Shown piece after piece: positions 1-32,500 of a DNA stretch of 32,500 nt. Both the position numbers and the translations under genes were made by a program. Source of the stretch: Candidatus Multivorans thiocomprendens (GTDB taxonomy: Bacteria > Acidobacteriota > Thermoanaerobaculia > Multivoradales > Multivoraceae); assembly GCA_027493375.1 (NCBI GenBank), contig JAPVWO010000074.1, positions 1-32,500 on the forward strand, in the 5' to 3' direction. A model generated the notes under the pieces. That model was not told the DNA's origin, did not search any database, and saw nothing but the letters and a program-made list of their open reading frames with translations. The first letter of the stretch is position 1; every line of letters begins with the position of its first letter.

Positions 1-87
1 GCCCTGCGACTCCGGCAGCGCCGGCGAAGCGCCGACGAGGACCTGGACACGTACCTGCGGCAGGTGGAGCAGGAGACGGCGACCTGA
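1..87 (+). CDS. C-terminal tail of a probable cytochrome c maturation protein (CcmH-like), partial
   Basis: An open frame enters from the left edge and ends at TGA 85-87. Only 28 residues are visible: an arginine-rich stretch (LRQRRRS) followed by an acidic, helical tail. This looks like the cytoplasmic end after a last membrane helix, as in CcmH/CycL proteins. The identity rests mainly on context: the next gene overlaps the stop by 4 bases and has the full architecture of CcmI, and ccmH-ccmI is a common order. The visible residues alone would not identify the family. Confidence 0.45.
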   Translation, partial: ALRLRQRRRSADEDLDTYLRQVEQETAT

Positions 88-1007
88 CTGTCGTCGCGAC
101 GATCGCCCTCGTCGCCGCCGTCCTCGCCGGCCTGGGAGTCGGTCTCGCGTTCCTGCCGCGCGAGGCCGCGGCGCGCGCGGCCGCGCTCGAGTTGCAGCGC
201 GCCGACCTCGTGAACCGGCGCGAGGACCTGGTCGCCCGGCTGAAGCAGGCCGGGCTCGAACCCGCCGACCGCCAGCGGCTCCAGGTTTCGACGGCCCGGG
301 TGCTGAAGGAACTCGACGAGGTCGAGGAGGCGATCGCCGGGATCGGCCCGCAAGGCCGCGCCAGGCGGCAGGAAGCGGCGCCGGCCGGCCGCGCCTTCGT
401 CCAGGCGCACCCCCTGCTCTCCGGCGTCCTGCTCGGCGGCGGCGTGGTCGGCCTGGTCGCCGCGCTGGTCATCTGGGCGCAGACCGACGCCCGACCCGAT
501 CCACAGGCCGAGCAACAGATGGCGCAGGGCGGAGGCGAGACGGACTTCCGCGGCCAGCAACCGCTCCCGCCCGAACTCGCGTCCCGAGCCGAGGCACTGC
601 AGCGACAGATCGAGGCGGATCCCTCGGACCTCGACGCGATGCGCTCCCTGATGCAACTGATGCTCACGGGCGGACGCGCCTTCGACGCCTTCCAGACCGC
701 CCAGCAGGCGCTGGAGATCGCCCCCGAGGACCCCGACGCGCACTTCGTCTCCGGCATCGTGCGCCTCCAGATGGGCCAGACCCAGGTCGCCCTCGACGCT
801 CTTGACCGGTCGCTCCGAAGCGACCCCGGTCACGAGCAGGCAGCCCTGATGCGGGGTCTCCTCCTGCTGCAACTCGGCGACCGCGACGGCGCCATCGCGA
901 CCTGGGAGAGCGCCAACGCCGCCCGCGCCAGCCCCCGCCTCGAGCAGGTCACCACGATGGCCCGCGAAGGCAAGACGGTCGACGAGATCGTCAACAGCCC
1001 GCTCTGA
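84..1007 (+). CDS. ccmI: c-type cytochrome biogenesis protein CcmI (TPR), CTG start proposed
   Basis: CcmI presents apocytochrome c to the haem lyase on the periplasmic side of the inner membrane. From the proposed start the protein is 307 residues: membrane helix 1 (about 3-23), a charged coiled-coil loop (about 34-85), membrane helix 2 (about 111-132), then TPR-like helices to the end (about 165-285). Helix-loop-helix-TPR is the CcmI layout. The first conventional start is TTG 192, which would delete helix 1. The frame has no ATG, GTG or TTG between the window edge and 192. CTG 84 overlaps the upstream TGA as CTGA and has AGGAG at 71-75, a normal Shine-Dalgarno distance, so I place the start there. 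The start is inferred; the family call is firm. Confidence 0.8.
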   Translation: MTVVATIALVAAVLAGLGVGLAFLPREAAARAAALELQRADLVNRREDLVARLKQAGLEPADRQRLQVSTARVLKELDEVEEAIAGIGPQGRARRQEAAPAGRAFVQAHPLLSGVLLGGGVVGLVAALVIWAQTDARPDPQAEQQMAQGGGETDFRGQQPLPPELASRAEALQRQIEADPSDLDAMRSLMQLMLTGGRAFDAFQTAQQALEIAPEDPDAHFVSGIVRLQMGQTQVALDALDRSLRSDPGHEQAALMRGLLLLQLGDRDGAIATWESANAARASPRLEQVTTMAREGKTVDEIVNSPL

Positions 1008-1077
1008 CCGGTCGCGCGGCGGCGGTTGGACACCCGCCCGGAGGGGGCGAGCCCGTGCGCCAGGAAGCCCCTCTGCT

Positions 1078-1590
1078 CTAGGTCTTCCCTCGACCCAATC
1101 CCAACTGCCGAACGATCTCCGCCGCCACATCCCGCTTCCGTTCGGTGCCCCGAGTCCTGATTCTCAGATCCGCCTGCCGGTACGAGTCGAGCCGGCTCTC
1201 ATAGAGCGCCCGCGCCTGGTCCGGCGACTCGAACAGCGGCCGGCGCTTGTGGGACTGCTGGGCGCGGCGGCTGAGGGCCTCCCACGGCGGGTCGAGCCAG
1301 ACGCTGGTGCCCAGTTCCGCGATCAGGCAGCGGTTCCGTTCCAGGGTGAAGACGCCGCCACCGGTGGCGATCACCGCCTGATCGACTGCGGCGCAGCGTT
1401 CGAGCGCCGCCGTTTCGCGTTCGCGGAACCAGCTCTCGCCGCGTTCGACGATCAGGTCGGCCACCGGCTGGCCCTCGCGCTCGGCGATGTCCGAGTCGAG
1501 GTCCAGAAACGGCCAGCCCAGGTCCCGGGCCATCCGCCGGCCGATCCTGCTCTTGCCGGCCGCCATGAAGCCGACGAGGAAGACGCGCAT
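1078..1590 (-). CDS. aroK: shikimate kinase
   Basis: Shikimate kinase phosphorylates shikimate at the 3-OH with ATP, the fifth step of the chorismate pathway, in the cytoplasm. At 170 residues it has the usual length. Visible motifs: P-loop GFMAAGKS at 7-14, the LDLDSD segment around 29-34 that supplies the Mg/shikimate aspartates, the RGESWFRERE segment with the shikimate-binding arginine, the GGGVF glycine loop, and the lid region rich in arginine (SHKRRPLF). It ends with TAG. A 38-codon membrane peptide gene ends 16 bases upstream on the same strand, so the two may be co-transcribed. No other aromatic-pathway gene is adjacent. Confidence 0.97.
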   Translation of the reverse strand: MRVFLVGFMAAGKSRIGRRMARDLGWPFLDLDSDIAEREGQPVADLIVERGESWFRERETAALERCAAVDQAVIATGGGVFTLERNRCLIAELGTSVWLDPPWEALSRRAQQSHKRRPLFESPDQARALYESRLDSYRQADLRIRTRGTERKRDVAAEIVRQLGLGRGKT

Positions 1591-1606
1591 GGCAAAGCCG
1601 AAACGG

Positions 1607-1723
1607 TCAGTCGCCGTGCTTGTGCGCCCGCTCGCTCTTCAACGCCCGCACCAGGAAGAACGTGAAGCCGCCCCACACGAAGCCGCCGATCAGAACCAGG
1701 ACGAGGATGGCGAGCGGGGACAT
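1607..1723 (-). CDS. 38-residue single-pass membrane peptide
   Basis: Reading the minus strand from ATG 1723 gives 38 codons and TGA. The peptide starts MSPLAILVLVLIGGFVWGG, continues FTFFLVRALK and ends in a charged tail SERAHKHGD. One hydrophobic helix spans about residues 3-25 and the positive tail would face the cytoplasm. The WGG motif and size recall the MetS-type small subunits of NSS methionine/alanine importers, but no transporter is adjacent, so this is only a possibility. There is no Shine-Dalgarno sequence; a TATAGT box lies at 1737-1732, giving an almost leaderless transcript. It could instead be a regulator or structural peptide. Confidence 0.5.
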   Translation of the reverse strand: MSPLAILVLVLIGGFVWGGFTFFLVRALKSERAHKHGD

Positions 1724-1731
1724 CGGCCAGG

Positions 1732-1737
1732 ACTATA
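1732..1737 (-). promoter_or_regulatory. -10-like box of the small membrane peptide gene
   Basis: TATAGT on the minus strand ends 9 bases before ATG 1723. A start seven bases after the box would fall about 2-3 bases upstream of the ATG, so the mRNA would be nearly leaderless, in keeping with the absence of a ribosome binding site. No clear -35 hexamer is visible at 16-18 bases. Confidence 0.4.
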
Positions 1738-1777
1738 CGTGACCCGCTGTTTCGCCTGCCCCGTATGGACTCGACCC

Positions 1778-2473
1778 TCAGGCGAGCGCTCGCAGCAGCA
1801 GCCGGCAGGAGGCGGCGAGGTTTCCCGGATCGAGGGCCGAGACGACCGCCACCGCGTCGGCCCCGGCCTCGATCACACGTGGCGCGCCTTCCGCGCCGAT
1901 GCCGCCGATCCCGATCAGGGGCTTCGAAGTGACCTCCCTGGCTTCGGCGACGCCGGCGAGCCCGACCACCGGATCGGGACGTTCCTTCGTCGTCGTCCCG
2001 AACACCGGTCCGATCGCCAGCGTGTCGACCGCCGGGTCACTCTCGGCCTCCTCTGCCTGTTCGCGGCCGTGGGTCGAGCGGCCGATCGGACATGCAGGAG
2101 GAACCGCCCGCCGCGCCGCGGCGGGCGGCAGGTCGTCCTGGCCGAGATGGAGACCGACGCGGAGACCGGCGCGCGGGCCGCTCGCCAGCACGCCGGCGAT
2201 CGCGGCGCTGTCGTTGATCCACAGCAGCGGCGCGTCGTCTTCGCCGTCCGCGCCTGACGCCTCCTCGAACATCGGTCCCACCGCCTCGGCCAGCCGCCAC
2301 GCGGCGAGGTCCGGCACCCCCTTGGCCCGAAGCTGGATCCAGCGGACGCCGCAGTCGAGGAGGGTGCGGACCGCACCGGCCACGGCCGCCGGTTCGGAGC
2401 CGAAGAAGCCCGTGTCGACGATCGCGTAGAGACGACTCGCCGGGGGACGCAACACCGGTCGCCGAGCGTTCAT
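1778..2473 (-). CDS. thiE: thiamine phosphate synthase
   Basis: ThiE joins HMP-pyrophosphate and thiazole phosphate to form thiamine phosphate. The 231-residue product shows the family's TIM-barrel signatures in order: LYAIVDT near the N-terminus, QLRAKG with the phosphate-binding region, WINDSAAIA, GLHLGQDDLP, AIGPVFGTTTK, and GIGGIG followed by GADAVAVVSAL for phosphate binding. The start ATG (2473-2471) overlaps the accC stop as ATGA, so translation is probably coupled. A vitamin gene in an acetyl-CoA carboxylase operon is not an obvious functional pairing. No other thi gene lies in the window. Confidence 0.94.
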   Translation of the reverse strand: MNARRPVLRPPASRLYAIVDTGFFGSEPAAVAGAVRTLLDCGVRWIQLRAKGVPDLAAWRLAEAVGPMFEEASGADGEDDAPLLWINDSAAIAGVLASGPRAGLRVGLHLGQDDLPPAAARRAVPPACPIGRSTHGREQAEEAESDPAVDTLAIGPVFGTTTKERPDPVVGLAGVAEAREVTSKPLIGIGGIGAEGAPRVIEAGADAVAVVSALDPGNLAASCRLLLRALA

Positions 2474-3839
2474 CCCTCTCCCTGCCGCTCGAGCCGATCG
2501 AGGAAGCCGGTGTCCAGCTCGGCATCCGCGAACGGCCTCGACTCGACGATCCTGCGCATGAGCGGCAGCGTGGTGCGGATGCCGTCGATCTCGAACTCGC
2601 GGAGCGCCCGGGCCATCCTCGATGTCGCCTCGGCGCGGTCCTTGCCGTAGGCGACCACCTTGGCGAGCAGCGAGTCGTAGTGCGGCGGCATCGCGCCCCC
2701 TTCGACGCCGTGGCTGTCGACCCGGACGCCGGGGCCCGCGGGCGGCCGGTAGCGGCGCAGCGTGCCGGGCGATGGCGCGAAGGTCTCCGGATCCTCGGCG
2801 TTGATCCGGCACTCGATCGCGTGGCCCGAGGGCTCGATGCCGTCCGGGAGTCCCAGGGGCTCGCCGGCCGCGGCGACGATCTGGAGCTTGACCAGGTCGA
2901 CCCCGGTCACCGCCTCGGTGACCGGATGCTCGACCTGGATGCGAGTGTTCATCTCCAGGAAGCAGAAGCGGTCCCCATCGACCAGGAACTCGACCGTTCC
3001 CGCGTTCGAGTAGCCGACCCGCCTGGCAAGCCGCAGCGCGGCTTCGGCCAGCGACCGGCGGAGCTCGGAACCGATCGAGGGCGCCGGCGCTTCCTCGAGC
3101 AGCTTCTGGTGCCGGCGCTGAATCGAGCAGTCGCGTTCGCCGAACTGCAACGCGCGGCCGAACGAATCGCCGAAGACCTGCACTTCGATGTGGCGCGGCC
3201 GCTCGACCAGGCGCTCCAGCAGGAGCTCGCCGCTGCCGAAGGCTGCCTGGGCCTCGCTCGCGGCGGCGTCCACGGCCGCTTCGAGACCGGCCCGGTCGCG
3301 AATCGCCCTCATGCCGCGGCCGCCGCCTCCCGCCGCGGCCTTCAGCATCAGCGGGAAGCCCGTGTCTTCGGCCAGCGCCACCGTCTCCTCGAGCGATGCC
3401 GGCACCGGGCCGCCCGGCAACACCGGCACGTCGGCCGCGATCGCGGCATCGCGCGCCCTCCGCTTGTCGCCCAACGTACGGATCGCGGACGGCGACGGTC
3501 CGATCCAGGCCAGACCGCAACGTCCGACGGCGTCGGCGAAGTCCGCGTTCTCGGCCAGGAAGCCGTACCCCGGATGAACCGCCTCCGCGCCGGTGATGCT
3601 CGCCGCGGCGAGCAGGTTCTGCTGGTGCAGGTAGCTCGCCGCGGGAGCCGGCGGACCGACACAGACGGCCGCGTCCGCCAGGCGCACATGAAGCGATTCC
3701 CGGTCGACGGTGCTGAAGACCGCGACCGTTTCGATGCCGAGATCCCGGCAGGCGCGAATGACCCGGACCGCGATCTCGCCGCGGTTCGCGACCAGGACCT
3801 TCCGGAACGGCCGCGCGGCGCGCGCCGGCAGCGCGGCGT

Positions 3840-3843
<4 letters not shown>
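2470..3843 (-). CDS. accC: acetyl-CoA carboxylase, biotin carboxylase subunit
   Basis: AccC carboxylates the biotin carried by AccB using ATP and bicarbonate, the first half of malonyl-CoA synthesis for fatty acids. At 457 residues it matches the stand-alone bacterial subunit, not the longer fused propionyl- or pyruvate-carboxylase chains. Motifs: N-terminal KVLVANRGEIAVRVIRA, HPGYGFLAEN, ATP-grasp glycine loop KAAAGGGGRGM, the catalytic segment FLEMNTRIQVEHPVTE, then ECRINAEDP. It lies directly after accB with ATGA overlap (3840-3843) and before thiE with ATGA overlap (2470-2473). Because accB is adjacent and no biotinylated domain is fused, I call the acetyl-CoA rather than another acyl-CoA carboxylase. 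Confidence 0.96.
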
Positions 3844-4302
<459 letters not shown>

Positions 4303-4316
<14 letters not shown>

Positions 4317-4524
4317 GGTCCGCCACCTCCCGGGCGCGGATTGTAGCCCGCGGCGGGAGCACTCTCAGCCGCTCCAGCGCTTCGCGGGCCCGCAGGTTCT
4401 CCGGGTCGGCCGAAAGCACACGCTGGAAGATGGCGATTGCCTCCCTCCGGTGGCCCTGAGCCAGGTACAACTCGCCGATCGTCGCCGTCGGCCGCGGCGA
4501 GGTCGGGCGCTCCCCGGCGGCCAC
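4303..4524 (-). CDS. small TPR-repeat protein, possibly a gene remnant
   Basis: From GTG 4524 a 73-residue product can be read. Residues about 14-55 form one clear TPR unit (ATIGELYLAQGH, then REAIAIFQRVLSADPENLRA), followed by a basic C-terminal tail. The start lies 11 bases after the stop of the PKD lipoprotein gene, and the stop overlaps the first 14 bases of accB, so it sits tightly inside an operon-like string. A single TPR rarely folds alone. It may be a short adaptor, or the surviving C-terminal end of a longer TPR gene. The ribosome binding site is weak. Codon-position usage looks coding in the TPR part. Confidence 0.5.
4340..4347 (-). promoter_or_regulatory. candidate -10 region for accB-accC-thiE
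   Basis: GCTACAAT on the minus strand lies 23 bases before the accB GTG. A transcript beginning about seven bases after the box would carry a short leader that includes the GGGAGG ribosome binding site. The same octamer precedes the FmdB-type gene at 27679-27686. No convincing -35 is seen. The box sits inside the end of the small TPR reading frame. Confidence 0.35.
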
Positions 4525-4535
4525 GGCCAGGCGGC

Positions 4536-5468
4536 CTACTGGCCCGTGACCTGGACGAACTTCGTCACCTCGTCGGACCCGAGCGAGTTGGTGGCCCGGA
4601 AGGTGACCGCGTAGGTGCCCGGCTCGTCGTAGGTGTGGGTCGGGTTCTGGCGCGTGCTCGTGTTGCCGTCGCCGAAGGTCCACAGCCAGCTCGTCGTGCG
4701 GCCGTCCGTCGTGTCCTCAAAGGCGACGAGCAGGTTGCGGGTATTGAAGGTGAAGTCGGCCCGAGGCAACCGCTGGATCGCGACGCTGACATTCGTCGTG
4801 ACGAGCTGGCCGGCGCCGCTGCCGACGTCCACTCCGACCTCGAAGCTGTCTCCCGACACCGTGTCGAGATCGCCCGGGGTGACGACGAGCCGGTCCGACG
4901 CCGTGCCGTCCGCACCCGTCGAGATCAGGGTCCCGCCCGAATCGAGCGTGCCGATCTCCGTCCGGAAGTTCACCTCCGCCTTCTCGAGCGGCTGGCCGCG
5001 GTCGTCACGCACGATCGCCAGCAGATCCGCCTCGCCGCCGGTTTCGGGCACGCTGTTCGGGGTCACCTGAACCGTCACCGAAGCCGGCGACAGGCCGAGC
5101 TGCACGTCGATCGTCGCGGTCTCGGAACCGCCGGCGTTGGCCGACACCGTGGCGACGCCGAACTGGCCGTCGGCCTGAAGCATCGCCAGCGCTTCTCCCC
5201 GGTCGTCGACGCCGACACTGGGCGGAATCGTGCCGAGCGTCGTCGTGAGACGAACCAGCGTGCCGCGGCTGACCGGCGTTCCGTTCGGCCTGAGCGCGAC
5301 GACCCGGATCTCCGCGCTCCCGTCCGAGGGAATGCGGTCCGGATTCGCGCTGATCGTGATCAGCGTCCCCGAAGGCGCAACCGGACTCGTCTTGTCGCAC
5401 GCCGCGAAGACCGCCAGCAACAGGCTGGCGGCCATGGCGGCTGGCAGGAATCGGCGCCGTGTTTCCAT
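4536..5468 (-). CDS. secreted lipoprotein with Ig-like (Big-1 type) and PKD domains
   Basis: The product has 310 residues. It begins with a lipoprotein-like signal (METRRRFLPAAMAASLLLAV) with candidate lipidated Cys24 in FAAC. Two Ig-like modules of the invasin/Big-1 kind follow: about residues 33-125 (TLITISANPDRIPSDG) and about 128-225 (VTVQVTPNSVPETGGEADLL). The C-terminus (about 232-310) is a PKD domain with the diagnostic WTFGDGNTS, NPTHTY and PGTYAVTF strands. Such domains usually mediate adhesion or act as spacers on surface proteins; no enzyme domain is present. The start ATG has no Shine-Dalgarno; a TATACT box lies 10 bases upstream. A shorter paralogue lies just upstream. Substrate or partner cannot be inferred. 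Confidence 0.85.
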   Translation of the reverse strand: METRRRFLPAAMAASLLLAVFAACDKTSPVAPSGTLITISANPDRIPSDGSAEIRVVALRPNGTPVSRGTLVRLTTTLGTIPPSVGVDDRGEALAMLQADGQFGVATVSANAGGSETATIDVQLGLSPASVTVQVTPNSVPETGGEADLLAIVRDDRGQPLEKAEVNFRTEIGTLDSGGTLISTGADGTASDRLVVTPGDLDTVSGDSFEVGVDVGSGAGQLVTTNVSVAIQRLPRADFTFNTRNLLVAFEDTTDGRTTSWLWTFGDGNTSTRQNPTHTYDEPGTYAVTFRATNSLGSDEVTKFVQVTGQ

Positions 5469-5478
5469 CTCTCGAATC

Positions 5479-5484
5479 AGTATA
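5479..5484 (-). promoter_or_regulatory. -10-like box of the PKD lipoprotein gene
   Basis: TATACT on the minus strand, 10 bases before ATG 5468, predicts a transcript start only about 3-4 bases before the ATG. A TAGACG hexamer 18 bases further upstream matches four of six positions of the -35 consensus and overlaps the stop of the upstream paralogue. The gene thus seems to have its own nearly leaderless promoter. Confidence 0.4.
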
Positions 5485-5505
5485 CGAACGCTGCCGGAAG
5501 CGCGT

Positions 5506-6177
5506 CTACTCGCCAGGGGCCCGTCCGGGGCCGACCCAGATCAGCCTGGTCACTTCGTCGGATCCCACCGAGTTGCCAGCCTGAAGCGTGACCGCGTAGC
5601 AGCCCGGCTCGGGGAAGGTGTGGGCCGGGCTCTGGCGCGTGCTCGTGGCGCCGTCTCCGAAGTCCCACTGTCTGCTTGTCACCTGACCCGCGGAAACATC
5701 CCTGAAGGCGACCAGCAGGCCGCCCGCGCTGTACTTGAAGGCAGCGTCCGGCTGTCGCTGGATGCGAACGGCGACGTCCTCCTTCACCAGTTGTCCGCCG
5801 CCCGAGCCGACCGCCGCCGCCAACCAGAACCTGTTCTCCTCCACCGCGGCAAGTTCAGCGGCGGTCACGGTGAGCCGATCGGTGACGCCACCGTCCGGTC
5901 CGGTTGTGACCAACCGTCCTCCAGAGCCGAGCGAGCCGGTCTGGGTGAGAAAGTTCACCCTCGCGTTCTCCAGCGGCCGCCCGCGATCGTCGCGTACGAG
6001 GGCGAACAGCTCGACCTCCCCGCCGGTCTCCGGCACGCTGCTCGGCGTTGCCTGGACCGTCACCGACCCGGCCGCAACTTCCACGCCTTGGGCAAGAGCC
6101 GGCTCCGCGGCAACGCCAGGCAGCACCGCGCCCACAATCGCTACCAGAACCAGGTGTGTTCGACGAGTTCCGATCAT
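5506..6177 (-). CDS. secreted Ig-like/PKD protein, paralogue of the adjacent lipoprotein
   Basis: I start the protein at ATG 6177 because AGGAGGG (6190-6184) lies at a good ribosome-binding distance, although the frame is open a little further up. The 223-residue product has a Sec signal (MIGTRRTHLVLVAIVGAVLP, cleavage probably after PALAQ), one Ig-like module (VTVQATPSSVPETGGEVELF) and a C-terminal PKD domain (WDFGDGATSTRQSPAHTF). It aligns over nearly its whole length with the C-terminal two thirds of the next gene, sharing VTVQ.TP.SVPETGGE and VRDDRG.PLE. It lacks the lipid-anchor cysteine and the first Ig-like module, so it is probably periplasmic or released. Tandem duplication is the simplest origin. 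Confidence 0.85.
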   Translation of the reverse strand: MIGTRRTHLVLVAIVGAVLPGVAAEPALAQGVEVAAGSVTVQATPSSVPETGGEVELFALVRDDRGRPLENARVNFLTQTGSLGSGGRLVTTGPDGGVTDRLTVTAAELAAVEENRFWLAAAVGSGGGQLVKEDVAVRIQRQPDAAFKYSAGGLLVAFRDVSAGQVTSRQWDFGDGATSTRQSPAHTFPEPGCYAVTLQAGNSVGSDEVTRLIWVGPGRAPGE

Positions 6178-6260
6178 TCCGCTCCCTCCTTGATCCTGGT
6201 TTCCGACCGTCAAGGATCTCTACGGAGCCCCGCGGACCCGCGTCTACTGGCCGCCAAGGA

Positions 6261-6278
6261 ACCGGCCTGGCGGCCGGT
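6261..6278. repeat. REP-like palindrome (7-bp stem, 4-base loop)
   Basis: ACCGGCC-TGGC-GGCCGGT is a perfect 7-bp stem with a four-base loop. The same layout with nearly the same stem occurs at 18877-18894 and 25170-25187, always between genes. This points to a dispersed intergenic repeat family. Confidence 0.55.
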
Positions 6279-6317
6279 GCGCTTCCCGGCCGCCTTCGGA
6301 GGCGGCGGGTCAGCACC

Positions 6318-6343
6318 CTGGTGGCGCGTCCCCGCGCCACCAG
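6318..6343. repeat. perfect 10-bp hairpin
   Basis: CTGGTGGCGC and GCGCCACCAG are exact reverse complements separated by six bases. The hairpin lies downstream of rsh on the minus strand but has no T-run on either side, so it is not a typical intrinsic terminator. It could be part of the repeat cluster or a transcript-stabilising stem. Confidence 0.5.
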
Positions 6344-6440
6344 CGTCACAGTCCGAGCGCCCGTCTTCGGGCGGTCGGATGTCAGACCCGCGCACCCAGC
6401 CTGTACCGTCTCAACGTCGGCCACCGACGACGTCCAGCCC

Positions 6441-6605
6441 GGAGCGGTCCGGAGAGGGGTCCCCAGCGGGCTGGAGGCAACCGACTCCCGGCGCCGCTAC
6501 GCCCACCACCGCCGATGTGAAGGGCAGCCGACCGAAGCAAGCGCTTCCGATCCATCCACCCAGAAAGCGCGCGCGGCCGCTGGGGACCCCTCCCCGGACC
6601 GCTCC
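6441..6605. repeat. inverted-repeat element, 27-base arms
   Basis: The arm at 6441-6467 (beginning GGAGCGGTCCGG) and the arm at 6579-6605 (ending CCGGACCGCTCC) are reverse complements with one mismatch over 27 bases, enclosing 111 bases. No open frame with start signals lies inside and no target duplication is obvious. The size recalls a miniature inverted-repeat element, or a large transcribed stem-loop. A second element of almost the same overall size lies at 28094-28267. Confidence 0.55.
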
Positions 6606-6619
6606 AGGCGGGTCAGCAC

Positions 6620-8857
6620 CTACGCCGTAGCCGAAGACGACGCCGAAGACGGCCCCTGGCGGCGCTTCACGGCGCGCACGGCGGACAGGTTCTCGAGGGA
6701 CTCCTGGAGACGATTGAGGTGCTTTCGGTTGCGCACGTCGACGACGACGTCGATGGCCGCCTCGCCGGCGCCGCGGCTGCGGCTCTCGATGTGGCGGATG
6801 TTGCTGCCCTGCTTGGCGATCGCCTCGGTCACCCGGGCCAGGACGCCGGGGCGGTCGCGCGTCTCGATGACCAGGGTGACCGCGAACATCGCGTCGTGGC
6901 GGCGCGCCCACTCGACCCGGATCTCGCGTTCCGGGTGGTACAGCAGGTTGCGCACGTTGGGGCAGTCCACCGAGTGGACCGACACGCCGCGGCCGCGGGT
7001 CACGAAGCCGACGATCTCCTCGCCCGGCAACGGACTGCAGCAACCGGCGAAGAAGGCGAGCATGTCGTCCTCGCCCTTGACGATCAGCTTCGCCTGGTCG
7101 CGCGGCATCACCTTGCTCACGGCCCGGCGCAGGCGGCCGGGCTCCTGGTCGCGGTGGCGCAGCCGCTCGGGCGGCAGCACCGCGCGGAGCACCGGCTTGA
7201 CCGACCCGCGGCCGAAGCCGAGCCGGCTGAACAGCTCGTCGATGCCGGAGTAGCCCTCCGCGGCGATGAAGTCCGCCATCTCCTTCGACTCGAAGATCCG
7301 CCGCGGGCTCACGCGGTAGCGGCGCAGCTCGCTGGCCAGCAGCGTGCGGCCGATCTCGATCGCCCGCTTCTTCTGCTCCGCGTTGATCCAGTGGCGGATC
7401 TTGCTGCGCGCCTTCGGCGTGGCGACGATGTTCAGCCAGTCCCGGCTGGGCTCCCGGTTCGGGTTCGTCGTGATCTCGACGATGTCGCCGTTCTTCAGTC
7501 CGGTCCGCAACGGCACCAGCCGGCCGTTGACCCGGGCGCCGCTGCAGTGGTGGCCGAGCTCCGTGTGAATCCGGTAGGCGAAGTCGAGCGTCGTCGCGCC
7601 GCGCGGGAAGGAGAGCACGTCGCCCTTCGGCGTGAACACGTACACCTCGTCCGGGTACAGGTCGATCTTCAGCGCGCTCATGAACGTACGCGGATCGGGC
7701 GTCTCTTGCTGCCACTCCAGCAGTTGCCGCAGCCAGACAATGCTGCCGTCGTTCTCGTCCGTGTCGAGCTGGCCTTCCTTGTAGCGCCAGTGGGCGGCGA
7801 CGCCCTCCTCAGCCAGCAGGTCCATCGCCCTGGTCCGGATCTGGACCTCGAAGGGCTGCCCCCCGCGCCCCACCACCGTCGTGTGCAGTGACTGGTAGAG
7901 GTTCGGTTTCGGCATCGCGATGTAGTCCTTGAACCGGCCCGGTATCGGATGCCAGAGCTGGTGGACGACGCCGAGCGCTGCGTAGGTGTCCTTGAGGTCC
8001 ACGGTGATGATCCGGAACGCCAGGAAGTCGTACAGCTCCGGAAGGTCGATCTGGCGTTGCTGCAGCTTCCGGTGGATCGAGTAGTAGCCCTTGACCCGGT
8101 AGCTGATCTCGCCCTCGATGTCCGTCTTCCGCAACGCCTCCCGCAGGCGCTCGGCGATCCGCTCCGTCGTTCGCCGCGCCCCCTTGATCCGCTCGTCGAG
8201 CTGCTTGCGGAGGTCCCCGTACTGGTGCGGGTGCATGTGCTGGAAGGCCAGATCCTCAAGCAGCCACTGGATCCGCGACATGCCCAGGCGGTGCGCCAGC
8301 GGCGCGTAAATCTCAAGCGTCTCCCGGGAGATGCGCTTCCGCTTCTCCGCCTCCAGGTGCCCGAGGGTCAGCATGTTGTGAAGGCGGTCGACCAGCTTGA
8401 CGACGATCACCCGCAGGTCGCGCGCCGAGGCGAGGATCAGCTTGCGGAAGCTCTCGGCCTGCACTTCGTCGCTGTGGACGTACTCGTGGCGGCCGATCTT
8501 CGACACGCCGTCCACCAGGTCCGCGATCTCGGACCCGAACCGGGAAGCCAGGTCCTTCTTCGTCGCCCCGGTGTCTTCCAGCACGTCGTGCAGGAGGCCG
8601 ACCGCGACGCTCGTCTGGTCGAACTTGAGTTCGGCCAGCATGTGGGCGACGCCCAGCGGATGGCTGATGTAGGGCTTTCCCGACCGCCGCACCTGGCCCC
8701 TGTGGGCCAGTTCGGCGAAGTCGACCACGCCGCGCAGCCAGTCCTCGTCGCAGGCGCGCTCGTTCTCCTGGAGGCGGCTCAGGACATCGCCGATCCCCAC
8801 GTCCCCAGGCTCGCGCAGCGGCGCCGGATCCCGGGGTCGTTCAGCAGCCTGAGCCAT
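6620..8857 (-). CDS. rsh: bifunctional (p)ppGpp synthetase/hydrolase (RelA/SpoT homologue)
   Basis: This 745-residue protein has the full long-RSH architecture. Hydrolase HD domain: YISHPL (H66), HDVLED (H90-D91) and VKLVDRLHN. Synthetase domain: GRFKDYIAMPKPNLYQSLHT with EVQIRT downstream. TGS domain: VYVFTPKGDVLSFPRGAT. The conserved-cysteine region contains GCCSPLPGEEIVGFVTRGRG, and the C-terminal ACT domain begins at VTLVIETRDRPGVLARV. Both catalytic sites look intact, so it should both make and degrade the alarmone. The start ATG follows the secF stop by 10 bases, placing it last in the yajC-secD-secF string. The hydrolase residues make RelA-only function unlikely. Confidence 0.95.
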   Translation of the reverse strand: MAQAAERPRDPAPLREPGDVGIGDVLSRLQENERACDEDWLRGVVDFAELAHRGQVRRSGKPYISHPLGVAHMLAELKFDQTSVAVGLLHDVLEDTGATKKDLASRFGSEIADLVDGVSKIGRHEYVHSDEVQAESFRKLILASARDLRVIVVKLVDRLHNMLTLGHLEAEKRKRISRETLEIYAPLAHRLGMSRIQWLLEDLAFQHMHPHQYGDLRKQLDERIKGARRTTERIAERLREALRKTDIEGEISYRVKGYYSIHRKLQQRQIDLPELYDFLAFRIITVDLKDTYAALGVVHQLWHPIPGRFKDYIAMPKPNLYQSLHTTVVGRGGQPFEVQIRTRAMDLLAEEGVAAHWRYKEGQLDTDENDGSIVWLRQLLEWQQETPDPRTFMSALKIDLYPDEVYVFTPKGDVLSFPRGATTLDFAYRIHTELGHHCSGARVNGRLVPLRTGLKNGDIVEITTNPNREPSRDWLNIVATPKARSKIRHWINAEQKKRAIEIGRTLLASELRRYRVSPRRIFESKEMADFIAAEGYSGIDELFSRLGFGRGSVKPVLRAVLPPERLRHRDQEPGRLRRAVSKVMPRDQAKLIVKGEDDMLAFFAGCCSPLPGEEIVGFVTRGRGVSVHSVDCPNVRNLLYHPEREIRVEWARRHDAMFAVTLVIETRDRPGVLARVTEAIAKQGSNIRHIESRSRGAGEAAIDVVVDVRNRKHLNRLQESLENLSAVRAVKRRQGPSSASSSATA

Positions 8858-8867
8858 AGCCCGCTAC

Positions 8868-10046
8868 CTACGCGGCCGCTGCCCTCTTCTCTCGTCGCGC
8901 GCGGCCAAAGGTGGTTTCCCAGATCAGGACGATCGGGCTCGCGACGTAGATCGACGAGTAGGTGCCGACGAGCACGCCGACGAGGAGCAGGAAGGAGAAG
9001 CCGCGGATCACGTCGCCGCCGAGGACGAAGAGGCAGCCGACGGCGAGCAGCGTGGTGCCGGAGGTCAGCGCGGTGCGCGACAGGGTCTGGTTCAGGCTCC
9101 GGTTCAGCACGTCGACAAGGGACTCCCGGCGGTTCCGCCGCAGGTTCTCGCGCACCCGGTCGAAGACGACGACGGAGTCGTTGACCGAGTAGCCGATGAC
9201 GGTCAGGAAGGCGGCTATCGTGGTCAGGTTGAACTCGTAGCCCGCGAAGGCGAACAGACCCAGGCAGACGGCGACATCGTGGGCGAGGGCGACCAGGGCG
9301 CCGATCCCGAAGCGCAGCTCGAACCGGAACCAGATGTAGGTCAGGATGCCGGCCAGGGAGAAGGCGATCGCCAACAGGCCCTTGCGCCGCAGTTCGCCGC
9401 CGATCTGCGGCAGCACGCTGTCGCTCGACTGGACCGCGAAGTGGCCGAAGGTGGCGCCGTCCCTGATCACCGCCAAGGCCTCGGCACTGAGCGCTTCGCC
9501 CGGCCGTATCTCGGACCAGTCGCGGATCAGCCCACCGGTTCGGCGCAGGGCCATGACCTCGGCCGCCCCTTCCCGGTAGTGCTCCCGGGCGCCGATGTCG
9601 TCACCCGTCGCCCGCATGCCGTCCGGATCGGCGCCGAGCAGCATCGAGGCGAGCGCCTCGGTGCCCTGCCGGTTCAGGTCGAAGCCGCTGACGTCGCTGT
9701 TGTAGCGCCGCTCCAGCACCTCCTCGACCCGGGAGGCGCTGCTGCGCTGTTCCTCGTCGTCGGCGACCGGAGTCTTCAGGATGATGGCGTTGTCCCCCTC
9801 CTCGCCGAACGCCTGGATCGAGGCGTTCTCGATCCCCGCCTCCTGCAGCAGCCCGCGGAGCTCCTGGACGTCGGGCGGCTCGTCGAACTGCACGATCATC
9901 TGGGTGCCGCCGGCGAAGTCGATGCCCAGGTTCAACTGCCGGCTGAAGATGTAGCCGAGCGCCGCGATGACGGCCACCGCGGACAGGGTCAGGCACACGC
10001 GCCGCGCGCGCATGAAGTCGAAACTCGTGTTGCGGAAGAACTCCAT
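8868..10046 (-). CDS. secF: protein-export membrane protein SecF with enlarged periplasmic domain
   Basis: SecF works with SecD to drive late stages of Sec export using the ion gradient. The 392-residue protein has helix 1 (about 16-35), the LGIDFAGGTQM signature, a periplasmic P1 region (about 36-220), then five helices including the conserved VIGYSVNDSVVVFDRVREN segment. SecF proteins are commonly near 300-320 residues; here the extra length is in P1 (about 125-205: RQGTEALASMLLGADPDG and the following acidic helices). It lies 10 bases after secD. A lysine/arginine-rich tail ends the protein. Confidence 0.95.
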   Translation of the reverse strand: MEFFRNTSFDFMRARRVCLTLSAVAVIAALGYIFSRQLNLGIDFAGGTQMIVQFDEPPDVQELRGLLQEAGIENASIQAFGEEGDNAIILKTPVADDEEQRSSASRVEEVLERRYNSDVSGFDLNRQGTEALASMLLGADPDGMRATGDDIGAREHYREGAAEVMALRRTGGLIRDWSEIRPGEALSAEALAVIRDGATFGHFAVQSSDSVLPQIGGELRRKGLLAIAFSLAGILTYIWFRFELRFGIGALVALAHDVAVCLGLFAFAGYEFNLTTIAAFLTVIGYSVNDSVVVFDRVRENLRRNRRESLVDVLNRSLNQTLSRTALTSGTTLLAVGCLFVLGGDVIRGFSFLLLVGVLVGTYSSIYVASPIVLIWETTFGRARREKRAAAA

Positions 10047-10056
10047 CGACGTATCT

Positions 10057-11631
10057 CTAGATCGACAGGCGCTCGACGCGGGCCGAGCGCGACAGGAGCA
10101 GGTCGAACAGCAGCCGGCTGTTGAAGACCGCCGTGAACACCGAAGCCAGGATGCCCACGGTCAGGGTCACCGCGAAGCCGCGGATCGCGCCGGTGCCGAA
10201 GTTGATCAGGAAGATGGCCGCGATCAGGGTCGTGAGGTTCGCGTCGAGGATAGACGACCACGCCTTGCCGAAGCCCGAGACGACGGCCGCCTTGACCGTG
10301 CGGCCGTTGCGCAGTTCCTCGCGGATCCGCTCGAACACGAGGACGTTCGCGTCCACCGCCATGCCGATCGTCAGGATCAGACCGGCGATGCCCGGCAGCG
10401 TCAGGGCGGCGCCGAAGTAGGCGAGGACGCCGAACACCAGCACGAAGTTGAGCGCCAGCGCCACCATCGCGTTGATGCCCGAAGCCTTGTAGACGACCAG
10501 CATCGCCAGGATCACCAGCACGATGCCGAAGAGGAAGGCGCGGGTCCCCTGGTCGATGGAGTCCTGTCCGAGCGACGGGCCCACCGCCTGCTGCTGCAGG
10601 TAGTTGATCCCCGCGGGCAGGGCGCCCGAGCGCAGAACGGTCGCCAGGTCCTCGACCTCCTGCTGGGTGAAGGAACCGCGGATGATCCCGGAGTCCGAGA
10701 TCCGGCCTTCGATGACCGGCGCCGACTGGACCTTGCCGTCCAGCACGATCGCCAGCGGCCGGCCGATGTTCGCCCCGGTCCAGTCCTCGAAGATCTGGGC
10801 GCCCTCGTGGGTGAGCGAGAAGTTGACCACCGGCTCCTGGAACTGCCCGATGCCGGCGCGCGCCGTCTTCAGGTCGCGGCCGGTGATCACGGGACGCCGC
10901 TCGAGCGCGTAGTAGACCTGCCCGAGCACGTTGCCGTCCTCGTCGCGCTGGTCCTGGGCGGCGATCTCCAGCTCCTCGGGCAGCGTGCCGCCGTAGCGGT
11001 CGAGGATCTCCTGGCGGTCGAATGCCGCTCCCCCGCTCTCCGGGTACACGGCGAGCCGGAACTCGAGGAAGGCGGTGTTCTTGATCAGGTTCTTCACCCG
11101 TTCCGGATCGTCGACGCCCGGAAGCTGGACGACCAGCCGGTTGCTGCCCAGGCCCTGGCGCTGGATCACCGGCTCGGCGACGCCGAACTCGTCGACCCGG
11201 TTGCGGATCGTCTGCAGGGCCTGGTCGATCGCCTGCTCGCGAATCGTGTTCACCTCGTCCGGCCGGCGCTCGAAGATCACGTCCTCGCCGCTGCGCCGCC
11301 AGGTCCAGTACGGCACGTTCTCCTCGATGATCACGGGAAGCAGGGCGTCCTGGTCGGGCGGCAGGCCGGAAAGCCGGAACCGGGCAGGGGTCTCGGTGAC
11401 CGCGCTCGTGCCCTCGGCGCCCTGCTCGGCGAGTTCCTGGATCAGGCTGTCGATGTCCTTCTGCGCCTCGGCCCGCAGCGCGTCGTCGGTCAGCACCTCG
11501 AGCAGCAGGTGGATGCCGCCCCGGAGGTCGAGACCCAGGTTGATCGAGTCGGCAAGCGGGAAGGCCGAGAACGCGCAGGCCGAGACGACCGCCACCACGA
11601 CCAGACCCCGCCAGAGCAGATTCCGGTTCAT
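10057..11631 (-). CDS. secD: protein translocase subunit SecD
   Basis: SecD pairs with SecF in the inner membrane and pulls exported proteins into the periplasm. At 524 residues the product shows an N-terminal helix, LGLDLRGGIHLLLEV, the periplasmic P1 base and head with GANRL-type segments (GLGSNRLVVQLPGVDDPERV), GRPLAIVLDGKVQSAPVI, ALPAGINYLQQQAVGPSLG, and the five-helix C-terminal part with LTIGMAVDANVLVFERIREE. The ATG overlaps the yajC stop as ATGA (11628-11631). tgt-yajC-secD-secF is a widely conserved order, which supports all four calls. Confidence 0.96.
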   Translation of the reverse strand: MNRNLLWRGLVVVAVVSACAFSAFPLADSINLGLDLRGGIHLLLEVLTDDALRAEAQKDIDSLIQELAEQGAEGTSAVTETPARFRLSGLPPDQDALLPVIIEENVPYWTWRRSGEDVIFERRPDEVNTIREQAIDQALQTIRNRVDEFGVAEPVIQRQGLGSNRLVVQLPGVDDPERVKNLIKNTAFLEFRLAVYPESGGAAFDRQEILDRYGGTLPEELEIAAQDQRDEDGNVLGQVYYALERRPVITGRDLKTARAGIGQFQEPVVNFSLTHEGAQIFEDWTGANIGRPLAIVLDGKVQSAPVIEGRISDSGIIRGSFTQQEVEDLATVLRSGALPAGINYLQQQAVGPSLGQDSIDQGTRAFLFGIVLVILAMLVVYKASGINAMVALALNFVLVFGVLAYFGAALTLPGIAGLILTIGMAVDANVLVFERIREELRNGRTVKAAVVSGFGKAWSSILDANLTTLIAAIFLINFGTGAIRGFAVTLTVGILASVFTAVFNSRLLFDLLLSRSARVERLSI

Positions 11632-11939
11632 GACTTCGTCTCCTCGGCCAGGCCGGTGATCGACGACTTCGTGACCTTCACCCTGACCCCGTCCGCGATC
11701 TGCAGGATGACGGTGGTCGGCTCGGTCGACACGACGTCGCCGAAGACGCCGCCCTGGGTGAGAACGCGGTCGCCCTTCTTCAGCGCCTCCACCGTCGCCT
11801 GCAGTTGCTTGCGCCGCCGACGCTCCGGAGCGATCAGAAGGAAGTAGAAGATGGCGCCGATCAGGATGAGCGGCAGAAACTGAATGAGACCCGAGGGCCC
11901 GCCCCCCGTGGCCACAAACAGTGCGAAGTCAGGAATCAT
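11628..11939 (-). CDS. yajC: preprotein translocase subunit YajC
   Basis: YajC is a small inner-membrane partner of SecDF. The 103-residue product has one helix (about 18-38, FLPLILIGAIFYFLLI) followed by the family's basic ERRRRKQLQ stretch and the soluble domain with LKKGDRVLTQGGVFGDVV. GGGAG about nine bases before the ATG is a plausible ribosome binding site. The stop overlaps secD as ATGA. The 73 bases between tgt and yajC contain nothing notable. Confidence 0.95.
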   Translation of the reverse strand: MIPDFALFVATGGGPSGLIQFLPLILIGAIFYFLLIAPERRRRKQLQATVEALKKGDRVLTQGGVFGDVVSTEPTTVILQIADGVRVKVTKSSITGLAEETKS

Positions 11940-12012
11940 CTCTGGTGCTCCCAGCGGAGTGCTTGGCTAACGGCGGGCCGACCGGTCGCGGCCTGCACCG
12001 CAAAGGCGTACC

Positions 12013-13158
12013 CTATCGCCGTTCGGCCTCCGGTTGCCCCTCCGGATCGACTCCCGGCGCCCGCGCCGCCGCGAAAGCGGCCAGCTCGCCGCCGGCGACC
12101 GCCCGGCGCACCTCGGACATGAAGTCGAGGTAGAAGCGCACGTTGTGTTCGGTCGCCAGCACCTTGCCGGTGATTTCGCCGCAACGGAACAGGTGGTGCA
12201 GGAAGGCCCGGCTGTGGCGGCGGCAGACCGGGCAGCCGCAGGCCGGATCCACGGGCCGCGGATCCTCCCGGTAGCGGGCCTTCTTGATCCTGACGATGCC
12301 AGTGGACGAGAACAGCGTGCCGTGGCGGGCGTTGCGCGACGGCAGCACGCAGTCGAAGAGGTCGACGCCGAGGCCCACGGCGTGGAGGATGTCCGCGGGA
12401 TGGCCGAGGCCCATCAGATAGCGGGGCCGGTCCTCCGGCAACACCGGCGCGACCCAGGACGTGGCCAGCCGGCCCAGTTCGCGCGCTTCGCCGACGCTGA
12501 CGCCGCCGATCGCGTAGCCGTCGAAGGGCAGGGCGGCGAGGTCCTCCGCCCCCGCGATTCGCAGATCCTCGAAGAAACTCCCCTGCACGATGCCGAACAG
12601 GCCCGCGGTACCTGGGCCTCCTTCCGCTCCCCAGCGGTCCAGCGAGCGCCTCGCCCAGAGGTTCGTCCGCCCCAGCGCCTCGGCCGCCGCCTCCCGGTCC
12701 ACCGGCCACGGCGGGCACTCGTCGAGCACCATGGCCGCGTCCACCCCGACCTGCTCCTGGAACTCCACCACCCGCTCGGGCGTCAGCTCGACCGTGCCGC
12801 CGTCGTGGGGGCTCCGGAAGGTGACGCCCAGGTCGTCGACCCGCCGCAGCCCGGCCAGACTGAACACCTGGTAACCGCCGCTGTCCATCGCCAGCGGACC
12901 GTCCCAGCCGATGAACTCGTGCAGGCCGCCCAGACCGGTGATCCGCTCGGCGCCCACCCGCTCCAGCAGGTGGAACAGGTTCGTCATCAGGAGCCGTGCT
13001 CCGGCCGCCTCCAGCACCTCCTGGCTCAGGCCCTTCACCGCGCCCAGCGTGCCGACCGGCATGAAGGCCGGCGTCTCGACCTCGCCGTGGGCCGTGGTCA
13101 GGCGGCCGAGACGGGCGAGCCCGTCACGCGAGACGACACGGAAGCCGAAGCCGCTCAG
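12013..13158 (-). CDS. tgt: queuine tRNA-ribosyltransferase, CTG start proposed
   Basis: Tgt replaces guanine-34 of GUN tRNAs with preQ1 on the queuosine pathway. From the proposed start the protein is 381 residues, close to the usual 375. Active-site features by position: D92 in AMDSGGYQVFSL, D146 in VLDECPP, GGVSVGE (219-224), nucleophile D269 in FDCVLPSRNARHG, and zinc ligands C307, C309, C312 and H338. The N-terminal strand FGFRVVSRDGLARLGRLTT aligns with the family start, but no ATG, GTG or TTG lies there; the first ATG is M33 in PAFMPVGT. CTG 13158 overlaps the lolA stop as CTGA and is the best start. It heads the conserved tgt-yajC-secDF cluster. Confidence 0.95.
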   Translation of the reverse strand: MSGFGFRVVSRDGLARLGRLTTAHGEVETPAFMPVGTLGAVKGLSQEVLEAAGARLLMTNLFHLLERVGAERITGLGGLHEFIGWDGPLAMDSGGYQVFSLAGLRRVDDLGVTFRSPHDGGTVELTPERVVEFQEQVGVDAAMVLDECPPWPVDREAAAEALGRTNLWARRSLDRWGAEGGPGTAGLFGIVQGSFFEDLRIAGAEDLAALPFDGYAIGGVSVGEARELGRLATSWVAPVLPEDRPRYLMGLGHPADILHAVGLGVDLFDCVLPSRNARHGTLFSSTGIVRIKKARYREDPRPVDPACGCPVCRRHSRAFLHHLFRCGEITGKVLATEHNVRFYLDFMSEVRRAVAGGELAAFAAARAPGVDPEGQPEAERR

Positions 13159-13922
13159 TTGAGATCGATCTCGGTGACTTCGACGTCGTCGGGCAGCGCC
13201 AGGGTGAACTCCGAGTCGTCGATCGGCTCGTTCAGGACCACGTCTTCGAGGGTGACGAGCCGCTCGTCGCCGCTCGCGTGGACGATCCTGAACCTCCGGG
13301 GCAGGAAGCTCGCCGGATCGATCCAGATGTCGATCGCCCGCACCCTCCGCGCCACGCTCCGGTAGTCCGGCGTCAGGTGCAGGTAGAAGGGATCCCCTTC
13401 CGCCTGGGGGAACTCCGCCCGCACCGCGAAGTACTTCATCAAGGTCTCGAGGTTGCCGGCGGGCCCCATGTACTCGAGCACCTGCTCGGACAGACGGCCC
13501 ACTTCCGTCACCCTGGCGGTGCCGAGATCGACATACCAGGTGGTGGCCGTGTCGCCGTGGACGGTCATGATCACCGGCTTCGGCTCCACCATCTCCCACC
13601 TCAGCGCGTCGGGCGGCCGGTAGCGGAACCAGCCGCTGCCTTCCTCCGGCTCCAGCAGGAGCTCCCCCTCCATCCGCTGGATCAGCCGCGCCTGAAGCGT
13701 CTCGATCAGGTTCTGCTCGTACTTCACCCGCTCGACCAGCCGGTCGAGGCGTTCGCGCAGGCCCAGGCTCACGTCGGTGGGATCGGGCGGGGGGACCGGC
13801 GGATCCGGCACCTGGCTCTCGAGCCCCGGAGCCGCGGCGAAGGCGAGGACCGTCAGAAGCGCCAGCGACGGGGCGGCCCGCCTCGACATGCCGTTGCCGG
13901 TACTGAACCTGCGGTACTTCAT
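13155..13922 (-). CDS. lolA: outer-membrane lipoprotein carrier protein LolA-like
   Basis: LolA shuttles lipoproteins through the periplasm. The 255-residue product starts with a Sec signal (SRRAAPSLALLTVLAFAAAP) and continues with an amphipathic helix (LGLRERLDRLVERVKYEQN) and the half-barrel strands typical of LolA: GELLLEPEEGSGWFRYRPPD, ALRWEMVEPKPVIMTVHGD, and IDIWIDPASFLPRRFRIV. ATG 13889 is an alternative start that would leave a shorter n-region; neither start has a clear Shine-Dalgarno. The TGA overlaps the proposed CTG of tgt. Divergent from the HD-domain gene, with 47 bases between starts. Confidence 0.82.
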   Translation of the reverse strand: MKYRRFSTGNGMSRRAAPSLALLTVLAFAAAPGLESQVPDPPVPPPDPTDVSLGLRERLDRLVERVKYEQNLIETLQARLIQRMEGELLLEPEEGSGWFRYRPPDALRWEMVEPKPVIMTVHGDTATTWYVDLGTARVTEVGRLSEQVLEYMGPAGNLETLMKYFAVRAEFPQAEGDPFYLHLTPDYRSVARRVRAIDIWIDPASFLPRRFRIVHASGDERLVTLEDVVLNEPIDDSEFTLALPDDVEVTEIDLN

Positions 13923-13943
13923 CGTGTTGGACGGCGCCGGTCG

Positions 13944-13950
13944 TAGAGTA
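13944..13950. promoter_or_regulatory. possible divergent -10 boxes for lolA and the HD gene
   Basis: TAGAGT on the plus strand (13944-13949) and TACTCT on the minus strand (13950-13945) overlap almost completely. Each lies about 20-22 bases before the start codon it faces (13970 and 13922). TGC precedes TACTCT, giving an extended -10. No -35 is clear, so this remains a weak prediction. Confidence 0.25.
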
Positions 13951-13969
13951 GCAATCAGCGAGTCCCCCG

Positions 13970-15163
13970 ATGAACGCGCCTCCAAGCCTCGCCTTCCGCG
14001 ACCCGATCCACGGCTTCATCGAGGCCGACGAACTCGAAGCCGCGCTCATCCGCACCCGGCCGATGCAGCGCCTGCGTTCGATCCGCCAACTCGGCCTGAC
14101 CCATCTCGTATTCCCCGGCGCCGAGCACAGCCGTTTCGGACACGCCCTGGGCACGATGCACCTGGCCGGCCGCGTCTACGACACCCTGGCCCGGGCCGAG
14201 GACACGCCGCTCGAAGCCGGTCCGCGAGCGCGCGCCCGGCGCCTGGTGCGGGCGGCCGCCCTGCTCCACGACCTCGGGCACGCTCCCTTCAGCCACTGGG
14301 CCGAGGACCTGTTCGAGGACGGCATCGACCACGAGGAGATGAGCCGGCGCCTGCTCGGCGGCCGCGAGATCGCCGCCGCGTTCGAGCAGCACGGCGACGG
14401 GCTCGAGGCCCGCGACGTGATCCGCCTGCTCGGCGACGATCTCGACGGGCCGGAGCGGCTGCTGCCGCCGATCGTCTCCGGCGAGCTCGACGTCGACAAG
14501 ATGGACTACCTCCTGCGGGACTCCCTCTTCTGCGGCGTCCGCTACGGCAACTTCGACCTCGACCAGGTGATCGCCACCGTGCGGCCGCTTTCCCGTGGCG
14601 CCGGCGGCGACCACCGGCTGGGGATCGACGCCGAGGGCCTGCACGCGGTCGAGGGCCTGATCCTGGCGCGCTACTACATGTTCACGCAGGTCTACTTCCA
14701 CGTCACCGGCAAGGCGCTGGAACTCCACCTGAACGAGTGGCTGCACGAACAGGGAATCGCCTGGAGCAGCGACCCGGAACGCTTCCTGGCCAACGACGAC
14801 GGCGAGATGATGACGAGAATGCGACGCTCGGACAGCCTGCACGCGCGGGCGATCACCGACCGCAGCCACTTCCGGCTCGCCCACGAGACCGGCGAGCACC
14901 TGGACGCCGACGAGAAGCGCGCGTTCGAGCAGCGGCTCGAACCCCTGCGCGAGCGCTACGGCAAGAACGTCCTCGTCTCGAACTCGGCAAAGGACCCCCA
15001 CCGCCTCGGCCGCGGCCGGGTGCCGGTCCGCCAGAACGGAGGGAAGCTCGTGCAGCTCGAGGAAGCGAGCCACTTCGTCCGTCACCTCCGGCGCATCGAC
15101 CGCTACCGGGTGTACTGCAGCGACGCCGTCTACTACGAGGTCCGGCGCGCGCTGGGCTCCTGA
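13970..15163 (+). CDS. HD-domain phosphohydrolase, SAMHD1/YdhJ-like
   Basis: The 397-residue protein belongs to the HD superfamily group that contains SAMHD1 and bacterial dNTP triphosphohydrolase relatives. It begins with the family hallmark FRDPIHGFIE, followed by metal ligands H53 in AEHSRFGHALG, H100-D101 in LLHDLGHAPFSHW and an aspartate at about 174-176 in SGELDVDKMDYLLRD. FCGVRYGNFDLDQVI and LILARYYMFTQVYFH also match the family. Likely activity is metal-dependent hydrolysis of a nucleotide phosphate, possibly a dNTP; the exact substrate cannot be read from sequence. The last 31 bases overlap the convergent trmB end. Confidence 0.88.
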   Translation: MNAPPSLAFRDPIHGFIEADELEAALIRTRPMQRLRSIRQLGLTHLVFPGAEHSRFGHALGTMHLAGRVYDTLARAEDTPLEAGPRARARRLVRAAALLHDLGHAPFSHWAEDLFEDGIDHEEMSRRLLGGREIAAAFEQHGDGLEARDVIRLLGDDLDGPERLLPPIVSGELDVDKMDYLLRDSLFCGVRYGNFDLDQVIATVRPLSRGAGGDHRLGIDAEGLHAVEGLILARYYMFTQVYFHVTGKALELHLNEWLHEQGIAWSSDPERFLANDDGEMMTRMRRSDSLHARAITDRSHFRLAHETGEHLDADEKRAFEQRLEPLRERYGKNVLVSNSAKDPHRLGRGRVPVRQNGGKLVQLEEASHFVRHLRRIDRYRVYCSDAVYYEVRRALGS

Positions 15164-15867
15164 TCCGTAGCGGGCCCCACCAGCAGATCGTGCCGGCCGG
15201 CGGGGTGAAGCAGGCTCGACGGACCACCGCCTCGAAGCCGCACCGCGAGCCGGATGATCGGCCGTCCCTCGCGCTCGAACTTCGCCTCGTAGTTCGTCCG
15301 CGGTCCTTCCGGCCAGGCGTCGACCCGCTGCACGTCCACTGCCGGGTGCAGGGAGAGGGTCTCCACCACCGCCTCGCCGTACTCCAGGTGGTCGGTGGCG
15401 AAGAACAGCCGACCCCTCGGCGGATCGAGCAGCGACAGCACCAGGTCGACGGTGCGCGGATCGAGCAACCGCCGGCGGTGGTGCCGGCTCTTGGGCCAGG
15501 GGTCGGGAAAGTAGACGTGGACCGTCCGCGCCATGGCCGCGGGCAGCAGGGTCGCGATCAGGTAGAGCGCCTCGCCGCGAAGCAGGACGACGTTCGAGAG
15601 GCCGCGCGACGCCGCCCGCCGGGCCGCCAGCCGGAAGTACTTCGACACCATCTCGACCCCCAGGAAGGGACGGGCGCCGGCCGCGGCGGCCGAACCGACG
15701 AGAAAACGGCCCTTGCCGAAGCCGAGTTCGACCTCCCAGTCCGAGCGTTCCGCGAACGTCGACCGCAGTTCGGCCCGGCAGGAGGCAAGGTCCCGGAAGT
15801 CGGCGTCCCGGGCGGCCCGTGGACCGCTGGCGGCGCCGGGCCAGACGAGAACGGGCGGCGCGCTCAG
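15133..15867 (-). CDS. trmB: tRNA (guanine-N7-)-methyltransferase, CTG start proposed
   Basis: TrmB methylates G46 of tRNA using SAM. Read from CTG 15867 the product is 244 residues and shows SAM motif I as VELGFGKGRFL (E47-G49-G51-G53), then GVEM (E72), VYFPDPWPKSRHHRRRL, and the C-terminal TNYEAKFEREGRPI signature. The first conventional start, ATG 15651, falls after motif I and would give an inactive stump. Upstream of CTG 15867 the frame runs to a stop at 15957-15955 with no ATG, GTG or TTG. The CTG overlaps the manC stop as CTGA. I see no strong Shine-Dalgarno. The tail has extra residues overlapping the convergent HD gene. Confidence 0.93.
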   Translation of the reverse strand: MSAPPVLVWPGAASGPRAARDADFRDLASCRAELRSTFAERSDWEVELGFGKGRFLVGSAAAAGARPFLGVEMVSKYFRLAARRAASRGLSNVVLLRGEALYLIATLLPAAMARTVHVYFPDPWPKSRHHRRRLLDPRTVDLVLSLLDPPRGRLFFATDHLEYGEAVVETLSLHPAVDVQRVDAWPEGPRTNYEAKFEREGRPIIRLAVRLRGGGPSSLLHPAGRHDLLVGPATDQEPSARRTS

Positions 15868-16919
15868 AGCAGATCCAGCCGGCCCAGGGCCGCAAGACGC
15901 TCCACGACCTCGCGGACCTCCTGGGCCCGTTCGCGCGGCACGACCAGCACGGAATCACCGGTCCGCACGACAGCAAGGCCTTCTGTGCCGATCACCGCCA
16001 CCGCGCCCTCGTCCGCGAACAGGAGGTTGTCGCGCGCGTCGACCGCGAACGTGTCGCCCACCGTCCGGTTGCCGGCTCCGTCCGCCGGCAGGGCCTCCGC
16101 CAGCGACGCCCAGGAGCCCAGATCGTTCCAGCCGCAGTCGGCCACCACGCAGCCGATCGAGTCGAGACGCTCCATCAAGCCGTAGTCGATCGAGACCGAC
16201 TCGAGGCCGGCGTAGATCTCGCGGCGTCGGTCCGCGTCCAGATCGTCCGCCGCCAGACGCTCGATGCCGGCGGCGAGTTCCGGCAGACGCTCGCGGTAGA
16301 GGTCGAGCAGCACCGTGCCCCGGAAGAGGAAGATGCCGGCGTTCCAGAAGTGGCGGCCGGAGGCCTCGAAGCGCGCCGCCGTGTCCGCGTCCGGCTTCTC
16401 CGTGAACCGCGCCACCGGTTGCACGCTCAGGACCTCTGCCGGAGCGTCCAGTTCGAGGTAGCCGTAGCCAGTCTCGGGCCAGGCCGGCGCGATGCCGACG
16501 GTGACGACGTCGTGGTCGCCGCGCTCGACCGCCGAACTACCCCGGCTGAGCGCCTCCCGGAACGCGTCCTCGTCGGCCACCCAGTGGTCGGACGGCATGA
16601 CCGCGATCACCTCCCGCCGCGCCGCCTCCGGCATCGTCCGCACGGCCCAGCCGATCGCCGGCGCCGTGTTCCGTCCGCTCGGCTCGCCCAGGATGCGCGA
16701 GGCGTCCAGATCGGGCAGTTCGGCGGCGACACCGGCCGCGAGCTCCTCGGTCGTGCAGACCCAGGTCCGTTCCGCCCCGCACAGCGGCTCGACCCGGCGA
16801 GCGGTCGCGGCCACCAGGGAGCCGCCGCCCAGCAGGTCGAGGAGCTGCTTGGGGCGGCGGCGCCTGCTCAGGGGCCAGAAGCGGGAACCGATGCCGCCGG
16901 CCAGGATCAGACCGATCAT
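15864..16919 (-). CDS. manC: mannose-1-phosphate guanylyltransferase
   Basis: The enzyme makes GDP-mannose from mannose-1-phosphate and GTP for glycan and polysaccharide synthesis. The 351-residue protein carries the nucleotidyltransferase N-terminus LILAGGIGSRFWPLSR with the PKQLL lysine, GEPSGRNTAPAIGWA, VMPSDHWV, ETGYGYLEL, FTEKPD, and FWNAGIFLF. It has only the transferase part, without a C-terminal cupin isomerase domain, so it is the short ManC/Man1P-GT type. It starts 7 bases after the upstream flavoprotein gene and its stop overlaps trmB. No other GDP-sugar gene is adjacent. Confidence 0.92.
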   Translation of the reverse strand: MIGLILAGGIGSRFWPLSRRRRPKQLLDLLGGGSLVAATARRVEPLCGAERTWVCTTEELAAGVAAELPDLDASRILGEPSGRNTAPAIGWAVRTMPEAARREVIAVMPSDHWVADEDAFREALSRGSSAVERGDHDVVTVGIAPAWPETGYGYLELDAPAEVLSVQPVARFTEKPDADTAARFEASGRHFWNAGIFLFRGTVLLDLYRERLPELAAGIERLAADDLDADRRREIYAGLESVSIDYGLMERLDSIGCVVADCGWNDLGSWASLAEALPADGAGNRTVGDTFAVDARDNLLFADEGAVAVIGTEGLAVVRTGDSVLVVPRERAQEVREVVERLAALGRLDLL

Positions 16920-16926
16920 CCGTCGC

Positions 16927-17730
16927 TCAGTCTGCGTCGGAGTCCGTGCGCCCCGTCCGCCCGGAGTGCCAGAGGGCGACCTCGGCCAGCGACTTGCGCC
17001 GCAGATCGGGCACCTCGCAGTCCGGCGCCGGGAAGCCCACCGGGAACAGGATGAACGGCTTCTCGTTCCGCGGGCGCTCGAGAATCTCGCTCAGGAAGCC
17101 CATCGGGCTCGGCGTGTGGGTCAGGGTGGCCAGGCCCATCCGGTGAAGCGCCGCGATGAACAGGCCGCAGGCGATGCCGACGCTCTCCTTCACGTAGTAG
17201 TTCTTCCTCTTTGCCCCGTCCTCGTCCACGCCGTAGAGCTCGGCGAACACGACGACGATCCACGGCACGGTGGTCAGGAACGGCTTCCGCCAGTCCGTGC
17301 CCAGCGGCTTGAGCGCTTCGAGCCATTCGTCCGGCATCCGCCCGCCGAGGTAGCTGTGCTTCTCCTCCGCCTCCGCGGCTTCGCGAATCCGCGCCTTGAC
17401 CTCCGGGTCGCTCACCGCGACGAACCGCCACGGCTGGCGGTGCGCCCCCGACGGCGCGGTCGACGCCGCTTCGATCGCACGCTCGATCAGCCGCCGCGGC
17501 ACCGGTTCGTCGGTGAAGAAGCGGACGCTCCGCCGGCCGTCGAACTCCTCAAGGATCGCGTCGGCCCGGCGCTCCATTTCGGCCGGCTCCAGCCGCTCCG
17601 GCCGGTAGGGAACGAAGACCGGTGCGCCGGCGTCCCCGCACTGCCGTTCCGGACTGGGCGCGCCGGCGTCGCCGCCGGCTTTCCGGGGAAGACGCGCCGC
17701 GAAGCGGCGACCATGCTCCGGGCTAGCCAC
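16927..17730 (-). CDS. nitroreductase-fold flavoprotein of the iodotyrosine deiodinase (IYD) family
   Basis: The 267-residue product matches the IYD subgroup of FMN nitroreductases rather than generic NfsA/NfsB enzymes. IYD reductively removes halogen from halotyrosines. Family features by position: FVPYRPERL (39-47), FMN-contacting RRSVRFF (66-72), TAPSGAHRQPW (91-101), the lid segment AEEKHSY with E123 and Y127, DWRK with K149, GIACGLFIAAL, and the C-terminal VPDLRRKSL. E123, Y127 and K149 correspond to the residues that bind the amino-acid zwitterion in characterised IYDs. The only start that includes the family N-terminus is GTG 17730, overlapping the upstream stop by 8 bases. Residues 17-37 are a repeat-derived extension. 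BluB-like function is a less likely alternative. Confidence 0.82.
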   Translation of the reverse strand: MASPEHGRRFAARLPRKAGGDAGAPSPERQCGDAGAPVFVPYRPERLEPAEMERRADAILEEFDGRRSVRFFTDEPVPRRLIERAIEAASTAPSGAHRQPWRFVAVSDPEVKARIREAAEAEEKHSYLGGRMPDEWLEALKPLGTDWRKPFLTTVPWIVVVFAELYGVDEDGAKRKNYYVKESVGIACGLFIAALHRMGLATLTHTPSPMGFLSEILERPRNEKPFILFPVGFPAPDCEVPDLRRKSLAEVALWHSGRTGRTDSDAD

Positions 17731-18811
17731 CCACGCGTTCGAGTTCGTCTTCCACGACCTCGGCCAACTGTTCGTACGCAACCGCCCCGGCGAGCGGCCG
17801 GCCGTTGACGTACAGCGCCGGCGTTCCGTTCACTCCGGCAAGGACACCGGCGCGTCGATCCGCTTCCACCCGGTCCGCGGTGGCTCCCTCCCCCAGGCAG
17901 GCCGCGAACGCCTCGGCGTCGAGCCCCGCTCGTTCCGCCTTGTCCTTCAGGTCGTCCGCCGTCAGCGTGTCCTGCTCCTCGAACATCAGGTCGTGCAGCT
18001 CCCAGAAGGCGCCGGCATCCTGGGCGCAGACGCCGGCCGCGGCCGCGGCCCGGGCGTTCGGGTGAATCGCATCCAGCGGGAAATGGCGGAACACGAGGCG
18101 CACCTGCTCCGGGTACTCCTCCAGGATCCGCTCCAGCGTCGGCAGGACGCTCTTGCAGTAGGGGCACTCGAAGTCCGACCACTCGACGATCGTCACCGGC
18201 GCCGCCGCCTCGCCGCGCACCGGCCCGTCCGCCGGCTCGACCTCCAGACGGTAGGGCGCGAGCAGGTACTCGATCTCGTGGCCGTCCTCCAGGACATCGA
18301 CGAACCGCTGCTGCGCCAGATAGGTCCGCACCTGGGGTTCGATCTCCTCCCGCTCACCCCGGATGCGCCCTTCATTCTCCACGAAGAAGGCGTCGACGTC
18401 CTCGGCCGTCAACTCGGCTTCGAGCCGCTCCATCTCGCCCGACCGCCAGTCGGCGATCTCGAGACCCGCGCTCTCCGCGCTGGCCTCGATCAGGCGGTCG
18501 CGCACGATTCCCTCGAGCGTCCGCTCCAGCAGCCCATGACGCTCCGAGGCGACCTGCAGGTCGCACTGGATGCGCTGCTGCTCCAGTTGATCCAACTGCG
18601 CGGCGGCGCGCTCCAGCGCCTCGTCGTAGCCGATGTCCACGCCGTCGAGCCGGGCCGCGACCTGCTGCCCGCCGGGATCGTCCTCCTGGGCCGCCGCCCC
18701 GGAACCCGGCCGCAGAACCAGGAAACCGATGACCGCCAGCAGGACCGCGTAGAGGGCCAGATGGAGAGCCCAGGTGGGCCGGTTCCCGTGCTCGGAAGTG
18801 TCTGTGCTCAA
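17723..18811 (-). CDS. membrane-anchored DsbA-family thiol oxidoreductase with SurA-like N-terminal part
   Basis: At 362 residues this combines an N-terminal membrane helix (about 15-33), a helical SurA_N-like segment (about 50-175, LDGVDIGYDEALERAAAQLD) and a C-terminal DsbA/thioredoxin domain with active site C216-P-Y-C219 in SDFECPYCK and the cis-proline loop NGTPALYVNG. It should catalyse disulfide exchange in the periplasm, possibly combined with chaperoning. The start is TTG 18811 with GGGGAGG a few bases upstream; a TAGAGT box at 18838-18833 would give a short leader. It is separated from holB by a 126-base gap containing a palindrome. Two extra cysteines lie in the DsbA domain. Confidence 0.88.
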   Translation of the reverse strand: MSTDTSEHGNRPTWALHLALYAVLLAVIGFLVLRPGSGAAAQEDDPGGQQVAARLDGVDIGYDEALERAAAQLDQLEQQRIQCDLQVASERHGLLERTLEGIVRDRLIEASAESAGLEIADWRSGEMERLEAELTAEDVDAFFVENEGRIRGEREEIEPQVRTYLAQQRFVDVLEDGHEIEYLLAPYRLEVEPADGPVRGEAAAPVTIVEWSDFECPYCKSVLPTLERILEEYPEQVRLVFRHFPLDAIHPNARAAAAAGVCAQDAGAFWELHDLMFEEQDTLTADDLKDKAERAGLDAEAFAACLGEGATADRVEADRRAGVLAGVNGTPALYVNGRPLAGAVAYEQLAEVVEDELERVGG

Positions 18812-18876
18812 GGTCGCCTCCCCTTTCGCGAGACTCTACCGGAGGGGTAGGGGAAACCGTCGGTGCGTGTCGGTAC

Positions 18877-18894
18877 GCCGGCCTTGTGGCCGGC
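18877..18894. repeat. REP-like palindrome (7-bp stem, 4-base loop)
   Basis: GCCGGCC-TTGT-GGCCGGC lies in the 126-base gap between holB and the DsbA-like gene. It shares stem and loop size with 6261-6278 and 25170-25187. Just beyond it, 18905-18919 (GCCGCGAAGCGGCGA) repeats exactly at 17696-17710. No T-run follows. Confidence 0.55.
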
Positions 18895-18937
18895 ACAGGC
18901 GCGAGCCGCGAAGCGGCGAGCCAGTGCCAAGCGACCG

Positions 18938-19900
18938 TCAGGGAGGCCCCATCAACACGTTGACCGAACTCTCGAACCCGGTCTCCGGCCGGTCCGGTCG
19001 CAGCCGGCGGGCCGCCAGGCCCTCGATGATCCTGCGCGGCTGAATGTACCGCTCCCGCAGCCGGTGGGCGTCCAGCAGGTCATTGGCGAGCGCCAACGCC
19101 GCGGCTCGGTCGCCGCGGTCGTCAAGGGCGCCGGCCACCTCGGTCACGGCGGTCGCGATTCGCGTCCAGCTCTGCCGGTCGCGAACGTCGTCAAGCTCCT
19201 TTCCGCCCACCTGGACCAACCGGTCGGCCAGAGCGGACACCCACAGCGCGAACCCGTCCCCGTCCGGCTGCCGCCGCCAGTGCGCGACGAGTTCCGCCGT
19301 CCGTTCGTCGTCCACGGCGGCGCGCTCGCCGCGAAGGTAGACCGTCAGCGAACGGCTCCGCAGCGTGGGCAGAAGCTCCTGGGCGGACGCCGCCAGCAGA
19401 AGGAAGTGCCTGGGCGTGCCGCCAACCGGTTCCTCCAGCGTCTTGAGCAGCACGTCCGCGGCATTGACGTTCAGCGTGTTCGCCTCCGCGATCACGAAGA
19501 CCTGGCCTCGGGCTTCGTACGGCGACATCTGGGCCGAGCGCACGACCGGCCTCACCATGTCGACGAGGATGTCGCGCCTGCCGGGCGGCCGCTCCAGCAG
19601 CAGCACGTCGGGATGCGATTGCCGGACTCCCACGTCACCCGCGTCGCCGGCCTTGCCGCGCCTCTTCTCCGACGGCGCCTTCGCGCGCGCCTCGCTCGCG
19701 TACCGGTCGGGGTCGATCCGCCGGCAATGCCGGCATTCGCCGCACGGCCGCTCCTCCGGTGCGCGTTCGCAAAGCAAGGCCCGGCCAAGCTCGAAAGCAA
19801 GACGGCGACGATCGTCCGCCGTCCCGCCCGAGACGATCACCGAGGGGTAGAGACGACCCTCGGCGGCCAGCGGCATCAACCGATCCGCGGTCCGGTTCAT
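18938..19900 (-). CDS. holB: DNA polymerase III delta-prime subunit
   Basis: Delta-prime is the stator of the clamp loader that places the sliding clamp on primed DNA. The 320-residue protein shows the zinc-binding cluster CGECRHC, HPDVLLL, the sensor-like region GQVFVIAEANTLNVNAADVLLKTLEEP, then LLAASAQELLPTLRSRS with the SRC-like motif (here SRS). The P-loop is degenerate, as expected for delta-prime. An Arg/Lys/Ala-rich insertion (about 68-90) lies between the zinc cluster and HPD. The ATG overlaps the tmk stop as ATGA (19897-19900); tmk-holB is a common pair. Confidence 0.9.
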   Translation of the reverse strand: MNRTADRLMPLAAEGRLYPSVIVSGGTADDRRRLAFELGRALLCERAPEERPCGECRHCRRIDPDRYASEARAKAPSEKRRGKAGDAGDVGVRQSHPDVLLLERPPGRRDILVDMVRPVVRSAQMSPYEARGQVFVIAEANTLNVNAADVLLKTLEEPVGGTPRHFLLLAASAQELLPTLRSRSLTVYLRGERAAVDDERTAELVAHWRRQPDGDGFALWVSALADRLVQVGGKELDDVRDRQSWTRIATAVTEVAGALDDRGDRAAALALANDLLDAHRLRERYIQPRRIIEGLAARRLRPDRPETGFESSVNVLMGPP

Positions 19901-20538
19901 GCGCCGGCCGCCTGGCTCAATGGCCGCAGCAAGTCGCCGAGCGCGGCCTCGACCGCCCGCGCCACGTCGTCGATGGACGCCGTCGCGTCGATCACGCGGA
20001 AGCGCTCCGGCTCGGCTGCTATCCGCCGGTCGTACGCCTCGTGGACCTGGCGGTAGAACGCCAGACTCTCCCGGTCGATGCGATCGGCAGCCCCTCCGCG
20101 CCGCCGGCGCTGCGCCTCCTCGGGGGACAGCTCGAAGAACAGGGTGCGATCAGGCGCCCGGCAGCTCGTAGCCAGCCGATCCGCTTCGGCGATCACCCCC
20201 CGCGACACCCCGCGGCCGCCGCCCTGGTAGGCGTACGTCGAGTCCGTGAAGCGGTCGCAGAGGACGACGGCGCCGGCCGCGACCGCCGGCTCGATCACCT
20301 CGATCAGGTGCTGCCGCCGGCTCGCGAACACCAGCATCAGTTCGACAACGCCGTCGACCTGGGCCGCCTCCCGCCGCAAGAACAGCTCCCGCAGGAGATC
20401 GGCGAAGGGCGTGCCGCCGGGCTCGCGGGTGACGATGTGGTCGATTCCACGGCGCTCGAGGTTCGACGCCACCCGTTCGAGCTGAGTCGACTTGCCGCTG
20501 CCGTCGAGGCCCTCGAAGGTGATGAAGAGGCCGGCCAT
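19897..20538 (-). CDS. tmk: thymidylate kinase
   Basis: Tmk converts dTMP to dTDP for DNA synthesis. The 213-residue protein has the P-loop FEGLDGSGKST (K16), TREPGGTPFAD, the DRFTDSTYAYQGGGRG segment with the DR motif and thymidine-binding region, and a lid rich in arginine (AQRRRRGGAADRI). It starts 7 bases after the flavin oxidoreductase gene and overlaps holB as ATGA. Lid arginines in the LID region rather than the P-loop indicate the E. coli-like type II enzyme. Confidence 0.96.
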   Translation of the reverse strand: MAGLFITFEGLDGSGKSTQLERVASNLERRGIDHIVTREPGGTPFADLLRELFLRREAAQVDGVVELMLVFASRRQHLIEVIEPAVAAGAVVLCDRFTDSTYAYQGGGRGVSRGVIAEADRLATSCRAPDRTLFFELSPEEAQRRRRGGAADRIDRESLAFYRQVHEAYDRRIAAEPERFRVIDATASIDDVARAVEAALGDLLRPLSQAAGA

Positions 20539-20545
20539 TTCGGGG

Positions 20546-22099
20546 TCATGCTAGCGCCGCGCCGAGGCGATCCGGACTGCGAAGCCGCGGCCACCGGCGC
20601 CGCAACTCGGCCGCATCGAGCCCAAGGCCCGCGGCGATCCGGGCCGCCCGCCGTTCCATGTCCTCCAGGTCGACCGGATACGCGTTGCGACGGCGCGGGT
20701 CAAGGAGCCCGATCAGGTTCCAGCGCTCGATCGCGGGTCCCACCCACTCGGTCAACGACCCGCTCTCGCCTTCGGCCGCCGACCGCTCGTCGAGTTCTTC
20801 GAACAACCGGACGCGTGCGTCGCCGGCGCCAAGGAAGCCCCGCCAGCACCAGCCGTCGCTCGGCGCGTCGAGCAGCCGCTGCCGCAGCTCGTCGAAGGAG
20901 GCGGCCGCGAAGTAGAACATCGCCGCGGCCGTGAAGCGCTCCATCGCGGGCATCAGCCGGTAGGCCGCGACGAGAAGCCGGTCGATGTGGTCCGCCTCGG
21001 CTGCGACGAGACCGCCGTAGCGGTCCAGATCCCCGGTCGCCGGCAGACCGTTCCGGCAGAGATCGGCCACCCGCTCCACCGCGAGCAGGCTCCAGGCGAT
21101 GCCGGTCGAGAACATCGGATCGGCGAACGCGTAGCTGTGCGGAAGGAGCAGCCAGCCCGGGCCCGCGGCGCGGTCGCGACGGTACGCAACGCCGGTACGC
21201 GACGCCACCGGCCGTAGCGGCCTGCTGTCCGCGAACTGGACCGCCAGCGACGGGTACCGGTCCAGCAGGGAAGCGAACACGGCGTCGGCCGAACCTGGGC
21301 GATCCTCGGCCAGCAGGAAACCGGCGCTCACCGACCCGTCGTCGAACCGGAGCTGGTACATCCAGCCCTCCTCGAGCAGGTGGTGCGAGGCGCTCCAGCG
21401 CTCGGGAAAGGGCGAGTCCGGCCGGCCCTCGTCACGCTCGAAGGGCGCCACGCCGGCGAAGTGCGAGTAGACCAGGCTCGTCCGGAGCCGCGGCGATGCC
21501 TCCCGCGCACCCAGGCTGGCGGCCAGCGGCGAGCCGCCGGTCGCGTCGACCAGGAGTCCGGCCTCGACGGCCTGCCCGCCGGCCCTGAGCCGGACCGGAC
21601 CCTCGCCCGGGTCGTGGGGAACCGAAACCACCTCGACCGCCGTCTCTTCGCGGCAGTCGACGCCCTCGGCCCGGGCGCGCTCGAACAGGAAGCGATCGAC
21701 GTCGGCCCGCAGCCACTGGTTGTCCGCCGCGTCGTTGTCGGGCGAAGCGGCGACGACCAGCCGCCGGCCGCTCGCCGGCCCGGACGAGAAGGTCTCGCCC
21801 GGTTCGTGCGAGTAGAAGCAGAAGCCCCGCTTGAGACCCCGTCCCACCCGCGGCAGCCGGCGGCGCCAACGTCCATGGGCGGCCAGGTCCCAGAGGTCCT
21901 CAAAGCCGTAGCGCACCGCCAGCCGCTCGAGGGCGAGGTTGGCGAGCGGCGTCGACGACTCGCCGAGCGCGAACCGCGGATGGCGGCCCCGTTCCAGCAG
22001 CAGCACGTCCCGGCCTTGGGCATGAAGCGCCCGCGCCAGGATCGAACCCGCGAAGCCGCCGCCCGCGATGACGATCTCGCGCCGCTCAGCCGCGATCAC
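20546..22099 (-). CDS. FAD-dependent oxidoreductase of the flavin halogenase/geranylgeranyl-reductase-like group
   Basis: From GTG 22099 the protein is 517 residues. It opens with an FAD dinucleotide fold, IVIAGGGFAGSILARAL (GGGFAG at 13-18) and LLLERGRHPRFALGESSTP, and contains LLVDATGGSPLAASLG and DPMFSTGIAWSL, which match the FAD-binding and Fx.Px.Sx.G motifs of flavin-dependent halogenases of the PrnC/PltA type. The WxWxIP motif is not intact; the matching region reads GWMYQLRFDDG, so halogenase activity is uncertain. ATG 22123 is an alternative start. The gene overlaps the radical SAM gene by 14 bases and precedes tmk by 7, so it is firmly in the operon. A hydroxylase or reductase acting on a bound substrate is an alternative. 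Confidence 0.8.
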   Translation of the reverse strand: MIAAERREIVIAGGGFAGSILARALHAQGRDVLLLERGRHPRFALGESSTPLANLALERLAVRYGFEDLWDLAAHGRWRRRLPRVGRGLKRGFCFYSHEPGETFSSGPASGRRLVVAASPDNDAADNQWLRADVDRFLFERARAEGVDCREETAVEVVSVPHDPGEGPVRLRAGGQAVEAGLLVDATGGSPLAASLGAREASPRLRTSLVYSHFAGVAPFERDEGRPDSPFPERWSASHHLLEEGWMYQLRFDDGSVSAGFLLAEDRPGSADAVFASLLDRYPSLAVQFADSRPLRPVASRTGVAYRRDRAAGPGWLLLPHSYAFADPMFSTGIAWSLLAVERVADLCRNGLPATGDLDRYGGLVAAEADHIDRLLVAAYRLMPAMERFTAAAMFYFAAASFDELRQRLLDAPSDGWCWRGFLGAGDARVRLFEELDERSAAEGESGSLTEWVGPAIERWNLIGLLDPRRRNAYPVDLEDMERRAARIAAGLGLDAAELRRRWPRLRSPDRLGAALA

Positions 22100-23057
22100 C
22101 GCCCACCGTCCGTGGCGGCGCACCTGTTCGGTTCATTTCCCGGATCGCCGCGACGCGGGCGTCCCGGCAGGCGTCGCAACCGGCGGCGACCTGTTCGAGG
22201 TCCCAAGGGTCCACCTGCACGGCGAGGGACGCCTCGGCCGCACGCAGCCCCTCCGCCAGACACTCCTCCAGCAACGCCAGATCCGGCGGTTCGAACAGCC
22301 CGAGCCCCCGCAGCCGTTCCAGCTCCCCGTTGCCGCCCCGCACCGGAATCAGGGCCACCGACCGGGCGCCCGCCCCCACGGCGTGGCGCACGCTCTCCGC
22401 TACCCACTTCGCCTGCTCCTCCGCCGGCACGAAGGGCACGCCGACCAGCACGAACACCCGCAGGTCGACGCCGTCAGCGCGCAGGCGCTCCGCGGCCCGG
22501 TCGAACTGCTCCAGGGTCATCTGCTTGCCCAGCCGCGACAACGCCTCCGGGTGCGCCGTCTCCAGGCCCATCGCCACCTCCAGCCGGCCCGGCAGCCGGT
22601 CCGCGAAACGGCGTACCCGTTCGTCGACCAGGCGCGGGTGGCACTCGACCACCACCCTTTGGAACCCGGCGGCCAGGCCGGCGATCGGTTCCAGGTCCTC
22701 CTCCGGCGCCGCCCGCCGGTCGAAGAAGTTGCTCGCGTTGTACAGCTTGAGTTGGTCGCAGCGATCGAGCCCCGCTTCCCGGAGCAGGCCGGGAAGCTGC
22801 TCCAGCGCCGCGCGCAACTGCGCCGGCAGCGCCCCGGCCGGCGTAGGTCCGTCGATCGTGTACCGCCAGAGGTCGCAGAACACGCAGGTGAAGGGGCACT
22901 CCGCGCCGGTCAGGAACACCGTCGCCGAGGGAGTGAACTCACCCCCGGGGCCGCGCTCCAGTTCGACCGTCACCCCCTGGGGCAGCCACGGGTCGTGGGT
23001 CGGCCTGGGCGGACGGAGCGCCCGAACCGCGGCCGCCGGCGCATCCGTGGCCGGCAT
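22086..23057 (-). CDS. radical SAM enzyme, function unknown
   Basis: The 323-residue protein has the radical SAM cluster motif CPFTCVFC (C54, C58, C61) preceded by VFLTGAE. It is followed by barrel strands including LKLYNASNFFD, VVVECHPRLV, LEVAMGLETAHPEALSRLGK and VFVLVGVPFVP. The GLET and K/Q-rich segments recall the Elp3/MiaB/TIGR01210 branch. A CDAC pair (C294, C297) lies near the C-terminus and might bind metal. It starts 5 bases after the AsnB-like gene and overlaps the FAD oxidoreductase by 14 bases, so all three are probably co-translated. No substrate can be assigned. A tRNA- or peptide-modifying role fits the family equally well. Confidence 0.85.
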   Translation of the reverse strand: MPATDAPAAAVRALRPPRPTHDPWLPQGVTVELERGPGGEFTPSATVFLTGAECPFTCVFCDLWRYTIDGPTPAGALPAQLRAALEQLPGLLREAGLDRCDQLKLYNASNFFDRRAAPEEDLEPIAGLAAGFQRVVVECHPRLVDERVRRFADRLPGRLEVAMGLETAHPEALSRLGKQMTLEQFDRAAERLRADGVDLRVFVLVGVPFVPAEEQAKWVAESVRHAVGAGARSVALIPVRGGNGELERLRGLGLFEPPDLALLEECLAEGLRAAEASLAVQVDPWDLEQVAAGCDACRDARVAAIREMNRTGAPPRTVGGDRG

Positions 23058-23062
23058 GGTCG

Positions 23063-24397
23063 TCAGGCGTAGAGAGACTGGAAGTGCCGGCGGTACTGCT
23101 CGGGCGGCCGGTCGAAGGCGGCCTCGAACACGTCCTCCGAGGCCGCGCCCTCCTGGAAGCGGCGCTTGGGGAAGACCGGGAAGTCGACGCCGAGAACCCG
23201 CTTCATGCCGCGGCGCACGACCTCGCCCTTGAGGTCGTAGAGCGCCTCGTGGGAGCCGCCGACCAGGGTCGCGAAGGGGATCGCTTCGGCCACCGCGACG
23301 ACCGCCGGCCGGGTGAACGGGCTGAAGCCTTCGAAGCCGAGCAGACGCGCCGGCGCGTGGGTGCGAACGGTGGCCCGGCCGAGGCCGCCCGAGTAGGTCT
23401 GGGAGTGCTTGACCGCGTCGACGCCCCAGCCCTCCTGGTAGAGCATCGAGTTGTTGACGACGCTGGTGATCGTCAGCTCGTGGTTCTCCTCCAGCGGATA
23501 GTCCTTCAGGTTCTCGTCGCCGCCGTCGCCGTCCACGAGCAGCCGCCAGTCGGGGTAGCGGGCCCGGATCCCCCGCAGCAGGGCGAGGCCGACCGCGGCG
23601 CACTCGACGTCCAGCGGCTTGTAGTCCTCGATCACCTCGATCGCGGCCAGGGGATCGACATCCGCGGCGCCCGCCTCGACCTGCTCGCCCAGCATCTCGA
23701 GGTCCACGCGGCGCAGGAACTCCCGCGCCTGCTCGGCGTCGCCGGCGCTCGCGCCGACCCGGAGCGTGAACGCCTTGAGCCGCGCCGCGCTCCGGCCCGA
23801 CTCGAGCAGCGCGCGGTTGAGGCCCAGGAGCACCGCGCCGCTGTCGATGCCGCCCGAGAAGCAGACGCCGATCGGCTCCCGGGCGCGGCCGGCCGGCAAC
23901 GCGGCGAGCCAGCCGCGAAGTTCGAACATCAGCGCCTCGACGTAGCGCTCCCCGATCAGGTCGAGATCGGGAGGCAGCGTGCCCCGGGGCGGATCGAAGA
24001 AGCGTTCGTGCGTCGGGTTCGGGTCCGGGCAGCCGACCAGGCGCAGCGTCGTCGCGTGGTGGGCGGGGACCATCCGCGTGTAGGTCGGGTGGAACTGGTC
24101 GAGATAGCCCTCGGCGGCGAGGCAGTCCCTGATCTCGTCGATGCGCTGGGCGATGACCAGCATCGGCCCGGACGACTCCTTGGCCAGGAAGTAGCGCATC
24201 GGCCGGTCCAGGCTGCGAGCCATCGCGACGTCGACGCCGCGGCGGGCGGCCAGGGCGAACGAACCGTCGATCCCGAGCACCGCCTCGGGTCCGTCGAGCA
24301 GGCGCCGCCGCGCCTCGTCCGGCGTCAGCGTCCAGAGGCGCTGTTCACGGTCGTCGATCAGGTTGAGCACACGGGCGATGGGCTTGTCCACGGTCAT
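23063..24397 (-). CDS. asparagine-synthetase-like protein lacking the glutaminase cysteine
   Basis: The 444-residue product has a C-terminal PP-loop synthetase domain with VCFSGGIDSGAVLLGL, LLVDGDGGDENLKDYP and the AsnB-like FSPFTRPAVVAVAEAIPF and FPKRRFQEGAA segments. The N-terminal part keeps remnants of the class II amidotransferase fold (IDGSFALAARRG, ARSLDRPMRYF) but has no cysteine at position 2. It therefore cannot use glutamine in the usual way and may use free ammonia or an internal amine, as beta-lactam synthetases and lasso cyclases do. ATG 24397 is used here; GTG 24424 is an alternative. It heads the run asnB-like, radical SAM, FAD oxidoreductase, tmk, holB. The amidated or cyclised substrate is unknown. 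Confidence 0.85.
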   Translation of the reverse strand: MTVDKPIARVLNLIDDREQRLWTLTPDEARRRLLDGPEAVLGIDGSFALAARRGVDVAMARSLDRPMRYFLAKESSGPMLVIAQRIDEIRDCLAAEGYLDQFHPTYTRMVPAHHATTLRLVGCPDPNPTHERFFDPPRGTLPPDLDLIGERYVEALMFELRGWLAALPAGRAREPIGVCFSGGIDSGAVLLGLNRALLESGRSAARLKAFTLRVGASAGDAEQAREFLRRVDLEMLGEQVEAGAADVDPLAAIEVIEDYKPLDVECAAVGLALLRGIRARYPDWRLLVDGDGGDENLKDYPLEENHELTITSVVNNSMLYQEGWGVDAVKHSQTYSGGLGRATVRTHAPARLLGFEGFSPFTRPAVVAVAEAIPFATLVGGSHEALYDLKGEVVRRGMKRVLGVDFPVFPKRRFQEGAASEDVFEAAFDRPPEQYRRHFQSLYA

Positions 24398-24464
24398 CCC
24401 CTCCACGGCAGCGGCAAGGTCCACGCCGACACGATCCGGTCACGTTCGGCGTTGACCTGCATGG

Positions 24465-24470
24465 TACTGT
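24465..24470 (+). promoter_or_regulatory. extended -10 box of the putative lipoprotein gene
   Basis: TACTGT preceded by TGG (24462-24464) forms an extended -10 seven bases before ATG 24478, which puts the predicted transcript start at or next to the ATG. No Shine-Dalgarno sequence is present. Confidence 0.35.
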
Positions 24471-24477
24471 CCCGGCG

Positions 24478-25146
24478 ATGTCGAGGCACAGCACGAGCAG
24501 GTTCCGGACGGCGTTCTTCGTCTTGGTCGGTACAGGTGTCTCGATCGCTCACATCGGCTGCCAGGGCGCGCCCGAAGAAGCCGGCCCGACCCGCATCGCC
24601 CTCGAAGTGCAGGGGCTCGGACTCGTCGACCTGCCGGACGGCTGCGCGCGGGTGGAGCCCAGCACGCACGCGCTGGAGCTTGCCTGCGAACTCATCGAGA
24701 CGACGGAAACCCCGGCGGGTCCCGTGGGCTCGATCCATCTCGAGCTCGGCGAGCCCACCGAGAGCCACATCGAGCTCGCGGAGGTCTCCGCGATCGACGT
24801 CATCAGGGAGGAGCAGCGGCCGCTGTTCGAGGCGCTCCCCGGAGGCGAGTTCCTGGGCGTCGGCGGCACGCTCTTCTACGGCCCCTTCGGCGCCGCGCGC
24901 TATGCACGCGGGAGATTCCAGGCCGAAGACGGCCCGACGCTCCAGCGGATCCGGCTGTTCATGGTTCATCCGATGGAGAACCGCCTCGTCAACTTCGTCT
25001 ACGACCATCCGCCCGGGGACAACGCGGATACGGCCGCGCGGGTCAACAACCACCTCCTCGTTCTCCTGGAGCACCTCAGGAGCTGGGAAGACATGCAGGC
25101 CGCGGACGAGGACGGCGAAGCGGCCGAGGCTCCCGCGACGTACTGA
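24478..25146 (+). CDS. putative lipoprotein of unknown function
   Basis: A 222-residue protein begins with a Sec-type signal (RFRTAFFVLVGTGVSIAHIG) ending at Cys28. The lipobox (AHIGC) is imperfect, so lipidation is probable but not certain. The mature part has no recognised motif. It alternates short strands such as IALEVQGLGLVDLPDG, GSIHLELGEP, GVGGTLFYGPFGAARYARG and LFMVHPMENRLVNFVYDHPP, and ends in an acidic tail. It lies alone before the GspF/PilC gene, with two copies of the REP-like word between, so an operon with it is not evident. I do not recognise the family. Confidence 0.7.
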   Translation: MSRHSTSRFRTAFFVLVGTGVSIAHIGCQGAPEEAGPTRIALEVQGLGLVDLPDGCARVEPSTHALELACELIETTETPAGPVGSIHLELGEPTESHIELAEVSAIDVIREEQRPLFEALPGGEFLGVGGTLFYGPFGAARYARGRFQAEDGPTLQRIRLFMVHPMENRLVNFVYDHPPGDNADTAARVNNHLLVLLEHLRSWEDMQAADEDGEAAEAPATY

Positions 25147-25169
25147 CGGCCGGCGCACCGGCGGCAGAT

Positions 25170-25187
25170 GCCGGCCAGAAGGCCGGC
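25170..25187. repeat. REP-like palindrome (7-bp stem, AGAA loop)
   Basis: GCCGGCC-AGAA-GGCCGGC sits in the 78-base gap before the GspF/PilC gene. GGCCGGCGCACC occurs here at 25181-25192 and again at 25148-25159, so the gap holds one full palindrome plus one half unit. The stem matches 18877-18894 exactly. Confidence 0.6.
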
Positions 25188-25224
25188 GCACCGACAATCT
25201 CGGCCTCACGGGAGGCCGCTGAGC

Positions 25225-26367
25225 GTGTTCCGCGCGCCATGGCTCGCCGACGAGGACGAGCTGCTCGCACCGGAGCCTGACGAGCCGGAACCGCCGCAGC
25301 GTTGGCGGCCGCGCTGGCTCCGTCCCGGCCGCCGGGTCGGGCCGAAGACGCTCGCCGTGTTCAGCCGCCAGTTGGCCGTCCTGCTGGACGCGGGCCTGCC
25401 GCTGCTCCAGGGCCTGGACATCCTGAGCATCCAGGGCCAGCACGCGGGGCTCCGCGCCATCCTGCTGGAGGTGCGCTCCGAGGTCGAAGCGGGGGCCGGC
25501 CTCGCCGAAGCGATGAAGCGCCGCCCGCGGGCCTTCAACGACCTCTACGTGAACCTGGTCGCCGCAGGCGAGGCCAGCGGCGCTCTCCATCCCGTGATGG
25601 ACCGTCTCGCCACCCACATCGAGAAGGTGGCGAAGCTCCGCAACCAGGTCCGGTCCGCCCTCACCTACCCGGCCGCCATTCTCGCCGTCGCCTCCGCGGT
25701 CGTGTTCCTCATCCTCTGGAAGGTGATCCCCGTGTTCCGGCACCTGTTCGCCGACCTGGGAGGCGATCTTCCCTTCCTGACCCGGCTGGTGGTCGGCGTC
25801 AGCGAGTTCATCGGCGCCTACGTGCTCGTTCTGCTGGGTGGCGCCGCCGCCGCGGTCTTCGCCGCGAGCCGCCTGCTCCGCACCCGCCAGGGCCGCCAGT
25901 GGGCCGACCGGCTGGTGCTGCGGCTGCCGGTGGTCGGCAAGCTGCTGCAGCGGATCGTCGTGGGACGCGCCTGCCGCACGCTCTCCGTCCTGCTGGCCTC
26001 GGGCATACCGATCCTCGACGCGCTGAGGACCGCCGCCGGCGCGGCCGGCAACACTGTCGTCACCGAAGCGCTCGAGATCGTGCGCGAAGAAGTCGAGCAG
26101 GGCGGCTCGATCCACGGCGCGCTGCGCCGGACGAACGTCTTCCCGACGATGCTGTGCCAGATCGTCTACGTCGGCGAACAGACCGGCAAGCTCAGTCCAA
26201 TGCTCAACCGCATCGCCGACTTCTACGAGGAGGAAGTAGACACCGACGTGGAGAGCCTCATGAAGCTGCTCGAGCCGGCGCTCATCACCGTCCTCGGCGT
26301 CGTCATCGGCGGCATCGTCATCTCGATGTACCTGCCGATGTACTCCGCGCTGACCCGGATCGGATAG
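25225..26367 (+). CDS. GspF/PilC-type inner-membrane platform protein
   Basis: The 380-residue protein is a type II secretion or type IV pilus platform protein. It has a charged N-terminal tail (EDELLAPEPDEPEPPQRW), two GspF repeats (about 52-175 with FSRQLAVLLDAGLPLLQGLDIL, and about 250-375 with CRTLSVLLASGIPILDAL) and hydrophobic helices: about 145-170, 195-220 and 350-372. GTG 25225 has GGGAGG nine bases upstream. The longer frame from 25168 would begin inside the palindromic repeat. No GspE/PilB ATPase or pilin is adjacent, so PilC and GspF cannot be told apart, though the ending MYLPMYSALTRIG is typical of both. Confidence 0.9.
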   Translation: MFRAPWLADEDELLAPEPDEPEPPQRWRPRWLRPGRRVGPKTLAVFSRQLAVLLDAGLPLLQGLDILSIQGQHAGLRAILLEVRSEVEAGAGLAEAMKRRPRAFNDLYVNLVAAGEASGALHPVMDRLATHIEKVAKLRNQVRSALTYPAAILAVASAVVFLILWKVIPVFRHLFADLGGDLPFLTRLVVGVSEFIGAYVLVLLGGAAAAVFAASRLLRTRQGRQWADRLVLRLPVVGKLLQRIVVGRACRTLSVLLASGIPILDALRTAAGAAGNTVVTEALEIVREEVEQGGSIHGALRRTNVFPTMLCQIVYVGEQTGKLSPMLNRIADFYEEEVDTDVESLMKLLEPALITVLGVVIGGIVISMYLPMYSALTRIG

Positions 26368-26379
26368 AGCCGCCGAACG

Positions 26380-26407
26380 TTGACGGCAATGCGCCGGCTC
26401 CGATAAC
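26380..26407 (+). promoter_or_regulatory. promoter of moeA
   Basis: TTGACG (26380-26385) and GATAAC (26402-26407) are separated by 16 bases. The -10 ends nine bases before ATG 26417, so the transcript would start about 3 bases from the ATG. No Shine-Dalgarno sequence precedes the ATG. This is the best-matched promoter in the window. Confidence 0.55.
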
Positions 26408-26416
26408 AACGCGCGC

Positions 26417-27631
26417 ATGCTCTCTCCCGAGGACGCCTGGACCGCGATCGCCGCGGAGGCGGAGACGCTGCCGGTCGAACGCGTGAGCCGCGCCGACGCG
26501 CTCGGCCGGGTGCTCGCCGGCGGCCTCACCGCGACCGTCGACGTGCCCGCCCACGACGTTTCGGCGATGGACGGCTTCGCCCTCGGCGGCGATGTCCCGG
26601 CGGGCGCCACGCTGCCCGTCGACGGCATCGTTGCCGCTGGCGACCCGCCGGGAGCGGAGCTTCGAGCCGGCGCGGCGCTGCGCATCATGACCGGCGCCCC
26701 GTCGCCCGCGGGCGCCGACCGCGTGATTCCGATCGAACAGACCGAGTTCGACGACTCCTCCGCCGCGGGCGCCAGCGGCGCGGTCCGCATCGTGGAACCG
26801 GTGCCGCCGGGAAGCCACATCCGCCTCCAGGCCGAGGTCACGGCCGCCGGCGGGCCGCTGCTCGCCGAGGGCGAGTTGCTGACGCCCGGCGGCGCCGGCG
26901 TTCTGGCGACCCACGGCATCCACGAGGCGCCGGTCCATCGCCGCCCCACCGTCGCCACGCTCTCCACCGGCGACGAAGTCGTCCCCGCGGAGGCCGAGCC
27001 CGGTCCGGGCCAGCTCCGCGACTCCCACCGCGACTTCCTCCGCGCCGCGCTGGCGCAGCTCGGGATCGACGCGCGATCGCTGGGCATCGCCCGCGACGAC
27101 CCGGACGAGCTACGCGCCAAGGTCGAACGCGGCCTCGACTCGGACGTCCTCCTGATCTCCGGCGGCGTCTCGATGGGCGAGTTCGACTTCGTCGAGCAGG
27201 TCCTGGGCGACGCCGGCCTCGGTTGCCGCATTCTCTTCGACGCGGTCGCGATCCAGCCCGGCAAGCCGCTGGTGGCGGCCCGCCACGACCGGGGATGGGT
27301 GTTCGGCCTTCCCGGCAACCCGGCCTCGGCGATGGTCACCTACTGGCTGTTCGTGCGGCCCCTGCTGCGGGTCATGACCGGAGCGCGAGACCGGTACTGG
27401 CGGGGAGCGCTCAGCGGGCGGCTCACCGCGGACCTTCCGGGCGCCAAGTGGCGCGACCGCTTCCTGCCTTGCCGGTTTCGCGTGAAGTCCGGCGGGGTGC
27501 TGGTCGAGCCGAGGCCACCGCTCGGCTCCCACGACCTGGTCGCCTACGGCGCCGGCGCCGGCCTCGTGCGCGTACCGAAGTCCAGCGCTCCGGCCGCCGC
27601 GGGAGAGTCCTGCCAGGTGCTGCCCCTGTGA
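26417..27631 (+). CDS. moeA: molybdopterin molybdenumtransferase
   Basis: MoeA inserts molybdate into adenylylated molybdopterin to complete the molybdenum cofactor. The 404-residue protein shows DVSAMDGFAL at about 50, MTGAPSPAGADRVIPIEQ, LSTGDEVV with GQLRDSH, LISGGVSMGEFDFV, PGKPLVA, FGLPGNPASAMV and a C-terminal domain IV. These match MoeA/gephyrin in order and length. It is preceded by its own promoter and followed by a strong hairpin, so it may be a single-gene unit. No other moa/mob gene is here. Confidence 0.95.
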   Translation: MLSPEDAWTAIAAEAETLPVERVSRADALGRVLAGGLTATVDVPAHDVSAMDGFALGGDVPAGATLPVDGIVAAGDPPGAELRAGAALRIMTGAPSPAGADRVIPIEQTEFDDSSAAGASGAVRIVEPVPPGSHIRLQAEVTAAGGPLLAEGELLTPGGAGVLATHGIHEAPVHRRPTVATLSTGDEVVPAEAEPGPGQLRDSHRDFLRAALAQLGIDARSLGIARDDPDELRAKVERGLDSDVLLISGGVSMGEFDFVEQVLGDAGLGCRILFDAVAIQPGKPLVAARHDRGWVFGLPGNPASAMVTYWLFVRPLLRVMTGARDRYWRGALSGRLTADLPGAKWRDRFLPCRFRVKSGGVLVEPRPPLGSHDLVAYGAGAGLVRVPKSSAPAAAGESCQVLPL

Positions 27632-27644
27632 GTCGCTAGCCGCG

Positions 27645-27673
27645 GTTGGCAGTCCTCCGCGGAGACTGCCAAC
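27645..27673. repeat. perfect 10-bp inverted repeat between moeA and the FmdB-type gene
   Basis: GTTGGCAGTC and GACTGCCAAC are exact reverse complements around a nine-base loop that itself contains the palindrome TCCGCGGA. The repeat starts 13 bases after the moeA stop and ends just before the -10-like box of the next gene. It lacks a T-run, so it could be an operator or a transcript-end stem rather than a standard terminator. Confidence 0.55.
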
Positions 27674-27677
27674 GAGC

Positions 27678-27686
27678 TGCTACAAT
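27678..27686 (+). promoter_or_regulatory. extended -10 box of the FmdB-type gene
   Basis: TGCTACAAT is an extended -10 ending 11 bases before ATG 27698. The predicted start is about 5 bases upstream of the ATG. The palindrome at 27645-27673 covers the -35 area. Confidence 0.4.
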
Positions 27687-27697
27687 CCCGCGCCGCG

Positions 27698-28024
27698 ATG
27701 CCCCTGTACGAGTACCAGTGCACCGAATGCGAGGCCACCCTGGAGGCCATCCAGGCGTTCTCCGCCCCGCCCCTCGAGGACTGCCCCGAGTGCGGCCGGC
27801 CCAGCCTGAAGAAGCTGCTCTCCGCCCCCGCGTTCCAGTTCAAGGGCAGCGGCTGGTACGTGAACGACTACGCCCGCAAGGACAACGGCAACGGCAAGAG
27901 CTCCAACGGCGACGCCACCAACGGCAAGTCCGCCACTTCCGAAGCGTCGTCGGACCAGGGAAAGAAGTCGAGCGACTCGACGTCCTCGAAGAGCCAGGCC
28001 TCGAGCCCCGCCGCCACCCCGTAA
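27698..28024 (+). CDS. FmdB/CxxC-CxxC-type zinc ribbon protein with Ser/Lys-rich tail
   Basis: The 108-residue protein starts with the family signature MPLYEYQCTECEATLEAI. Paired cysteines C8/C11 and C29/C32 (CPECGRPS) form a zinc ribbon, followed by KKLLSAPAFQFKGSGWYVNDY. After about residue 60 it is a low-complexity tail of Ser, Lys, Asn, Thr and Gly. The ribbon is common in bacteria, and its function as a putative regulatory or rRNA-related protein is not settled. It lies downstream of moeA but has its own candidate promoter. Disordered tails like this are frequent in the family. Confidence 0.88.
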   Translation: MPLYEYQCTECEATLEAIQAFSAPPLEDCPECGRPSLKKLLSAPAFQFKGSGWYVNDYARKDNGNGKSSNGDATNGKSATSEASSDQGKKSSDSTSSKSQASSPAATP

Positions 28025-28093
28025 CGCCAGCGGATCCCAATCCCCTTCAAGAACGGGGGTGCGCCACCGGCCCTCAGCAGCCAATGCCAGCCA

Positions 28094-28267
28094 GCCGGCC
28101 CGGGGGCCAGGAGGCGGAGGCCAGCGGGCTCGAAGCGAGCGACGCCCGACGACCGAACGCCAAGCAACGCCTTACCGAAGCGAGCGGAGTGAAGTGAGCG
28201 CCGCCCCCTCATTCTCCCGGAGAGCGCGAACGGCCGCTGGCATCCGCCTCCTGGCCTCCGGGCCGGC
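28094..28267. repeat. inverted-repeat element, 34-base arms, next to selC
   Basis: The arm at 28094-28127 (starting GCCGGCCCGG) and the arm at 28234-28267 (ending CCGGGCCGGC) are reverse complements with two mismatches over 34 bases, enclosing 106 bases. Between them are GAAGCGAGC-type repeats but no gene. The overall length of 174 bases is close to the 165-base element at 6441-6605. The right arm ends 12 bases before the selC 3' end. No direct target repeat is clear. Confidence 0.55.
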
Positions 28268-28279
28268 GAGTCAGCAAGT

Positions 28280-28379
28280 TGGCGGAAGCGCATGGGAATC
28301 GAACCCACCCCCGAAGACGCATGACGCCCCGGACAACGGTTTTGAAGACCGCAGGAGGCACCAGCCCCCGAGCGCTTCC
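28280..28379 (-). tRNA. selC: tRNA-Sec (anticodon UCA)
   Basis: The minus strand folds into a selenocysteine tRNA. Acceptor stem is 8 bp (GGAAGCGC with GCGCTTCC) with a G discriminator and encoded CCA (28282-28280). The D stem is 6 bp (GGGGGC/GCCTCC) around a 4-base loop. Anticodon loop is CTTCAAA with anticodon TCA. There is a long variable arm, and the T-arm has TTCGATT. The 8-bp acceptor, 6-bp D stem, long extra arm and UCA anticodon together separate it from tRNA-Ser. Its presence implies the cell decodes UGA as selenocysteine; selA, selB and selD are not in this window. Confidence 0.95.
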
Positions 28380-28434
28380 GCGGTCAGCATATCCTCGGCG
28401 TTCCGACCCGGAACCAGACGAGGAGAGAGCAGCG

Positions 28435-29034
28435 ATGACCATCCCGACCGCCGACCCGCTGCGCCGAGCACCGGCCCTGGTACTGACGCTTCTGCTCCTG
28501 GGGTGCGGCGCGGACGCACCCGTTGAGGGAGGCGTCGCCGCCCAGGCGCCGGAGGCGGTAGAGCTCTCGGAACCGATCAGCACCAGCGGCCTGACCATCG
28601 CGCTGCCGGCGGCGTGGAACCGCCTCGAGCCCAGGTCGACGATGCGCATGCTCGAGGCCGAAATCCCGGGTTCCGGCGGCCCGGCTGAGATCTCCGCGTA
28701 CTACTTCGGCCCCGGCGGCGGCGGCGGGCTGGCAGCGAACATCGAACGCTGGAAGAGCCAGGTCGTCCTGAAGCCCGGGGCTCCGGAGCCGACGACGCAG
28801 AGTCGCGAAAGCGGCGGCGTCCGCCGCACCTGGGTCGAGCTCGAAGGGACGGTCAAGGCGAGCACGATCGGCAGTTTTCCGACGACCGACCTGCACGACG
28901 GGGCGCTCTTCGGCGCGATCATCGAGGCCCCCGGCGGACCCTGGTATCTACGCGCCGTCGGACCCGGCGCGACGATGCGCGAGCAGCGCCAGGCGTTCCT
29001 GGCGATGCTCGACAGCGCCCGGCCGCGGGACTAG
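28435..29034 (+). CDS. putative lipoprotein of unknown function
   Basis: The 199-residue protein has a classical lipoprotein signal, RRAPALVLTLLLLGC, with lipidation site Cys24. ATG 28435 has AGGAG nine bases upstream (28421-28425). The mature part contains GLTIALPAAWNRLEP, AEISAYYFGPGGGGGLAANI, RRTWVELEGTVKAST and GPWYLRAVGPGATMREQRQA. Its pattern of strands around a 'pure-solubility' core suggests a small periplasmic binding or assembly fold, but I recognise no named family. It lies between the two tRNA genes on the other strand. Longer upstream frames would run back through selC and are not used. Confidence 0.78.
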   Translation: MTIPTADPLRRAPALVLTLLLLGCGADAPVEGGVAAQAPEAVELSEPISTSGLTIALPAAWNRLEPRSTMRMLEAEIPGSGGPAEISAYYFGPGGGGGLAANIERWKSQVVLKPGAPEPTTQSRESGGVRRTWVELEGTVKASTIGSFPTTDLHDGALFGAIIEAPGGPWYLRAVGPGATMREQRQAFLAMLDSARPRD

Positions 29035-29060
29035 CCCGGAAGCCGGGCGCGGCCGAAACG

Positions 29061-29136
<76 letters not shown>

Positions 29137-29220
29137 ACGGGTCGGCGGCGCGAGAGTGTAGCAGTCCCAAAGCGGACCCGCCTTGCGGCCGGCGCGTCTC
29201 TCTAGCCGCCTGCGGCGGCA

Positions 29221-29247
29221 GCGGGTCAGAAGACCCGCGCACCCAGC
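29221..29247. repeat. intergenic palindrome plus 16-base word shared with 6385-6400
   Basis: GCGGGTC-AGAA-GACCCGC is a 7-bp hairpin with an AGAA loop, the same format as the REP-like units. It overlaps GACCCGCGCACCCAGC (29232-29247), which is found identically at 6385-6400. It lies just downstream of the outer-membrane barrel gene on the minus strand. Confidence 0.5.
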
Positions 29248-29251
29248 AGAT

Positions 29252-29803
29252 TCAGAAGTGGTACGCGACTCCGGCGTGAACGGTGGCGTGGGTGCTGGAG
29301 GCGTCGAGGTCCGCGTAGTGGCCCACCAGCTCGACCAGGACCGAGAACCGCTCGTTGATCGGGAAGTCGCCCGTCACGCCCAGGGTCACGCCGACTCCCT
29401 CGTCGCTCTCGACCCCGTCCCCGAGCTGGTACACGCCGAGGCCCATGAACACGCCCGATTCGTAGTAGAGATCGTTGAAACGGTACTCGCCGGCGATCGT
29501 GGCGTAGCGGAAGGTGGGGCTCGCCAGCGTGCCGACCTGGTCGCCGCTCAGATCCGTGCTGCCCAGCCGAAGGCCGACCGAGGTGCGCGGCTGGGTCCGC
29601 CACGAGATGCTCGCCAGGAACCCCGCGTGGTCGAGGCCGGCGTCGGGCTTGCCGTCGAGGCTGCCGCCGAATGTCGGTCCGAGCGAGACGGTGTAGCTGT
29701 ATCGCTCCTGGGCGCCGACGCTCGCCGCGCCCGCGAGCAGGAGGAGGACTATCGCCAGCGCCGGCACGACGGCGGCGCGCAGCTTTCGTTTCCGTGAGGT
29801 CAA
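29252..29803 (-). CDS. small outer-membrane beta-barrel protein, TTG start
   Basis: The 183-residue protein starts with a Sec signal (RKLRAAVVPALAIVLLLLAG, cleavage near VGAQ). It then has about eight amphipathic strands, such as RYSYTVSLGPTFGG, SVGLRLGSTD, YATIAGEYRFND, VGVTLGVTGDFP and FSVLVELVGHYADLD. It ends with a terminal phenylalanine (VHAGVAYHF), the usual barrel-assembly signal. TTG 29803 has AAGGAG upstream. It belongs with the OmpA/OMP_b-brl-like barrels; no function is evident from sequence. Confidence 0.8.
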   Translation of the reverse strand: MTSRKRKLRAAVVPALAIVLLLLAGAASVGAQERYSYTVSLGPTFGGSLDGKPDAGLDHAGFLASISWRTQPRTSVGLRLGSTDLSGDQVGTLASPTFRYATIAGEYRFNDLYYESGVFMGLGVYQLGDGVESDEGVGVTLGVTGDFPINERFSVLVELVGHYADLDASSTHATVHAGVAYHF

Positions 29804-29831
29804 GAGAGTCTCCTTGGTCCGCGCGCCGGGC

Positions 29832-29837
29832 AGTATA
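29832..29837 (-). promoter_or_regulatory. -10-like box of the outer-membrane barrel gene
   Basis: TATACT on the minus strand lies about 28 bases before TTG 29803, leaving room for a leader that includes AAGGAG. The opposite strand (TATAGA) may serve comF. No -35 is clear. Confidence 0.35.
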
Positions 29838-29869
29838 GACGCGGGCTGAATCCGTCCTGGTCGGCAGGA

Positions 29870-30604
29870 ATGACCGCAACCGGCCCACCCGCACGAAGAA
29901 GACTGCCCAACTGTTTCTACGGATCAGCGGCGCAAAACGTCTGTCGACTGGCGCGGCGTTTCCTGACCTTCGCCATCGGGCTGCTCCTGCCACGGCCCTG
30001 TCTCGCCTGCTCGGCCCCGGCCGAACGGGAGTTCGGGTTGTGCAAGCCGTGCCGGCGGCTGCTCGACTCTCTGCCCCGGGGCGCGGCCCGTGCAGACCGG
30101 CTGGAAGGCTGCGACGGTCTCTTCTGGCTCTGGGCCTACCACCCGCCGTTCGACCAGGTCATCCTCGGCCTGAAGCACCGCCGTCTCGACTACCTGGGCC
30201 TCCACATCGCCGGCGAGGCGAGTGCCCGGCGGGGAATCGAACTGCGCCGTGCCGAGGTTGTCGTACCCATGCCCATGCACTGGCGACGGCGGCTCGCTCG
30301 CGGCCGCAACCACGCCGAGTCGATCGCCCGGCCGCTCGCAAGCCGTCTCGGGCGACCGCTGTCGCCGGCGCTCCGAAGGCGGAACCTGGGGCGTCCCCAG
30401 GTCGGCCGCGGCCGCCGGCAACGGCTGGTGAATCCGGGAATCGCCTTCATCTGCCGCAAGCCCGCCGCAGTACGGGACCGCGTCGTGCTCCTGGTCGACG
30501 ACGTCGTGACCACCGGTGCAACCGCCGGCAGGGCCGCCCGTACTCTCAAGGCGGCAGGCGCCGCGAAGGTCATCGTCTTCGCCGCGGCCCGCACGCTCAC
30601 CTGA
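29870..30604 (+). CDS. comF: ComF-family phosphoribosyltransferase-like protein
   Basis: ComF proteins are linked to natural DNA uptake and combine a zinc finger with a phosphoribosyltransferase fold. The 244-residue product has the cysteine pairs CLAC and LCKPC (about residues 44-60), YHPPFDQVILGLKHRRLDYLG, the VVPMPMHWRRRLARGRNHAE segment, and the PRPP-binding loop VVLLVDDVVTTGAT. The length is typical. The first 25 residues before LCLAC are less conserved in the family, so a slightly later start is possible. It is divergent from the barrel gene and 27 bases before the next gene. Confidence 0.9.
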   Translation: MTATGPPARRRLPNCFYGSAAQNVCRLARRFLTFAIGLLLPRPCLACSAPAEREFGLCKPCRRLLDSLPRGAARADRLEGCDGLFWLWAYHPPFDQVILGLKHRRLDYLGLHIAGEASARRGIELRRAEVVVPMPMHWRRRLARGRNHAESIARPLASRLGRPLSPALRRRNLGRPQVGRGRRQRLVNPGIAFICRKPAAVRDRVVLLVDDVVTTGATAGRAARTLKAAGAAKVIVFAAARTLT

Positions 30605-30615
30605 CCGCCGTCCGC

Positions 30616-30621
30616 TATAGT
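30616..30621 (+). promoter_or_regulatory. -10-like box of the large outer-membrane protein gene
   Basis: TATAGT ends ten bases before ATG 30632, predicting a start about 4 bases from the ATG. No Shine-Dalgarno sequence lies between. No clear -35 is seen. Confidence 0.4.
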
Positions 30622-30631
30622 GATTCCCAAC

Positions 30632-32500
30632 ATGACCTGCCGGATGCATCCCGGCGACTCCCGGTCGACCGCTGTGCGAGTGTGCATGCTCTCCGCCGGA
30701 GTCCTGGCGCCCGTCGCCGCCATCGCCCTCCTGGGCGCCGCCCCGCTCCAGGCCGGGCTCGACCTGCCGAGCCTGGGCGATCCACTGGCCGGGCGGCTGG
30801 TCGGCCGGGTCCACGCCGGCAAGGCGGCCCTTCCCGCCGCCCGCGTGTACGTCTACGACGTCGCCGATCGCAGCAAGCGCGGGACGACGACCGACCGCTT
30901 CGGCCGCTACGCCTTCCAGCCCCTGCCGGCCGGCGTCTACCGCGTGATTGCTCACCGGCCGGGCTTCGTGCCCGCGGTGGCCGAACTCGTGCGCACGACG
31001 GGCGAGTCGGTGCAGTCGCTCGACTTCGAGCTGGGCGCCCGCGACCGCCGGCCCGCAGCCGAGAAGACGGGCGCCGGCGAGGAGGACTTCTGGTCCGTCC
31101 GGCAACGCATTCCGAGCGACGTCCTGCGCCAGATCCAGATCGCGGAAGCGATCGCGGACGATCAGGAGTGGGCGCTCGAGTCGGCGGTCCAGCGCGAGCG
31201 GTTCGAGGCTGAACTGCGGACTTTGTCGGGCATCGAAGACGCGGGCGGCGACGCCGGCGCCCGGGTTCTCGGCAACCAGTTCGATTTCCGCAGCCGGTTC
31301 GGCGAGACCCAGCTCGCCCTGCGCTCCGACCTGCGCGAGTTCGAGCGCCAGGTGTTCAACGAAGATCACCAGCAGCTCGGCGACAGCCAGGCCTTCGCCC
31401 TCGACGTGAACCACCGGGGCTCGAACGTCCGGATCACGTCGCAGCGACACCGCTTCCACGGCGGCGAGTTCCATGGCGGCGGGGCCGCGGCCTGGGACGA
31501 CTGGGGCCCGACCCCGTTCGCCGGCCTCGAAAGCTACGGCCTGCGGGTCGAACAGGCGGCCGGCGCCGGCGACGCCCACTTCGAGGCCCGATACACCGCC
31601 GACCAGAACTTCCACCACGGTTTCGGCGACCTCTACGCCGGCCAGAGCGGTCTGCACAGCCTGGCGCTGGCGTCCATCGACTCACCGATGTCCTCGACGA
31701 CCCTGGAGTTCCGGGGCGGCTACGAGCGGCAGATCACCGCCAACGCCTCGCTCGAAGCCGGACTCACCTACCGCGAGCGGCAGGCCTACGGTAGCGGCCG
31801 GTTCTCGACCTGGGGCGAGGATCCCCACCAGCGCTTCGACGTCTTCAGCCAGGGCAACTGGGAAGTCCAGCCCACGGTCGTTCTCGAGTACGGCATGTTC
31901 AGCACGCTGAGCGACGGCAATGTCTCCTTCACGCCCCGCGCCGGCTTCGTCGTCGAACTGGGCTCCAACTGGCTGGCCGCGGTCTCGGCCAGCGAGAGGG
32001 TCGACTCGGAACACCTCCTCTTCCGCGATTTCCTGCAGGTGCAGTACCACGACGACGACGCCTGCACCGCCACGTTCGAGCACTGCTACCGGATCGAGCT
32101 CAGCCGGCGGCTCGGCGCCACCGACGACAGCCGCCGCGTCGAGTTCGGCATAACGGAGCGCCAGTTCGCGGACAGCGTCCGGCTCTACTTCAGCCGCGAC
32201 ATCTTCGAACGGCTGGAGAGCCTGCTGCTGCTCGACGGCGACCAGGTCGCCGAACTCCATTTCGGGCTGCAGCAGCGCCTGGGCGAGAAGATCCTGACCC
32301 GGATCAGCACCTCGGCCGCCTCGGGCGGCGGCGGTCTGCTCCGCGCCATCGACGGTAGCGGCAACAACCTCGAGAACCAGGTCCGCTACGTGATCGCCAG
32401 TGTCGACACCCAGTTCGAACGCAGTTCAACTGGCGTCCTGCTCGCCTTCCGCCGGGTGGACCAGGAACTGTCGCCCGTCGCCCGGGACGCCCGGTTCCCG
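30632..32500 (+). CDS. large outer-membrane protein with N-terminal carboxypeptidase-regulatory-like domain, partial
   Basis: The frame runs open for 623 codons to the window edge. After a signal region (CMLSAGVLAPVAAIALLGAA) comes a carboxypeptidase-regulatory-like Ig domain: GRLVGRVHAGKAALPAARVY, then TTTDRFGRYAFQPLPAGVYR and HRPGFVPAVAEL. A helical linker follows (about 150-205), then a long series of amphipathic strands typical of an outer-membrane barrel, e.g. YGLRVEQAAGAGDAHFEARY, TTLEFRGGYERQITANASLE and VLEYGMFSTLSDGNVSFTP. The layout resembles TonB-dependent or Oar-like transporters, but no plug domain or TonB box is evident in the visible part. The C-terminus lies outside the window. 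Confidence 0.75.
   Translation, partial: MTCRMHPGDSRSTAVRVCMLSAGVLAPVAAIALLGAAPLQAGLDLPSLGDPLAGRLVGRVHAGKAALPAARVYVYDVADRSKRGTTTDRFGRYAFQPLPAGVYRVIAHRPGFVPAVAELVRTTGESVQSLDFELGARDRRPAAEKTGAGEEDFWSVRQRIPSDVLRQIQIAEAIADDQEWALESAVQRERFEAELRTLSGIEDAGGDAGARVLGNQFDFRSRFGETQLALRSDLREFERQVFNEDHQQLGDSQAFALDVNHRGSNVRITSQRHRFHGGEFHGGGAAAWDDWGPTPFAGLESYGLRVEQAAGAGDAHFEARYTADQNFHHGFGDLYAGQSGLHSLALASIDSPMSSTTLEFRGGYERQITANASLEAGLTYRERQAYGSGRFSTWGEDPHQRFDVFSQGNWEVQPTVVLEYGMFSTLSDGNVSFTPRAGFVVELGSNWLAAVSASERVDSEHLLFRDFLQVQYHDDDACTATFEHCYRIELSRRLGATDDSRRVEFGITERQFADSVRLYFSRDIFERLESLLLLDGDQVAELHFGLQQRLGEKILTRISTSAASGGGGLLRAIDGSGNNLENQVRYVIASVDTQFERSSTGVLLAFRRVDQELSPVARDARFP

Follow-up and report, generated by a model that had tools for sequence, protein, structure and literature searches.

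In prokaryotes, overlaps of four bases (-4 nt) are the commonest coupled arrangement of neighbouring genes, and those described with termination-reinitiation in archaea and bacteria take the form of ATGA or GTGA, in which the final two bases of the start codon are also the first two of the upstream TGA (PMC10666635). Reinitiation after a stop can also take place on codons other than AUG, as demonstrated with a dicistronic reporter in E. coli, in which engineered UAG or GUC codons were combined with matching mutant initiator tRNAs (PMC2268962). CUG itself has been found paired to the initiator tRNA in the bacterial ribosome, in initiation complexes with the M1 variant of tRNA-fMet, a situation that depends on an altered base pair in the anticodon stem, by which discrimination is weakened (PMC11497404). 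In mycobacterial selections, CTG performed poorly as the start of leaderless mRNAs and showed no enrichment in leadered ones (PMC4633059).

The manC-trmB junction analysed here has a geometry like that of the -4 nt pairs, with a four-base, same-strand overlap that takes in the upstream TGA, but the overlap is CTGA, a form that PMC10666635 leaves unmentioned, and the CTG is kept across the genus. Because the proposed start is CTG and not the canonical ATG, GTG or TTG, trmB is filed as a variant of the -4 coupled pair and not as an ordinary member; as such, the trmB CTGA is a conserved and recurrent variant of known -4 coupling. The likeness to the E. coli reporter lies in the putative reinitiation on a non-AUG codon after a stop, whereas the codon in trmB is a natural CUG rather than an engineered one. 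Similarly, CUG would be paired to an initiator tRNA, as in the complexes with the M1 variant, but the genus keeps the GGG/CCC stem.

The manC-trmB junction

The window, that is, the whole stretch of 32,500 nucleotides that was analysed, is the whole of contig C312 of a 4.84 Mb, 339-contig MAG from a genus of Acidobacteriota whose habitat we infer to be marine sponge/coral. It contains the following features at the junction:

16919-15864, minus strand: manC-type mannose-1-phosphate guanylyltransferase, the coupled gene upstream of trmB (Pfam NTP_transferase and ManC_GMP_beta-helix)
15867-15133, minus strand: trmB-type gene, 244 codons plus stop as read from CTG 15867 (open frame)
15867-15864, minus strand: CTGA, overlap of the proposed trmB CTG start with the manC stop TGA (sequence; 17 of 20 congeners)
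15867-15841, minus strand: LSAPPVLVW, N-terminal segment of trmB (alignment with ATG-started N-termini from other families)
about 15732-15700, minus strand: SAM motif I, VELGFGKGRFL, in trmB (translation and ORF list)

CTG is a rare start codon. The coordinates given for it by the first-pass annotation, and its overlap with the manC stop, proved exact in the sequence: CTG at 15867-15865 and the TGA of manC at 15866-15864 together form CTGA at 15867-15864. The trmB frame is open between the stop at 15957-15955 and the stop at 15133 and, as the same annotation had stated, the SAM motif precedes the first ATG, with no ATG, GTG or TTG in the window sequence or its ORF list between the upstream in-frame stop and the motif; the first of these codons in the frame is ATG 15651, downstream of VELGFGKGRFL. 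The sole other NTG in this interval is a CTG located 13 codons before the motif.

The product of trmB matches Pfam Methyltransf_4 (PF02390) with 115.6 bits (cut-off 24) and thus belongs to this methyltransferase fold family. Its best-matching named family is the NCBIfam equivalog TIGR00091 (TrmB; tRNA (guanosine(46)-N7)-methyltransferase), for which the score of 97 bits is below the cut-off of 112.65, so that ‘TrmB-type’ is the safe name. The manC product scored 264 bits against TIGR01479, below the cut-off of 373, with positions 2-350 of 467 matched.

Evidence for CTG as the start codon

Read from the proposed start, the N-termini within the genus are LSAPPVLVW or LSASPTVVW, and those aligned with them from orthologues in other families of the order are MVQPTLLW, MRRPRVWW or MNHPATIW. 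The start column is occupied by CTG in the genus, except for GTG in G013, and by ATG in eight and TTG in one of the outgroups; outside the genus, no manC signature lies near trmB except for one weak pattern match (L025). Codon usage in the trmB frame, calculated per 25 codons, rises from about -16 to -24 before the CTG to about -4 to +4 after it in most genomes, a change from a strongly non-coding to a coding-like pattern. Taken together, the sequence, its conservation and the homologous start position make it highly probable that CTG is the start codon of trmB in the genus; CTG would be the codon used and Met the first residue.

Between its first ten residues and its core, the trmB product has a linker of variable length into which even repeats are inserted, as might be expected if the true start lay further downstream (for example, at the CTG or TTG located 13 codons upstream of the motif) and the N-terminal segment remained untranslated. 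The residues preceding the linker are, however, conserved in the genus and similar to those of the ATG-started orthologues. Furthermore, the codon 13 positions before the motif alternates between the synonymous CTG and TTG in relatives, within conserved sequence, and is thus best read as an internal Leu. A downstream start is accordingly very unlikely.

A REP-like dispersed repeat with a palindrome (GCGGGTCTTCTGACCCGC) is present in frame in the trmB linker of G001, G008 and G006 (L005, L012 and L013) and also near the tgt start of G008. There are three copies in the window, and the sampled DNA contains 176 matches, 31 of which are inside predicted ORFs, with a density of up to about 400 per Mb. 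The repeat may be akin to the in-frame palindromic insertions of Rickettsia.

Conservation and loss of the junction

Among the 21 genomes of the genus, 20 encode trmB; the one congener lacking a match, G014, is 95% complete, and its case represents either a real loss or an assembly gap. The same junction (CTCTGAGCG) is found in 17 of the 20 congeners with trmB: manC ends with CTG CTC TGA and trmB begins with CTG AGC, the two overlapping by four bases. This recurrence is more than chance. In a midpoint-rooted tree of manC and the trmB core, coupled CTG is found on both sides of the deepest split. Since the junction is kept in 17 of 20 congeners, including the 4.63 Mb single-contig chromosome of G019 (OX638294.1), a sequencing error at this site was rejected, and no relative restored an ATG or GTG by way of such an error. 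Interchange of CTGA, ATGA and GTGA among relatives, which the first-pass annotation had suggested looking for, was seen in a restricted form: CTGA is invariant wherever the genes are coupled, and GTG occupies the site in one decoupled species only.

A synonymous test of the final codon of manC revealed no excess conservation of its C and gave no support for selection of C over G. Among 30 conserved Leu codons of manC in the coupled species, 10 are invariant, and CTC accounts for 4 of these. Neutral conservation of synonymous codons is enough to account for the absence of a change from C to G or A, so that we make no case for selection acting on CTG, for instance, for low levels of TrmB, and the persistence of CTG at trmB may be simply neutral.

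In two lineages, represented by G013 and by the sister pair G009/G016, extra sequence separates the manC stop from trmB. In all three genomes, trmB is preceded by an imperfect copy of the junction (GGGCCGCCGGGAACTGCTCTGAGCGC or a close variant) and, as judged from these sequences, the two lineages apparently separated manC and trmB after duplicating the junction; in the midpoint-rooted tree of manC and the trmB core, the two decouplings are separate events. In G013, the junction copy is GTGA, with GTG exactly in the CTG column, and in G009 and G016, CTG is retained and a GTG is found six codons on. On either side of the extra sequence between the two genes (L014, L017 and L020, for G013, G009 and G016, respectively), there is one copy of the terminal 20-30 bases of manC together with the trmB start, and the insert of L020 itself contains a repeated stretch (GTGCGAAGTTGTCCGTGTCGCTGTCGACCAGCCCGC).

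The decoupled genomes bear on the second option raised by the first-pass annotation, in which trmB is read through a frameshift from manC, yielding a ManC-TrmB fusion with no separate trmB start. Such a fusion would be compatible with the trmB frame extending without a stop far into manC in many species (75 to 425 codons ahead of the motif), and with the finding that, in the 17 coupled species, the linker changes length without disturbing the frame relation of manC and trmB. That relation is, however, broken in G009, G013 and G016, in which the distance from the manC stop to the motif is shifted by 26, 56 and 254 nt compared to the common one, none of these being multiples of three, and trmB is nevertheless intact. 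In addition, codon usage in the trmB frame before the CTG is non-coding, no slippery sequence is seen at CTG CTC TGA, and orthologues elsewhere in the order start with ATG at the same place without a clear manC upstream. With the frame relation lost in the decoupled species, ribosomal frameshifting at the manC end is extremely improbable.

Probable delivery of the ribosome to the CTG codon

It is probable that trmB starts at CTG 15867 and that the ribosome arrives there by termination-reinitiation after manC, a route that we infer from the sequence. A ribosome ending manC at the overlapping TGA would stay on the mRNA and reinitiate one base back on the CTG of the -4 overlap, which would be read as formyl-Met. 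As the ribosome would already have been brought to the junction, a codon that serves poorly in de novo initiation could suffice and CTG could persist, whereas separation of manC and trmB would lead to the gain of a stronger start. This first option of the earlier annotation is supported by the conservation of the junction, by an N-terminus homologous to those of ATG-started orthologues and by the two decoupled lineages. The latter fit a coupling that permits CTG in a suggestive manner only, there being just two events and GTG being a common Val codon; the retention of CTG in the decoupled G009 and G016 speaks against it. The poor performance of CTG as a start in mycobacteria (PMC4633059) makes delivery by coupling attractive.

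The anticodon stem-loop of the initiator tRNA (GGGCTCATAACCC) is normal in all 21 genomes, with no changed G-C pairs. A tRNA-fMet variant that weakens discrimination against CUG (PMC11497404) is therefore not the cause, and a relaxed initiator tRNA was rejected. In the 17 species with the coupled junction, Shine-Dalgarno pairing before the trmB CTG ranges from -4.0 to -5.0 kcal/mol, compared to an average of -4.7 kcal/mol for ATG starts and -3.8 kcal/mol for random sites; it is thus weak, no better than at typical starts and only slightly better than random.

Other proposed CTGA starts in the window and the genus

A second CTG start in the window belongs to tgt:

13158-12013, minus strand: tgt (queuine tRNA-ribosyltransferase), with a proposed CTG start (Pfam TGT, 438 bits, from residue 13 of the CTG-started protein)
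13158-13155, minus strand: CTGA, shared by the stop of the lolA-like gene and the proposed CTG start of tgt (sequence; 5 of 11 genomes)
13922-13155, minus strand: lolA-like gene, the coupled upstream partner of tgt, starting with ATG 13922 (Pfam LolA, 45.8 bits, cut-off 23.6)

The next in-frame ATG of tgt is 32 codons on, inside the domain; where tgt lacks such coupling, ATG or GTG candidates are available (G008, G015 and G019). The first-pass annotation had counted three CTG starts in 32 kb, of which tgt is confirmed as the one other than trmB; a third was not identified.

The 222 ortholog groups and the prevalence figures come from seven samples, each of 315-400 kb, together with smaller pieces. 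An automatic start caller applied to these groups was dropped as too noisy, because internal CTG Leu codons in variable N-termini were taken as starts, and was replaced by a search for families without ATG, GTG or TTG near the core and for families with conserved NTGA geometry. Raw overlap counts (118 CTGA vs. 123 ATGA) are misleading, because many CTGA cases are followed by an ATG, either directly (CTGATG) or within a few codons. CTGA often arises by coincidence in a genus of such high GC content, which weighs against the reading proposed for trmB. Two further families among the 222 groups have a CTGA start with no adequate alternative, namely, tgt and a gene that, from its sequence, we tentatively call ccmI-like. 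The CTGA start of the latter is present in 8 of 8 genomes, three of which have a stop in the same frame just 9-12 codons before it. A similar tendency is seen in accC, which has TTG as part of a TTGA overlap in five genomes and GTG in G003 and G013. Group 183 (RNase HII-like by our own reading) has CTGA but also an ATG 15 codons on, and was excluded as ambiguous. In a VanZ-like family (group 208; G017, G001, G008, G010 and G019), located downstream of a gene ending in EKEGFVGPR and a stop, most members have no ATG, GTG or TTG in the approximately 60 codons before the core; judging from the sequence, this family may have a CTG start outside an overlap.

Such a start in the VanZ-like group would agree with direct (de novo) initiation at CTG, in which case the lineage would tolerate this codon generally, and manC and trmB would overlap merely as a by-product of tight gene packing; a stretch resembling AGGAG a short distance before the ccmI-like CTG points in the same direction. 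Yet the three firm cases (trmB, tgt and ccmI-like) are all CTGA overlaps, the initiator tRNA anticodon stem-loop is normal throughout the 21 genomes, pairing at the trmB CTG barely exceeds the random level, and CTG was ineffective in both leaderless and leadered mycobacterial selections (PMC4633059), which renders direct initiation at the trmB CTG unlikely. Under termination-reinitiation, the preferred reading for trmB, a broader proposition can be put forward tentatively: just-terminated ribosomes of the genus might be held to a laxer start-codon standard than those initiating de novo, with CUG possibly serving as a regular start in CUGA overlaps and being replaced or supplemented by GUG or AUG once the genes are separated.

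Implications

If delivery of the ribosome by coupling is true, trmB would represent a natural, conserved case of coupling that permits a start codon which initiates poorly alone, and the related species in which coupling was lost would serve as natural controls. If the CTG reading is right, software limited to ATG, GTG and TTG truncates or misses trmB, tgt and the ccmI-like gene in this genus, and annotation of high-GC genomes should consider CTGA overlaps. Should the laxer standard for reinitiating ribosomes also prove true, coupled genes would constitute a class of start sites missed by gene finders.
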